A DNA stretch of 64,000 bases, from positions 5,674,001-5,738,000 of the forward strand of contig NZ_CP110389.1 of the NCBI RefSeq assembly GCF_026015985.1, written 5' to 3'. Under the pieces are notes generated by a model that ran no database searches, was not told where the DNA came from, and saw nothing but the letters and a program-made list of their open reading frames with translations. Below, piece after piece: positions 1 to 64,000 of this stretch (position 1 is the first letter of the stretch; each line of letters starts with the position of its first letter). The DNA comes from Rhodopseudomonas sp. P2A-2r (GTDB lineage Bacteria; Pseudomonadota; Alphaproteobacteria; Rhizobiales; Xanthobacteraceae). The translations under genes and the position numbers were made by a program.

Positions 1-360
1 CAGCCAGGAAAGATGCGCATCCGCACCCGCCCTCAGCTTGATGTTGATCTCGGCGGCGGGCCCGTGGGAGCGATAGACCTTTTCGGCGGCGGCGGTGGTC
101 ACGGTCAGGCTGGTGCCTTCGCCGGCGGCAATATCGATGTCGAAACGATCGCCGCCGGCGGCGCCGCCGGCCGTGTTGACGAACATCGCCGACAGGCCGT
201 GGTCCTCCGGCGACGGGAAGCGCACCCGCAGCGAGCCGGATTCATGCAACTCGCGGCGACGCGTCCTGCCGTCCACCAGTTGCACGTCGAACGCCACCCT
301 GCCTCGCGCGCGGTTGGCGGCGAAGATCGCGGATGATGCGTTCGGGGAATCGGGGGCCAT
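1..360 (-). CDS. ureD: urease accessory protein UreD, N-terminal part (gene runs off the left edge)
   Basis: The first 120 residues read without a stop from an ATG at 360 to the window edge. They show the UreD core (FVNTAGGAAGGDRFDIDI, then a stretch ending AEKVYRSHGP), matching the conserved glycine-rich segment of the UreD/UreH family. UreD is a scaffold that, with UreF and UreG, delivers nickel to apo-urease in the cytoplasm. The gene lies 34 bases after urtE on the same strand, so it is probably the last visible gene of the urea uptake operon, and urease genes would be expected beyond the edge. The C-terminus is not visible. Confidence 0.88.
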   Translation of the reverse strand, partial: MAPDSPNASSAIFAANRARGRVAFDVQLVDGRTRRRELHESGSLRVRFPSPEDHGLSAMFVNTAGGAAGGDRFDIDIAAGEGTSLTVTTAAAEKVYRSHGPAAEINIKLRAGADAHLSWL

Positions 361-394
361 GTTGTCTCCGGCCGCCATCATGCCAGCCGCCAAC

Positions 395-1090
395 TCAAAG
401 CGCCATCTGGCGGCTGATCTCGGCGGGATCCAGCGTCGCGCGATCGCAGGCGAACTTCACCACGCCGCGGTCCATCACCGCAAAATTGTCGCCGAGCTCG
501 CAGGCGAAATCGAGATATTGCTCGACCAGCACGATCGACATGGTGCCGAGGCTGCGCAGATAGGAAATGGCGCGGCCGATGTCCTTGATGATCGAAGGCT
601 GGATGCCTTCGGTGGGCTCATCCAGCAGCAAAAGCTTCGGCCGCATCACCAGCGCGCGGCCGATGGCGAGCTGCTGCTGCTGGCCGCCCGACAGATCGCC
701 GCCGCGGCGCCCGAGCATGGATTGCAGCACCGGGAACAGCGAGAACACGTCGTCGGGAATGTTGCGGTCGGCGCGCTTCAGCGGCGCGTAGCCGGTCCGG
801 AGGTTCTCTTCCACCGTGAGGAGCGGAAATATCTCGCGGCCCTGCGGCACGAAGGAGATGCCGCGCCGTGCGCGTTCATAGGGCTTCAGGGCCGAGATGT
901 CTTGGCCGTCGAAGGTGATCGAGCCCGCCGAAATCGCCTGCTGGCCGACCAGCGCGCGCAACAGGCTGGTCTTGCCAACGCCGTTGCGGCCCAGCACGCA
1001 GGTCACCTTGCCGGGCTCCGCCGCCACCGTAACGCCGCGCAGCGCCTGCGCCGCGCCGTAATACAGGCTGATGTTGTCGACTTTCAGCAT
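395..1090 (-). CDS. urtE: urea ABC transporter, ATP-binding subunit UrtE
   Basis: A 231-residue ABC ATPase of the branched-chain amino acid/urea type. Walker A is GRNGVGKTS near residue 37, the signature LSGGQQQQLAIGRAL is central, and Walker B with the catalytic glutamate is LLLLDEPTEG. I chose the ATG at 1090 (MLKVDNISLYYG) over an upstream in-frame start at 1132, because family members begin this way and the extra 14 residues lie in a repeat-containing spacer. UrtE pairs with UrtD to drive high-affinity urea import through UrtB/UrtC. It is the fifth gene of the urt set, separated from urtD by 223 bases holding a palindromic repeat. Confidence 0.93.
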   Translation of the reverse strand: MLKVDNISLYYGAAQALRGVTVAAEPGKVTCVLGRNGVGKTSLLRALVGQQAISAGSITFDGQDISALKPYERARRGISFVPQGREIFPLLTVEENLRTGYAPLKRADRNIPDDVFSLFPVLQSMLGRRGGDLSGGQQQQLAIGRALVMRPKLLLLDEPTEGIQPSIIKDIGRAISYLRSLGTMSIVLVEQYLDFACELGDNFAVMDRGVVKFACDRATLDPAEISRQMAL

Positions 1091-1159
1091 GGCAACATCT
1101 TTCGTTGGTCTGTCCGGGATGCGCCGCGGCACGCGCGCAGAGCCGCAACATGGTTTGCT

Positions 1160-1279
1160 GTCGTCCCCCGCGAAAGCGGGGATCCAGTAAACGGCGGCGT
1201 CGCGGCTCCATCACGGCCACCTGCGTGTACTGGGTCGCCCGGTCCTGGCGCGCGTTGCGCGCAGTCCGGGCGATGACAG
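1160..1279. repeat. palindromic intergenic repeat, family A (copy 1)
   Basis: About 120 bases beginning GTCGTCCCCCGCGAAAGCGGG and ending in GGGCGATGACAG. The ends are imperfect inverted repeats, and the centre carries CCAGTAAACGGCGGCG / GTGTACTGGGTCGCCC. The same arrangement recurs at 49815-49937 and 58519-58622, so it is a dispersed family in this genome. It lies between urtD and urtE and could fold in the transcript. Function unknown. Confidence 0.8.
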
Positions 1280-1313
1280 TGGTGGTTGTGAGATCGCGAA
1301 TCCATCCCATTCG

Positions 1314-2162
1314 CTATCGCCCCAAATACACTTCAACCACGCGATCATTCGTGGATACCTGATCGATGGTGCCCTCGGCCAGCACGGTGCCTTCGTGCAG
1401 GCAGGTCACCTTGACGCCGAGTTCGCGCACGAAGGTCATGTCGTGCTCGACCACCACCACGGTCTTGTGGTCGCGGTTGATCTCCTTCAGCAGTTCGGCG
1501 GTCTGGTGGGTCTCGACGTCGGTCATGCCCGCGACCGGCTCGTCGACCAGCAGCAGCTTGGGGTCCTGCGCCAGCAGCATGCCGATCTCCAGCCACTGCT
1601 TCTGGCCGTGCGACAGGTTGCCGGCGAGGCGGTGGCGGGAATCGGTGAGGCGGATAGTCTCCAGCACCTTGCCGATGCGCTCGGTCTGCTCCCTGGTGTT
1701 GCGCCAGAACAGGGTGCCGCGGACGCGGTGGTCGACGTTCAGCGCCAGCAGCAGGTTGTCCCAGATGGTCTGGCTTTCGAACACCGTCGGCTTCTGGAAT
1801 TTGCGGCCGATGCCGAGGGTGGCGATCTGGGTTTCGTCTAGCAGCGTGAGGTCATGGGTGCCGTCGAAATAGACGTCGCCCTCGTCGGGCTTGGTCTTGC
1901 CGGTGATGATATCCATCATCGTGGTCTTGCCGGCGCCGTTCGGGCCGATGATGGCGCGCATCTCGCCCGGCGCCAGCACCAGCGACAGGTTGTTGATGGC
2001 GTGAAAGCCGTCGAACGAGACGTGGACGCCGTCGAGATACAACTGCGCCGAGGTGATGCGCTTCTGCCGCGCCTCGGCCTCGCGGGCGGCGGCCTGGGCG
2101 TCGATGGCGGCGGGCGCGTGGGCGGCCGGCTTGTCGAGGACGGGCTGTTCGATGGAGGTCAT
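1314..2162 (-). CDS. urtD: urea ABC transporter, ATP-binding subunit UrtD
   Basis: A 282-residue ABC ATPase. The first 35 or so residues are an Ala-rich extension (AAHAPAAIDAQAAAREAEAR) that most family members lack or vary in. Then come Walker A GPNGAGKTTMMD, the unusual signature LSHGQKQWLEIGM typical of UrtD, and Walker B LLLVDEPVAGMT. UrtD forms the ATPase pair with UrtE on the cytoplasmic face of the urea importer. It starts five bases after the urtC stop, indicating tight co-transcription. The C-terminus ends VVEVYLGR, as in LivG-like subunits. Confidence 0.94.
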   Translation of the reverse strand: MTSIEQPVLDKPAAHAPAAIDAQAAAREAEARQKRITSAQLYLDGVHVSFDGFHAINNLSLVLAPGEMRAIIGPNGAGKTTMMDIITGKTKPDEGDVYFDGTHDLTLLDETQIATLGIGRKFQKPTVFESQTIWDNLLLALNVDHRVRGTLFWRNTREQTERIGKVLETIRLTDSRHRLAGNLSHGQKQWLEIGMLLAQDPKLLLVDEPVAGMTDVETHQTAELLKEINRDHKTVVVVEHDMTFVRELGVKVTCLHEGTVLAEGTIDQVSTNDRVVEVYLGR

Positions 2163-2167
2163 GCGCC

Positions 2168-3337
2168 CTACTCCGCCAGATGGGGTTTGGTGACGCCGTC
2201 TTCCGCCGCCGCGCTGTCTTCAAGGGCGGTGTCGCGCCGCGCCTTCCACGGCTCCCACCAGGCGTTGAAGGTGCCGATGATGCCCTTGGGCAGCAGCAGC
2301 GTCACCAGGATGAACAGCGCGCCGAGCATGAACAGCCAGTACGGCGCCAGCGGACCGGAGGTGAACACCGTCTTGGCGTAGTTGACCACGACGGCACCGA
2401 GCGCCGCGCCGATCAGCGTGCCGCGGCCGCCGACTGCCACCCAGATCACCGCCTCGATGGAGTTGGCCGGCGCGAATTCGCCGGGATTGATGATGCCGAC
2501 CTGCGGCACGTAGAGCGCGCCGGCGACGCCGGCCATGCAGGCCGACAAAGTGAACACGAACAGCTTGTAGGATTCGACGCGGTAGCCGAGGAAGCGCGTC
2601 CGCGATTCGGAATCGCGGATGGCGATCAGCACCTTGCCGAGCTTCGAGGTGACCACCGCGCGGCACATCAGGAAGCCGAGCATCAGCGCGAGACAGCTCA
2701 GCGCGAACAATGCCGCGCGGGTGCCGCCAGCCTGGACGTTGAAGCCCAGAATATCCTTGAAGTCGGTGAGACCGTTGTTGCCGCCGAAGCCGAAATCGTT
2801 GCGGAAGAAGGCGAGCAGCAGCGCGTAGGTCATGGCCTGGGTGATGATCGACAGATAGACGCCGGTGACCCGGGAGCGGAACGCGAGCCAGCCGAAGCCG
2901 AAGGCCAGCAGGCCGGGGACGACCAGCACCATCAGCGCCGCAAACCAGAACATGTCAAAACCGTACCAGTACCACGGCAGCTTGCTGTAGTTCAGGAACA
3001 CCATGAAGTCCGGCAACACCGGATTGCCATAGACGCCGCGCGGGCCGATCTGGCGCATCAGGTACATGCCCATGGCGTAGCCGCCGAGCGCGAAGAACGC
3101 GCCGTGACCCAGCGAGAGAATGCCGCAATAGCCCCAGATCAGGTCGATCGACAGCGCCAGGATGGCGTAGCAGACATATTTGCCGAACAGCGCCATCAGA
3201 TAGGTCGGCACCTGGAATATGGAATCCGCAGGCAGCAGCAGGTTCGACAGCGGGATCAGGATGCCCACCGCAGCGACGACCAGCAGGAATACACTGGCGC
3301 TGCGGTCGAGCGAGCGGGTGAGGATGTGCGGGGTCAT
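2168..3337 (-). CDS. urtC: urea ABC transporter, permease UrtC
   Basis: A 389-residue polytopic membrane protein of the LivM/UrtC type, with a first hydrophobic segment near residues 14-32 (VFLLVVAAVGILIPL) and the family stretch LIWGYCGILSLGHGAFFALGG. The open frame continues far upstream, but that part lies over a repeat and the antisense of urtB. The ATG at 3337 (MTPHILTRSL) gives the usual family length. UrtC is one of the two membrane channels through which UrtA-bound urea passes. It is followed closely by urtD, and a 194-base spacer with a palindromic repeat separates it from urtB. Confidence 0.93.
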   Translation of the reverse strand: MTPHILTRSLDRSASVFLLVVAAVGILIPLSNLLLPADSIFQVPTYLMALFGKYVCYAILALSIDLIWGYCGILSLGHGAFFALGGYAMGMYLMRQIGPRGVYGNPVLPDFMVFLNYSKLPWYWYGFDMFWFAALMVLVVPGLLAFGFGWLAFRSRVTGVYLSIITQAMTYALLLAFFRNDFGFGGNNGLTDFKDILGFNVQAGGTRAALFALSCLALMLGFLMCRAVVTSKLGKVLIAIRDSESRTRFLGYRVESYKLFVFTLSACMAGVAGALYVPQVGIINPGEFAPANSIEAVIWVAVGGRGTLIGAALGAVVVNYAKTVFTSGPLAPYWLFMLGALFILVTLLLPKGIIGTFNAWWEPWKARRDTALEDSAAAEDGVTKPHLAE

Positions 3338-3358
3338 GACATGGCTCCGCCGCTGATG

Positions 3359-3490
3359 GTCCCCTCCCCCGCGCGAAGCGAAGCTTCGCTGGGTGGGGAG
3401 GGTGGCGCGTAGCGCCGGGAGAGGGAGGCCGCAAGCGCTGTCGCCTGTGCCCCCCTCTCCCTGACCCTCTCCCACAAGGGAGAGGGGACA
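3359..3490. repeat. palindromic intergenic repeat, family C (copy 1)
   Basis: A block made of CCCTCCCC/GGGGAGGG and CCCTCTCCC/GGGAGAGGG arms with an inner GCGAAGCTTCGC palindrome. Related blocks occur at 11393-11446, 60594-60625 and 61573-61712. It fills the urtB-urtC spacer and is expected to form stem-loops in the urt mRNA. This is a dispersed repeat with no coding potential that I trust. Confidence 0.75.
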
Positions 3491-3531
3491 TGACGAGCGC
3501 AGTTCCTGGCCGAGAAGAATGGAAATCATCA

Positions 3532-5148
3532 TCATGCTTCGATCGCCCTGCCCTTGAGCGCGAACAGGCCGCGCGGGCGTTTCTGGATGAACAGGATGAT
3601 CAGCACCAGGATCGCGATCTTGCCGAGCACGGCGCCGGCGACCGGCTCGAGGAACTTGTTGGCGATGCCCAGCGTGAAGGCGCCGACCAGCGTGCCCCAC
3701 AGATTGCCGACGCCGCCGAACACCACGACCATGAAGCTGTCGATGATGTAGCTCTGGCCGAGGTTGGGGCTGACATTGTCGATCTGCGACAGTGCCACGC
3801 CGGCGATGCCGGCAATGCCGGAGCCGAGCCCGAAGGTCAGCGCATCGACGCGCGAGGTGGCGATGCCCATGGAGGCCGCCATCCGGCGGTTCTGGGTCAC
3901 GGCGCGCATCTCGAGGCCAATGCTGGAGTAGCGCAGCATGGCCAGCAGGATCGCGAACACGGCCAGCGTGAAGCACAGGATCCACAGCCGGTTGTAGGTG
4001 ATGGTGATCTGGCCGAGTTCGAAGGCGCCGGACATCCAGGAGGGATTGCCGACCTCGCGGTTGGTCGGGCCGAACATGGTGCGCACCGCCTGCTGCAGCA
4101 CCAGCGACAGGCCCCAGGTGGCCAGCAGGGTTTCCAGCGGACGGCCATAGAGGAAGCGGATGATGGTGCGTTCGATGACGACGCCGATCATGCCTGCGAT
4201 CAGGAAGGCCAGCGGCACCGCCATCAGCAGCGAATAGTCGAACAGAGCGGGATAGGAGGTGCGGATGATCTCCTGCACGCCGAAGGTGACGTAGGCACCG
4301 ATCATCACCATCTCGCCATGGGCCATGTTGATGACGCCCATGACGCCGAAAGTGATGGCGAGGCCGATGGCGGCCAGCAGCAGCACCGAGCCGAGCGACA
4401 GGCCGTACCAGGCATTCTGGGCGATCGACCACAGGGTCTGCCGGCTCTGGATCGCCGTGGTGGCGCTGGCGGCGCTGCGCGCCACGCCGATGGACTGTTC
4501 GGCACCGGCAAGGCCGGTCAGCAGCGCCAACGCTTCCTGGTCGCCACGCGCTTTGATCACCGCGATGGATTCGATCTTCTCCGCGTCGGTGGCGTCCTCC
4601 TTGAAAAGCAGGATGGCGGCGCGGGCTTCGATGAAGGCCTGCTTCGCCTTCTTGTTGGTTTCCTTTTCCAGGGCCTGGTCGACCACCGGGAGCATCGCGG
4701 CGTCGTGGGTCTTGAACACCGACTGCGCGGCTTCGACGCGCTTGTCGGGATCCGGCGACATCAGCGTCAGCCCGCCCAAAGCGGCATCGATGGTGCGGCG
4801 CAGGCGGTTGTTGAGGCGTACTGCGGCGGCGCTGTCAGGCACGCTGGCAACCGGGGTGCCGGTGGCCAGTTCGACGCTCTTGCCGTCCGTATCGGTGAGA
4901 TAGACTTTCTTGCTGTCGGGATCGGCCATCACGCGGCCGTCCTGCAGCGCGCTGATGATGGCGAAGGCCTGCGGATTGCCGGAGCTGGCGATCACGCCGA
5001 TGGCGTCGTCGGTGTCGGAATAATCGTCATTGGCGAACTTTGCGACAGCATCCTCGAAGGGACCTGCCAGCGCCGGAATGGCGGACGCGGCGATCAGAAA
5101 GACGACAAATACGAGCGTGCGAAAACGGTCGAACAAATTGATGAGCAC
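3532..5148 (-). CDS. urtB: urea ABC transporter, permease UrtB (long form)
   Basis: A 538-residue protein. After an N-terminal signal-like segment (LVFVVFLIAASAIPALAG), about 200 residues form a soluble, helical extracytoplasmic region (FEDAVAKFANDDYSDTDDAIG onward). Then a LivH-type permease of about 290 residues starts at QNAWYGLSLGSVLLLAAIGLAITFGVMGVINMAHGE. The extra N-terminal domain is characteristic of UrtB compared with amino acid permeases. The start is a GTG at 5148, with no better ATG upstream. UrtB pairs with UrtC to form the urea channel, and the gene lies 74 bases after urtA. Confidence 0.93.
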   Translation of the reverse strand: MLINLFDRFRTLVFVVFLIAASAIPALAGPFEDAVAKFANDDYSDTDDAIGVIASSGNPQAFAIISALQDGRVMADPDSKKVYLTDTDGKSVELATGTPVASVPDSAAAVRLNNRLRRTIDAALGGLTLMSPDPDKRVEAAQSVFKTHDAAMLPVVDQALEKETNKKAKQAFIEARAAILLFKEDATDAEKIESIAVIKARGDQEALALLTGLAGAEQSIGVARSAASATTAIQSRQTLWSIAQNAWYGLSLGSVLLLAAIGLAITFGVMGVINMAHGEMVMIGAYVTFGVQEIIRTSYPALFDYSLLMAVPLAFLIAGMIGVVIERTIIRFLYGRPLETLLATWGLSLVLQQAVRTMFGPTNREVGNPSWMSGAFELGQITITYNRLWILCFTLAVFAILLAMLRYSSIGLEMRAVTQNRRMAASMGIATSRVDALTFGLGSGIAGIAGVALSQIDNVSPNLGQSYIIDSFMVVVFGGVGNLWGTLVGAFTLGIANKFLEPVAGAVLGKIAILVLIILFIQKRPRGLFALKGRAIEA

Positions 5149-5222
5149 TGGCTGACCCCGGGCGGAAGGAAAGGGAGGGCGACGGCAATGCCGCCCTCCC
5201 CAGTTTTGGGAGTCTCAGGAAA

Positions 5223-6545
5223 TCAGGAACCCTGACCGCCGCACTTGTTGGTCTTGGTGTTGTAGTTGCCGCACTTCTTGCCGACCCAGTCGCCGATCAG
5301 GTCCTTGGAGCCCTCGAGCTCCTTCGACCAGGCATCGCCGGCCACCAGACCCGGGGTCTTCCAGACCACGTCGAACTGGCCGTTACCCTTGATCTCGCCG
5401 ATGAACACCGGCTTGGTGATGTGGTGGTTCGGCAGCATCTTCGAGGTGCCGCCGGTCAGGTTCTTGGCTTCGATGCCCGGCAGGGTGTCGATGACCTTGT
5501 CGGCTTCGATCGACTTGGCCTTCTCGACCGCCTTCACCCACATATTGAAACCGATCACGGTGGCTTCCATCGGGTCGTTGGTCACGCGCTTCGGGTTCTT
5601 GGTGAAGGCCTGCCAAGCCTTGATGAACTTCTCGTTCTCGGGATCCTTGATCGACTGGAAGTAGTTCCAGGCGGCGAGATGGCCGAGCAGCGGCTTGGTA
5701 TCGATGCCGGCGAGTTCTTCTTCGCCGACCGAGAACGCCACCACCGGGATGTCCTTGGCCTTGATGCCCTGGTTGCCGAGTTCCTTGTAGAACGGCACGT
5801 TGGCGTCACCATTGATGGTGGAGACCACCGCGGTCTTCTTGCCGGCCGAGCCGAACTTCTTGATGTCGGCGACGATGGTCTGCCAGTCCGAATGACCGAA
5901 CGGGGTGTAGTTGATCATGATGTCTTCGGACTTGACGCCCTTCGACTTCAAGTAGGCTTCCAGCACCTTGTTGGTGGTGCGCGGATAGACGTAGTCGGTG
6001 CCGGCCAGCACCCAGCGCTTCACCTTTTCGTCCTTCATCAGGTAGTCGACCGCCGGGATCGCCTGCTGGTTCGGGGCGGCGCCGGTGTAGAACACGTTGC
6101 GCTCGGACTCTTCGCCCTCGTACTGCACTGGATAGAACAGGATCGAGTTCAGCTCCTTGAACACCGGGAGCACCGACTTGCGGGACACCGAGGTCCAGCA
6201 GCCGAACACCACGGCGACCTTGTCCTTGGTGATCAGCTCGCGCGCCTTTTCAGCGAACAGCGGCCAGTTCGAAGCGGGATCGACCACGACGGCTTCCAGC
6301 TTCTTGCCGAGCACGCCGCCCTTCTTGTTCTGTTCATCGATCATGAACAGAACGGTGTCCTTGAGCGTGGTCTCGGAGATCGCCATGGTGCCGGAGAGAG
6401 AATGCAGGACGCCGACCTTGATGGTGTCGTCCGCGGCATTGGCTGAAGAGAAACTCGCAAGGCCCATCACCAGGCCCGCGGTCGCAGCCACCAGGCCACG
6501 GCGGATCATCGGTCTCGCTATCGCGTGAGTCAAATTATTGATCAT
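5223..6545 (-). CDS. urtA: urea ABC transporter, periplasmic substrate-binding protein UrtA
   Basis: A 440-residue periplasmic binding protein of the type 1 fold (ANF_receptor-like). The N-terminus has twin arginines (MIRRGLVAATAGLVMGLASF) followed by SSANA/ADD, a plausible signal peptide cleavage. The mature protein begins DDTIKVGVLHSLSGTMAISE, as in UrtA/AmiC-like urea and short-amide receptors. The C-terminus ends KKCGNYNTKTNKCGGQ with two cysteines. It captures urea in the periplasm and hands it to UrtB/UrtC. It is the first gene of the operon, and a strong sigma-54 promoter match lies 73 bases upstream of the ATG. Confidence 0.95.
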   Translation of the reverse strand: MINNLTHAIARPMIRRGLVAATAGLVMGLASFSSANAADDTIKVGVLHSLSGTMAISETTLKDTVLFMIDEQNKKGGVLGKKLEAVVVDPASNWPLFAEKARELITKDKVAVVFGCWTSVSRKSVLPVFKELNSILFYPVQYEGEESERNVFYTGAAPNQQAIPAVDYLMKDEKVKRWVLAGTDYVYPRTTNKVLEAYLKSKGVKSEDIMINYTPFGHSDWQTIVADIKKFGSAGKKTAVVSTINGDANVPFYKELGNQGIKAKDIPVVAFSVGEEELAGIDTKPLLGHLAAWNYFQSIKDPENEKFIKAWQAFTKNPKRVTNDPMEATVIGFNMWVKAVEKAKSIEADKVIDTLPGIEAKNLTGGTSKMLPNHHITKPVFIGEIKGNGQFDVVWKTPGLVAGDAWSKELEGSKDLIGDWVGKKCGNYNTKTNKCGGQGS

Positions 6546-6617
6546 GTGCGCTCATCTCCCTGACGCAGACGTAAAATAATGCGGAACGGCCCCACGGCCG
6601 TCTGCGTTAACGGAATC

Positions 6618-6632
6618 GCAAGAAGCGTGCCA
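6618..6632 (-). promoter_or_regulatory. sigma-54 (RpoN) -24/-12 promoter of the urt operon
   Basis: On the minus strand the sequence reads TGGCACGCTTCTTGC, matching every invariant position of the -24/-12 consensus TGGCACG-N4-TTGC with the correct spacing. It lies 73 bases upstream of the urtA ATG and points toward it, so transcription would start near 6606. This fits nitrogen-limitation control (NtrC-activated RpoN) known for urea uptake genes. I did not find a convincing symmetric NtrC site. Confidence 0.85.
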
Positions 6633-7083
6633 TCAACAAGAATTCGCGCAAAATATTGATATGTAAGATATATTTCCGTTTTTCGGCGATATTCACGAAA
6701 GTTGCCGCCTTATTTTTAGGCCACAAAAATGATCACTCACGCAGCAAACAGCACGAAAAACAGGCGCATTGTATTTTTTGTCTAAATTTCATGCAGCGGT
6801 TAATTGTCGCGACCCCTGGGCAGAATCAAGACTGCGAAAGCCCGTTGCCTGCGATTCACCTTGAAACCGCCGCCTTCATGTTCCATATGACCACCACGAC
6901 CTTGAGAATCATCGGGTCATTGCGAGCCGCGTGTTCTGATCCCGTCTTCACATGACGGTTTCTGGCTTGCCCCTTCAGCTAACCAGATCGACGCCCCAGA
7001 CACGCGGGTGTCTCCAGACACCCTCGCGCGCTCCTGGCTGATATCCGCCGGGCGCCTGCTTTCATTATGGAAAGACACATCTT
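6633..7083. other. divergent intergenic region between urtA and the DEAD-box helicase
   Basis: About 450 bases, clearly more AT-rich than the genes on either side (notably 6650-6790, with runs such as ATATGTAAGATATATTTCC and TATTTTTTGTC). It should hold upstream activator sites for the urt promoter and the promoter/leader of the helicase gene. The 99-codon frame at 6656-6955 has atypical composition and no recognisable features, so I do not call it a gene. Confidence 0.5.
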
Positions 7084-8520
7084 TTGACCTCCTTTCAGGA
7101 ATTCGGCCTCGCCGATCCCATTACCCGTGCGCTCAAGGAAGAAAACTACACCACGCCGACCCCGATCCAGGCGCAGACCATCCCCATCGCCATCACCGGC
7201 AAGGATGTCATCGGCATCGCCCAGACCGGCACCGGCAAGACCGCGTCCTTCGCGCTGCCCATCCTTCACCGCCTGCTGCTCGATCGCATCAAGGTGCAGC
7301 CCAAGCATTGCCGCGTGCTGGTGCTGAGCCCGACCCGCGAACTCTCCGGCCAGATCCTCGAGAGCTTCAACGCCTACGGCCGCCACATGAACCTCACCTC
7401 GGCGCTGGCCATCGGCGGCGTGCCGATGGGCCGCCAGGTGCGCTCGCTGATGCAGGGCGTCGACGTCCTCGTCGCCACACCCGGCCGGCTGATCGACCTC
7501 GTGCAGAGCAACGGCCTGAAACTCAACCTGGTTGAGTTCCTCGTGCTCGACGAAGCCGACCGCATGCTCGACATGGGCTTCATCAACGACATCCGGAAAA
7601 TCGTCGCCAAGCTGCCGATCAAGCGCCAGACCCTGTTCTTCTCGGCCACCATGCCGAAGGACATCGCCGAGCTCGCCGAATCGATGCTGAAGGATCCGGC
7701 CCGCGTCGCCGTGACCCCGGTGGCGTCCACCGTCGAGCGCATCGCACAGCGCGTGATCCAGGTCGATCACTCCGCCAAGCCGACCATCCTGGCGCAGATC
7801 CTGAAGTCGGAGACGGTCAACCGCGCGCTGATCTTCACCCGCACCAAGCACGGCGCCGACAAGGTCGTGAAGGGCCTCGAGCGCGCCGGCATCCGCGCCG
7901 ACGCGATCCACGGCAACAAGTCGCAGAACCACCGCGAGCGCACGCTGGCGAACTTCCGCAGCGGCGAGATCAAGACCCTCGTGGCCACCGACATCGCCGC
8001 CCGTGGCATCGACGTCGACGGAATTACCCACGTGGTGAACTTCGACCTGCCGAACATCCCGGAAACCTACGTCCACCGCATCGGCCGCACCGCGCGCGCC
8101 GGCGCCGAGGGCATCGCGATCTCGCTTTGCTCCGGCGAGGAAATGGCGTATCTGCGCGACATCGAAAAGCTGATCCGCATCACCCTGCCGAAGGAAGACC
8201 GCCGCACCCCCGGCCGCAACGACGTCGGTCCGCCGCCCTCGCAGGGCCGCGGTGGACGGTCGTCCTCGCAGCAGCCGCGCGGCGGCGACGGCGCGGGCGC
8301 CAAGAGTGCACGCAACCGTCGTGGCGCCCCCGGCGGCAACCGCGGCGCAGCGCAACCGAACCGCGAGAATCCACGTCACGAGACCGCACGGCATGAACCG
8401 ATCTCACGTCCCGCCGCCCAGGCGGCAACTACGACTAAAGAAGGGATGCAGGGCGTCGCTTTCCTGCATCGCGAGAGCCGACCCAACACCACGCCGAACC
8501 GCACCCAGCGTCCGCGCTAA
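7084..8520 (+). CDS. DEAD-box RNA helicase, RhlE type
   Basis: 478 residues with all core motifs in order: Q-motif ([11 protein letters not shown]), [26 protein letters not shown], then in the second RecA lobe [15 protein letters not shown] and [10 protein letters not shown]. From about residue 380 a disordered tail rich in Arg, Gly, Pro and Gln follows, typical of cold-induced RhlE proteins that unwind rRNA and mRNA structure. The start is a TTG at 7084, preceded by GGAAAG about nine bases upstream; the ATG at 7067 is out of frame and stops at once. infA follows 25 bases downstream, so the two are probably co-transcribed. Confidence 0.93.
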
Positions 8521-8545
8521 CACACGATCGATCTGGAGCTAACGA

Positions 8546-8827
8546 ATGGCCAAAGAAGAGCTGATCCAGTTCGAAGGACTGGTGACGGAAATCCTCCCCG
8601 ATGCGCGCTATCGCGTGCAGCTCGATGCGGGGCATGAAATCGTTGCCTACACCGCCGGCAAGATGAAGAAGAACCGCATCAAGACCCTCGCGGGCGACCG
8701 CGTGACCATCGAGATGTCGCCCTACGACCTCGAAAAGGGCCGGTTGATCTTCCGCCACAAGGACGAACGCCCCGGCGGCGGAGCCCCGCGTGGCGCTCCA
8801 CCGCGCGGCCAGTTCCGTCGGCGCTAA
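8546..8827 (+). CDS. infA: translation initiation factor IF-1 with basic C-terminal extension
   Basis: 93 residues. The first 72 or so are the IF-1 OB fold ([36 protein letters not shown]), which binds the ribosomal A site during initiation. The last 18 or so are an added Gly/Pro/Arg tail ([20 protein letters not shown]), making it longer than the usual 72 residues. It sits between an RNA helicase and cspA, a context suggesting a cold-stress role. It may be a second infA copy in the genome, which this window cannot show. Confidence 0.93.
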
Positions 8828-9113
8828 CCCGCTTCGCACCGACGCACTGCACAACAACTACACCGCGCATGGCAGCAAATGCCTGCGCGGCAAGGCGTTG
8901 GTTTCGATCGGATGTACACAATCAAAAAATCGTGCGCGTCAGGATTGTCTTGACCGCCCGCTTCGCTTAACATGAGCTAATCGATTTTCGGCCGGACGAC
9001 ATTATCTATCCCCCGGTACAGCCGGTCTAGACTGACGACCCTTCCAAAAATTCGATATCACCAGCCCGCATGATCGTGGGCTACTACTATATTCTTGAGA
9101 AGGGACTACCCCC
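8828..9113 (+). promoter_or_regulatory. long intergenic/leader region upstream of cspA
   Basis: 286 bases between infA and cspA without a credible gene. Cold-shock genes often carry long structured 5' leaders that act as RNA thermosensors, and this gap could hold one plus a separate promoter. I cannot define the promoter from sequence alone; a TTGACC at about 8950 has no clear -10 partner at standard spacing. A purine-rich GAGAAGGGA lies just upstream of the cspA start. Confidence 0.4.
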
Positions 9114-9326
9114 GTGAGCATGGGAACTGTGAAGTGGTTTAACGCGACCAAGGGCTTCGGCTTCATTCAGCCGGATGACGGCGGCAACGACGTGTTCGTG
9201 CACATCAGCGCCGTCGAGCGTGCCGGCCTTGGCACCCTGCGTGAAGGCCAGAAGATCAGCTACGAAATCGTTGCCGATCGTCGTTCTGGCAAGTCCTCGG
9301 CCGACAATCTGCGCGCCGCTGGCTAA
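9114..9326 (+). CDS. cspA: cold-shock protein, CspA family
   Basis: 70 residues forming one cold-shock domain, with RNP-1 KGFGFIQP and RNP-2 VFVHISAVE. It binds single-stranded nucleic acid and keeps RNA unfolded. The frame opens at a GTG (9114, MSMGTVKWF); the ATG at 9120 is an equally plausible start that would remove two residues. The gene ends in a clear rho-independent terminator and completes a helicase / IF-1 / Csp group. Confidence 0.95.
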
Positions 9327-9393
9327 ACGGAATTCCGCCAGTCGGGATTGCAAGGTTCAGGGCTGCGGAGTTTCAGCGACACCAATACGAAAA

Positions 9394-9419
9394 GGCCGCG
9401 CTTCCAGCGCGGCCTTTTT
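9394..9419 (+). terminator. rho-independent terminator of cspA
   Basis: Perfect 8-bp stem GGCCGCGC / GCGCGGCC with a five-base loop, followed immediately by TTTTT. It lies 68 bases after the cspA stop and separates the group from the convergent tad genes. Confidence 0.92.
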
Positions 9420-9451
9420 GCTGCGTCATGGACGGATCGCGCCGGCGCGCC

Positions 9452-10078
9452 CTACTTCGTGGTGCAGGCAGTGTCGGGGCTGTAGAACACGCAGGTCGAC
9501 TGCCGCGGCCGCGTATAGGTCTGGTCGGTCAGCGTGACGCCGGCCTTCCCCATCACATAGCCGACCGCCGGCGTGTAGAGATAACTCACCTCGCTGAAGA
9601 TCAGATACTGGTTGGCGATGATCTTGCCGGCGGAATCCTTGCCGATCAGCGCCGCCGGCACCGGCACGGTGCTGCCGTCCTTGCGCACCGCATCGCCCTT
9701 GCTCCACTGCGCGCGCGCCACGCCGGACGTCGGATCGATATAGACCTCGGTGATGGTGGACTTCAGGCCGGTCGCGGAATACGGCGTCAGCATCGCCACC
9801 GAGATCGCGCGGAAGTTGCTCATATCGGTATCGTTGACCGAGGTGTAGCGCGACGTCAGATCGGACATCGCTTGCGTCATGATGGAGACCTTGCGATCGG
9901 CCGCCACGCCGTTCGAAATCTCGATGGTTCCGAAGAACATCACCAGCATCAGCGGGACGATCAGCGCGAATTCCACGGCGGCGAGCCCGCTTGTGTCGCG
10001 GGCAAAGCGCGTCATCGGCGATCCCAAGCGACGCAACGCGAATGACCTTAAGATCCTGATCATGGCGTTCCCCGTCAT
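9452..10078 (-). CDS. TadE/TadG-like pseudopilin (second of pair)
   Basis: 208 residues. Near residue 32 there is the TadE-like processing motif SGLAAVEFALIVPLMLVMFF, with the Glu at +5 after the Gly and one hydrophobic helix. A 150-residue periplasmic domain containing a Cys pair (CVFYSPDTAC) follows. It starts at 10078, overlapping the stop of the upstream tadE by four bases (ATGA), a sign of translational coupling. Minor pseudopilins of this kind are cut by the prepilin peptidase and help Flp pilus assembly. It lacks the von Willebrand A domain of classical TadG, so I call it TadG-like only by position. Confidence 0.85.
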   Translation of the reverse strand: MTGNAMIRILRSFALRRLGSPMTRFARDTSGLAAVEFALIVPLMLVMFFGTIEISNGVAADRKVSIMTQAMSDLTSRYTSVNDTDMSNFRAISVAMLTPYSATGLKSTITEVYIDPTSGVARAQWSKGDAVRKDGSTVPVPAALIGKDSAGKIIANQYLIFSEVSYLYTPAVGYVMGKAGVTLTDQTYTRPRQSTCVFYSPDTACTTK

Positions 10079-10617
10079 TGCTGCCGCACCGCGGCCGTCG
10101 ATGCCAGCAGGCGCTTGTTGTTCGCAGGGTTGCCGTTGAAGATATTGGCGATGTTGTAGCCGAGCTGCGTCACGATCAGCGGCCATTGATAGAAGGCGCG
10201 GGCGACGGTCGTCTCGTTGCTGCCCGGCGTCGGCAACTGATAGACGAAGTTCGGGGTATAGACCCCGCCGACGATCGGATCTTTGATGGTGAATGCCGTC
10301 CCCGCGGGATAGGACCTGACGTCGATGTCGACGTTCGCGCAGGTCATCAATACGGAAATGCGGTCGCACAGATACTGCTTGTAGTCCGCCTGTGTCTTGA
10401 CCTGGCTGGTGAGGATCAGGCGCGCCGTGTCCTGGTTGCCGGTCTCCAGCACCTGCCCGGCGAAGAACACCAGCGAGGTCTCGATGATGGCGAAGATCAG
10501 CGCGAAGAAAATTGGCGCCACCAGCGCGAACTCGACCGCCGCGGAGCCATGCCTGTTGCGCCGGAAGCGGCGAAGGGATGCTGCGATGGCGGCCGGCGAA
10601 ACGATAGGCAATAACAT
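10075..10617 (-). CDS. tadE: TadE-like pseudopilin
   Basis: 180 residues with the processing site RHGSAAVEFALVAPIFFALI near residue 23 (Gly before the cut, Glu at +5), a single hydrophobic helix, then a 125-residue periplasmic domain with a CDRISVLMTCANV pair of cysteines. It belongs to the TadE family, minor pilus proteins matured by CpaA/TadV. It is transcribed away from the main cpa operon and coupled to the downstream TadG-like gene. Confidence 0.87.
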   Translation of the reverse strand: MLLPIVSPAAIAASLRRFRRNRHGSAAVEFALVAPIFFALIFAIIETSLVFFAGQVLETGNQDTARLILTSQVKTQADYKQYLCDRISVLMTCANVDIDVRSYPAGTAFTIKDPIVGGVYTPNFVYQLPTPGSNETTVARAFYQWPLIVTQLGYNIANIFNGNPANNKRLLASTAAVRQQ

Positions 10618-10759
10618 CGGTCAAACCCTGGGCGGAGGATAATCTACCGGTCAGGCATAGCCGAAACAGATTGTGGAAGTGTTTCGTACGATCGGAACAG
10701 AATGACCCGGCGGATTAACCGCGCATTTACCATGATGCCCGATAGTCGCGCCCGACAGA

Positions 10760-11257
10760 TCAGTTTTCCTTCGCGGCGGCGCCACCTGCCGAGGAGCTGA
10801 GTGAGCCAGCCTGCTCCAGGGTGGTCTTGAAATACTCATTGCCGTCACCAAGCGTGACCCGGCGCTCGCAGGCCGGCGCGCAGCTGTAGGATTCACGATT
10901 GACGCCACGATAGATGGTGACGACGTTGTCCGACGGACCTGCGACCTGGATGACCCGGTCCATCAGCACTTCGCCGCGGCGGTTCAAGGCGATGAGGTTT
11001 GTCGCGCCGTACCCCTTGCCGGTCACGACGACAACGCCGCCCGGTTGCAGCGACACATCGGCGATCATCGGATTGCCGATCACGACGGTGGCGATGAGAG
11101 CAGGAAACTTGACCAGCTTGGCTTGGTCGACCTTCACCTCGATGACATCGTCAGCCGTTGCAGCGACGCCTCCGGCGGAGACCAGCATAACTCCGGCCGC
11201 AATGGATAGGCCGATAAAAGACGCGCGCAGCTGTGTGCGCAAAAACTGAAACGACAT
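10760..11257 (-). CDS. stand-alone pilus-assembly protein with secretin (CpaC) N-terminal-type domain
   Basis: 165 residues from the ATG at 11257; a longer frame starts at 11320 but the signal peptide fits the later start (IGLSIAAGVMLVSAGGVAATA). The mature part follows the pattern of the pilus-secretin N-terminal domain: VKVDQAKLVKFP, then IGNPMIADVSL, TGKGYGATNLIALNRRGEVL and VIQVAG. A C-terminal section with a Cys pair (CAPACERRV) follows. It has no secretin barrel, so it is probably a periplasmic accessory of the Flp pilus. Two other domains of this type occur nearby, in CpaC and, unexpectedly, inside TadB. Confidence 0.8.
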   Translation of the reverse strand: MSFQFLRTQLRASFIGLSIAAGVMLVSAGGVAATADDVIEVKVDQAKLVKFPALIATVVIGNPMIADVSLQPGGVVVVTGKGYGATNLIALNRRGEVLMDRVIQVAGPSDNVVTIYRGVNRESYSCAPACERRVTLGDGNEYFKTTLEQAGSLSSSAGGAAAKEN

Positions 11258-11392
11258 TCTGTACTCCGGGACGATACAAGCCGGCAAAAGCAGATACGCA
11301 GCGGTGCCGGCGCCCGACATGGCAAATGTGCCGTTAATTGATGAAGGAACTGCAAACGATCAGCTGACGGGGCGGCTTGCCTGCCTTGCCTG

Positions 11393-11446
11393 CGAGCCTC
11401 TCCCTCCTCGCGAAGCTTCGCTGCGCGCGGGGAGAAGGAAGAAAGA
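11393..11446. repeat. palindromic intergenic repeat, family C (copy 2)
   Basis: Short copy containing CCTCTCCCTCC, the GCGAAGCTTCGC palindrome and GGGGAGAAGG. It fills the space just after the sterol-desaturase-like stop codon and could act as a transcript end. Confidence 0.65.
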
Positions 11447-11460
11447 AGGCGGCAGAACAG

Positions 11461-12288
11461 CTATTGCCGGAACGGATAAGCAAGCTGGCCGACGATTTCC
11501 GACGGCAGCGGCTCGCCATCGATGCCGTAGGTCTCCGGCAATTGGTCGGCGGGCATCCGGTAGGTGCCGAACAGGATGTCCCAGATCGGGAAGGTGCCGG
11601 CGAAGTTGGTATTGCCGCCCTCCTCCAGCGAGGTGTGGTGCCAGCGGTGGAACACCGGGGTCGCGATCACATATTTGAAGGGCCCGAGGCTCCAGTTGAG
11701 ATTGGCGTGCACGAAGGCCGAATGGAACGTCGTGAACGGACCGACCCACAGCATGATGTTGGGCGAGATGCCGGCCATCAGCAGGATGACGTCCACCGCC
11801 ACGGTGCCAAGGAACAGGTTGACCGGGTGAAAGCGCGCCGCCGAGATCCAGTCGATCTCCGTCGAGGAATGATGGATGGCGTGATACTTCCAGAACCCGC
11901 CGCCATGATACATGCGGTGAAACCAGTACAGCATGAAATCGGACGCGACGAGAAACAGCAGCGCCTGGACCCACAGCGGCAGCTCCGCCAGCGGACCGTG
12001 ACCATTGTCGTAAAATGCAATCAATTCGTCGGCGCCGTGAATATTGAACACCGCCGCCGCACCGACCACCAGAAGCCCGATCCGCACCACACGGCAAATG
12101 ACCGGCACGAAAAACCAGTAGCAGATGTCGGTGACGATCTCGGTTTTGCGCCACCAGGGCTTGCCGGGATTGCAGGCCCAGAAGTGGGTCAGCACCGTAA
12201 AGGTCAGCGCCAGCACGATGGTGATCGGCACCACCTTGGCGATGGTCTGGCCGAGCATTTCAATGACTTCGAGGGGCAAGGTGGACAT
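11461..12288 (-). CDS. sterol desaturase / fatty acid hydroxylase family membrane protein
   Basis: 275 residues from the ATG at 12288 (MSTLPLEVIEML). Three or four hydrophobic stretches surround the histidine clusters that bind the di-iron centre: HRMYH, YHAIHHS, and HRWHHT near the C-terminus, followed by the family end GTFPIWDILFGTY. These enzymes hydroxylate or desaturate lipids such as hopanoids, carotenoids or acyl chains; the substrate cannot be read from sequence. It lies inside the tad locus between the TadE/G group and the pilin, with no obvious functional tie. Confidence 0.87.
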   Translation of the reverse strand: MSTLPLEVIEMLGQTIAKVVPITIVLALTFTVLTHFWACNPGKPWWRKTEIVTDICYWFFVPVICRVVRIGLLVVGAAAVFNIHGADELIAFYDNGHGPLAELPLWVQALLFLVASDFMLYWFHRMYHGGGFWKYHAIHHSSTEIDWISAARFHPVNLFLGTVAVDVILLMAGISPNIMLWVGPFTTFHSAFVHANLNWSLGPFKYVIATPVFHRWHHTSLEEGGNTNFAGTFPIWDILFGTYRMPADQLPETYGIDGEPLPSEIVGQLAYPFRQ

Positions 12289-12564
12289 GATCGCCTCATG
12301 AGACCGCGGAGACCGAAGACCGCAGAGACCGACAGTTAGCGCAACGTGCTTAAGGAGCGATGAACCAGGCCAGAGACGCCAGGTACGCTGTCCCCTTAAG
12401 TGGTCGTTTACCCTGCTCTCGAACACGGAGATGCAGCCATGTTTACGCGATTGAATTAACTGCGCTGCAATTTCCCGACCCTATGGTGACGCCATGGTCA
12501 CGGTGCTGAGAACGCCGGCGAGACCAACCTGAGTTCGACAGCCACGTGTCACATGGAGTGTATT
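12289..12564. promoter_or_regulatory. divergent intergenic region upstream of the Flp pilin
   Basis: 276 bases between the sterol-desaturase-like gene and the pilin, presumed to hold the pilin promoter. A Shine-Dalgarno GGAG lies about eight bases before the pilin ATG. No palindromic operator or other gene is apparent. Confidence 0.45.
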
Positions 12565-12729
12565 ATGAAGAATCTCGTTGCGCGTTTCGTGAAGGATGAA
12601 TCCGGCGCCACCGCTATCGAATACGGCCTGATCGCAGCCGGCATTTCGCTGGCGATCATCGCGGTCGTTAACGGCCTCGGCACCAACCTGAACACCAAGT
12701 TCGGTTCGATCAACTCCTCGCTCAAGTAA
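12565..12729 (+). CDS. Flp/Fap-type major pilin
   Basis: 54 residues, from an ATG at 12565 to TAA at 12729. The short leader MKNLVARFVKDESG is followed by ATAIEYGLIAAGISLAIIAV, the Flp pilin signature: cleavage after Gly, Glu at +5, Tyr at +6, then one hydrophobic helix. It is matured by CpaA and polymerised into Flp (type IVc) pili used for surface attachment. A strong terminator follows, so the pilin is probably made from its own abundant transcript, with limited read-through into the cpa genes. Confidence 0.95.
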   Translation: MKNLVARFVKDESGATAIEYGLIAAGISLAIIAVVNGLGTNLNTKFGSINSSLK

Positions 12730-12746
12730 GCGACGGCTGTGTCATC

Positions 12747-12778
12747 AAAGGCCCCGGTTACCGGGGCCTTTGTTGTTT
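12747..12778 (+). terminator. rho-independent terminator after the pilin gene
   Basis: Perfect 11-bp stem AAAGGCCCCGG / CCGGGGCCTTT with a three-base loop, then TGTTGTTTG. It lies 17 bases after the pilin stop and would set a high pilin-to-assembly-gene ratio. Confidence 0.88.
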
Positions 12779-12842
12779 GCAGGACTGTCCGCAGACGGCG
12801 CGCGCAGTCCCGGCAAGGTTCCCTGAGCCAGGTTCCCTGTAT

Positions 12843-12986
12843 ATGAGTAAGCCAGCCTCCGACCGCGCCGCAGCGCGCCCTCTGCCCGAACGCGGGCGGG
12901 ACGACGAATCCATCCGGCTGGTCTGCGGCGGGCTGGCGCTGGCCGTCGTGGTTCTGGCGCTGCGCATCGCCAACGTCTGGCCGTAA
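12843..12986 (+). CDS. small single-pass membrane protein, unknown function
   Basis: 47 residues from an ATG at 12843. About 25 polar, Arg-rich residues (MSKPASDRAAARPLPERGR) are followed by one hydrophobic segment, LVCGGLALAVVVLALRIANV, at the C-terminus. It lies between the pilin and cpaA on the same strand. The membrane segment and position suggest a small tad-associated protein, but there is no family I recognise and the ribosome site is weak. It may not be translated. Confidence 0.4.
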   Translation: MSKPASDRAAARPLPERGRDDESIRLVCGGLALAVVVLALRIANVWP

Positions 12987-13070
12987 CGCCGTTTCCCGAT
13001 TGTTCATCTGTGCCGGCTAGACTCCCGCCGGCCCCCGGGCAGATCGCCTGAAGCACGGGCTGGTGAAGCC

Positions 13071-13592
13071 ATGATCATTGATATTGCGCGCCTGACGTTT
13101 TTTCCGGCCCTGATGGCTTTCGCTGCCGCCAGCGACCTCTTCACCATGACGATTTCCAACCGCGTGTCGCTGCTGCTGGTCGCCGGCTTTTTCGCGCTGG
13201 CGCTGTTCGGTGGCCTCGGCCTGCAGGATACCCTGTCCCACATCGGCGCCGGACTGACCGTGCTGGTGGTCGCCTTCGGCTGTTTCGCCATGGGCTGGGT
13301 CGGGGGCGGCGACGCCAAGGTGGCCGCAGCCGCCGGGCTGTGGTTCGGCTTCGGCCATCTGCTCGACTATCTGGTTTACGCCTCGCTGTTCGGCGGCGCC
13401 CTCACCCTGCTCATGCTGCAGTTCCGGGCCTGGCCGCTGCCCTATTCCCTGGGCGGCCAGAGCTGGCTGCTGCGGCTGCATCACAAGGACAGCGGCATTC
13501 CCTATGGCATCGCGCTCGCCCTCGGCGCGCTGATGATCTATCCGCAGACCGAGTGGATCAAGGCAATCGACCTGGCGCGCTTCGTCTACTGA
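13071..13592 (+). CDS. cpaA: prepilin peptidase CpaA (TadV)
   Basis: 173 residues, nearly all membrane segments. The two catalytic aspartates of A24 aspartic prepilin peptidases appear in AASDLFTMTISNR (near residue 23) and WVGGGDAKVAAAAG (near residue 80, the GxGD-type site). It lacks the N-methylation domain of larger PilD enzymes, as is normal for CpaA/TadV. It removes leaders from the Flp pilin and the TadE/G proteins at the inner membrane. It is the first gene of the cpaABCDEF-tadBC series. Confidence 0.93.
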   Translation: MIIDIARLTFFPALMAFAAASDLFTMTISNRVSLLLVAGFFALALFGGLGLQDTLSHIGAGLTVLVVAFGCFAMGWVGGGDAKVAAAAGLWFGFGHLLDYLVYASLFGGALTLLMLQFRAWPLPYSLGGQSWLLRLHHKDSGIPYGIALALGALMIYPQTEWIKAIDLARFVY

Positions 13593-13716
13593 CGGCGGCA
13601 GAAAATACCGCTCGCGCGATTTAGATACGCCTCATTAACCATGCTTTGACGAATAGCTGGTCAACTCCCCATTACAGCGGCGCCCGCGTCGCAGCGTAAT
13701 GTGGAAAGTGAAGCGT

Positions 13717-14511
13717 ATGAATACCGCACGCATTGTGGTCCTGGCCATTGCCATCGGAGCCGGTGGCGTGGCGCTGTATCTCGCAAGCGGCGTCGACCAG
13801 CAGCCGCCGCCGCAGGCCGAACCGGTCGCACAGCTCCAGACCGTCGACGTTCTCGTCGCCAGATCCGATATCGCGCTCGGCCAGTCGCTGAACGCGGCCG
13901 ACGTGCAATGGCAGAGCTGGCCGGCCTCCGCCGCCAGCGCCAACGTCATTCGCCGCACCGAACGTCCCGACGCCACCACCCAGATCGCCGGCGCGATCGC
14001 GCGTTCCCCGTTCATCGCGGGCGAGCCCATCCGCGAGCCCAAGCTGGTCCGCGCCAACGGCTCCGGATTCATGGCGGCGGTGCTGCCCGCCGGAATGCGC
14101 GCCGTCTCCACCGAAATCTCACCGGAAACCGGCGCCGGCGGCTTCATCCTGCCGAACGACCGCGTCGACGTGATCCTGTCCAAGCGCGACAAGAATCCCG
14201 ATCGCGGCAGCAGCGGCGAGGTCGTCAATTCGGAGGTGATCCTCAGCAACGTGCGCGTGCTGGCCATCGACCAGGCTCCCAAGGAAAGAGACGGCCAGAA
14301 CTCCGTGGTCGGCAAGACCGCGACGCTGGAGCTGAAGCCGGATCAGGCCGAGGTGCTGGCGCGGGCGCGCCAGAGCGGCACCCTGTCGCTGGCGCTGCGC
14401 GCGCTGGTCGACGCCAACGTGCCCGAAACTGCAACTGACGATCGCAACGGCAAGAGCGCCAGCGTCAACATCATTCGCTTCGGCGTTTCGACGACGACCA
14501 CGACCAAGTGA
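13717..14511 (+). CDS. cpaB: Flp pilus assembly protein CpaB (RcpC)
   Basis: 264 residues from the ATG at 13717 (MNTARIVVLAIAIGAGGVAL), preferred over an in-frame ATG at 13699 because GGAAAGTGAA precedes it. An N-terminal anchor is followed by an SAF/AFP-III-like domain (VDVLVARSDIALGQSLNAAD) and the CpaB middle (GMRAVSTEISPETGAGGFIL, then NDRVDVILS). It is periplasmic, probably working with the secretin channel or the peptidoglycan. Its stop overlaps the region where the cpaC frame opens. Confidence 0.93.
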   Translation: MNTARIVVLAIAIGAGGVALYLASGVDQQPPPQAEPVAQLQTVDVLVARSDIALGQSLNAADVQWQSWPASAASANVIRRTERPDATTQIAGAIARSPFIAGEPIREPKLVRANGSGFMAAVLPAGMRAVSTEISPETGAGGFILPNDRVDVILSKRDKNPDRGSSGEVVNSEVILSNVRVLAIDQAPKERDGQNSVVGKTATLELKPDQAEVLARARQSGTLSLALRALVDANVPETATDDRNGKSASVNIIRFGVSTTTTTK

Positions 14512-14528
14512 CCAAGAGGACGCAGGCG

Positions 14529-15980
14529 ATGAGGCGCATGACAACCCGCGGATCGATCCAGACCTTGATGGTCCGCGCCCTGTCGTTCACGGCTGTGAGC
14601 GCGTTCACGCTCAACCCGGTGCTGACGCCGGTGTACGCAGCCGAGCTGCGCGCCGCGGCAGCGCTGTCGGGCGACGGACAGATGGGTGGCCGCTTTCTTG
14701 CGCTCGGCGTCGGCAAATCCATCGTCATCGACCTGCCGCGCGACATCAAGGATGTGCTGGTCGCCGACCCCAAGATCGCCAATGCCGTCGTGCGCTCGGC
14801 GCAGCGTGCCTACATCATCGGCGCCACCGTCGGACAGACCAATATCGTGTTTTTCGATGCCAGCGGCCAGCAGATGGCAGCCTATGACATCGCCGTCACC
14901 CGCGACATCAACGGTGCCCGTGCTGCGCTGAAGCAGGTGCTGCCCAATGCCGATATCCGTATCGAAGGCATCGGCGACGGCATCATGCTGACCGGCACGG
15001 TGGCAAGCCCGCAGGAGGCCCAGCAGGCCAGCGATATCGCCGCCCGGCTCGCGGGAGGGGCCGACAAGGTCGTCAACAGCATCACGGTGCGCGGTCGCGA
15101 TCAGGTTCTGATCAAAGTCACCGTCGCCGAAGTCCAGCGCAACATCGTCAAGCAGATGGGCGTCGACCTGTCGGCGTCGCTGGGCTACGGCACCTCCGTG
15201 GTCAAGTTCAACAATACCACGCCGTTCACCGCACTCGGCCGCAACCTGGTCGACGGCAACAGCCTCGCTGCATCGTTCGGCTCGACGCCCTCAGTCACGG
15301 CGACGGTGAAGGCGATGGAGAACGCCGGCGTCATGCGCACGCTCGCCGAGCCGAGCCTGACCGCGATCTCCGGCGAAACCGCCAATTTCCTTGCCGGCGG
15401 CGAATTCCCGGTACCCGGCGGCAATACCTGCGATCCGACCACGCGCATCTGTACCACCCAGATCACCTTCAAGAAGTTCGGTATCTCGCTCGGCTTCACG
15501 CCGGTCGTGCTCAGCGAAGGTCGCATCAGCATGCGCGTCGCCACCGAAGTCTCCGAAGTGACCCAGGAAAATGCCGTGACCATCAGCGGCACGTCGATCC
15601 CGGCGATCAAGACCAACCGCGCGGACACCACGCTGGAAATTCCCTCCGGCGGCACCATGGTGATGGCCGGCCTGATCAAGCAGCAGACCAAGCAGAGCAT
15701 CAGCGGCCTGCCCGGCATGTCGCAACTGCCGGTGCTCGGCGCACTGTTCCGCAGCCGCGACTACGTCAACAACAACACCGAGCTGATGATCATGGTGACG
15801 CCCTACGTGGTGCGCGCCGTGGCGCAGAAGGACCTGTCGCGTCCGGATGACGGCTTCGCCGACCCGTCCGATCCGCAGTCCGACCTGCTCGGCAACATCA
15901 ATCGTATCTACGGCGCCCCGGGCCGCGTCGAAGCCGGAAACAAGAGCTATCGCGGCACCTACGGCTTCATCACGGACTGA
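14529..15980 (+). CDS. cpaC: Flp pilus outer-membrane secretin CpaC (RcpA)
   Basis: 483 residues from an ATG at 14529, chosen because GAGGA precedes it at good spacing; a GTG at 14508 overlapping cpaB is possible. Order: signal peptide (to about residue 38, VYAAE), the pilus-secretin N-domain at 57-126 (LGVGKSIVIDLPRDI to YDIAVTRD), a BON-like domain at about 130-195, and the secretin barrel domain at about 235-430 (LAEPSLTAISGETANFLAGG). It forms the outer-membrane pore for the Flp pilus. Its N-domain is closely matched by an insert in TadB. Confidence 0.95.
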   Translation: MRRMTTRGSIQTLMVRALSFTAVSAFTLNPVLTPVYAAELRAAAALSGDGQMGGRFLALGVGKSIVIDLPRDIKDVLVADPKIANAVVRSAQRAYIIGATVGQTNIVFFDASGQQMAAYDIAVTRDINGARAALKQVLPNADIRIEGIGDGIMLTGTVASPQEAQQASDIAARLAGGADKVVNSITVRGRDQVLIKVTVAEVQRNIVKQMGVDLSASLGYGTSVVKFNNTTPFTALGRNLVDGNSLAASFGSTPSVTATVKAMENAGVMRTLAEPSLTAISGETANFLAGGEFPVPGGNTCDPTTRICTTQITFKKFGISLGFTPVVLSEGRISMRVATEVSEVTQENAVTISGTSIPAIKTNRADTTLEIPSGGTMVMAGLIKQQTKQSISGLPGMSQLPVLGALFRSRDYVNNNTELMIMVTPYVVRAVAQKDLSRPDDGFADPSDPQSDLLGNINRIYGAPGRVEAGNKSYRGTYGFITD

Positions 15981-15996
15981 GGCGGACGAGGAATTC

Positions 15997-16737
15997 ATGA
16001 CAACCACCCAGCCATTCCACAGCCCCGGCCGCCGCCTGCGTAGCGTGCTCGCGCTCGTCGGCGTCGCGATCGCTCTCGGCGCCTGCACCCACAAGGCCGA
16101 AGACATCACCGCCAGCGTTCCCACCGATTATCGGGCGCGGCATCCGATCGTGCTGCAGGAATCCAACCGCTTCGTCGAGATTTTCGTGGGCTCCGGGCGG
16201 GGCGGCCTGACCGCCGTGCAGCGCGCCGAAGTCATGGCCCTCGCCGGGACCTGGACGCAGACCGGCACCGGCGTCATCACCGCCGAAGTCCCGGTCAACG
16301 CGCCCAATGCCCGCGCCGCGGCGGACGCATATCGCGAGGTGCAGTCGCTGCTGGCAGCCGGCGGCGTGCCGCCGCGCGGCCTCGTGATGCGCAACTACCG
16401 CACCGAAAGCCCGCGCCAGTTCGCCACCATCCGGCTCAACTATCCGCGGATCGTTGCCGAGGCCGGACCTTGCGGCACGTGGCCGGAAGATCTCGGACCG
16501 TCGATCAAGAACAAGAGCTATTTCGAGAACAAGCCGTACTACAACCTCGGCTGCTCGCAGCAGCGCAACCTCGCTGCCATGGTCGCCAATCCGGAAGACC
16601 TGGTGCAGCCGCGCGCAGAGGCCGGCATCTACACCGGGCGGCGCACCTACGTTCTCGACAAGTATCGTCAGGGCCAGTCCACGGCGACGGCCAATCCCGA
16701 TGCGGACAAAAACAAGATAAGTAATGTGGGCCAATGA
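15997..16737 (+). CDS. cpaD: Flp pilus assembly lipoprotein CpaD
   Basis: 246 residues from the ATG at 15997 with GAGGA just upstream; the open frame extends into cpaC and should not be used. A lipobox (ALGAC) at about residues 26-30 marks it as a lipoprotein. The rest is the CpaD family: RHPIVLQESNRFVEIFVG, GVPPRGLVMRNYRTE, and C-terminal CGTWPEDLGPS with NLGCSQQRNLAAMVANP. It supports secretin assembly in the outer membrane. The stop overlaps the cpaE start (ATGA). Confidence 0.93.
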   Translation: MTTTQPFHSPGRRLRSVLALVGVAIALGACTHKAEDITASVPTDYRARHPIVLQESNRFVEIFVGSGRGGLTAVQRAEVMALAGTWTQTGTGVITAEVPVNAPNARAAADAYREVQSLLAAGGVPPRGLVMRNYRTESPRQFATIRLNYPRIVAEAGPCGTWPEDLGPSIKNKSYFENKPYYNLGCSQQRNLAAMVANPEDLVQPRAEAGIYTGRRTYVLDKYRQGQSTATANPDADKNKISNVGQ

Positions 16738-18008
16738 TTACCTACTCACGCCAACCGAGCGCAGAAGAACAGAGTGCCGCCCCGGCGCGTCCCGCCGAGG
16801 ATGAACACATTGCGCCGGCACCCCGGGTGTCGGTGCAGGCGTTCTGCGAGACCGTGGAAACCGCAGCGGCCGTGCAGACCGCCGCAGAGGATCGCCGGCT
16901 GGCCAAGGCCCACATCAAGGTGCAGATGGGCGGCATGGCCGCCGCCACCGAAGCCTATCGCGCGGCACCGACGCCGAACGTCATCGTGCTGGAGACCGAA
17001 CCGCGCACCGACATCCTCGCCGGTCTCGACCAGTTGGCGTCGGTGTGCGACGCTGGCACACGGGTCGTGGTGATCGGCAAGGTCAACGACGTCACGCTGT
17101 ACCGTGAGCTGGTTCGCCGCGGCGTCAGCGACTATGTCATTGCCCCCGTCGCAACCATCGACGTGGTGCGCTCGATCTGCGGGCTGTTTTCCGCGCCGGA
17201 AGCCAAGGCCGTCGGCCGCATCATCGCCGTGGTCGGCGCCAAGGGCGGCGTCGGCGCCTCCACCATCGCCCACAACGTCGCCTGGGCAATCGCCCGCGAC
17301 CTGGCGCTGGATTCCGTGGTGGCAGACCTCGACCTCGCCTTTGGCACCGCCGGGCTCGACTACAATCAGGATCCGCCGCAGGGCATCGCCGACGCCGTGT
17401 TCTCGCCGGACCGCGTCGATACCGCCTTCATCGACCGCCTGTTGTCGAAGTGCACCGACCATCTCAGCCTGCTCGCCGCGCCGGCGACGCTGGAGCGCGT
17501 CTACGACTTCGGCGCCGACGCCTTCGACTCGATCTTCGACACCCTGCGCTCGACGATGCCCTGCATCGTCCTCGACGTGCCGCACCAGTGGTCCGGCTGG
17601 ACCAAGCGGGCGCTGGTCGGCGCCGACGACATTCTGGTCGTCGCCTCGCCCGACCTCGCCAATCTGCGCAACACCAAGAACATGTACGACCTGCTCAAGG
17701 CGGCCCGGCCCAACGACCGCGCGCCGCTGTACTGCCTCAACCAGGTCGGCGTGCCGAAGCGGCCGGAAATCAGCGCGAGCGAATTCGCCAAGGCGATCGA
17801 GAGCGCGCCGATCGCAGCCATCCCGTTCGATCCGCAGATGTTCGGCTCGGCGGCCAACAACGGCCAGATGATCGCGGAAATCGCCGCCGGTCATCGCACC
17901 ACCGAGATGTTCCTGCAGATCGCGCAGCGGCTGACCGGCCGGGGCGAAACCAAGAAGCCCAAGGGTTCGTTCCTGTCGCCTTTCCTCGAGAAGTTGCGGT
18001 CAAAGTAA
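16734..18008 (+). CDS. cpaE: Flp pilus assembly ATPase CpaE (TadZ)
   Basis: 424 residues. The N-terminal third is a receiver-like, degenerate domain (VIVLETEPRTDILAGLDQLA). The rest is a MinD/ParA-type ATPase with deviant Walker A VVGAKGGVGASTIAHN near residue 165 and a switch region VADLDLAFGTAGLDYNQDPP. CpaE/TadZ localises the pilus machine, often to a pole. The start at 16734 overlaps the cpaD stop by four bases. Confidence 0.94.
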   Translation: MITYSRQPSAEEQSAAPARPAEDEHIAPAPRVSVQAFCETVETAAAVQTAAEDRRLAKAHIKVQMGGMAAATEAYRAAPTPNVIVLETEPRTDILAGLDQLASVCDAGTRVVVIGKVNDVTLYRELVRRGVSDYVIAPVATIDVVRSICGLFSAPEAKAVGRIIAVVGAKGGVGASTIAHNVAWAIARDLALDSVVADLDLAFGTAGLDYNQDPPQGIADAVFSPDRVDTAFIDRLLSKCTDHLSLLAAPATLERVYDFGADAFDSIFDTLRSTMPCIVLDVPHQWSGWTKRALVGADDILVVASPDLANLRNTKNMYDLLKAARPNDRAPLYCLNQVGVPKRPEISASEFAKAIESAPIAAIPFDPQMFGSAANNGQMIAEIAAGHRTTEMFLQIAQRLTGRGETKKPKGSFLSPFLEKLRSK

Positions 18009-18029
18009 GACACCGCCTGGAGCGTCGTC

Positions 18030-19508
18030 GTGTTCGGTAAGCGTAGCGGCACAGATACAGATCAACGGGCGCTGCAGCCCGCAAGCATCCCGCCGGGAAA
18101 TTCGCCGGGCGGGATGGCCGTCACGTCACGCGCGCCGGAGGCACCGGCGCAACACGTGTCTTCGCCACCGCTGTCCCCGGCCCGCGCAGCGCCGCCTCCG
18201 CCTGCCCTGGATGGCCGTCGCTCCGACACCTACTACCAAGTCAAGGCAACGATCTTCGGCGCGCTGATCGAGGCCATCGATCTGGCCCAGCTCGCCAAGC
18301 TCGACGGCGAATCCGCGCGCGAGGAAATCCGCGACATCGTCAACGAGATCATCGCGATCAAGAACATCGTGATGTCGATCGCCGAGCAGGAGGAACTGCT
18401 CGACGACATCTGCAACGACGTGCTCGGCTATGGCCCGCTGGAGCCGCTGCTGTCGCGCGACGACATCTCCGACATCATGGTCAACGGCGCGGGCACGGTG
18501 TTCATCGAAGTCGCCGGCCGCATCCAGAAGACCGGCATCCGCTTCCGCGACAACCAGCAGCTGCTGAACATCTGCCAGCGCATCGTCAGCCAGGTCGGCC
18601 GCCGCGTCGACGAATCCTCGCCGATCTGCGACGCCCGCCTCGCCGACGGCAGCCGCGTCAACGCCATCGTGCCGCCGCTGGCGATCGACGGCCCCGCGCT
18701 CACGATTCGAAAGTTCAAGAAGGACAAGCTGACGCTCGACCAGCTGGTCAAGTTCGGCGCGATCTCGCCGGAAGGCGCCACCATCCTCCAGATCATCGGC
18801 CGCTGCCGCGCCAACGTGCTGATCTCCGGCGGTACCGGCTCCGGCAAGACCACCCTGCTGAACTGCCTGACGCAATATATCGACGACGACGAGCGTATCA
18901 TCACCTGCGAGGACGCCGCCGAACTGCAGCTCCAGCAGCCGCATGTGGTGCGCCTGGAAACCCGCCCGCCGAACATCGAAGGCGAAGGCCAGGTCACCAT
19001 GCGCGAACTGGTGCGCAACTGCCTGCGTATGCGCCCGGAACGCATCATCGTCGGCGAAGTCCGCGGACCCGAAGCCTTCGATCTGCTGCAGGCGATGAAC
19101 ACCGGCCATGACGGCTCGATGGGTACGCTGCACGCCAACAATCCGCGCGAGGCGCTGTCGCGTTGCGAATCCATGATCACCATGGGCGGCTTCTCGCTGC
19201 CGTCGCGCACCATCCGCGAGATGATCTGCGCCTCAATCGACGTCGTGGTGCAAGCCGCGCGCCTGCGCGACGGCTCGCGCCGCATCACCCACATCACCGA
19301 AGTCATGGGGATGGAAGGCGACACCATCATCACCCAGGACCTGTTCCTCTACGACATGGTCGGCGAGGACGCCAACGGCCACATCATCGGCCGCCACCGC
19401 TCCACCGGCATCGGCCGGCCGCGGTTCTGGGATCGGGCACGTTATTACGGCGAGGAAAAGCGATTGGCGGCAGCGCTTGACGCGGCTGAAATCATCGTGG
19501 CGAACTGA
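18030..19508 (+). CDS. cpaF: Flp pilus secretion ATPase CpaF (TadA)
   Basis: 492 residues of the GspE/VirB11-type ATPase family. A proline-rich N-terminal 60 residues leads into the N-domain (NDVLGYGPLEPLLSRDDISD, IMVNGAGTVFIEVAG), then Walker A ISGGTGSGKTTLLNCL near residue 272, Asp box and Walker B (RMRPERIIVGEVRGPEAFDL), and the His box GSMGTLHANNPREAL. It powers pilus extension through TadB/TadC. The start is a GTG about 20 bases after cpaE. Confidence 0.95.
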   Translation: MFGKRSGTDTDQRALQPASIPPGNSPGGMAVTSRAPEAPAQHVSSPPLSPARAAPPPPALDGRRSDTYYQVKATIFGALIEAIDLAQLAKLDGESAREEIRDIVNEIIAIKNIVMSIAEQEELLDDICNDVLGYGPLEPLLSRDDISDIMVNGAGTVFIEVAGRIQKTGIRFRDNQQLLNICQRIVSQVGRRVDESSPICDARLADGSRVNAIVPPLAIDGPALTIRKFKKDKLTLDQLVKFGAISPEGATILQIIGRCRANVLISGGTGSGKTTLLNCLTQYIDDDERIITCEDAAELQLQQPHVVRLETRPPNIEGEGQVTMRELVRNCLRMRPERIIVGEVRGPEAFDLLQAMNTGHDGSMGTLHANNPREALSRCESMITMGGFSLPSRTIREMICASIDVVVQAARLRDGSRRITHITEVMGMEGDTIITQDLFLYDMVGEDANGHIIGRHRSTGIGRPRFWDRARYYGEEKRLAAALDAAEIIVAN

Positions 19509-19518
19509 GGCAGCGACC

Positions 19519-20781
19519 ATGAACATACAGGCGCTCGCACTGGCCTTTCTCGCTTTCACCGCGGTCGGCGGAGTCGCGTGGGTATTCATCTATCCGATGC
19601 TGTCCGGCGAGAAAAAGGCCGAGCAGCGCCGCGCCTCGGTGGCCCGGACCGCCCCGGTCGTGCGCCAGGTCGACAAGGCGCAGCGTACCCGCCGCGAGCA
19701 GGTCGAGGGGTCGCTGAAGGAAGTCGAGGCGCGTCGCCTGAAGGAAAAGAACGTAGCGCTGCCGATCCGTATCGCGCAGGCCGGGCTGGACTGGACGGCG
19801 CAGAAGTTCCTGGTGGTTTCCTGCATTCTGGGCGCCGTGGCCTTCGGCATTCCGATGTTTCTGGCACTCAATCCCGGGCTGACCTCCCCGGGCTATCTTC
19901 GCGAGACGGCTCTCGACGGGCCGGGCACGTCGCGGGGACTGGATCTCGGCTATGGAAAATCCATCGTGATCGAACTCCCGCGCGAGATCCGGAACGTGCA
20001 GGTCAGCGCACCGCAGGTTTTGAAAGTTCTCCGCCGCACCGAACAGAGCATCTTCGTGACAGGCCTGACCACGGGCGATGCCAGCATGGTGCTGCTCGAC
20101 GACAAGGGACTGCAGATGGTGGCGTACAATGTCGCCGTCACCCGCGACCTCTTCAGCAGCCTGCTTGCCGCGCTCGGTCTCGGCTTTGCCGCCGGCTTCG
20201 GCCTGCCGCGCTGGGTGCTGAACTTTCTCAAGAAGCGCCGCGAGAAGAACTTCCTCAAGGCACTGCCTGACGCCGTCGACGTGATCGTGCGTGGCATCAA
20301 GGCTGGCCTGCCGCTGTTCGATTCCATCAAGGTGGTGGCCGCCGACGCGCCCGAGCCGCTGAGGAGCGAGTTCTACGCCATCATCGAGACCCAGGCCATC
20401 GGCATGCCGCTTGGCGAGGCCTGCGCCCGCATGTACGAGCGGATGCCGGTGCCGGAAGCCAACTTCTTCGGCATCGTCGTCGCTATCCAGCAGAAATCAG
20501 GCGGTAACCTGTCGGAAGCGCTCGGCAACCTGTCGAAGGTGCTGCGCGACCGCAAGAAGATGGCCGAGAAGATCCAGGCGATGTCGATGGAAGCCAAGGC
20601 ATCGGCGGCCATCATCGGTTCGCTGCCGCCGATCGTCATGCTGCTGGTCTATCTGAGCACGCCCGACTACATCTCGCTGCTGTGGACCCATCCGACCGGC
20701 CGGCTGATGCTGGCCGCCAGCGCGGTATGGATGTCGTGCGGCATTTTCGTGATGAAGAAAATGATCAACTTCGACTTCTGA
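19519..20781 (+). CDS. tadB: Flp pilus inner-membrane platform TadB with an inserted secretin N-type domain
   Basis: 420 residues from the ATG at 19519 (GAGG at good spacing), versus about 325 for usual TadB. Order: N-terminal membrane segment 5-25; charged cytoplasmic stretch 30-95; membrane segment 97-117 (FLVVSCILGAVAFGIPMFLA); an insert at about 118-211; membrane segment about 212-231 (SLLAALGLGFAAGFGLP); the T2SSF domain (FLKALPDAVDVIVRGIKAGL to KKMAEKIQAMSMEAKASAA); and C-terminal membrane segments to 420. The insert (LGYGKSIVIELPREI to YNVAVTRD) aligns without gaps to CpaC 59-126, with 32 of 68 identical by my count. By topology it should be periplasmic. The frame is continuous on both sides. 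The platform role follows from the family; the insert's role is unknown. Confidence 0.93.
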   Translation: MNIQALALAFLAFTAVGGVAWVFIYPMLSGEKKAEQRRASVARTAPVVRQVDKAQRTRREQVEGSLKEVEARRLKEKNVALPIRIAQAGLDWTAQKFLVVSCILGAVAFGIPMFLALNPGLTSPGYLRETALDGPGTSRGLDLGYGKSIVIELPREIRNVQVSAPQVLKVLRRTEQSIFVTGLTTGDASMVLLDDKGLQMVAYNVAVTRDLFSSLLAALGLGFAAGFGLPRWVLNFLKKRREKNFLKALPDAVDVIVRGIKAGLPLFDSIKVVAADAPEPLRSEFYAIIETQAIGMPLGEACARMYERMPVPEANFFGIVVAIQQKSGGNLSEALGNLSKVLRDRKKMAEKIQAMSMEAKASAAIIGSLPPIVMLLVYLSTPDYISLLWTHPTGRLMLAASAVWMSCGIFVMKKMINFDF

Positions 20782-20790
20782 CGGTGCAAC

Positions 20791-21765
20791 ATGATTGATT
20801 ACCTGGTCACGAAGCTTCACGATGTCCGCTTCCTGACGATGTTGATGGCCGCCGTCGCCGCGAGCGCGACGGCCTGGAGTTTGATCACGCCGCTGCTGGC
20901 CGGCGACGGCCTGGCCAAGCGCATGAAGGCGGTGGCTTCCGAGCGCGAACGTATCCGCGCGCGCGAACGCGACCGGCTCACCAAGAACGAGCGGGTGTCG
21001 CTGCGGCAATCGCCGAAGCAACTGGTGTCGCGGGTCGTCACCGACTTCAACCTCGGAAAATGGCTGGCCCAGGAGGCCGCCCTCGACAAGCTGGTGATGG
21101 CCGGCTATCGCGGCCAGGCGCCTTACGTCACGTTCCTGTTCTTTCGCGCGGTGATGCCGATCGCGTTGCTGGTCCTGGCGGTGCTCTATGTATTCGTGAT
21201 CTCGCAGATGCAGCAGTCGCTGCCGATCAAGATCGGCATGTGCATCGCCGCGGCCTGGCTCGGCATGCAGGCCCCGATGATCTTCCTCAAGAACGCCATC
21301 TCCAAGCGCCAGCTGTCGATCCGGCGGGCATTTCCCGATGCGCTCGATCTGCTGTTGATCTGCGTCGAATCCGGCATGTCGATCGAGACCGCATTTCGCA
21401 AGGTCAGCATCGAGATCGGCTCGCAGTCGATCGCGCTGGCCGAGGAGTTCACCCTCACCACCGCCGAACTGTCGTACCTGCCGGATCGCAAGGTGGCCTA
21501 TGAAAACCTAGCAAAGCGCACCGGCCTCGAAGGCGTCAAGTCGGTCTGCCTGGCGCTGATGCAGTCGGAACGTTACGGCACCCCGCTCGGCCAGAGCCTG
21601 CGCGTGATGGCCCAGGAAAACCGCGACATGCGCATGAACGAGGCCGAAAAGAAGGCCGCCGCATTGCCGCCGAAGCTGACTGTGCCGATGATCCTGTTCT
21701 TCCTGCCGGTGCTGTTCGTGGTCATTCTCGGACCGACCGGCATCAAGGTCGCCGCGATGCAGTAA
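20791..21765 (+). CDS. tadC: Flp pilus inner-membrane platform TadC
   Basis: 324 residues. Membrane segments lie at about 15-38, 112-135 and 142-160 and at the C-terminus (LTVPMILFFLPVLFVVILGP). The T2SSF domain lies between them (RRAFPDALDLLLICVESGMS, EGVKSVCLALMQSERYGTPL). TadC partners TadB as the base of the Flp pilus, moved by CpaF. It starts nine bases after tadB and is the normal family length, with no insert like the one in TadB. It is the last gene of the plus-strand operon. Confidence 0.95.
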   Translation: MIDYLVTKLHDVRFLTMLMAAVAASATAWSLITPLLAGDGLAKRMKAVASERERIRARERDRLTKNERVSLRQSPKQLVSRVVTDFNLGKWLAQEAALDKLVMAGYRGQAPYVTFLFFRAVMPIALLVLAVLYVFVISQMQQSLPIKIGMCIAAAWLGMQAPMIFLKNAISKRQLSIRRAFPDALDLLLICVESGMSIETAFRKVSIEIGSQSIALAEEFTLTTAELSYLPDRKVAYENLAKRTGLEGVKSVCLALMQSERYGTPLGQSLRVMAQENRDMRMNEAEKKAAALPPKLTVPMILFFLPVLFVVILGPTGIKVAAMQ

Positions 21766-21790
21766 GCTTTCGTTGCTTGCTCCAAACTAC

Positions 21791-21912
21791 GCCGTCATCC
21801 TGAAGCGCCGTCGCTCTTGCGACGGCCTCGAAGAATGGCCCGCAAGCGCCGTAGCATGTCGCCGCATCCTTCGAGGCTCGCCGAAGACGGCGAGCACCTC
21901 AGGATGACGGCT
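21791..21912. repeat. palindromic intergenic repeat, family B (copy 1)
   Basis: About 120 bases starting GCCGTCATCCTGAAGCGCCG and ending CACCTCAGGATGACGGC, so the two ends are inverted copies. Inside are GTCGCTCTTGCGACGGC and CATCCTTCGAGGCTCGCC with GGCGAGCACC. The same family is at 37307-37451. It lies between the convergent tadC and tadD and may serve both as transcript end. Confidence 0.85.
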
Positions 21913-21923
21913 TTGGAGAATGC

Positions 21924-22730
21924 TTATGACCGCCCGCGCGCGTCGTCACGGCCGGCGGCGCCGACCTTGGGGCTGCCCTTGCCGCTGAGCATCTGCTTGA
22001 GATAGGCGACATTGGCTGCGGCCTCATCGGCCGGCAGATCGGCCTTGACGATGCTTTCGGCCTCGCTGAAGCGGCCCTGCAGCCCGACCACCAGCCCGAG
22101 ATTTTGCCGCACGCGCGGATCGGCGTTGCCGCCGCCATAGGCGCGGCGCAGCGTCGACTCGGCCTGCGGCAGATCCTTCGACAGCATGTAGGACAGGCCG
22201 AGATTGGACAGGACCGACGGCTCCTCCGGGCGCATCTTCAGCGCGCTGTCATAATAGCGGCGCGCCTCGTCATGGCGACCCATCTGGTCGAGCACGGCGC
22301 CCTGGACCGAGAGGATCCGCCAGTCCGGATTGGCGGGCGTGTGCGCGGCAGCCAGCATGTCAAAGGCGCGCTGGAAATTGCCGTTGTCGGCGAGTGCACG
22401 GCCATAGCCGGCGAGCAGCTGCTTGTTGCCGGGATTGGCGATGGTGGCCTGTTCGAACACCGCGACCGCCTGGGCGCGCTGTCCGGCGGTGCGCAGCGCC
22501 TGGCCGTAGCGCAGCGCCGCGTCGGCGTCCTTGGGATTGCTGCGGTAACGCTCGCCGTAGGCATCGATGGACGCGCGGGGATCGACGTCCGGCCGCGCTT
22601 CGGCCCTGGCGCCGAGCGAGCCGGTGATATCGGGCATGCCGGCGGTCTGGCAGCCGGCCAGTCCAACAGCCAACACCGCGATCGCGGCGGCAGAGGCGAG
22701 AAGCCGGGCAATACTGGACGTTGGACGCAT
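21924..22730 (-). CDS. tadD: Flp pilus assembly lipoprotein TadD (TPR)
   Basis: 268 residues from the ATG at 22730 (MRPTSSIARLL), chosen over an upstream start at 22760 because it places a signal peptide and lipobox (AVLAVGLAGC, Cys near residue 27) at the N-terminus. The body is tetratricopeptide repeats (AALRYGQALRTAGQRAQAVA, PEEPSVLSNLGLSYMLSKDL). TadD is a periplasm-facing lipoprotein needed for secretin stability in Flp pilus systems. It is convergent with tadC across a palindromic repeat. Confidence 0.88.
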   Translation of the reverse strand: MRPTSSIARLLASAAAIAVLAVGLAGCQTAGMPDITGSLGARAEARPDVDPRASIDAYGERYRSNPKDADAALRYGQALRTAGQRAQAVAVFEQATIANPGNKQLLAGYGRALADNGNFQRAFDMLAAAHTPANPDWRILSVQGAVLDQMGRHDEARRYYDSALKMRPEEPSVLSNLGLSYMLSKDLPQAESTLRRAYGGGNADPRVRQNLGLVVGLQGRFSEAESIVKADLPADEAAANVAYLKQMLSGKGSPKVGAAGRDDARGRS

Positions 22731-22933
22731 GAACGTGAACTCGTGCTGCGCGCTGGACAAACGCGGAATGGCTTCAGAAATAGAGTGTTAACCCTAATGG
22801 CCGGTTAACCGGCCGGCCGGAACCTGGCCGCCTGAGACAATGCGCAATCTCGCCGCCGGCCTCTGACATTTCCGGCCGTCATGGGGTAAGCCTGTGGGGC
22901 GTCCCCGCTGCTGCCTTCCGCGAGACCCCGCTT

Positions 22934-24315
22934 ATGCATTCTGCTTTTGAAGCCGCATCATCCACGCCGGCCATTCCCGTCACCTTCGCCACCAAGACAA
23001 GCTGGCCGGCAATCCTGGCCGCCCTGCCTGCTCCGGCGCAGCAATTTGCCAAGGCCAGCGACTATGCCGCCAAGCCCGGCGCCTGCCTGATCCTGCCGGC
23101 GCCGGACGGCGCCATCGCCCAGGTGGTGTTCGGCCTCGAGGACGACGGCAGCAAGAGCCGCGACCTGTTTCGGCCCGGCCAGTTGCCCGGTCTGCTGCCC
23201 CCGGCCTTTACCGCTTCGCCAACGCGCCGCATGACATGCGGATGGCGGTGCTGGCCTTTGCACTGGGCAGCTATCGTTTCGGCCGCTACCGCAAGAACGA
23301 AGCGCCGAAGGTCAGACTGGTGCCGCCCGACGATATCGACATCGCCGACATCAGCCGCGTCGCGGAAGCCGCCGCGCTGGCGCGCGACCTGATCAACACG
23401 CCGTCCAACGACATGGGGCCTGAGGAGTTGGCGGGCGCCGCGCAGGCGCTGGCGCAGCGCTTCGGCGCGACTTTCGGCTGCATCACCGGCGACGAATTGG
23501 TGGCGCAGAATTTTCCGCTGATTCACGCCGTCGGCATGGCCTCGACCCGCGCGCCGCGGCTGATCGACTTTTCCTGGGGCGATCCCAGCCATCCCAGGGT
23601 GACGCTGGTCGGCAAGGGCGTCTGCTTCGACACTGGCGGGCTCGACCTCAAGCCGTCCTCCGGCATGCTGATCATGAAGAAGGACATGGGCGGCGCCGCC
23701 AATGTGCTGGCGCTGGCACTGATGGTGATGGATGCCGGGCTGAAGGTCCGGCTGCGCGTGCTGATCCCGGCGGTGGAGAATGCCGTGGCCGGCAACGCCT
23801 TCCGCCCGATGGACATCTTCGGATCGCGCAAGGGGCCGACGGTGGAGATCGGCAATACCGACGCCGAGGGCCGGCTGGTGCTGGCCGACGCGCTGGCGCT
23901 GGCTGACGAAGACAAGCCCGACCTGCTGGTCGATCTCGGCACCCTCACCGGCGCGGCGCGCGTGGCGCTGGGGCCGGACCTGCCGCCCTACTACACCAAC
24001 GACGAGTCGCTCGCGCTCGACATCGCGCGCCTTGCGACACAGGAGAACGATCCGCTGTGGCGGCTGCCGCTGTGGGCGCCGTATGACGCGTGGCTGGATT
24101 CGAAGACCGCCGACATCAACAACGCGCCGACCGGCGGCTTTGCCGGCTCGATCACCTGCGCACTGTTCCTGCAGCGCTTCGTCGAGCCGACCACCAACTG
24201 GCTGCACGTCGACATCTACGGCTGGACACCCTCGGCAAAACCCGCGCGTCCGGAAGGCGGCGAGTGCCAGGCGGCGCGGGCGATCTATGCCTTGCTGAGC
24301 GAACGCTATGCATGA
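22934..24315 (+). pseudogene. leucyl aminopeptidase family M17, frame broken once
   Basis: Two overlapping frames encode one protein: an N-terminal domain from ATG 22934 to about 23200 (ending DLFRPGQLPGLLP), and the rest in the next frame from about 23203 (YRFANAPHDM) to 24315. The catalytic part is complete, with the metal and active-site segments VGKGVCFDTGGLDLKP and NTDAEGRLVLADALAL. The break is at CCCCC 23198-23202; a sixth C restores LLPPGLYRFANAP. This is either a sequencing error or a recent mutation. M17 enzymes release N-terminal residues from peptides in the cytoplasm. An internal start at 23236 could still give the catalytic half. The stop overlaps the next gene by eight bases. 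Confidence 0.85.
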
Positions 24316-25165
24316 TTTCGGCAGCGATCCGCGGCTGACGCCGGCCCGGCCCGACCTCGCCGCCAGATATCTCGAAGGCAAGGTCGACGCCGCGCGCTTC
24401 GTCGACGGCGAAGAGTTCGAAGTGATGGACGGCGTGGCCCCCATGCGCCGCGAGCCGTTCTCCGGCGCAACGCTGGAGACGCAGGCGCTGAAGGGCGAGC
24501 GAGTCACCGTCTACGATCGCACCAGCGAAGGCTGGGCGTGGGGGCAGTTGCAGAGCGACGGCTATGTCGGCTGGCTGCCGGACCTGGCACTCTACCGGCC
24601 CGGCCCGCCGCCGACCCACAAGGTGACGGCCCTGCGCACCTTTGCGTTTCCCGGCCCCTCCATCAAGCTGCCACCGGTGGACACACTGCCGCTCGGCGCA
24701 CGCATCGCGGTGGTCCGGTTTCACGAGGCGTTCGCCGTGACCGGCGAGGGCCATTTCCTGCCGGCATCGCATGTCGGCGCCATCGATACATTCGAAAACG
24801 ATTTCGTTGCCGTGGCCGAACGTTTCATCGGCACACCCTATCTGTGGGGCGGCAAGAGCAGCCTCGGCGTCGATTGCTCCGGCCTTGTGCAAGTCGCGCT
24901 GACCGCATGCGGCATCGGCTGCCCGCGTGACAGCGACATGCAGGAAGCGGCGCTCGGGCGAACGTTGTCCGCGACCGAGGCCGGCCATCTGCAGCGCGGC
25001 GACCTGATGTTCTGGAAAGGCCATGTGGCCATCGTGCGCGACGCCACCACCATCGTGCATGCCAATGCGTTTCATATGGCGACCGCGATTGAGAACACGC
25101 AGGACGCCATCGCGCGGATCGCCGCGGCGGGGAGCGAAGTGACCGGGATCAGGCGGCTGGGCTAG
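24308..25165 (+). CDS. NlpC/P60 family cysteine peptidase with bacterial SH3 domains
   Basis: 285 residues. Two SH3b-like modules occupy about 1-160 (VAPMRREPFSGATLETQALK, ERVTVYDRTSEGWAWGQLQS). A C-terminal NlpC/P60 domain follows, with YLWGGKSSLGVDCSGLVQVA carrying the catalytic Cys, GHVAIVRD the His and HANAFHMATA the third position. Such enzymes cleave the gamma-Glu-diamino acid bond of peptidoglycan stem peptides. There is no signal peptide, so it may act on cytoplasmic recycled muropeptides. The ATG overlaps the M17 peptidase stop, suggesting the two work in series on peptides. Confidence 0.9.
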   Translation: MHDFGSDPRLTPARPDLAARYLEGKVDAARFVDGEEFEVMDGVAPMRREPFSGATLETQALKGERVTVYDRTSEGWAWGQLQSDGYVGWLPDLALYRPGPPPTHKVTALRTFAFPGPSIKLPPVDTLPLGARIAVVRFHEAFAVTGEGHFLPASHVGAIDTFENDFVAVAERFIGTPYLWGGKSSLGVDCSGLVQVALTACGIGCPRDSDMQEAALGRTLSATEAGHLQRGDLMFWKGHVAIVRDATTIVHANAFHMATAIENTQDAIARIAAAGSEVTGIRRLG

Positions 25166-25805
25166 GCATCGCCCTGTCGTAGTAGTCCTGCAGCCGCTCG
25201 CGATGCAGCGCCAGCCATTGCAGCGCGCTGACGAACAGGCCGTTGGCGACCGCGCCGTGCTCCAGCGCTGCGATCGCTTCGTCCATCGAGACAACGAAGG
25301 GCCGCGTGTCCTCGCTCTCCGAGCCGAGACCGCCGCGCGTCAGCGCTTTCGACGCATCGACGAAGCCGAGAAAGAAGGTGACGTATTCGTCGGTAAAGCC
25401 CGGCGTCGGCAGCACGCTGTAGAGTTCGATCAGCCGCTGCGGCGTCACGCCGATTTCCTCAACACATTCGCGCGATGCGGCAGACAGGGCGTCCTCGCCC
25501 TCATCGACGCGGCCGGCGACGATCTCCACCATGTCGCCTCGACCGGTGGCGAGATGCGCGGGCAGACGGAACTGGCGCAGCAGCACGATCTGCCCGCGCG
25601 CCAGATCGACGGGCAGCACCGCTGCGACGCGGGACGCGCGCAGCACGTCGCGGTTCTGGTGCAGCGTGGCCTCGCCGGCGCGCGGCAGTGCGACGTCGTA
25701 GCGCTCATAGGTCATGAAGCCGCGGCCGACCACTGAGGGTGCTGACAGCGAGACATCGGCCACGCGATCGGCAATCGCGGGTTCGGTCGTCCTGGACTCG
25801 TGCAT
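25149..25805 (-). CDS. Nudix hydrolase, ADP-ribose pyrophosphatase-like
   Basis: 218 residues. The Nudix box reads GRVDEGEDALSAASRECVEE followed by IGV, satisfying GX5EX7REUXEEXGU. The segment before it (LPVDLARGQIVLLRQFRLPA) and after it (YSVLPTPGFTDEYVTFFLG) match ADP-ribose/GDP-mannose pyrophosphatases (NudF-like). The start lies seven bases after the yejF stop, so it is likely read from the same transcript as the peptide transporter. It converges on the NlpC/P60 gene with a 17-base overlap at the 3' ends. Confidence 0.9.
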   Translation of the reverse strand: MHESRTTEPAIADRVADVSLSAPSVVGRGFMTYERYDVALPRAGEATLHQNRDVLRASRVAAVLPVDLARGQIVLLRQFRLPAHLATGRGDMVEIVAGRVDEGEDALSAASRECVEEIGVTPQRLIELYSVLPTPGFTDEYVTFFLGFVDASKALTRGGLGSESEDTRPFVVSMDEAIAALEHGAVANGLFVSALQWLALHRERLQDYYDRAMPSPAA

Positions 25806-25812
25806 GATGTTC

Positions 25813-27450
25813 CTACTGGGCAGTTGCGTCGCCCGGCGCGGTCTCGAGCCGGAACGCGGCGGCGAACAGCGCGCGGGTGTAGTCGGTCTTCGGATGCTTG
25901 AACAAATCCGCGGCCTCGCCCTCCTCCACCACCTTGCCGTGACGCATCACGATCAGATGGCTCGCGAGGGAGGCCACCACGCGAAGATCGTGCGAGATGA
26001 ACATGTAAGTGAGGTCGCGCTTGCGCTGCAGCTCGCGCAAGAGATCGACCATCTGCGCCTGGAACAGCATGTCGAGCGCGCTGGTCGGCTCGTCCAGCAC
26101 CACGAAGCTCGGCTCCAGCACCGCGGCGCGGGCGATCGAGATGCGCTGGCGCTGGCCGCCGGAGAATTCGTGCGGATAGCGAAACCGGGTCGCCGGATCG
26201 AGCCCGACATCCTGCAGCGCCCGGATCACCCGTGCCTCGCGGTCTTCCTCCGACAGGCCGGGCTGATGCACAGTGAGGCCCTCGGCGACGATATCGCCCA
26301 CCGACATGCGCGGGCTGAGGGCACCGAACGGATCCTGGAACACGATCTGCATGTCCCGGCGGATCGGCCGCATGTCTTTGAACTGCAGGCCCTGGATATT
26401 CCTGCTGAGAAACACGATCGGCCCGTCGGACGAGATCAGCCGCAGCAGCGCCAGGCCGAGCGTGGTCTTGCCGGAACCGGATTCGCCGACCACGCCGAGC
26501 GTCTCGCCCTTGCGCACGGAAATGCTGACGCCGTCCACCGCCTTGATGTGGCCCACCGTCTTGCGCAGCAGCCCGCGCTTGATGGGAAACCAGACCTTGA
26601 GATCGTCGGTCGACATCACCACCGGCTGGTCCGGTCGCGGCGGCGCCGGATCCGGCTTCGGCTCGGCGGCCAGCAGCGCCCGCGTATAGGGATGCTTCGG
26701 CGCAGTGAAGACCTCCTCGACCGGCCCCTGCTCGACGATCTTGCCGCTCTTCATCACACAGACCACGTCGGCGATACGACGGACAATGCCGAGGTCATGA
26801 GTGATGAACAGCAGGCTCATGCCGAGCCGCGCGCGAATGTCGGCGAGCAATGCCAGGATCTGCGCCTGCACGGTGACGTCGAGCGCGGTGGTCGGCTCGT
26901 CGGCGATCAGCAGGTCCGGCTCGTTGGCCAGCGCCATGGCGATCATCACCCGCTGGCGCTGGCCGCCAGACAATTGATGCGGATAGCTGGCCAGCCTGGT
27001 TTCGGGTTCGGGAATGCCGACCTGGGTCAACAGTTCGAGAATCCGCGCCCTCGCCTTGGCACCGCGCATGCCGCTATGCAACTGCAGGATCTCGCCGATC
27101 TGCGACTCGATCGTGTGCAGCGGATTGAGCGACGTCATCGGCTCCTGGAAGATGATCGAGATGTCATTGCCGCGAATGCCTCGGATCTCGTTCTCGGACA
27201 TGCCGAGCAACTCCTGGCCCTTGAAGCGGATATGGCCCGAGGGATGCGACGCGGTCGGGTACGGCAGCAGCCGCAGGATCGACAATGCGCTGACCGACTT
27301 GCCCGAGCCGGACTCGCCAACCAGCGCCACGCATTCGCCGCGCCGGATCTGGAACGAGACATGATCGACGGCGACCGACGTGCCGCTCGGCTGGTGAAAC
27401 GCCACCGAGAGATCGCGAACATCGAGCAAGGGCTGGTTGATGGCATCCAT
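25813..27450 (-). CDS. yejF: peptide ABC transporter ATPase with two nucleotide-binding domains (YejF type)
   Basis: 545 residues containing two fused ABC domains. The first has Walker [14 protein letters not shown], signature [15 protein letters not shown] and Walker [13 protein letters not shown]; the second has [27 protein letters not shown] and [13 protein letters not shown] use the ATG at 27450 ([16 protein letters not shown]); its A is the last base of the toxin stop TAA, so it is coupled to the toxin gene. It energises the YejB/YejE permease for oligopeptide or microcin-C-type import. Confidence 0.92.
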
Positions 27451-27890
27451 TACATAATCTCGGAAAGTTTGAGCCATTTCGGCTGATCCGCCAAAGCACG
27501 TCCCAACCGCTCGTCTTGTGTCAGAAAATAATCGCGACTCGCAAGCTGCGCCGTAGCGACATGTATCGCATCAAAGAGCTTGAGACCTTTGTTGCCTCGC
27601 AACTGGGCCGCGAGCAGCAAAACTTCCCGGCTCACACCGGCCATCGAGAAGCCGGCTCCCGACGACAGCAGGCGCTGGTACTGTTCGATGTGCGCTGCAT
27701 TTCGATCCGCAAACGGCTTGGCCAAGACTTCGGCCAAGACAAGTTCGGAGGCAACGGCGCGAACCCTGCCTTCTTCAATCGCCGCCAGCAATCCCTCTGC
27801 AACCTCAGCCCACTGATGCGACTTCTGAACGGCATAGATGAAGATGTTCGAATCGAGATAGAGCACCGAGCCAGACAACGCGGGCTTCAT
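27450..27890 (-). CDS. PIN-domain ribonuclease toxin (VapC-like)
   Basis: 146 residues with the spaced acidic residues of PIN nucleases: LYLDSNIFIYAV (Asp near 14), SELVLAEVLAKP (Glu), KLFDAIHVATA (Asp near 106) and FLTQDERL (Asp). PIN toxins cut RNA, often tRNA or rRNA, when not held by their antitoxin. It starts on the last base of the antitoxin stop (TGATG), the usual toxin-antitoxin arrangement. Its own stop overlaps the yejF start (TAATG), so it sits inside the transporter operon. Confidence 0.87.
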   Translation of the reverse strand: MKPALSGSVLYLDSNIFIYAVQKSHQWAEVAEGLLAAIEEGRVRAVASELVLAEVLAKPFADRNAAHIEQYQRLLSSGAGFSMAGVSREVLLLAAQLRGNKGLKLFDAIHVATAQLASRDYFLTQDERLGRALADQPKWLKLSEIM

Positions 27891-28105
27891 CAGCCCTCAT
27901 CTCGCATCTGGCGGATATAATCGATAACGGCATCGTCGCTTTCGTAAATGCTATCGAGTGATCCCACGAAAGAGGTGAGCGGGACGCGCGGTCGCGACAG
28001 ATCCTTCAGCCGGAACTCGATTTCGACGGAACCGTGCGCCAGCAAACCTTCACGCAGGTCGGCAGGAAGCTGATCGACAGGGTAACTTGGCACGATCTTG
28101 TTCAT
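27890..28105 (-). CDS. probable antitoxin partner of the PIN toxin
   Basis: 71 residues from the ATG at 28105 (MNKIVPSYPVDQLPADLREG); an in-frame start at 28129 would add eight residues. It is acidic overall with a C-terminal EYESDD-like tail (LDSIYESDDAVIDYIRQMRD), as expected for a short type II antitoxin. I do not recognise the DNA-binding family. The call rests mainly on its size, its place directly upstream of the PIN toxin and the one-base stop/start overlap. A 36-base gap separates it from yejE. Confidence 0.65.
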   Translation of the reverse strand: MNKIVPSYPVDQLPADLREGLLAHGSVEIEFRLKDLSRPRVPLTSFVGSLDSIYESDDAVIDYIRQMRDEG

Positions 28106-28141
28106 GCTCCACTCCTTCCCTCGTCCCAACCTACCACAACC

Positions 28142-29320
28142 TCACCGGAACGTCTTGCGCGGATCGAACGCGTCGCGGACGCCTTCGCCGATGAAGATCA
28201 GCAGCGACAGCATGATGGCGACCGCAAAGAAGCCCGTAAATCCAAGCCACGGCGCCTGCACGTTGGCCTTGCCCTGCGACAGCAGCTCGCCGAGCGACGG
28301 CGAGCCGGGCGGCAGGCCGAAGCCGAGGAAGTCCAGCGCGGTCAGCGTCATCACCGAGGATGATACGATGAACGGCAGGAAGGTCATGGTCGCCACCATG
28401 GCGTTGGGCAACAGATGCCGGACCATGATCTTGGCATTGGACACGCCGAGCGCGCGCGCAGCCATGATGTATTCGAAGTTGCGGCCGCGCAAAAATTCGG
28501 CACGGACGAGGCCGACCAGCGACACCCAGGAGAACAGCAGGAGAATGCCGAGCAGCACGAAGAAGCCGGGCACCAGCACCGAGGACAGGATCAGCAACAG
28601 GTACAGCGACGGAATCGCGCTCCAGATCTCGATGAAGCGCTGGAAAAGCAGGTCCACCCAGCCGCCGAAATAGCCTTGCACGCCGCCGGCGGCGATGCCG
28701 ATGACCGATGATACGATGGTGAGCGCAAGGCCGAACAGCACCGAGATGCGGAAGCCGTAGATCAGCCGCGCCACCACGTCGCGGCCCTGATCGTCGGTGC
28801 CGAGCCAGTTGTATTCGAGGTCGCGGCAGCTCTTGAGCCCCTTCTTCTCCACCACCGGCCTGCATTCGGCCTCGGTCAGCATCCAGGTCGGCTTCGACGG
28901 CGCCGGCGTCGGCAGATCGAGATTGTGGGTGTCGTAGGAATAGCGGATCAGCGGCCAGACAATGGTGCCGTTCTTCTCGGCGATCAGCTTCTGCAGATAG
29001 GGATCGCGGTAGTCCGCCGCGGTCTCGAAGTCGCCGCCGAAGGTAGTCTCCGAATAGCTGACGAAGGCCGGGAAATACATCTTGCCGTCGAACTTGATGA
29101 AGAACGGCCGGTCGTTGGCGATCACTTCGGCGAACAGCGAGACGAAGAACAGGAACAGGAAGATCCACAGCGACCAGTAGCCGCGGCGGTTCGATTTGAA
29201 ATTCAGCCAGCGGCGCTGGTTGAGCGGCGAGACGCGGAACGGGTGGCGCGACGGCGGCACGGCTTCGCCGAGCGGCGTTGTCGTTGACGTCTCCACGGGC
29301 GGGGGCGCGATCACACTCAT
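28142..29320 (-). CDS. yejE: peptide ABC transporter permease YejE
   Basis: 392 residues from the ATG at 29320, whose first base is shared with the yejB stop. A proline-rich N-terminus leads to the first membrane segment (SLWIFLFLFFVSLFAEVI), a long periplasmic loop typical of YejE (about 65-185, ending LGTDDQGRDVVARLIYG), then five membrane segments with the ABC-permease coupling loop (RAEFLRGRNFEYIMAARALG). It pairs with YejB as the channel for oligopeptides. Confidence 0.92.
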   Translation of the reverse strand: MSVIAPPPVETSTTTPLGEAVPPSRHPFRVSPLNQRRWLNFKSNRRGYWSLWIFLFLFFVSLFAEVIANDRPFFIKFDGKMYFPAFVSYSETTFGGDFETAADYRDPYLQKLIAEKNGTIVWPLIRYSYDTHNLDLPTPAPSKPTWMLTEAECRPVVEKKGLKSCRDLEYNWLGTDDQGRDVVARLIYGFRISVLFGLALTIVSSVIGIAAGGVQGYFGGWVDLLFQRFIEIWSAIPSLYLLLILSSVLVPGFFVLLGILLLFSWVSLVGLVRAEFLRGRNFEYIMAARALGVSNAKIMVRHLLPNAMVATMTFLPFIVSSSVMTLTALDFLGFGLPPGSPSLGELLSQGKANVQAPWLGFTGFFAVAIMLSLLIFIGEGVRDAFDPRKTFR

Positions 29321-30429
29321 CAGACGTCCCGCGCTTCGAAGTCGATCCGCGGATCGATCCACATGTAAGCAAGGTCGGAGATCAGATTGACCACCAGGCC
29401 GACCAGCGAAAAGATGAACAGCGTGCCGAACACCACCGGATAATCGCGGTTGAGCACGCTTTCGAAGCCGAGCAGGCCGAGGCCGTCGAGCGAGAAGATA
29501 GTCTCGATCAGCAGAGAACCGGAGAAGAAGGCGTGGATGAAGGCTCCGGGAAAACCGGCAATGACGATCAGCATCGCGTTGCGGAAGATGTGGTTATATA
29601 GCACCTGCCGTTCGTTGCAGCCCTTGGCGCGTGCCGTCATCACATACTGCTTGCGAATCTCGTCGAGGAACGAGTTCTTGGTCAGCAAGGTCATGGTGGC
29701 GAAGGCGCCGAGCACCATGGAGATCAGCGGCAGCGTGATGTGCCAGAAGTAGTCGACGATCTTCCAGTACCACGGGAACTGGTCCCAGCCATCGGAGGTC
29801 AGCCCGCGCAGCGGGAAGATGCTCCAGAACGATCCGCCGGAGAACAGGATGATCAGCAGGATGGCAAACAAGAAGCCGGGGATCGCGAAGCCGACGATGA
29901 TCACCGCCGAGGTCCAGGTGTCGAACTTGGAGCCGTCCTTGACCGCCTTGCGGATGCCCAGTGGAATCGAGATCAGATAAGTCAGCAGCATCATCCAGAT
30001 GCCCAGCGACATCGACACCGGCAGCTTCTCCTTGATCAGCTGCAGCACGCTGACGTCGCGGAAATAGCTCTTGCCGAAATCGAAACGGGCGTAATTCCAC
30101 AGCATCAGTGCAAAACGCTCCGGCGCCGGCTTGTCGAAGCCGAACTGCTTTTCCAGGCTCTTCACAAAAGCCGGATCGAGCCCCTGAGCGCCGCGGTACT
30201 TCGAATTGACCGCATCGCCGGCCGCGCCGGGCTGGCTGCGCGAACCGAAATCGCCGCCGGAGGAGCCGGAGACGCGCGACGACGCGCCAGTGTCTGCGCC
30301 GGAGAGCTGGGCGATCACCCGCTCCACCGGACCGCCGGGCGCGAACTGCACCACCACGAAGGACACGAACAGGATGCCCAACAGCGTCGGAAACATCAGC
30401 AGGATACGGCGGGCGATATAGGCGCTCAT
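29320..30429 (-). CDS. yejB: peptide ABC transporter permease YejB
   Basis: 369 residues. The N-terminus MSAYIARRILLMFPTLLGIL is the DppB/YejB start. A periplasmic loop of about 100 residues rich in Gly/Ser (SGSSGGDFGSRSQPG) is followed by the permease core and coupling loop (YVMTARAKGCNERQVLYNHI). The start follows the preceding binding-protein stop directly, and the stop overlaps yejE. It forms the inner-membrane channel with YejE. Confidence 0.93.
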   Translation of the reverse strand: MSAYIARRILLMFPTLLGILFVSFVVVQFAPGGPVERVIAQLSGADTGASSRVSGSSGGDFGSRSQPGAAGDAVNSKYRGAQGLDPAFVKSLEKQFGFDKPAPERFALMLWNYARFDFGKSYFRDVSVLQLIKEKLPVSMSLGIWMMLLTYLISIPLGIRKAVKDGSKFDTWTSAVIIVGFAIPGFLFAILLIILFSGGSFWSIFPLRGLTSDGWDQFPWYWKIVDYFWHITLPLISMVLGAFATMTLLTKNSFLDEIRKQYVMTARAKGCNERQVLYNHIFRNAMLIVIAGFPGAFIHAFFSGSLLIETIFSLDGLGLLGFESVLNRDYPVVFGTLFIFSLVGLVVNLISDLAYMWIDPRIDFEARDV

Positions 30430-32334
30430 CTATTTGGCCTGCTCGGGCTGGGTCGCGGCGGCGGCATTGGCCGCCTTGTTGGGATCGGACCACCAGAATT
30501 CGATGGCGCCGACGCCCCCGAAATAGCGCGGCGGCGCCGCGGGATGGCTGAAGATATCCCAATAGGCCACCGGATGGCTGGTGCGATACCACTGCGGCAC
30601 CCAGTAGCGTCCGGCGCGAAAGACGCGATCGAACGCCCGGCAGGCGATGGTGAGCTCAGTGCGGTCATCGGCCGCCAGGATCTTGTCGATCAACGCGTCG
30701 ATCGCCGGATTCTGGATGCCGGAGAGATTGTACGAGCCCTTCGTCTTCGCCGCCTGCGAGGAAAAGAACGGCCGCATGCTGTCGCCCGGCGTGGCCGACA
30801 TGCTGAACCGCTCGATCGTCATGTCGAAATCGAAGTCCTCGACGCGGGCGCGATACTGCACGGGATCGACGATGCGCAGCGACGCTTCGATGCCAAGTGT
30901 TCCCAGATTCTTGATGTAGGGCGCGTGGTGGGCCTGCAACGACGGCTCGTCGGCGAGAAACTCGATGCGAAATACCTCGCCGTTGGGCAGCACGCGCTTG
31001 CCGTCCTTGATGGGCATGCCTGCTTCCTGCAACAACGCCCCTGCCTTGCGCAGCAGGCTGCGATCCTGGCCCGATCCATCGGTCACCGGCGGGATATAGG
31101 GCGCGCCGAACACCTCATCGGGCACCTGCCCGCGAAACGGCTCCAGCAGCTTCAACTCGTCCGGCGACGGCGGGCCCTTGGCCATCAGATCGGAGTTCTG
31201 GAACGGCGAATGCGTGCGTTCGTAGGCACCATACATGATGGTCTTGTTGGTCCATTCGAAGTCGAAGGCGTTGGTCAACGCCTCGCGCATGCGCGGATCC
31301 CTGAATTTGTCGCGGCGGGTGTTGATGAACCAGCCCTGCGCGCCGGACGGCGTCTCGTCCGGCAGCGTCTCGCGGCGAATGCGACCATCGCGGACGGCGG
31401 GAAAGTCGTAGGCCGTGGCCCACAGCCGCGCCGTGAACTCTTCGCGGAAGAGATAGTTCTTTGCGGAAAAGCCCTGCAGCGCGGCCTCGCGATCGCGGTA
31501 GAATTCGTAACGCACCCGATCGAAATTGTAGGATCCGCGACTGACCGGAAGGTCCGCTCCCCACCAGTCCCTGACACGCTCGAATTCGATCGAACGACCG
31601 ATCTCCGCGCGACCTACCTTGTAGGGGCCGCTGCCGAGCGGCACATCCATGGTCGATTCATCGAATGGCCTGGTCGCGTAATAGGCGCTGGAGAAGATCG
31701 GCAGCCCCGCAACGAACAGCGGCACATCGCGACCGCGCTTGTCGGCGAAGGTCACGACCAGCGTTGCATCGTCAGTCGCGGTGGCACCGGTCATGTCGCG
31801 CAATTGCTGGACGATGAGCGGATGGCCCTTGGCCTTCAGCGTGGTCAATGAGAACGCCGCATCATGGGCGGTGAGCCGGCTACCGTCGTGAAAGCGCGCC
31901 TCCGGCCGCAGCGTGAAACGATAGGTCAGCTTGTCTGCCGAGACCTGCACGGCGCTGGCGACAAGGCCGTACATGGCATCCGGCTCGTCGCCGGCACGCA
32001 CCATCAAGGGCGCGAAGGTCAGGCCCATGCCCTGTGCGCCGTCACCCTTCAGGATATAGGCGTTCAGCGAATTGAAGGTCTGATACGACTGGTTGAACGC
32101 GCGTACCGACGGAACGGTGGAGAATATCCCGCCCTTCGGCGCGGTCAGGTTCACATACTCAAAATTCTTGAAGTCGGCGGGATATTTGAGATCACCGAAA
32201 ATCGACAGCCCGTGCGACGACGCCGCACCGCCGCCCGTCTGCGCCGACGCGACGCCCGCAAAACGCGCCGATGCCAGCGCGCCGACTCCGAGGCCGAACA
32301 CATCGCGACGGTTGAAACCCATCATCGGCGTCAA
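30430..32334 (-). CDS. extracellular solute-binding protein family 5 (peptide), second of tandem pair
   Basis: 634 residues. The N-terminus NRRDVFGLGVGALASARFAG with AQTG cleavage resembles a Tat signal. The mature part is a DppA/OppA/YejA-type binding protein (LSIFGDLKYPADFKNFEYVN to AIEFWWSDPNKAANAAA). It binds oligopeptides or related compounds in the periplasm for YejB/E/F. It overlaps the upstream binding-protein gene by four bases (ATGA). The two proteins share the same opening pattern (GDLKYPADF / GEIKYPADF), pointing to an old tandem duplication. Confidence 0.92.
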   Translation of the reverse strand: MTPMMGFNRRDVFGLGVGALASARFAGVASAQTGGGAASSHGLSIFGDLKYPADFKNFEYVNLTAPKGGIFSTVPSVRAFNQSYQTFNSLNAYILKGDGAQGMGLTFAPLMVRAGDEPDAMYGLVASAVQVSADKLTYRFTLRPEARFHDGSRLTAHDAAFSLTTLKAKGHPLIVQQLRDMTGATATDDATLVVTFADKRGRDVPLFVAGLPIFSSAYYATRPFDESTMDVPLGSGPYKVGRAEIGRSIEFERVRDWWGADLPVSRGSYNFDRVRYEFYRDREAALQGFSAKNYLFREEFTARLWATAYDFPAVRDGRIRRETLPDETPSGAQGWFINTRRDKFRDPRMREALTNAFDFEWTNKTIMYGAYERTHSPFQNSDLMAKGPPSPDELKLLEPFRGQVPDEVFGAPYIPPVTDGSGQDRSLLRKAGALLQEAGMPIKDGKRVLPNGEVFRIEFLADEPSLQAHHAPYIKNLGTLGIEASLRIVDPVQYRARVEDFDFDMTIERFSMSATPGDSMRPFFSSQAAKTKGSYNLSGIQNPAIDALIDKILAADDRTELTIACRAFDRVFRAGRYWVPQWYRTSHPVAYWDIFSHPAAPPRYFGGVGAIEFWWSDPNKAANAAAATQPEQAK

Positions 32335-34229
32335 GAGCGTTTACCCAGCCTGGCGGCCTTGTCGGCGTCGTACCACCACAGCGTCGGCAGGCCGGACACG
32401 CCGAACTCCGGCAGCGGCTCGGCGTGGCTGAAGCGATCCCAGCGCGCATAGCGGATGAAGCCATAGGTGAACTGCGGCACTACGTAGAAATTCCACAGGA
32501 GCACGCGATCGAGCGCCTTGGTGGCCGCCACCAGCGACGGGCGATCCACGGCATAGATGATCTTCTCGATCAGCGCGTCGATCGCCGGATTCTTGATGCC
32601 GACCGTGTTGTTGGAGCCCGGCTGATCGGCGCTCTGCGAGCCCCAGTAATCGCGCTGCTCGTTGCCCGGCGACAGCGACTGCGCCCACAGGTCGGTGATC
32701 ATGTCGTAGTCGAACGCGCGAATGCGATTCTGATACTGCGCGTCGTCGACGGTGCGGATCGCGACGGTAACGCCGAGACGTTCCAGCGATGGCTTGTAGA
32801 ACAGGGCCAGGCGTTCCGACGCGGGATCGCGCACCAGGATCTCGACGCTCACCGGCTTGCCGGCGGGGTCGACGAGTTTGCGCTCGCGCACCTCGAAGCC
32901 GGCTTCCTTCAGCAGCTTTGAGGCCTCGCGCAGATTGCTGCGCACCGCCTCGGGATTGCCACCCACCGGATTGGCGTAGGGCGTGGTGAACACTTCCGCC
33001 GGCACCTTGTCGCGCAAGGTTTCGAGCAGCGCCAGTTCGGCGCCTTCCGGAAGTCCGGACGACGCAAGCTTGGTGCCTTCGAAGTAGCTGTTGATGCGCT
33101 TGTACTGGCCGTAGAACAGCTGCTTGTTCATCTCCTCGAAATCGAACGCATAGTTGAAGGCGCGGCGCACGCGGGCGTCCTTGAAGGTGTCGCGTCGCAG
33201 GTTGAGCACGAAGCCCTGCATCCGGCCGGAATTGCGGACCGGAAACTCCTCTTTCACCACGCGCTTCTCCGCGACCGCGGGAAAGTCGTATTGCGTCGCC
33301 CACTGCTTGGCGGAATTCTCCGCGATCCAGTCGGCCTGATCGGCCTTGAAGGCTTCCAGCGCCACCGTGTTGTCGCGGAAGAATTCGAAGCGAAGCTCGT
33401 CGAGATTGTGCTGGCCGATGCGCACCGGCAGCTTCGCGCCCCAGTAGTCCTTGACTCGCTCCATGGTCACCGAGCGACCGGGCGTGAATTCCTTGATGCG
33501 GTAGGGGCCGGAGCCGAGCGGCTTTTCCAGCGTTGTCTGCGAGACGTCGCGCTTGCGGCCTTCGCTGTCGCTGCCCTCCCACCAGTGCTTCGGCAGCACC
33601 ATCAACTGGCCGACGATCAGCGGCAGTTCGCGGTTGCCCGGCGCATCGAAGCTGAACTTGATGTCGCGGTCGCCAACCTTCTCGACCTTGCCGACATGAC
33701 GATAATAGCCGGCGTAGCGCGGGCTGTATTTCTTCAGCACCTCCATGGAGAAGATCACGTCTTCCGGCGTTACCGGCCTGCCGTCATGCCACTTGGCTTC
33801 CTTGCGCAGGCGATACGTCACCCAGGAGAAATCGCCGGGATGCTGCGACGCTTCGGCGAGCAAGCCATATTCGGTGCTGATCTCGTCCAGCGACTCGGTC
33901 GACAGCGTCTCATAGAGGTACTGGACAGCGGGTGCGATCGACCCTTTCACGCCGGCCACCACGACGTTGAAATTGTCGAAGGTGCCAATCGAGATTTGGC
34001 GCGCCATGCCGCCCTTGGGGGCGTCGGGATTGACGTAAGCGTAGCGCGTGAAGTCGGCGGGGTATTTGATCTCGCCGAACAGCGACAGCGCGTGCTGCCA
34101 GGTCGGCTCGCCGGGCGCGGCCTGCGCCAGCGCCGCATCGATCGGGGCAAGGCCGGAGACGCTGCCGAGCGCGGGGGCGAGCGCCGCCAGGGCGCCGCTC
34201 TGGAGAAGCTGTCGTCGGGATAGGGTCAA
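32331..34229 (-). CDS. extracellular solute-binding protein family 5 (peptide), first of tandem pair
   Basis: 632 residues. A TTG start at 34229 is supported by AGGAAG about eight bases upstream. The Tat-type signal is MTLSRRQLLQSGALAALAPA, with AQA near residue 37. The binding protein then reads ALSLFGEIKYPADFTRYAYV to FGVSGLPTLWWYDADKAARL, as in YejA-like proteins. It is the first gene of the operon binding protein - binding protein - yejB - yejE - antitoxin - toxin - yejF - Nudix. Confidence 0.92.
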   Translation of the reverse strand: MTLSRRQLLQSGALAALAPALGSVSGLAPIDAALAQAAPGEPTWQHALSLFGEIKYPADFTRYAYVNPDAPKGGMARQISIGTFDNFNVVVAGVKGSIAPAVQYLYETLSTESLDEISTEYGLLAEASQHPGDFSWVTYRLRKEAKWHDGRPVTPEDVIFSMEVLKKYSPRYAGYYRHVGKVEKVGDRDIKFSFDAPGNRELPLIVGQLMVLPKHWWEGSDSEGRKRDVSQTTLEKPLGSGPYRIKEFTPGRSVTMERVKDYWGAKLPVRIGQHNLDELRFEFFRDNTVALEAFKADQADWIAENSAKQWATQYDFPAVAEKRVVKEEFPVRNSGRMQGFVLNLRRDTFKDARVRRAFNYAFDFEEMNKQLFYGQYKRINSYFEGTKLASSGLPEGAELALLETLRDKVPAEVFTTPYANPVGGNPEAVRSNLREASKLLKEAGFEVRERKLVDPAGKPVSVEILVRDPASERLALFYKPSLERLGVTVAIRTVDDAQYQNRIRAFDYDMITDLWAQSLSPGNEQRDYWGSQSADQPGSNNTVGIKNPAIDALIEKIIYAVDRPSLVAATKALDRVLLWNFYVVPQFTYGFIRYARWDRFSHAEPLPEFGVSGLPTLWWYDADKAARLGKRS

Positions 34230-34386
34230 AGCGCGAACTTCCTGTGCAAATCGAAAACGCGATTAGAGACGCCATATGCGGCGAGGATTCGACCGATTAT
34301 GTCGGTTTTCCCGGAGGATACCACCCCGCCAGTTGAGCACGTTGCGGCCAAACGTCCCGCTTAAGGTTTGGTAATGCCGGAAACGA

Positions 34387-34413
34387 AAACGGCCAGGCAG
34401 AGCCTGGCCGTTT
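34387..34413 (-). terminator. rho-independent terminator of cycM
   Basis: Perfect 12-bp stem AAACGGCCAGGC / GCCTGGCCGTTT with a three-base loop. On the minus strand it is followed by TCGTTTCC. It lies 30 bases after the cycM stop. Confidence 0.85.
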
Positions 34414-34442
34414 CGATCAAACAAGTGATGGGACGGAAACCG

Positions 34443-34991
34443 TTACTTTGCCGCCGTCGGCAGCGGCACCGGGGTATCCGCGAGCGATGCCAGATAGGCG
34501 ATCACGTCGGCGCGCTCGCTGTCTTTCTGGATGCCGGCAAAGCCCATGGCGGTGCCGGGAACGGTACCCTTGGGATTGGCGATGAACTTGTTCAGTTCAT
34601 CGAACGTCCAGGTGCCGCCCTTGGCCTTCATGGCCGCCGAGAAATTGAAGCCATTCTTGCCCTGGCCGACATGCTCGTTGACGGTGCCGTACAGGTTCGG
34701 GCCGACGCGGTTCGGGCCGCCCTTCTCGAAGGTATGGCAGGCCGCGCACTTCTTGGCGGCGGTGGCGCCCTTTTCGACCGAAGCGGTCTGCAGCAGCTTC
34801 TCGATCGGCTCGGACGGGGCGGCAGCCTCCTTGGCGCCAGCGCCGGCCTCTTCCTTCACGGCAATGTCAAAGCCGGGCTTTTCCAGTTTCTTCGGCGCGA
34901 ACACCGCCTGCGCCGTGAAATTGGTCACCAGCAGGATCAGGCACGTGGCCAGCACGGCGCCCATGACTTTATTGAGTTCGAAGGAGTCCAT
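34443..34991 (-). CDS. cycM: membrane-anchored cytochrome c, CycM type
   Basis: 182 residues. An uncleaved N-terminal anchor (VMGAVLATCLILLVTNFTAQ) is followed by an Ala/Glu/Lys-rich linker (about 38-65) and a class I cytochrome c domain with the haem site KKCAACHTF near residue 82 and the distal Met ligand in GTAMGFAG. CycM of Bradyrhizobium passes electrons from the bc1 complex to the aa3 terminal oxidase. The length and layout match. It is a single gene between the peptide-transporter operon and divergent kdsB. Confidence 0.92.
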   Translation of the reverse strand: MDSFELNKVMGAVLATCLILLVTNFTAQAVFAPKKLEKPGFDIAVKEEAGAGAKEAAAPSEPIEKLLQTASVEKGATAAKKCAACHTFEKGGPNRVGPNLYGTVNEHVGQGKNGFNFSAAMKAKGGTWTFDELNKFIANPKGTVPGTAMGFAGIQKDSERADVIAYLASLADTPVPLPTAAK

Positions 34992-35189
34992 TGTCGATCA
35001 GGCCCCACGCCGGGAAAGTCTGTTGAAAGCCGCCAGAGACGGCCACGGAATCGTGTATTCGCACTGCACTGGCAGCCGGTTTGAGATAACGGTTTGCCCC
35101 CGCTCTGGCAACCCGTATAAACGCCCGAACTTTCGACCAATTCCCGCCATTTCATGCGCCTTTCAGCTGGGTCCAGACAGTCCATAACA

Positions 35190-35930
35190 ATGCCCGAGAC
35201 CCACACTTTGGTGCTGATTCCCGCCCGCATGGCCGCCACCCGCCTGCCGGGCAAGCCGCTGCTGGACATTGCCGGCCAGCCGATGATCGTCCACGTGGCA
35301 CGCCAGGCCGCCGCTGCCGGCATCGGCCGGGTGGCGGTCGCCACCGACACCCCGGAGATTGCCGCCGCCGTCACCGCCCACGGCTTCGAGGCGGTGATGA
35401 CCCGTGCGGACCATCCGTCCGGCTCCGACCGGATCTATGAGGCGCTGTGCAAACTGGACCCGGCCGGGGCGGTGCGGACCATCGTCAACGTCCAGGGCGA
35501 CCTGCCGACCATCCCGCCGGGAGACATTGGCGCAGCCGTCCGACTGCTGGACGACGCCAGCGTCGATATCGGGACGCTGGCCGCCGTGATCCGCAAGGAC
35601 GAGGAACACAGCAATCCCAGCGTGGTGAAGCTGATCGGCTCCCAGGTGGATGCAGCACGGCTACGGGCGCTGTATTTCACCCGCGCCACAGCGCCTTACG
35701 GCGACGGACCGCGCTACCATCACATCGGGCTCTATGCCTATCGCCGCGCGGCGCTGGAGCGCTTCGTCCGGCTGCCGCCCTCGCAGCTCGAACTGCGCGA
35801 GAAGCTGGAGCAGTTGCGCGCGCTCGAGACCGGCATGCGGATCGATGCGGCCATTGTCGATTCCGTGCCGCTCGGCGTCGACACGCCGGAGGATCTGGAA
35901 ACCGCACGGCGGATTTTGAAGGTATCGTGA
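35190..35930 (+). CDS. kdsB: 3-deoxy-manno-octulosonate cytidylyltransferase KdsB
   Basis: 246 residues from the ATG at 35190 ([20 protein letters not shown]). It has the nucleotidyltransferase signature [15 protein letters not shown], then [20 protein letters not shown] with the metal-binding Asp, and [17 protein letters not shown]. It activates Kdo as CMP-Kdo for lipid A/LPS core synthesis in the cytoplasm. pheA follows 19 bases later on the same strand. Confidence 0.94.
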
Positions 35931-35949
35931 GACTCCGAACCCATACGAA

Positions 35950-36810
35950 ATGACAAGACCCATGAAAATTGCATTCCAGGGCGAGCCCGGCGCCAATTCC
36001 CACATTGCCATCGTCGAGGCCTATCCCGACGCCGAGCCGATGCCCTGCCCGACCTTCGAGGACGCGCTGGCCGCGATCTCCTCGGGCGAAGCGGACCTCG
36101 GCATGATCCCGATCGAGAACTCGATCGCCGGGCGCGTCGCCGACATCCATCATTTGCTGCCGGCCTCTGGCCTGTTCATCATCGGCGAGTGGTTTCTACC
36201 GATCCGCCACCAGTTCATGGCGCCGCGCGGCGCGACGCTCGACGGCATCAAGACCGTGGAGAGCCATGTGCACGCGCTCGGCCAATGCCGTCGCATCATC
36301 CGCAAGCTCGGCATCAAGCCGATCGTCGCGGCGGACACCGCCGGCTCGGCACGCATCGTCGCCGAGCGTGGCGACAAGAGCTGCGCCTCGCTGGCGTCAC
36401 GGCTGGCCGCCGACATCTACGGCCTCGATATTCTCGCCGAGGACGTCGAGGACGAGAGCCACAACACCACGCGCTTCGTGGTGCTGGCGAAGGAAGCCAA
36501 GTGGGCCAAGCAGAGCCCGGATCCGCTGGTCACGTCGTTTGTGTTCCAGGTCCGCAACATTCCGGCTGCGCTCTACAAGGCCATGGGCGGCTTCGCCACC
36601 AACGGCGTCAACATGACCAAGCTGGAAAGCTACATGGTCGACGGCAACTTCACCGCCACGCAGTTCTATGCGGATGTCGACGGCCATCCCGACGACACCC
36701 GGCTCGCCTTCGCGCTGGAGGAGCTGAAATTCTTCTCCAAGGAATTGCGCATCCTCGGCGTCTATCCGGCGCATCCGTTTCGCGCGACCTTTGGCGAAAC
36801 GCAAACCTGA
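35950..36810 (+). CDS. pheA: prephenate dehydratase PheA (monofunctional)
   Basis: 286 residues with the PDT catalytic domain (KIAFQGEPGANSHIAIVEAY, MIPIENSIAGRVADIHHLL) and the signature HNTTRFVVLAKE containing the catalytic TRF. A C-terminal ACT regulatory domain follows (RNIPAALYKAMGGFATNGVN, KLESYMVDG) that binds phenylalanine. It has no chorismate mutase domain. It converts prephenate to phenylpyruvate. The start could also be the ATG at 35962. Confidence 0.94.
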   Translation: MTRPMKIAFQGEPGANSHIAIVEAYPDAEPMPCPTFEDALAAISSGEADLGMIPIENSIAGRVADIHHLLPASGLFIIGEWFLPIRHQFMAPRGATLDGIKTVESHVHALGQCRRIIRKLGIKPIVAADTAGSARIVAERGDKSCASLASRLAADIYGLDILAEDVEDESHNTTRFVVLAKEAKWAKQSPDPLVTSFVFQVRNIPAALYKAMGGFATNGVNMTKLESYMVDGNFTATQFYADVDGHPDDTRLAFALEELKFFSKELRILGVYPAHPFRATFGETQT

Positions 36811-36825
36811 CGCCGGCTGCCAGGG

Positions 36826-37212
36826 TCATGCCGTCTTGACGTCGTCCGCAACGGACATGCCGGGAAGGTAGAGCGCGACCGGCCGGACTTCGTAGACCGC
36901 GGTCGGATTGGCCTTGCGCAAATCCCGCGCCGCCTTGATCGCCGCCTCGCGCGACGCACAATCGACGACATAGAAGCCAAGCAGCTGTTCCTTGGTTTCC
37001 GCAAACGGACCGTCGATGACCACGCCGGCACCGGGACCGCGCAGCGTGAATGCCGCCTTGGTCGCCCCCAGCCGCGCTGCCGGCCCAAGCCGGCCGTCGC
37101 GGTTCAGCTGATCATGAGCCTTGCTGAGGTCCGCCATGACAGCGGCATCTTCCTCCGGTGTCCAGGAGGTCACCACGTCTTCGACGTGATAGGCCAGAAT
37201 TGCGTAAAGCAT
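36826..37212 (-). CDS. YCII-related (DGPF domain) protein
   Basis: 128 residues of the YciI/PhnB-like dimeric ferredoxin fold family: MLYAILAYHVEDVVTSWTPE, then the diagnostic VIDGPFAETKEQLLGFYVVD. Members near sigma factors are common, but none is beside this gene and the biochemical role is not established. It converges on pheA 15 bases away. Confidence 0.88.
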   Translation of the reverse strand: MLYAILAYHVEDVVTSWTPEEDAAVMADLSKAHDQLNRDGRLGPAARLGATKAAFTLRGPGAGVVIDGPFAETKEQLLGFYVVDCASREAAIKAARDLRKANPTAVYEVRPVALYLPGMSVADDVKTA

Positions 37213-37306
37213 GGGTCGTGCCTTTCGTCATGAGGATTTGAATATCAAGGACGATTCACTGACAGAGTTTCCGACATGCCTGAGACACGCTGCTCATCAC
37301 TCTCTC

Positions 37307-37451
37307 CCGTCATCCTGAGGTGCCGTCGCACTTGCGACGGCCTCGAAGGATGGGCCGCAAGCGCCGGCGTTCGCCTCCGCATCCTTCGAGGCTCGCCCTT
37401 CGGGCGAGTACCTCCAGCCGAACGCAATTGCGTTCGGTGGGGATGACGGCG
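37307..37451. repeat. palindromic intergenic repeat, family B (copy 2) with an inner palindrome
   Basis: Begins CCCGTCATCCTGAGGTGCCG and ends GGGATGACGGC. The core matches the 21791 copy (GTCGCACTTGCGACGGC, CATCCTTCGAGGCTCGCC). Where that copy goes directly from CACCT to CAGGATGACGG, this one has about 27 extra bases centred on the perfect 20-base palindrome at 37418-37437. It separates the YCII gene from the convergently placed monooxygenase 3' end. Confidence 0.82.
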
Positions 37452-37465
37452 CTTGAGCGAGTGGC

Positions 37466-38482
37466 CTACGCCGCCGCTCGCCGCAGCTGAAACGCCTCGG
37501 CCAATAGCGAATACGACTTCTTGCGCGCCTCGTGGTCGTAGACCGCGGTGATCACCATCAGTTCATCCGCCGCGCTCGACGCGATCAGCGGCTGCAGCCT
37601 CTCGCGCACGGTAGAAGGGCTGCCGACAAACAGCCGCGACCGATGGCGGGCGATTTTGGCGCGGTCGCTGTCGGTGTAGGGATAGGCCAGCGCCTCCTCG
37701 ACGCTTGCCAGCGGCAGATATTCGCCGCGGTCGCGGCGCAGCCGGTTGAGATCGAACGAAGTTGCCAGCCGCTCGGCTTCGGCGTCGGTGTCGGCGACGA
37801 TTGCCGCCACGGCGAGGATGCCGTGCGGCGCGGCGCGCCAACGCGACGGTTTGAAATGGGCGCGGTAATGCACCAGCGCGTCGGCGGCATCAAACGACGC
37901 GAAGTGATGGGCAAAGGCGAAGCCCATGCCGACCTGTGCCGCCAGTTCCGAACTGTAGTCGCTGGAGCCGAGCAGCCAGATCGGCGGCAGCGGCGCATCG
38001 TTGGGCATGGCCACGACGTTGTTGTAGGGATGGCCAGCGGGGAATTCGCGGGTCTCCCACAGCATCAATTCGCTGAGCCGCTCCAGAAAATCATCGCCAT
38101 CGCGAGCGTCGAGCCGGCTGCGCAGCGCATGCGCGGTGGCGCCATCGGTGCCGGGCGCGCGCCCCAGCCCGAGGTCGATGCGGCCGGGAAACAGCGCCTC
38201 CAGCATCTTGAAGCGTTCGGCCACCACCAACGGCGCGTGGTTCGGCAGCATCACGCCGCCGGAGCCGACCCGGATGCGCTTCGTCACTGCGGCGATCTGG
38301 CCGATCATGATGTCCGGCGCGGGGCTCGCCACCGAGGCCAGGTTGTGATGCTCGGCGAGCCAGTAGCGGACATAGCCGAGGTCGTCGGCATGACGGGCCA
38401 GATCGATGCTGTTGCGCAGCGCTGCAGCAGGCGGCGTGCCGGAGGTGACGACCGAAAGGTCGAGAATGGACAAGGGGATCAT
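37466..38482 (-). CDS. luciferase-like monooxygenase (LLM family, MsnO8 type)
   Basis: 338 residues forming one bacterial-luciferase-like flavin domain: [60 protein letters not shown] and [10 protein letters not shown]. Such enzymes use reduced flavin to oxidise small organic substrates; the substrate cannot be told. It is transcribed away from metF across a 418-base region. Confidence 0.9.
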
Positions 38483-38727
38483 GACGGTAACCTAGCGCCT
38501 CCTGATCGACGCACAACCCTGAGCCATACGCCAGGTTCGACTGCGCGATTACAGCTGCCGGAGATGCTGACGGTGGGACATATCCGACGATACAGATTTT
38601 AAACCATTTCCTGCCCACTTTTGTTCAAGCTGGTTACGATCAAGTGCTTTGTCGGTAAACCCCTTAATATAGGCGATTTTACGCGATCAAGATTGGCCTC
38701 ACGTTGAGATCCGGCCTGCCCATCCAT

Positions 38728-38851
38728 AGATATCCCGATCAATATTTAGGGCATATCTGGACTTCAGTGGGCAAATTCCCACAATAACCGGGGTGCCAAT
38801 GGGCTATTTTAAGCCGTTCGCCCGTCCTATTATTGCAGTGCAGCGGGCGAA
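38728..38851. promoter_or_regulatory. metF-metH upstream region with three consecutive inverted repeats
   Basis: In the 418 bases between the divergent monooxygenase gene and metF, three inverted repeats follow each other: AGATAT-CCC / GGG-C-ATATCT (38728-38758), GTGGG / CCCAC with a six-base loop (38767-38782), and TTCGCCCG / CGGGCGAA with a 19-base loop (38817-38851). The region is AT-richer than its surroundings. The repeats could be operators of a methionine regulator or stems of a structured leader. I could not match them to the SAM-II or SAH riboswitch consensus. Confidence 0.5.
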
Positions 38852-38900
38852 TTTCAGCAGACGCATGTGAAGCCGGGACAGCCCCGTGGAGTTTGGTCAT

Positions 38901-39794
38901 ATGAGCGAGACGACGCAGCCGGCGAAACTGCCCGCCATCTCCTTCGAGTTCTTCCCGCCGAAGACCGAAGAGATGGAGCGCAGCCTGTGGGAAACCATCA
39001 CGCGCCTCGCGCCGCTCAACCCGAACTTCGTGTCCGTGACCTATGGGGCCGGCGGCTCGACCCGCGAGCGCACCCATTCCACCATCACCCGCATCCTCAA
39101 CGAGACCGCGCTGATCCCGGCCGCGCATCTCACCTGCGTCAACGCCTCGAAGGCGGATATCGATGACGTGGTCGCGCAATATCACGCGGTGGGCGTCCGC
39201 CACATCGTGGCGCTGCGCGGCGATCCGACCACGGGCATCGGAACGCCCTATGTCGCTCATCCCGCCGGCTACCAGACCTCCGCCGACCTCGTCGCCTCCA
39301 TCAAGAAGCGCTATCCCGACATCGACGTCACCGTGTCGGCCTATCCCGAGAAGCATCCGGAGAGCCTGGATTTCGACGCCGACATCGATGTGCTGAAGGC
39401 CAAGGTCGATGCCGGCGCCACCCGCGCCATCACCCAGGTGTTCTTCGACAACGACCTGTACTTCCGCTACCTCGACCGCGTGCGCGCCCGCGGCATCGAT
39501 ATTCCGATCCTGCCGGGCATCATGCCGATGCACAATTTCAAGCAGGCGCGCAATTTCGTCACCCGCGCCGGCACCACCGTGCCGGCCTGGCTCGATGAAA
39601 AGTTCGACGGCCTCGACGACGACGCCGAGACCCGCAAGCTGGTCGCCGCGACCGTCGTCGCCGACCAGGTCCGGAAGCTCGCCAAGAACGGCGTCACCGA
39701 CTTCCATTTCTACACCATGAACCGCGCCGACCTCGTTTTCGCCATCAGCCATTTGCTCGGCTTCCGGCCGAACGGCGCGCAGAAAGCAGCCTGA
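38901..39794 (+). CDS. metF: 5,10-methylenetetrahydrofolate reductase MetF
   Basis: 297 residues from the ATG at 38901; an in-frame GTG at 38886 is less likely. TIM-barrel flavoenzyme: [20 protein letters not shown] with the catalytic Glu, [25 protein letters not shown] and [20 protein letters not shown]. It reduces methylene-THF to methyl-THF, the methyl donor used by MetH. metH begins one base after its stop codon, so the two steps are encoded together. Confidence 0.95.
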
Positions 39795-39795
39795 T

Positions 39796-43683
<3,888 letters not shown>

Positions 43684-43706
43684 ATCGCGCACCCCGCATC
43701 TGACGT

Positions 43707-44122
43707 TCATTCGGCTGCGGCGGCGCCCGCGGCCGCGGTGTCGTAGAATTCGTAGAACTCCACGGCCTTGCCGTTGCGCATCCGCCAGAAATCCAGCTTG
43801 GGGTTTTGAGCACCTTTCCGGTGCGCTTGTTGGCCCATTGGCAGGAGCCGCGCATCACGACGGCCTCGCCCTGCGCGACGAATTCATCGACCACCGCATC
43901 CACCATCTCCCATTCAGCGGCGAGACCGTCGAAATACTGGCTGAGCGCCTCGCGGCCATCATATGCGCGGGCGAAGCTCAGCGGCTCCTTTCCGTCCGCG
44001 AGCGACCCGAAACGGATGGTGGGATCGACGAGTTTCATGAAGTGGTCCGGCGCCCCCTTGCTGGCGCGCCAATTGTCGTAGGCCTCTTTCAGGACGGCAA
44101 CGTTCGACGCTTCATCGGACAT
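43707..44122 (-). pseudogene. SnoaL-like / NTF2-fold small protein, frame broken once
   Basis: From the ATG at 44122 (MSDEASNVAVLKEAYDNWRA) about 108 residues follow the SnoaL-like pattern to GKVLKTP; the frame then leaves the family. Adding one C to the CCCC run on the coding strand (GGGG at 43800-43803) restores KLDFWRMRNGKAVEFYEFYD and a stop at 43707, giving 138 residues. The downstream continuation in the existing frame is Arg/Pro-rich antisense of metH and is not real protein. This is probably a sequencing error or a very recent mutation. Function of these ketosteroid-isomerase-fold proteins is unassigned. Confidence 0.78.
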
Positions 44123-44354
44123 GGCAAACCTCCCTGTTTTTCGCCAGCTGTTCATCACCTGCCGGCGAACGATGATCGCAGCAGCGCAACAAACCACCAG
44201 AGATTGTGCTGCGCGTCGCGCCGCGAGCGCACGGCGGCATCGACCGGTCCCGGCGCACCTTTCTGCCTCCTTCGCCGATCATTTGCGCCCCACGCGGAAC
44301 AATGTTGTCTGTCATTGCTTGATGCGCGCGCCTGTTGCGCCTTGAGGGAATCAC

Positions 44355-44612
44355 ATGAAGCGAACACTCATCGCGGCTGCGACCGCAGGACTGCTCGGTC
44401 TCGGCCTGATGTTTCCGGCGGTGGCAATGCCGGTGAGCCCGTTGGCGCCGACGACCACCAGCGCCAGCGACATCATCCAGGTTCGCGGCGGTCATGGTCA
44501 CGGCGGCGGTCATGCCATGCGCCGCGGCGGACGTGGCCATCACCATGGCTGGCAGCGCGGACGCGGACACCATTACGGCTGGTCGCGCGGCCATCATCGC
44601 GGCTGGCGCTGA
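44355..44612 (+). CDS. small secreted Gly/His/Arg-rich protein
   Basis: 85 residues. Signal peptide MKRTLIAAATAGLLGLGLMF ending PAVA/MPV, then a short linker and a low-complexity tail with many HGHGGGH-, RGHHHGW- and RGHHYGW-like units. Eleven histidines in the last 40 residues suggest metal binding, but no family function is known to me. It lies 37 bases before another small secreted low-complexity gene, probably in one transcript. Confidence 0.7.
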   Translation: MKRTLIAAATAGLLGLGLMFPAVAMPVSPLAPTTTSASDIIQVRGGHGHGGGHAMRRGGRGHHHGWQRGRGHHYGWSRGHHRGWR

Positions 44613-44648
44613 GCAGCGACCATCTACAGAATCAAACCGGAGACTGAC

Positions 44649-44975
44649 ATGAAGAAGCTTATCCTCTCGATCGCAGCGGCGACCGCCCTGCTGACCACGG
44701 CGGCAACCGCCGCGCCGCTCAGCCCCGCCGCTGTCGGCGCCCAGGCCGGCGCCAGCGCCGAACAGGTGCGCATGGTGTGCGACGAATACGGCCGCTGCTA
44801 TCGCACCCGCGGACCGCGCTACGGCTACGGCGGCGGTTATGGCCGTGGCTACGGTTACGGCGGCGGCTACGATCGCGGCTACCGCGGCTACAATCGCGGC
44901 TACGAGCGCCGCGGCTATTACGGCGGCGGCGGCCCGAGCATCGGCTTCAGCTTCGGCGGCGGTCGCGGCTGGTAA
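44649..44975 (+). CDS. small secreted Gly/Tyr/Arg-rich protein
   Basis: 108 residues. Signal peptide MKKLILSIAAATALLTTAAT with AA/APL cleavage, a segment with a Cys pair (VRMVCDEYGRCYRTRG), then repeated GYGGGYGRGY / YDRGYRGYNRGY units and a Gly-rich end. This type of small envelope protein is common in Bradyrhizobium relatives and its function is unknown. A strong terminator follows 30 bases after the stop. Confidence 0.75.
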   Translation: MKKLILSIAAATALLTTAATAAPLSPAAVGAQAGASAEQVRMVCDEYGRCYRTRGPRYGYGGGYGRGYGYGGGYDRGYRGYNRGYERRGYYGGGGPSIGFSFGGGRGW

Positions 44976-45005
44976 GTACGTTATTTCGGCACCAAGCCGG
45001 ACCAG

Positions 45006-45036
45006 AGGGCCGCCCGCAGGGGCGGCCCTTTGGTTT
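45006..45036 (+). terminator. rho-independent terminator after the small secreted protein genes
   Basis: 9-bp stem AGGGCCGCC / GGCGGCCCT with a six-base loop, then TTGGTTTG. It closes the two-gene transcript beginning at 44355. Confidence 0.85.
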
Positions 45037-45149
45037 GAGCGATGGGACAGCGGACCGAGAAAGGCCCGCCGCCGTTCGCCGGATATCGCGCGTTCTGCGG
45101 CGCTCCCAAAACATTCCAGATTCAATTGTCAAACAGCCATGCAATCGCA

Positions 45150-45640
45150 ATCCCGCGACGCCAATGCGCCCGGGCTGTGCTGCATTCCCTGGCCCTCCCA
45201 TCGAGAGGGCGCGCGGAACGCCGGGTGCCCGATGCACCCATGGGCTTGTGCGCAGTGGTAGTAAGTAGGCGCACAAGGCTTGGCTACGGTTTCACTGGAC
45301 TGATCCGGCGTTCCGCGCGCGATGGTGTTAACGGCTTATTGCGTGCTCTCCCCGGCGGCCGACACGGTTTCTCGTCGCCGTCGCTTCCGGTTGAGGGTGT
45401 TCCGCGGGCGGGTTGCCGCGGACTCTCCACCGGGCTTGGTGCTCACGCGGGGCACCAGGACCGCACGCCTTCGCCGTCCGCGCAGCGCTGTCGTCTGCAC
45501 TTCCTCCGGTTCTCACTGGCCATTCCGGCGAGCCCTGAACCGAATTCCGCGCCTGACGCTGCCGCGTCCACCGCACCCCGCCCCGCGAACCTGACGATCG
45601 CGAGTCGCCCCTCTCGGTGGGGCGGGATGAACTGGACTAT
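45150..45640. repeat. roughly 500-bp repeat-type element with nested perfect inverted repeats
   Basis: No credible gene. A perfect 16-base inverted repeat (GCGCGCGGAACGCCGG at 45209-45224 and its complement at 45305-45320) encloses two further stem-loops: GGGTGC / GCACCC (45223-45239) and CTTGTGCGC / GCGCACAAG with a 15-base loop (45245-45277). The remaining 300 bases to GGGGCGGGATGAAC are GC-rich and also fold. From memory, near-identical sequence recurs in many Bradyrhizobium-group genomes, often mis-annotated as small hypothetical proteins (frames reading RRTRLGYGFTGLIRRSARDG). I treat it as a mobile or RNA-forming repeat. Confidence 0.6.
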
Positions 45641-45775
45641 AAACCTATTTTAGGAGCAGTCAACAGGATTGGGAAAAAATATCCCCCGTCATTTGGGCTT
45701 CCTCCCGGGTCGGCGCAGTCGGCCGGGATCCGAACCTCAGCAACTCCCGATGGAGTGGCGGGAATCCAGAGATGT

Positions 45776-45845
45776 TATGTGCCCGGCCATTGCAGGATTC
45801 CGGGTTCGGTCGCGGCTATCGCCGCGCCCGCCCCGGAATGACGGC
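45776..45845. repeat. short palindromic intergenic repeat
   Basis: GCAGGATTCCGGGTTCGG, then CGCGGCTATCGCCGCG, then CCGCCCCGGAATGACGG, so the ends are imperfect inverted copies around a perfect CGCGGC/GCCGCG hairpin. The type resembles families A and B. It ends just before the 3' end of the exonuclease-BRCT gene. The bases between 45640 and 45776 show nothing recognisable. Confidence 0.6.
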
Positions 45846-45855
45846 GCCTGACTCG

Positions 45856-47112
45856 CTAAGTCCGCTCGATCAGCGTCAACCACTCGTCTTCCGTCAGCAC
45901 AGCGACGCCGAGATTACGCGCCATGATCAGCCTCGAGCCAGCATCCTCGCCCGCAACGACATAGTCCGTCTGCTCAGACACCTTTGTCGTTACTTTAGCA
46001 CCTACCAATTGTGCAGACGCCTTTGCCTCGGCACGAGTAAAATTGATCAACGATCCGGTGAAAACTACCGTCTTGCCGGCAATGACGGCATTCAAAGGAA
46101 ATGTCGTTGTCAGAGCGTCCGATCCGACCGAAACCTGTAACGCCATCGGGCTAGTTTTCGTTACAGAAACTGTCTTCATCCGCTTCGCACGTGGCGAAGG
46201 TGTCCAGTCTCGATAAAGTTCTGGTACCCCGCCAAGGCTTTCAACCTTTTCGCGAAGTCGTTCCACATCGTCGCTATTATCGGAAGCAAGATCGTCGATT
46301 TCCCCATACAGCAGCGCGTGGATATGTCGACAACGACGACCCGTCTTCCATCCCATGCACTCGCAGCTCAAATCGAACTGCCCCTTTTGCACTTCTGTCA
46401 CATTGTAAAAATTGCCGTTACTGCCTGCGACAACGAACTGAAATCCCCGGCTCGCCCTGTGGGCCTGCGCATCACGAGTAAAATCAGAGAGTAGTTTAGA
46501 ATACTGAGAAGACGGCGCGCTCCTCACGGACAGTCCTTTACAAGCAACGACGCCGATATCATCAACAAAACCCACCTGCAGGGAAATCCTACCGGGAATG
46601 TCAAGGACTTCAGAAATTCCGAGGTCATTGGCAGCAGCGAGAACAATCCTCGCGCAAACGTGGGCATCGTCTGAAGCGTGATGATGATTGAATTCGATCC
46701 CGAGCTTCAGGCCGAGAGAAGATAGCTTGAACGATCCATGATCTGGCCACACCAGGGTGGCGATCCGTTGACTACAGAGATAGGAGAAGCGAGGGATGGG
46801 GACGTTGTAGGCAGCGAGCGTGGCGCAAAGGACCTCGACATCAAATTGCGCATTGTGAGCAAGCAGCAATCCGCCTTGAATGTCCGGCAAGAATTCCGAG
46901 ATTACCTCCGGAAATTCAGCGGCATCCTTTACGTCCAGAGCAGAGAGGCCGTGTACACGGGATTCATAAACGCCGAACCGCATCTCCTTCGGCTTGATGA
47001 GACGATACTCACGCCGAACGATTTCGCCGCGCTCGATCCAGGCGAGGCCCATAGCACATGGGCTTGCTCGGCTCTCATTCGCCGTTTCGAAATCTATTGC
47101 GATGGACTTCAA
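45856..47112 (-). CDS. DEDDh exonuclease - SWIM zinc finger - BRCT protein
   Basis: 418 residues. A DnaQ-like 3'-5' exonuclease domain covers 1-165: motif [10 protein letters not shown] (Asp7, Glu9), motif II AHNAQFD (Asp90) and motif [11 protein letters not shown] (His144, Asp149). A probable SWIM finger is at about 235-268, with Cys250, Cys252, Cys261 and His263 in [24 protein letters not shown] domain is at 343-416 ([31 protein letters not shown]). It follows ligA on the same strand by 51 bases, and its BRCT resembles that of LigA. Base composition is clearly lower in GC than the flanks, suggesting acquisition together with part of ligA. A DNA repair role is inferred. Confidence 0.85.
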
Positions 47113-47163
47113 TTCCCGCCCCCGCAGAAACTATCAGATACAACATTTTAAGTTGCACTCTTT

Positions 47164-49749
<2,586 letters not shown>

Positions 49750-49814
49750 GCCTATGGATACGATGAAGTGCGTTGCGAGAAAAGGTAGCGCGGGGATGGT
49801 TCCGCAAGCTCCGC

Positions 49815-49937
49815 TGTCGTCCTCCGCGAAAGCGGGGACCCAGTAAACGGCAGCGTCTCGGCTCTATCACCGCTGCCGGCGTTTACTGGGTCGCCCGGTC
49901 CTGGCGCGCAAGTGCGCGCCGGCCGGGCGATGACAGC
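49815..49937. repeat. palindromic intergenic repeat, family A (copy 2)
   Basis: TGTCGTCCTCCGCGAAAGCGG at the start and GGCCGGGCGATGACAGC at the end, with ACCCAGTAAACGGCAGCG and GCCGGCGTTTACTGGGTCGC as inner inverted arms. It matches copies at 1160-1279 and 58519-58622. It lies between recN and ligA. Confidence 0.83.
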
Positions 49938-49949
49938 TGCGCATATGGC

Positions 49950-51620
49950 CTAAGCCGCGCCCTTGAGCAGCCGGTCCGCCGCGGCTCGGGCCTCTGCCGT
50001 GATCTCCGCACCCGCCAGCATCCTTGCGATTTCCTCGCGGCGCGGATCGGCGGCCAGCGTGTTGACGCGGGTGGCGACGCGTTTGCCGCGGTCGAGGGCG
50101 TCCTTGGAGATCAGCAGATGCTGGTCGGCGCGGGCGGCGACCTGCGGGGCGTGGGTGACGGCCATCACCTGGACCTTGCCGGCGAGCCGCGCCAGCCGCG
50201 CGCCGATGGCGTCGGCCACGGCGCCACCGACGCCGGTGTCGATCTCGTCGAACACCAGAGTGGGCGCCGAGCCGCGATCGGACAGCACCACCTTCAGGGC
50301 CAGCAGGAAGCGCGACAGCTCGCCGCCGGAGGCGACCTTCATCAGCGGACCGGCGCGGGTGCCGGGATTGGTCTGCACCCAGAACTCGACGCGGTCGATG
50401 CCTTGCGGACCCGGGCTTTTGGCGTCCGATTCGACCTGCGTCATGAACTTGGCGCGCTCGAGCTTGAGCGGCGCCAACTCGGCGATGACGGCCTTGTTGA
50501 GCTTTTCGGCAGACTTGGTGCGCGCCATCGACAGCTTGGAAGCCGCCGCGGCATAGCGGCCATCGGCCTCGGCGGCGGCGCGTTCCAGCGCCTGCAGCCG
50601 GCCGGCGCCGGCATCGATGGATGCGACATCGGCCGAATACTGTTTGGCCAGCGCCGCGAGGTTGTCCACCGGGGTGGAGAATTTTCGCGAGGCAGCGCGC
50701 AGCGCGAACAGCCGCTCCTCGATTCGCTCCAGTTCGGCGGGATCGAAATCGGCCTTGATCAGCGCAGCCGTGAGGTGCTGGTCGGCCTCTTCCAGCGCGT
50801 TGATGGCGATGTCGATAGCCTTGACCGCGGGCTCCACCAGATCCGGCGCACTGCCGGCGCGGCGCTCCAGGCGGCGCACCGCGGCGGCCAAAGTGGCCAC
50901 CGGCGAATGATGGCCGGAGACAGCGTCCTGCGCCTCGCGCAGGTCGGCAGAGACCTTCTCGCCCTGCATCATGCCGGTGCGGCGCTCGGCCAAAGCGGTC
51001 TCCTCGCCCTCCTTGGGCGCCAGCTTCTTCAGCTCGTCGGCGGAGTGGCGCAGATAATCGGCGTCGCGGGCGGCGCGCTCCATGTTGGCGCGGTGCTCGT
51101 CGAGCACCGACAGCGCGGCCTTGCGGGCGTCCCACAGGGTCTCCAGCGCCGCCACGTCCTTTTCCAGCCCGGCAAAGGCATCGAGCAGCCGGCGATGGGT
51201 GGCGGCGTCCACCAAAGCGCGCTCGTCGTGCTGGCCGTGGATTTCCACCAGAGCGGCGCCGACCGCTTTCAGGGTCTGCACCGATATGGCCTGGTCGTTG
51301 ATGAAAGCGCGGGTGCGGCCGTCGGCCAATTGCACACGGCGCAGAATCATTTCGCCGGTGTCTTCAAACCCGTTGGCGGCGAGAATCACCGCGGCCGGGT
51401 GGCCCTTGGCGATGTCGAAGGTGGCGGTGACCTGGCCCTGCTCGACGCCATGGCGCACCAGATTGGCATCGCCACGACCGCCAAGCGCCAGCGCGAAGGC
51501 ATCGAGAAGGATGGATTTGCCGGCGCCGGTCTCCCCGGTCAGCACGGCCAGACCGCGGGAAAACTCGATATCGAGCCGTTCGATCAGGACGATGTCACGG
51601 ATCGAAAGACGGGCCAGCAT
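49950..51620 (-). CDS. recN: DNA repair protein RecN
   Basis: 556 residues, SMC-like. The N-terminal ATPase lobe starts MLARLSIRDIVLIERLDIEF with Walker A VLTGETGAGKSILLDAF, and the Q-loop region is followed by a coiled-coil middle (about 160-350) rich in Ala/Glu/Lys. The C-terminal lobe has SGGELSRFLLALKVVL and Walker B TLVFDEIDTGVGGAVADAI. It acts in double-strand break repair by gathering DNA ends. It follows bamD by 13 bases on the same strand. Confidence 0.95.
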   Translation of the reverse strand: MLARLSIRDIVLIERLDIEFSRGLAVLTGETGAGKSILLDAFALALGGRGDANLVRHGVEQGQVTATFDIAKGHPAAVILAANGFEDTGEMILRRVQLADGRTRAFINDQAISVQTLKAVGAALVEIHGQHDERALVDAATHRRLLDAFAGLEKDVAALETLWDARKAALSVLDEHRANMERAARDADYLRHSADELKKLAPKEGEETALAERRTGMMQGEKVSADLREAQDAVSGHHSPVATLAAAVRRLERRAGSAPDLVEPAVKAIDIAINALEEADQHLTAALIKADFDPAELERIEERLFALRAASRKFSTPVDNLAALAKQYSADVASIDAGAGRLQALERAAAEADGRYAAAASKLSMARTKSAEKLNKAVIAELAPLKLERAKFMTQVESDAKSPGPQGIDRVEFWVQTNPGTRAGPLMKVASGGELSRFLLALKVVLSDRGSAPTLVFDEIDTGVGGAVADAIGARLARLAGKVQVMAVTHAPQVAARADQHLLISKDALDRGKRVATRVNTLAADPRREEIARMLAGAEITAEARAAADRLLKGAA

Positions 51621-51633
51621 GAGAGGTCAGTTC

Positions 51634-52524
51634 CTAGCCGAGGCCAAATCGCTTGAAGGCCTTACTGAGGTAAGAGCCCTTGTTCTCGCTCGGTTCGAGT
51701 CCGCCCGACTTTACAAGATTATAAGCGTCTTTGTACCATCTGCTGTCAGGAAAATTGTGGCCGAGCACTGCGGCGGCGGTCTGCGCCTCGCCGACAATGC
51801 CGATGGCCATATAGGCCTCGGTCAGCCGCATCAGGGCTTCCTCGACATGCCGGGTGGTCTGGTACTGGGTCACGACGGTCTTGAAGCGGTTGATGGCGCC
51901 GGTGTAGTTGCGCTTTTCCAGGTTGTAACGGCCGATTTCCATTTCCTTGCCGGCCAGCTGGTCACGGGCGCCTTCCAGCTTCTTCTTGGCAGAGGTGGCA
52001 TATTCCGAGGTGGGGTACTTGCGGATCACTTCCTCAAGTGCCGCCATCGCCTTCTCGGTGCGGCCCTGGTCGCGCGAGATGTCCGGAATCTGGTCGTAGT
52101 GCGAGGCGGCGATCAGGTACTGCGCATAGGCGGCATCGGCGCTGCCGGGATGCAGCGTGACGTAGCGCGTCGCCGAACCGATACAGGTGTCGTAGTCGGC
52201 CGATTCGTAGGCCGCATAGGCCGACATCAGCAGCGACTTGCGGGCCCATTCCGAATAGGGATGCTGGCGGTCGACTTCCTCGAACTTCTTCGCCGCGGCC
52301 TTCGGGTCCTTGCTCTGGTTCATGAGGTACAGGCCCTCATTGTAGAGCTTGTCGGCCGGCTCCTCGGTGTAGGTGTCGTCCTTGGTGCTGAACTTGTCCC
52401 AGATCGCACCGGTGCCGCAGCCGCTCAGCGGAACAGCCATCACCAGCAGCGACGCCAGCCGGAGCCGCTGACCGTGGAAGGCTGAGAACTTGCGCAGTCC
52501 GCGCGTGATACGCTGTGCCGACAT
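51634..52524 (-). CDS. bamD: outer membrane assembly lipoprotein BamD
   Basis: 296 residues. Signal peptide with lipobox (LLVMAVPLSGC, Cys near 36), then five TPR-like helical repeats (EEPADKLYNEGLYLMNQSKD, VDRQHPYSEWARKSLLMSAY, HPGSADAAYAQYLIAASHYD). BamD is the essential lipoprotein partner of BamA in beta-barrel insertion. It sits in the lpxC-bamD-recN order typical of the group. Confidence 0.94.
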   Translation of the reverse strand: MSAQRITRGLRKFSAFHGQRLRLASLLVMAVPLSGCGTGAIWDKFSTKDDTYTEEPADKLYNEGLYLMNQSKDPKAAAKKFEEVDRQHPYSEWARKSLLMSAYAAYESADYDTCIGSATRYVTLHPGSADAAYAQYLIAASHYDQIPDISRDQGRTEKAMAALEEVIRKYPTSEYATSAKKKLEGARDQLAGKEMEIGRYNLEKRNYTGAINRFKTVVTQYQTTRHVEEALMRLTEAYMAIGIVGEAQTAAAVLGHNFPDSRWYKDAYNLVKSGGLEPSENKGSYLSKAFKRFGLG

Positions 52525-52723
52525 TGATGACCTGACGCTCGTGATGCGTTGCCCGTGCCATGCGCACGATCATGGACATACCGGAACAGCGCGGCGGTCC
52601 CGAAACCAGACCATGCGCTGTTTAGCCGAATAATGTCCGTAAGTTAACCGGATACGCAGGCATTTCGCCCGGATTAAGGCGAAGGCCGGTGCAATACGGC
52701 AGGTTATGGTTACTGTGGATGAT

Positions 52724-53677
52724 TCAGGAAACGTCCGGGCCGAAGGCCGGGGCGACCATGCCACCGAGCATTCCGCTGGCGACTTCGGCGCGCGGACGGC
52801 GGGCCGGTTCGGCTTCAACGATCTTCCAGGCCGAGCGATCGGCGATCAGAGCGGTGAGGACGGCGTGGTTGAGCTTGTGGCCGCCGCGGACCGAGCGATA
52901 GGCACCCAGCAGCGGCAGGCCGGCCAGTGCGAGGTCGCCGACCACGTCGAGCACCTTGTGGCGCACGCATTCGTCGGTATAGCGCAGGCCTTCGGCGTTC
53001 AGCAGGCGGTCATCGTCGAACACCACCGAATTCTCGAACGAAGCACCGAGCGCAAAGCCGGCGTCCCACAGGCGGGCAACGTCGTTCATGCAGCCGAAGG
53101 TGCGGGCACGACCGATGTCACGACGGAAGCTCTGCGGATTGAGATCGAGGGTGTAGGTCTGGCGGCCGATCACCGGATTGGCGAAATTGATCTCGACTTC
53201 GGCACGGAAGCCCGCAGCGTGGGGCCGCAATTCGCCGAAGGAGTCGCCCATGGCGACCTGCACGGGCTTGAGAACCTGGATGTAGCGGCGGCGCGCGGCC
53301 TGCTCGACGATGCCGGCCTGATCGATGGCGGCGACGAAGGCGGCGGCGGAGCCGTCCATGATCGGCACTTCCGGCCCGTCGACTTCGATGGTGGCGTTGT
53401 CGACGCCCATGCCGCGCAAAGCTGCGAGAATATGTTCGGCGGTGGAGACCAGCGGGCCATCGCGATCGCCGAGCACGGTGGCGAATTCGGTGGAGATGAC
53501 GGATTTGGCGTCGGCGTGAACTTCGCGGTCGGGGCCTTCGAGGCCGGTGCGGATGAAGATGAAACCAGAGTCGACGGGGGCAGGTCCAATAGTCAGGCTG
53601 GCAGGGGAACCGGAATGAACGCCGACGCCCGTAACGGTGGCCTGCGACCAGAGCGTTGTTTGCCGACTAAATTTCAT
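52724..53677 (-). CDS. lpxC: UDP-3-O-acyl-N-acetylglucosamine deacetylase LpxC
   Basis: 317 residues. Two-domain zinc enzyme: the start TTLWSQATVTGVGVHSG, the zinc-site segment VSTAEHILAALRGMGVDNAT with its His, and HKVLDVVGDLALAGLPLLGA carrying the second His and the Asp. It performs the committed step of lipid A synthesis. The 199 bases between it and bamD hold no gene. Confidence 0.95.
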   Translation of the reverse strand: MKFSRQTTLWSQATVTGVGVHSGSPASLTIGPAPVDSGFIFIRTGLEGPDREVHADAKSVISTEFATVLGDRDGPLVSTAEHILAALRGMGVDNATIEVDGPEVPIMDGSAAAFVAAIDQAGIVEQAARRRYIQVLKPVQVAMGDSFGELRPHAAGFRAEVEINFANPVIGRQTYTLDLNPQSFRRDIGRARTFGCMNDVARLWDAGFALGASFENSVVFDDDRLLNAEGLRYTDECVRHKVLDVVGDLALAGLPLLGAYRSVRGGHKLNHAVLTALIADRSAWKIVEAEPARRPRAEVASGMLGGMVAPAFGPDVS

Positions 53678-54016
53678 TCGTAACCACCCACTGATGACCC
53701 ACTCGAATTCGAGCCAAACCGGTATCCGGCGATCGCCTTCAAGTGTCCCCGAGTCGGATTGACCATACCGACTGCCACAAAGTGCGCCAACTCACGCTTT
53801 TTTACCGATTGTTACCCAACCTCTGCCGCAATCGCGCCAAGCGTTTACCTAACTTGCCGCCGGTTTTGCACTTTTTGCACCGCCGAGCAAGATAGAAAAC
53901 GTCTCTTTATCTATTAAAATCAGACACTTAATATTTCGCTCTGTATCGACGTCGCCAAAGCAAAGGTCCCGGCTGATGCAGCCGGGACCTCGCGGTCGTC
54001 ACGATTGTAACAAATC
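53678..54016. other. intergenic region between ftsZ and lpxC
   Basis: About 340 bases with no gene. The ftsZ-proximal part holds a rho-independent terminator (53964-53990, below). The lpxC-proximal part is comparatively AT-rich (for example CTCTTTATCTATTAAAATC around 53903-53921) and presumably holds the lpxC promoter. I see no repeat of families A-C here. Confidence 0.5.
53964..53990 (-). terminator. rho-independent terminator of ftsZ
   Basis: Perfect 11-bp stem AGGTCCCGGCT / AGCCGGGACCT with a five-base loop, followed on the minus strand by TTGCTTTGG. It lies 27 bases after the ftsZ stop. Confidence 0.85.
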
Positions 54017-55814
54017 TCAGTTCGACTGGCGGCGCAGGAAGGCCGGGATATCGAGATGGTCGTCACCCTGTGGCGCCGGAGCAACAGGTGCCGGACGGCC
54101 GTGGCTGTCGAGGCCCTGCGGCGCGGGGCGTCGGGCATATTCCGATACCGGATCCTGGCCCATCTGCTCAGCGACGCTGCGCTGCGGCTTGCGTTCCGGC
54201 AGCGGCGGCATCGGGGCCATGGCAGGAGCCGCGGCGCGGCCGGCCAGCGGCGGCTCGGATTCGTCGTCGCGACGACCGAGACCGACATTGGCCAAGCGCT
54301 GCAGCAGCGACATCCGGACCTTCTGCGGATGATCCTCGTCCGATTCGCCGCGGGACTGGCGAATCTCGTTCTGCGCGGTCATCGGCAATTCGTCGAACTT
54401 CGGCATCCGCGGCGCGCGCACCGGGGCACGTTCGGCGGGCTGCGGGATGAACTGCTCGGGAACGGCAGGCTCCGGCGCTTCCGCGCGCGGCGCTTCGCGC
54501 TCCGGGAACAGCGACGGCTTCTGCGCGATCGGGCGCACCGTCACGTCACCGTAGGAGGCTGGCTGGGACGAGACCTGAGCGACCGGCCGGTTGGCCTCGG
54601 GTGCAACCGCGGCGGCGATCGCTGCCAGGGCTGCACGTTCATGGTTGCTGGCGGCCGGGCGCTGTTCAGGAGCGGGAGCCGGTGCAGCCGGACGTGGTGC
54701 ATCGGTCTTCTGCGCGGTGGTCGCGACGGCGCGCTGGTTGTCGGCGCGCAGGCGTGCAGTGAGCTCGGCCAGACGGTTGTCCGGGGCGCCCGGCGCAGCG
54801 ACCGCAGCGGTTGCGGCAGCAGCCGGACCCGCGGCATTGCGGGCCAGCAGTGTCTGGTCGATGCCGGTGGCGACCACGGAGACGCGGATCACGCCATCGA
54901 GGGTCTCGTCGAAGGTCGCGCCGACAATGATGTTGGCGTCCTGATCGACTTCCTCGCGGATGCGGGTGGCAGCTTCGTCGACCTCGAACAAAGTCAGGTC
55001 CTTGCCGCCGGTGATCGAGATCAGCAGGCCACGGGCGCCCTTCATCGAGGAATCGTCGATCAGCGGGTTGGCGATGGCGGCTTCGGCGGCGGTCAGCGCG
55101 CGCTTCTCGCCGGTGGCCTCGCCGGTGCCCATCATCGCCTTGCCCATTTCACGCATCACGGCGCGGACGTCGGCGAAGTCGAGGTTGATCAGGCCTTCCT
55201 TGACCATCAGGTCGGTGATGCAGGCGACGCCCGAGTACAGCACCTGGTCGGCCATCGCGAAGGCGTCGGCGAAGGTGGTCTTCTCGTTAGCGACCCGGAA
55301 CAGGTTCTGGTTCGGAATGATCAGCAGCGTGTCGACCACCTTGTGCAGCTCGGCAATGCCGGCCTCGGCGGTGCGCATGCGGCGCTGGCCTTCGAAGTGG
55401 AACGGCTTGGTGACCACGCCGACGGTGAGGATGCCCATGTCGCGCGCGGTCTTGGCGATCACGGGAGCTGCGCCGGTGCCGGTGCCGCCGCCCATGCCGC
55501 AGGTCACGAACACCATGTTCGCACCCGAGAGGTGATCGCGAATCTCGTCAATGACTTCCTGCGCGGCGGCGGCGCCGACATCAGGCTGCGAACCGGCACC
55601 GAGGCCCTGGGTCACGACCGTGCCCATCTGCACGATGCGCTGGGCCTTCGACATGGTGAGCGCCTGCGCGTCGGTGTTGGCGACGACGAAATCGACGCCC
55701 ATCAGACCGGCGGTGATCATGTTGTTGACGGCATTGCCGCCGGCGCCGCCGACGCCGAACACGGTGATGCGGGGCTTCAGCTCGGCGATATCCGGGGGTA
55801 AGATTAAGTGTCAT
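54017..55814 (-). CDS. ftsZ: cell division protein FtsZ (frame slip near the start)
   Basis: About 598-599 residues. From [20 protein letters not shown] onward the frame is open to 54017, with the tubulin signature [16 protein letters not shown], a long Pro/Ala/Glu-rich linker from about residue 330, and the C-terminal peptide [10 protein letters not shown] that binds FtsA. The natural start MTLNLTP at 55814 is in another frame; it joins at CCCCC (55794-55798 as GGGGG), where one fewer or two more bases give [12 protein letters not shown] or [13 protein letters not shown]. The first ATG/GTG inside the open frame (55762) would remove the first beta strand, so the slip is probably a sequence error. 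FtsZ builds the division ring. Confidence 0.9.
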
Positions 55815-55912
55815 GTGATTGCCTCTCGATTACGCGCGCGTTGTCTGGTCATGCCCGCGGCCGGAGGCCGAAAGCGCGAAGGAAGGAAAAAGGAAGGGTC
55901 GGCAAAATTTCA

Positions 55913-57234
55913 TCAGAAACCCTCGCGAAGCCATCGTCCGACCTTTCCGAAATAGCCGTCGGTCCCTGTCTTGAGCTGCCGCGTATGCCGCGGTTCGACA
56001 TGTTCAAGATGAGCGAATTGCGGATAGACTAGGAGCCCGGCGGGCACTGCGAAGGATGCGCTCTTGGCCTCGGTCGGCAGCCGGCCGAAACCGAGCGGAC
56101 GGCCGATGCGAACCGGACGGCCGAGAATCTGGGTGGCGAGATCGACCAGTCCGGTGAGCTGCGAAGCGCCGCCCGACAACACAACCCGCGCCCGCGGCTC
56201 TGCCGCAAAGGGGAATCCGCGAGTCGGTCCCTGACCATTTCAAAAATCTCCTCGGCGCGCTGCCGGACGATGTTGGCGATTGTGGCGCGGGATACGACCT
56301 GCGGCGTGTCGCGGTCATTGTCGCCTGCCGACGGCACGGACAGCAGTTCGCGCGCATCGGAGCCGCCCGTCAGCACGGTGCCATATAACGTCTTGATTCG
56401 CTCGGCATCCGCAATCGTCGCACCTAAACCGCGCGCCAGATCCATGGTGATGTGTTGCCCGCCGACCGCAAAACCTGACGCATGAACGAAGCGCCCGCTG
56501 GAATAGGTGGCGATGGTGGTGGTGCCGGCCCCCATCTCGACGACGGCGGCGCCGAGATCGGCCTCGTCGTCGGTCAGGACAGCAAGACCTGCAACATAGG
56601 GACTCGCCGCCATGGCCTCGACATTGAGATGGCAGCGCTCGACCACCAGCATCAGGTTCTTGGCGACGGTGGCGTCGGCGGTGACGACGTTCATGTCGAC
56701 GCCGAACTGCCGCGCCACCATGCCCCGGGGATCGCGAATGCCTTTGACGCCATCGAGCTGATAGCCGACCGGCAGCGCGTGCAGCACGGTGCGGCCGGGT
56801 GGCGTGGCATGATGCATGCCGGCCGAGGTGACGCGGCTGACATCGGCGGCGGTGACCGCGCCGCCCTTGATGTCGGCGCAGGCTTCGATCAATTGACCCT
56901 GCAGCCGGCCGGCCGAGACCGACAGCAAAACCGATTCAACCCGGACCTTGGCCATCTTTTCGGCCAGCGCCACAGCCTGGCGCACGGCCTGTTCGCATTC
57001 GCCGAGATCGACCACCGCGCCGGACTTGACGCCGCGCGACTGGATCTGGCTGTAGCCGATCAATTCCACCGCATGGCTGCGGCCGCGCAGCGCCTCGTTG
57101 GGCGCGCAGGGCTTCAGCCGTGCGATCATGCAGGCGATCTTGCTGGTGCCGATATCCAGCGAGGCAACCAGCGCGGTGCGGTTGGTCGCCATCGCGCGGG
57201 TTTTCGGCGCCTGGTTGCGATCGAGCGTGGTCAT
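55913..57234 (-). CDS. ftsA: cell division protein FtsA (frame slip in the last third)
   Basis: From the ATG at 57234 the actin-like fold is clear: LVASLDIGTSKIACMIARL, KSGAVVDLGECEQAVRQAVA, and AVVEMGAGTTTIATYSSGRF. After FEMVRDRLADS the frame is lost; one extra C in CCCC (GGGG at 56210-56213) restores FAAEPRARVVLSGGASQLTG and runs to 55913, ending GYFGKVGRWLREGF, the amphipathic membrane-targeting helix. The repaired protein is 440 residues, the normal size. It tethers FtsZ to the membrane. The start overlaps the ftsQ stop by four bases. Confidence 0.9.
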
Positions 57235-58247
57235 GCGGCGCCAGCCTTCTTCTTGGCGGCGTTGGCCTTGTTGAACAGATCGTCGCGGGCCTTGGCGGCA
57301 TCTTCCGACAGCCGCACGGTCAGCCGGTCAGGCAGCCGCATGTCGATGGCCACGATGTCTTTCGAAAACAAACGGTCTTCCTTGTCGAGCTTGCTCAGCA
57401 TCGCGAGCGCGTTGCCGACGTCGTTTTCCGGAAGCCTGATGTCGAGGCCATCCTTGAGCCGCAGATTCCAGCGCCGTTCGCCGACGAAGATCGCGGCCTT
57501 GGTCACCGAGCGCACCTGCGGATAGCGATCCAGCAAGGCGAGAAAATCCCTGGCGCGGGTGTCGGCGCCCTTGCCCACCACCAGCGGCAGCGAGGTGAAA
57601 CGGCGCGACACGTAGGTCTCCAGCACGGCGCCATCGTCGGCGACCACTGCGAGGCGGCCGTCCTGCTGCCACAGCGCAAAGGCGGAACGTTCGGTGACGT
57701 CGATCTGCAACCGGTCTGGATACAGCTTCAGCACGTTGGCTTCGGCGATCCACGGATTGGCCTTGAGCCGGTCGCGCACCGTGGCGGCATCGAGAAACAG
57801 CAGCGACGAGCGGCCGTTGACGCCGCCGATGGCGAGGATTTCGTCCTGGGTCAGCTGCTTGCGGCCGTTGAGCGTCACCGAAGCGATGCGGAAGCCGGCG
57901 GCGTTGGCCGCGGCATTGCGGGCATCGCTCAGCGTGGCAATGAGTTCGTCGAGATGGTTGCCCCTGACCACGCCGAAGCCGACGCTGCCGAGCAGCATCA
58001 GGATGGTCGCGGCGATGCCGACGCGGCGCGGAACGTAGCGCTCGAGCAGCGCGATGTATTTGTTCGGGCTCTGTTCGCGCACGACGCGCTTCGGAGCCCG
58101 GAAACGGGCAGAACAACGGGCAAGAAAATCGGCAAGCGGCGCCAGCTGCTCGCGCAGCAGTATGGCCGCGCCAATGGCAGCCAATCTCAGGTCAGTTTGG
58201 GGCCCCAGCGATCTCACCGATCGAGAGAGGCGTCCTCCACCATCCAT
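57231..58247 (-). CDS. ftsQ: cell division protein FtsQ
   Basis: 338 residues. A cytoplasmic N-terminus of about 75 residues is followed by one membrane segment (VGIAATILMLLGSVGFGVVR), a POTRA domain (RIASVTLNGRKQLTQDEILA) and the FtsQ beta domain (NPWIAEANVLKLYPDRLQID). It bridges early and late division proteins in the periplasm. It couples to ftsA through an ATGA overlap. Confidence 0.93.
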   Translation of the reverse strand: MDGGGRLSRSVRSLGPQTDLRLAAIGAAILLREQLAPLADFLARCSARFRAPKRVVREQSPNKYIALLERYVPRRVGIAATILMLLGSVGFGVVRGNHLDELIATLSDARNAAANAAGFRIASVTLNGRKQLTQDEILAIGGVNGRSSLLFLDAATVRDRLKANPWIAEANVLKLYPDRLQIDVTERSAFALWQQDGRLAVVADDGAVLETYVSRRFTSLPLVVGKGADTRARDFLALLDRYPQVRSVTKAAIFVGERRWNLRLKDGLDIRLPENDVGNALAMLSKLDKEDRLFSKDIVAIDMRLPDRLTVRLSEDAAKARDDLFNKANAAKKKAGAA

Positions 58248-58518
58248 TGCACGCGCTCGTTACATGTTATGCCCGCATCCGCTGCGGGCTATGGCCCAGG
58301 TGATGTCCCGAATGTCGCTGCATGAGTCGTCGCGGAACTCCGCACGGCTCGCGCACCGGCAGCCAAGCGCCACATGCGCCGCCAGCGTTAACCTTCGGAC
58401 TTCCTGGTAAACAAAGTGTAAAGTTGCCCGGGGCAGCACATGATTAGATGCGGTTTCAGAAGACTTTAGCCGGAGTGTTGCGGATGAGTCGGATGGAACC
58501 GGGGGCCGCCGTGCCGGG

Positions 58519-58622
58519 TGTCGTCACCCGCGAAAGCGGGTGACCCAGTAAGCGGCGGCATATCAGCATCGTCGCCGGCGTCTCGGAATACTGGGTCGCC
58601 CGCTTTCGCGGGCGACGACAGC
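58519..58622. repeat. palindromic intergenic repeat, family A (copy 3)
   Basis: TGTCGTCACCCGCGAAAGCGG at one end and CGCTTTCGCGGGCGACGACA at the other form long inverted arms. Between them are TGACCCAGTAAGCGGCGGC and GTCTCGGAATACTGGGTCGC. It ends directly beside the ddl stop. The remaining bases of the ftsQ-ddl gap (58248-58518) show no gene. Confidence 0.85.
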
Positions 58623-58630
58623 CCAGTAGG

Positions 58631-59617
58631 TCACCCCACCCGCTTCGTCGCGATTGCAATCTGGCCGTGCAGGAAATCGACAAAGCTGATGCCCTGGACT
58701 CTCAGCTCCTTGGGGTAGAGCGAGGCCTTGGTCAGGCCCGGCAGGGTGTTGGTTTCGAGATAGACTGGGCCATTGGCCGACACGATGAAATCCGACCGCG
58801 AATAGCCGCGGCACGACATCGCTCGGTGCGCCCTGACCGAGAAATCCATTATGACGGCGCTGATCTCTGGGCTGAACCGGCCGGGGCAGATTTCCTGCGT
58901 CGCCGAGGCGAGATATTTCGAATGATAGTCGAAGCCGCCATCCGCCGGGATGATCTCGATCGGCGGCAGCGCGATCAGCGAACCGTCTGCCTGCTCCAGT
59001 ACGCCGCAGGTGGCCTCGACACCGGCGACGAACGGCTCGATCACATACTCCTCGATCTTCGCCGCCCGGCGCACCGCGACCAGATCCTGGCTCGCATTGA
59101 CGAAGATCAGGCCGAAGCTCGAACCGTCCCGGGCCGGCTTGGCGATCAGCCGGCCGTGCGCGGCGAAAGCCTCGTCGATCTGGTCGAGCGCCACGCCGGG
59201 CGCGACGGTGACGCCGGCGATGGCGGCAAAGCGCTTGGCCGCCACCTTGTCGAAAGCGAGGTTCGACGACGCCGAGCCGGAGCCCGTGAACGGGATGCCG
59301 CGCATCTCGCACATCGCCTGCAACTCGCCATTCTCGGCCATCCCGCCATGCAGGCCGAGCACCAGCACGCGATTTTCCGCCTTCGCCTGGTCGAGCGCCT
59401 GCGCCAGCAGCCCAATGCTGGCGCAGGCGGGCTTGAACGGATCTTCGAACGGACGCGCATGACCGAGCAGTGTTTCCGGTCGGGTGGCGTAGACGCGGTC
59501 GTCTGCGTCCCAGAACCACAGCTCGGCTTCCGGCAGCGCCGCGTGCAGCGCCTGCGCGGTGGCCACCGAGACCAGCCGCTCCTTGTTCAGACCGCCGAAC
59601 AGAATCGTGATCCGCAT
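58631..59617 (-). CDS. ddlB: D-alanine--D-alanine ligase family protein
   Basis: 328 residues from the ATG at 59617 (MRITILFGGLNKERLVSVAT). ATP-grasp features of Ddl: LVLGLHGGMAENGELQAMCE, GIPFTGSGSASSNLAFDKVA, AKPARDGSSFGL and, at the C-terminus, YLETNTLPGLTKASLYPKEL with the metal-binding Glu and Asn. The N-terminal domain is divergent from textbook DdlB, but position between murB and ftsQ supports peptidoglycan D-Ala-D-Ala synthesis. A second Ddl elsewhere cannot be excluded. Confidence 0.82.
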   Translation of the reverse strand: MRITILFGGLNKERLVSVATAQALHAALPEAELWFWDADDRVYATRPETLLGHARPFEDPFKPACASIGLLAQALDQAKAENRVLVLGLHGGMAENGELQAMCEMRGIPFTGSGSASSNLAFDKVAAKRFAAIAGVTVAPGVALDQIDEAFAAHGRLIAKPARDGSSFGLIFVNASQDLVAVRRAAKIEEYVIEPFVAGVEATCGVLEQADGSLIALPPIEIIPADGGFDYHSKYLASATQEICPGRFSPEISAVIMDFSVRAHRAMSCRGYSRSDFIVSANGPVYLETNTLPGLTKASLYPKELRVQGISFVDFLHGQIAIATKRVG

Positions 59618-59769
59618 TGATTCATCCCGTTCCGTCATCGATCGATGCCCCGATTCAGCCCCAGCCATGCCCGTCGGCCAATAGCATTCCCGGGCACGAG
59701 TCAGATATTGCTGATTTGCGTCCGCAACGCGACCCTGCCCCATTGTCCCAAGCGGGAGAGACCCGATCG

Positions 59770-60591
59770 ATGCTCAAGGCCTGGCTCGACCTGCCCACGC
59801 TGGGCATTTTCGCCGCGCTCTGCACGCTTTACTATGGCACGGCGCTGGCGCTGGCCGGCGTGACGTTCCGCTCGCCGCTCCGCGGCCGCATCCAGTCCCT
59901 GACCGGGGTGGTGGCGCCGTTCTTTTCCTGCCTGGCGATCCTGTTCGGACTGCTGACCAGCTTTCTCGCCAACGACATCGGCGACCGCAACCGCCAGGCG
60001 CTGCGCGCGGTGCAGACCGAGGCCGGCGAATTGCGCAACATCTATACGCTGAGCGTGGCGTCGGTGACCGACATGCGAACCATCCGCGTGGCGCTCAAGG
60101 ACTACGCCCGCTCCGCGGTGCAGGAAGAATGGCCGGAGATGGTCGAGGCCGGCAGTTCGGCGAAGACCCGTGCCGCCTATGACACGCTGCTGCGCGAGGT
60201 CAGCGACCCCGCCATCACCAAGGACGCCAGCGGCGCGATTCATGCCGCGTTGCTGAGCGCAGCGGTCCGCGTCGGCACCGCGCGCGGTGACCGGCTCAGC
60301 CTGTCGTCCGACCGCACCAACGACATCAAGTGGATTTCGGTGCTGATCCTCGGCGTCATGACCCAGGTGGGACTGGCGCTCGTGCATCTCGAACGACCGC
60401 GCGCGATGCTCGCCGCTCTCACGGTGTTCGGCACCGCCGCCATCGTCGCACTCGGGCTGATCGCGCTGCAGGAACATCCGTTCCAAGGCACGTTCCAGGT
60501 ATCGCCGGCACCGTTGCAGCGGCTGCTGGCGCTGAGCGATGTGGTGGCGCCGGTCGAGCCCGCGCCAGCAGTGGCGCCTGCTGCGAAGTAG
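59770..60591 (+). CDS. DUF4239-like membrane protein
   Basis: 273 residues from the ATG at 59770. Two N-terminal membrane segments (LGIFAALCTLYYGTALALAG, GVVAPFFSCLAILFGLLTSF), a cytoplasmic helical region with DIGDRNRQALRAVQTEAGEL, then two C-terminal membrane segments (ISVLILGVMTQVGLALVHLE, FGTAAIVALGLIALQEHPF). This layout matches bestrophin-like/DUF4239 proteins of unknown function. It is the only plus-strand gene inside the dcw cluster, so it interrupts the murB-ddl order. Confidence 0.7.
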   Translation: MLKAWLDLPTLGIFAALCTLYYGTALALAGVTFRSPLRGRIQSLTGVVAPFFSCLAILFGLLTSFLANDIGDRNRQALRAVQTEAGELRNIYTLSVASVTDMRTIRVALKDYARSAVQEEWPEMVEAGSSAKTRAAYDTLLREVSDPAITKDASGAIHAALLSAAVRVGTARGDRLSLSSDRTNDIKWISVLILGVMTQVGLALVHLERPRAMLAALTVFGTAAIVALGLIALQEHPFQGTFQVSPAPLQRLLALSDVVAPVEPAPAVAPAAK

Positions 60592-60593
60592 CC

Positions 60594-60625
60594 TCCTCAC
60601 CTCTCCCCAACGCGGAGAGGTGAGG
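60594..60625. terminator. inverted repeat between convergent genes (family C, short copy)
   Basis: CCTCACCTCTCC / GGAGAGGTGAGG, a 12-bp perfect stem with an AACGC-type loop, directly after the DUF4239-like stop and before the murB stop. No U tract, but the position between convergent genes suggests a bidirectional transcript end. Related to the CCCTCTCCC/GGGAGAGGG repeats. Confidence 0.55.
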
Positions 60626-60632
60626 AACAACA

Positions 60633-61571
60633 CTACACGACCCCTATGCGCTTGATTTCCCAGTGCAGGTCGATGCCGGATTGCGCCAGTACCCGCGCGC
60701 GCACGGTCTCGCCTAGCGTCTCGATGTCGGCGGCGGTGGCATCGCCGGTGTTGATCAGGAAATTGCAGTGCATTTCCGACACCTGCGCGCCGCCGACGCG
60801 CAGTCCGCGGCAGCCGGCGGCGTCGACCAGCTTCCAGGCGCTGTGGCCGGGCGGATTCTTGAAGGTCGAGCCGCCGGTCTTTTCACGGATCGGCTGCGCG
60901 GTCTCGCGATGCGCCTGCACCGCATCCATCTTGGCGCGGATCATCGAAGACTCAGTGAGCACGCCGCGGAATTTTGCAGAGGTGAAGATGATGGACGGGT
61001 CGACGCCACTGTTGCGATACACGAACTGCATCGCGGCGTTGTTGAACACGTGTTTCGTCCCGTCGCGGCCGATGCCGGTGGCCTCGATCAGCACGTCCTT
61101 CGTCTCGCCGCCATTGGCGCCGGCATTCATGCGCAGCGCACCGCCGATCGAGCCGGGAATTCCGAAGTAGAATTCGAGACCGCTGATATTGGCGGCCGCC
61201 GCGGTCTCCGCCACGCGCTTGTCCAACGCAGCGGTGCCGGCGCTGACGATGTCGTTCTCTGCCGTCGTCGCGCCAAAACCGCGCGGGCTGAGGCGGATCA
61301 CCACGCCGGCAATGCCGCCGTCGCGCACGATCAGATTGGAGCCGACGCCGACCACGGTGACCGGAATGTCCATCGGCAGCCGCGACAGGAAGTATGCGAG
61401 ATCGTCCTCATCCGCAGGCGTGAACAGGACTTGCGCCGGGCCGCCGACGCGAAACCAGGTCAGCGGCGCCAGCGATTCATTCGCCAGCAGCCGACCGCGA
61501 AGCTCGGGCATGGCGGATTTCAAGTCGGCGCTGAGGTCGGGAAAGGTCATGCTGCCCGGTAAGCTGGTCAT
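60633..61571 (-). CDS. murB: UDP-N-acetylenolpyruvoylglucosamine reductase MurB
   Basis: 312 residues from the ATG at 61571 ([13 protein letters not shown]; the ATG at 61550 is an alternative). FAD-binding region [40 protein letters not shown], then [20 protein letters not shown] and the C-terminal [20 protein letters not shown]. It reduces enolpyruvyl-UDP-GlcNAc to UDP-MurNAc using NADPH. It lies after murC, separated by a palindromic repeat block. Confidence 0.95.
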
Positions 61572-61572
61572 G

Positions 61573-61712
61573 TTTGGGTCCCCTCCCCCTGCGGGGAGGG
61601 TGGCTTCGCGAAGCGAAGACGGGAGAGGGGAGCCGCGGGCGACGGAGCGTGTGGCGCCCCCTCTCCCCACCCTCTCCCGCCAGACGCAGCTTCGCTGCGC
61701 CCGGGGAGAGGG
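61573..61712. repeat. palindromic intergenic repeat, family C (copy 3)
   Basis: Contains CCCCTCCCCCTGCGGGGAGGG, CTTCGCGAAGCGAAG, GGGAGAGGGG, CCCTCTCCCC and AGCTTCGCTGCG with a closing GGGGAGAGGGG. It fills nearly all of the murC-murB spacer and looks like two head-to-head half-copies. Confidence 0.78.
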
Positions 61713-61754
61713 GCGCGACTGCGCGTGTGGAGAGCGCGTCGACCATCGCAGTCG

Positions 61755-63158
61755 TTACCCCAACGCCTTCAGCTCGCCCGGCAGCGCGTAAGCCCACTGC
61801 GTGATGTTGCCGGCGCCGAGGCAGACCACGGTGTCGCCGGGTTTGGCGACGCCGGCGATCAGGCCCGCGAGCGCCGCGGATTCCTGCAGCGGGATCACCT
61901 GGCGGTGACCGTGGGCGCGCAGGCCGAGCACGAAGTGATCGCGATCGATGCCTTCGATCGGCGCCTCGCCGGCCGGATAGACTTCGGCGACCACCACCGT
62001 GTCGGCGTCGTTGAAGCAGGTGCAGAATTCCTCGAAAAGCGACTGCAGGCGGGTGAAGCGATGCGGCTGCACCACGGCGATGACCTTGCCTTCGGTGGAT
62101 TCCCGCGCCGCCCGCAGCACCGCCGAGATCTCCACCGGATGGTGGCCGTAATCGTCGATGATGGTGACGCCTTTCCACTCGCCGGTCCTGGTGAAGCGGC
62201 GCTTGACGCCGCCGAAGCCGGCCAGCGCCTTGCGGATCATGTCATCGGTGAGGCCGAGCTCATGGGCGACGGCGATGGCGGCGGTGGCGTTGAGCGCGTT
62301 GTGGCGGCCGGGCATCGGCAGCACCAGATCGGCGATCTCATGGGATGTCCCGGCCTTGCGGTCGCGGAACGCCACCCTGAAGGCGGAGCCGCCATTGGCC
62401 GGATGCAGGTCGAGCAGCCGCACGTCGGCCTGCGGATTGGTGCCGTAGGTGATGATGCGGCGATCCTCGATCTTGCCGACCAGGGTCTGCACCACCGGAT
62501 GGTCGATGCACATCACCGCAAAGCCGTAGAACGGCACGTTCTCGACGAAGTGGCGGAACGCGTCCTGCACCGCTTCGAAGGTGCCGAAGTGATCGAGATG
62601 TTCGGGATCGACGTTGGTCACGATGGCGACGTCGGCGGGCAGCTTGAGGAAGGTGCCGTCGCTCTCGTCGGCCTCCACCACCATCCAGTCGCCGGCGCCG
62701 AGCCGCGCATTGGTGCCGTAGGCGTTGATGATGCCGCCGTTGATCACGGTGGGATCGAGTTCACCGGCATCGAGCAAGGCGGCCACCATCGAGGTGGTCG
62801 TGGTCTTGCCGTGAGTGCCGGCGATAGCCACGCAGCTTTTCAGCCGCATCAGTTCGGCCAGCATCTCGGCGCGGCGCACCACCGGGATGCGCTGGGCGCG
62901 GGCCGCCAGCAGTTCTGGATTGTCGCGCTTGATGGCGGTGGAGACCACCAGCACATCGGCACCGGCAACGTTGTCGGCCTTGTGGCCGACGGTGACTTTG
63001 ATGCCCTTTTCCCTGAGCCGGTTGACGTTGGCGCTTTCCGAAGCGTCGGAGCCCTGCACCGTGTAGCCGAGGTTGCACAGCACTTCGGCAATGCCGCTCA
63101 TGCCGATGCCGCCGATCCCGACGAAGTGGATGGGGCCGATCTCGCGGGGCAGTCTCAT
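61755..63158 (-). CDS. murC: UDP-N-acetylmuramate--L-alanine ligase MurC
   Basis: 467 residues from the ATG at 63158 ([20 protein letters not shown]); the longer frame upstream runs through a repeat. Features: [12 protein letters not shown], the ATP site [40 protein letters not shown], and the C-terminal FQPHRFTR-type motif as [10 protein letters not shown]. It adds L-Ala to UDP-MurNAc, the first step of the stem peptide. Confidence 0.95.
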
Positions 63159-63231
63159 GGGGGCTCTCGTCTCTGTGCGTCGTGACCCGAGCGGGGCCAA
63201 CGTCTGCGAATCTGCCTCCTTCATGCAAGAC

Positions 63232-63262
63232 AGGGATGACCGGGACAAGCCCGGCCATGACA
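63232..63262. repeat. short hairpin repeat CCGGG-N5-CCCGG
   Basis: GGGATGACCGGGACAAGCCC followed by GGCCATGAC: a 5-bp perfect stem flanked by GATGAC/CATGAC. This resembles the ends of the other intergenic repeats and lies upstream of murC. The gap 63159-63323 shows nothing else. Confidence 0.5.
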
Positions 63263-63323
63263 CTTAAATGTCGATTTCCCAGCGGGATCGGCCGGATTTC
63301 GGCCCCTTTTGTGATGGCAGCCC

Positions 63324-64000
63324 CTACTCGGCCGCGGCGGGACGCGGCACTGGCGCGCCGTCCATGCGGTTGGCCAGAACGGCCACCGCGACTCCCGCCA
63401 GCGGCGCGATGGCGGCCACCCAAGGTACCGCATTCAGCCCGCCATGGGCGATCACCGCACCCCCGAGCCAAGCGCCGATGGCATTGCCAAGATTGAACGC
63501 GGCAATGTTGAAGCTGGAAGCGAGGCTTTGCCCGGCGCCCTCGGCCTTGTGCAGCACTGCCATCTGCAGCGGCGCGGCGGTGGCGAAGGCTGCGGCGCCA
63601 AGCAGCGCAATGGCGATGACGACGGCGACCTGGTTGTGGGCGGCAAGGCTGATGGAGGCCAGCACCGCAGCGACCAGCAGCAGGCTGCCGAACACGCTGC
63701 CGGCCGGCCAGCGGTCGGCGAAGCGGCCGCCCAGCAGGTTGCCGACAATGGCGCCGGCGCCGAACACCAGCAGGATCGGCGACACCGCGGCGTCGCTAAA
63801 GCCGGAGATGCGGGTCAGGATCGGGGCAACGTAGGTGAACAGCGCGAAGATGCCGATCCAGCCGAGAATCGTCGTCAGGAACGCCAGCAGCACCTGCGGC
63901 CGAACCAGAACCGCCAGATCATCCGACAGCTTACTTTGCTCTTGCGGCGCCTTGACGGGCGGCACCAGCAACGCCACCGCGGTCAGGGCGGCCAGTCCGA
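63324..64000 (-). CDS. MFS transporter, C-terminal half (gene runs off the right edge)
   Basis: About 225 residues are visible, with the frame open to the window edge. Six hydrophobic segments (VLLAFLTTILGWIGIFALFT, SPILLVFGAGAIVGNLLGGR, SVFGSLLLVAAVLASISLAA and three more) and the loop motif GGRFADRWP mark the second half of a 12-segment major facilitator. It resembles the DHA1/AraJ-like sugar or drug efflux group; the substrate is unknown. The N-terminal half lies outside. Confidence 0.87.
   Translation of the reverse strand, partial: GLAALTAVALLVPPVKAPQEQSKLSDDLAVLVRPQVLLAFLTTILGWIGIFALFTYVAPILTRISGFSDAAVSPILLVFGAGAIVGNLLGGRFADRWPAGSVFGSLLLVAAVLASISLAAHNQVAVVIAIALLGAAAFATAAPLQMAVLHKAEGAGQSLASSFNIAAFNLGNAIGAWLGGAVIAHGGLNAVPWVAAIAPLAGVAVAVLANRMDGAPVPRPAAAE

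Follow-up and report, generated by a model that had tools for sequence, protein, structure and literature searches.

A PF13629 domain related to the CpaC N-domain in the TM2-TM3 loop of the Tad pilus platform protein TadB

In the window (the whole stretch of DNA analysed here, 64,000 nucleotides) the platform protein TadB of a Tad pilus carries a second domain, of family PF13629, between its transmembrane segments TM2 and TM3. This insert is a real, recurrent, minority trait of TadB, seen in some soil bacteria; it changes the architecture of the protein and does not define a new system. We tentatively favour the view that the insert may serve as a dispensable contact module in the periplasm, placed where the pilus conduit begins and perhaps touching CpaB. 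The genes and segments concerned are as follows.

19519-20781, plus strand: tadB (cpaG), a 420-aa inner-membrane platform protein with an inserted domain; start at 19519
19807-19869, plus strand: TM2, residues 97-117 (hydropathy peak 93-121; model helix 94-117)
19870-20151, plus strand: inserted loop, predicted periplasmic, residues 118-211 (hydropathy and loop-length comparison)
19933-20142, plus strand: PF13629 domain, residues 139-208 (Pfam; Ig-like fold predicted; nearest in Foldseek are VirB9 N-terminal domains)
20152-20211, plus strand: TM3, residues 212-231 (hydropathy peak 211-230)
20278-20652, plus strand: T2SSF cytoplasmic domain, residues 254-378 (Pfam; fold matches EpsF/OutF/PilC)
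14508-15980, plus strand: cpaC secretin, which keeps its own N-domain and from whose family's N-domains the insert descends
14697-14900, plus strand: PF13629 N-domain of CpaC, residues 64-131 (Pfam)
13699-14511, plus strand: cpaB (RcpC family, periplasmic alignment protein; PF16976, E 1.5e-34), the proposed contact
20791-21765, plus strand: tadC, the partner platform protein, without insert (Pfam)

The tadB gene is placed between cpaF and tadC in the tad locus. An hmmscan search of TadB recovered T2SSF (PF00482) at residues 254-378 with an E-value of 5.3e-20 and 72.1 bits (curated cut-off 25.2) and PF13629 (T2SS-T3SS_pil_N) at residues 139-208 with an E-value of 5.7e-11 and 42.4 bits (cut-off 23), the latter match spanning profile positions 3-72 of 72 and lying in frame within tadB. 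Up to an E-value of 0.1 Pfam gave nothing beyond these two domains; a secretin domain is absent from TadB by the same search, PF13629 being joined to T2SSF instead, and TadC contains T2SSF alone. The initial annotation had described the 420-codon frame as unusually long, had placed about 94 residues between its hydrophobic segments and had called them a copy of the CpaC N-domain that TadC lacks, and all of this holds. The loop between the hydropathy peaks at 93-121 and 211-230 comprises about 94 residues, insert-free TadBs have a loop about 96 residues shorter (43 versus 139 residues on one measure), and BLASTP aligned the loop without gaps to CpaC of the same locus with 36 of 79 residues identical (46%, E 1e-21), in keeping with an earlier hand count of 32/68, whose CpaC numbering starts 7 residues later than ours.

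The genome is a single 6.74-Mb contig with PF13629 in three places, CpaC, TadB and a standalone protein of 186 aa (10760-11320, minus strand) near a pilin gene. A counterpart of this standalone protein was found in 18 of 20 relative loci, the other two of which end at contig ends. Beside tadC, at 21924-22760 on the minus strand, lies a lipoprotein-like frame that by eye is apparently rich in tetratricopeptide repeats and could be the pilotin TadD.

The insert is predicted to fold as an Ig-like beta-sandwich resembling the VirB9 N-terminal domain. Its model reached a mean pLDDT of 84, with 70 of 95 residues at pLDDT >=90, and Foldseek returned seven matches at E <0.001, all of them chains from the core complexes of type IV secretion systems. 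VirB9 is named in the titles of three of these, 7o3t_B, 8rt6_v and 8rt6_B. A sequence search of the PDB with the insert gave no match up to an E-value of 1, and the model of whole TadB was moderate (mean pLDDT 65.5, pTM 0.44). The CpaC/RcpA N-domain has itself been described as VirB9-like or as a small Ig fold (PMC10499894, PMC12307814). As proposed in the initial annotation, the TM2-TM3 loop is predicted to lie on the periplasmic side: K+R outnumber D+E by 17 to 9 before TM2 and are balanced within the loop (10 versus 10). In PulF, the loop joining TMS1 and TMS2 has been described as short and periplasmic (PMC10790770).

Of 120 listed homologue clusters, 117 combine PF13629 with PF00482, P0117, P0119 and P0120 being without PF13629; these clusters are the best 120 of 8000 scored candidates, and their ranking by similarity to the window protein favours insert-bearing proteins. 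Clusters P0002-P0004 are 92-94% identical to TadB of the window, have the same length and contain both domains. Together with the one-contig genome and the insert-bearing TadBs of other genomes, these three clusters led us to reject an assembly or annotation artefact, for which nothing was found in favour and whose probability we consider negligible; the initial annotation had likewise argued against an assembly chimera. Among the metagenomic TadBs, P0118 and P0010 are near-identical up to about residue 268 and very different thereafter, so that one may be a recombinant or an assembly chimera.

The extra length is nonetheless not ordinary in the family. An uninterrupted match over all 420 residues was obtained in 1 of 18 genomes of the window's own genus (Tardiphaga) and in 3 of the 391 genomes sampled across the family, a TadB match being present in 317 of these. 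A match running through the insert and TM3 was found in 5 of 265 Bradyrhizobium genomes, the genus of G321 (Bradyrhizobium lablabi SZCCT0009), and in 1 of 16 genomes of Rhodopseudomonas, the genus of G236 and also of G176 and G190. In the order sample of 397 genomes, which includes at least 19 family members, the window's own genome gave the only full-length match among the matches listed, and a strongly diverged insert could escape this search. Five of 80 loci hold a TadB with the insert, the Bradyrhizobium MAG loci L069, L070, L071 and L145 being carriers; a sequence pattern picked out 71 CpaC N-domains in the remainder, and L140, at first sight a divergent insert, proved to be a CpaC. The loop was short in all of 60 further family TadBs (58 by pattern, 2 by eye), which were chosen among genomes without an uninterrupted match and thus have no bearing on the frequency of the PF13629 insert; four of these genomes (G003, G007, G008, which is a Tardiphaga, and G036) had already been sampled.

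By tree placement and identity, the insert descends from the N-domain of the family's own secretin CpaC. The tree comprised 40 insert representatives, 27 CpaC N-domains from the family or neighbouring groups and 20 CpaCs from other families over 75 columns, and was a quick tree without bootstrap in which the program flagged long branches. A single branch with an SH-aLRT of 90 set off the 40 inserts, which lay within the CpaC N-domains of the family, and the 20 CpaCs from other families fell apart from both. In a first tree, rooted on the standalone PF13629 proteins, the inserts were not one clade; with CpaC outgroups they were one group. Since the inserts are on average 47% identical to CpaC and only 20% to the standalone PF13629 proteins, an origin from the protein at 10760-11320 was rejected. 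We also rejected the idea that the insert makes up for a CpaC, CpaB or standalone domain that has been lost: in the three fully read insert-bearing loci (window, G236 and G321) CpaC with its N-domain, CpaB and the standalone protein all remain, and the insert is an addition.

On a TadB-core tree from which the loop was excluded (63 rows, thinned from 145) the presence of the insert requires at least ten changes, none of the strongly supported branches forcing more than one, so that the number of gain and loss events is uncertain. Comparison of tadB from G236, which has the insert, and G145, which has none, revealed 37 differences in 947 aligned bases at a distance from the insert and 34 in the 163 next to it (17/100 on the right flank and 13/50 on the left, the alignment being uncertain on the TM2 side). 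Such raised divergence is as expected if a short tract had been replaced by recombination, and gain and loss would fit alike. In the loci of these two genomes (L049 and L064, Rhodopseudomonas group) tadB is about 96% identical outside the insert.

The insert evolves faster than its parent domain in CpaC, with dN/dS below 1 among close relatives. Inserts had a mean pairwise identity of 48%, compared with 90% among CpaC N-domains and 75% among standalone domains, a gap that is widened by the inserts having been thinned at 85% identity and the 91 CpaCs left unthinned. In the three fully read insert-bearing genomes the CpaC N-domains had identities of 0.87-0.92 and dN/dS of 0.08-0.17, the corresponding values being 0.27-0.41 for the PF13629 part of the insert and 0.74-1.16 for dN/dS of the whole insert. 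All pairs with the insert of the window, which has lost much of the DPKIANA segment kept by CpaC, were near neutral, with dN/dS of 0.58-1.07 over the PF13629 part and 0.63-1.16 over the insert as a whole, and these pairs stand at high divergence (dS 0.63-1.12). Four Bradyrhizobium carriers gave six pairs, which are not independent: dN/dS of the PF13629 part was 0.05 for the closest of these and 0.27-0.43 for the other five, and the same six pairs gave 0.00-0.06 for T2SSF. Their synonymous rate was higher in the insert than in T2SSF, which would fit recombination.

R20, R38 and G51 are kept in all 40 inserts. Of the hydrophobic strand positions L26, I46 and V36, the first two do not vary across 91 CpaC N-domains from the family or neighbouring groups, and each is kept in a single insert, L26 being replaced by R in 28 and Q in 8 and I46 by T in 30 and S in 7; at V36, 19 of the 40 inserts have S or T and 8 retain V. 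That these positions point outward is read from strand alternation, not from model coordinates. CpaCs of other families are less strict, keeping L26 in 0.70 and I46 in 0.60. R42, too, is kept in one insert, with Q in 31. CpaC residues conserved to at least 90% are retained in the inserts alike at hydrophobic (0.51) and polar (0.52) sites; therefore this count does not distinguish fold from interface, and conservation points to no particular interface.

The low ratios among the Bradyrhizobium carriers and the three constant residues speak for constraint. They count at the same time against a somewhat less likely explanation in which the insert is a tolerated passenger, the hairpin accepting near-functionless foreign beta-sandwich domains that are spread by recombination and lost again. 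The departures from CpaC that many inserts have in common, such as R42 to Q, and the integrity of the insert in 117 of the 120 clusters, a list ranked by similarity to the window protein, are further points against a passenger, which would itself account for the repeated changes of presence on the TadB-core tree, the restriction to a minority of genomes, the fast divergence, the near-neutral pairs with the window and the occurrence of two unrelated domain types at one site.

The second domain type was found in Tardiphaga sp. RYN_497 (G004). Its TadB (L051:1069-2409, minus strand) has 447 residues and a different loop, in which FlgD_ig (PF13860) matched below cut-off (E 1.5e-4, 22.1 bits versus 27). 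A protein search with this loop yielded six proteins (P0122-P0127), each of which has T2SSF; two are partial sequences, and the genome of at least one is that of L051 or nearly identical to it. P0125 passes the FlgD_ig cut-off with 31.8 bits versus 27, and P0124 and P0126 are below it. The loop was matched in 306 of the 391 family-sample genomes, G004's own included, and L188, the other loop match examined, is FlgD by Pfam, with 48 of 117 residues identical to the L051 insert. The FlgD-type insert is an event separate from the PF13629 insert of the window, and the two belong to unrelated sequence families. One hairpin thus houses domains of two unrelated kinds, a secretin domain and what is apparently a domain of the flagellar hook cap, as if the TM2-TM3 loop were a natural socket that takes in borrowed domains. 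Literature searches, judged by titles and abstract openings of the papers listed, gave nothing on a PF13629 or FlgD domain in TadB, and the FlgD-type domain at this loop is new in this analysis.

Published models show TadB and TadC assembling on the CpaF ATPase (PMC11300603) and TadA, TadB and TadC in a 6:3:3 arrangement (PMC11300603, PMC12307814). RcpC, the counterpart of CpaB, is described as a dodecameric alignment ring anchored in the inner membrane; the isolated N-domain of Pseudomonas RcpA is monomeric and binds RcpC by co-purification, and an AlphaFold model sets the C-terminal hairpin of RcpC on this domain, removal of the hairpin alone not abolishing binding (PMC12307814). With TadB and TadC as a trimer of heterodimers, about three insert domains would stand beneath the CpaB ring. 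The insert copy could touch CpaB, as its parent domain binds that ring in Pseudomonas, and the contact could steady or gate the platform under the conduit. The binding of the secretin PilQ by the neisserial platform protein PilG (PMC4527729) offers a precedent. Because the same loop takes a FlgD-like Ig domain in another Tardiphaga lineage, the role may be steric or adaptor-like rather than directed at a single partner; we know of no reason for a FlgD-type insert to bind CpaB. Fast divergence, the near-neutral copy of the window, the FlgD alternative and the frequent absence of the insert all argue against a specific CpaB partner.

The initial annotation had instead proposed a dock, in which the TadB domain pairs with or faces the CpaC N-ring and directly links inner- and outer-membrane parts. 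Family and ancestry are common to the insert and the CpaC N-domain, VirB9 N-domains form rings in T4SS core complexes (PMC10499894), and a platform-secretin contact has been reported in Neisseria, where PilG binds the PilQ N-terminus, in the authors' view possibly via the short periplasmic loop of PilG, although their mapping indicates PilG residues 27-154 (PMC4527729). This pairing nevertheless seems unlikely. L26 and I46, hydrophobic throughout the family's CpaCs, are polar in nearly all inserts, and the insert has little resemblance to an additional subunit of the CpaC ring; the claim is weakened further by the faster divergence of the insert, its absence from most relatives and the FlgD-like alternative. 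In addition, the monomeric state and RcpC binding of the isolated RcpA N-domain (PMC12307814) argue against it, as do the roughly three TadB copies in the models versus 13 secretin subunits (PMC11300603, PMC12307814) and an RcpA/TadD pull-down that did not readily yield any inner-membrane component (PMC10499894).

As a decoy or gate, the TadB copy would fill the place on CpaB that belongs to the CpaC N-domain, and no pilus would be assembled before the secretin had docked. Such a role would build on the descent that the insert shares with a CpaB-binding domain, and PMC12307814 offers the speculation that contact between RcpA and RcpC sets off assembly. We consider this quite unlikely: the sequence changes in the inserts may have cost the CpaB site too, and a FlgD-type insert is hard to reconcile with it. 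A variable loop that helps to escape phage or toxin proteins aimed at the pilus platform would also show fast divergence, traces of allele exchange and replacement of domains. We know of no such partner, however, and a loop in the periplasm does not reach the cell surface, which makes an arms race very improbable.

With the TadB/CpaG proteins (T2SSF, PF00482) of alphaproteobacterial Tad pili the window TadB shares gene order, T2SSF and the pattern of transmembrane segments, and own-genus TadBs without the PF13629 insert are 87-93% identical to it over about residues 213-420; unlike these it has about 96 extra residues, predicted to be periplasmic, that form a second domain. The insert agrees with the CpaC/RcpA N-domain in family, predicted fold and R20, R38 and G51, and differs from it by its place in an inner-membrane protein, its faster evolution and some polar residues at hydrophobic positions. 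GspC and PilP are adaptors to the secretin N0 domain. Like TadB with its insert, they are inner-membrane proteins with a domain near the secretin base (PMC10499894), but secretin binding by TadB is a proposal and its Pfam matches up to an E-value of 0.1 are T2SSF and PF13629 only. According to PMC10499894, the Tad system is without a homologue of GspC or PilP.

Whether the motor platform itself contacts the CpaB/CpaC conduit is, in the cited passages, a matter of models. Naturally occurring TadBs that have gained a periplasmic domain and close relatives without it are ready-made test pairs for such a contact, G236 and G145 being one. Assays of Tad function exist for cluster 2 of Bradyrhizobium diazoefficiens USDA 110 (PMC12918737). 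The TadB variants also illustrate how one part of a nanomachine gains domains from two other parts at a single site. A wider reading, which we find doubtful, is that the TM2-TM3 loop is an evolvable socket in which a spare Ig-like domain, copied from another envelope machine of the same lineage (the pilus secretin, the flagellar hook cap), has been installed at least twice, the domain directly linking the platform to the CpaB/CpaC conduit. If this were true, the insert-bearing Tad systems would possess a platform-conduit adaptor that insert-free Tad systems lack.
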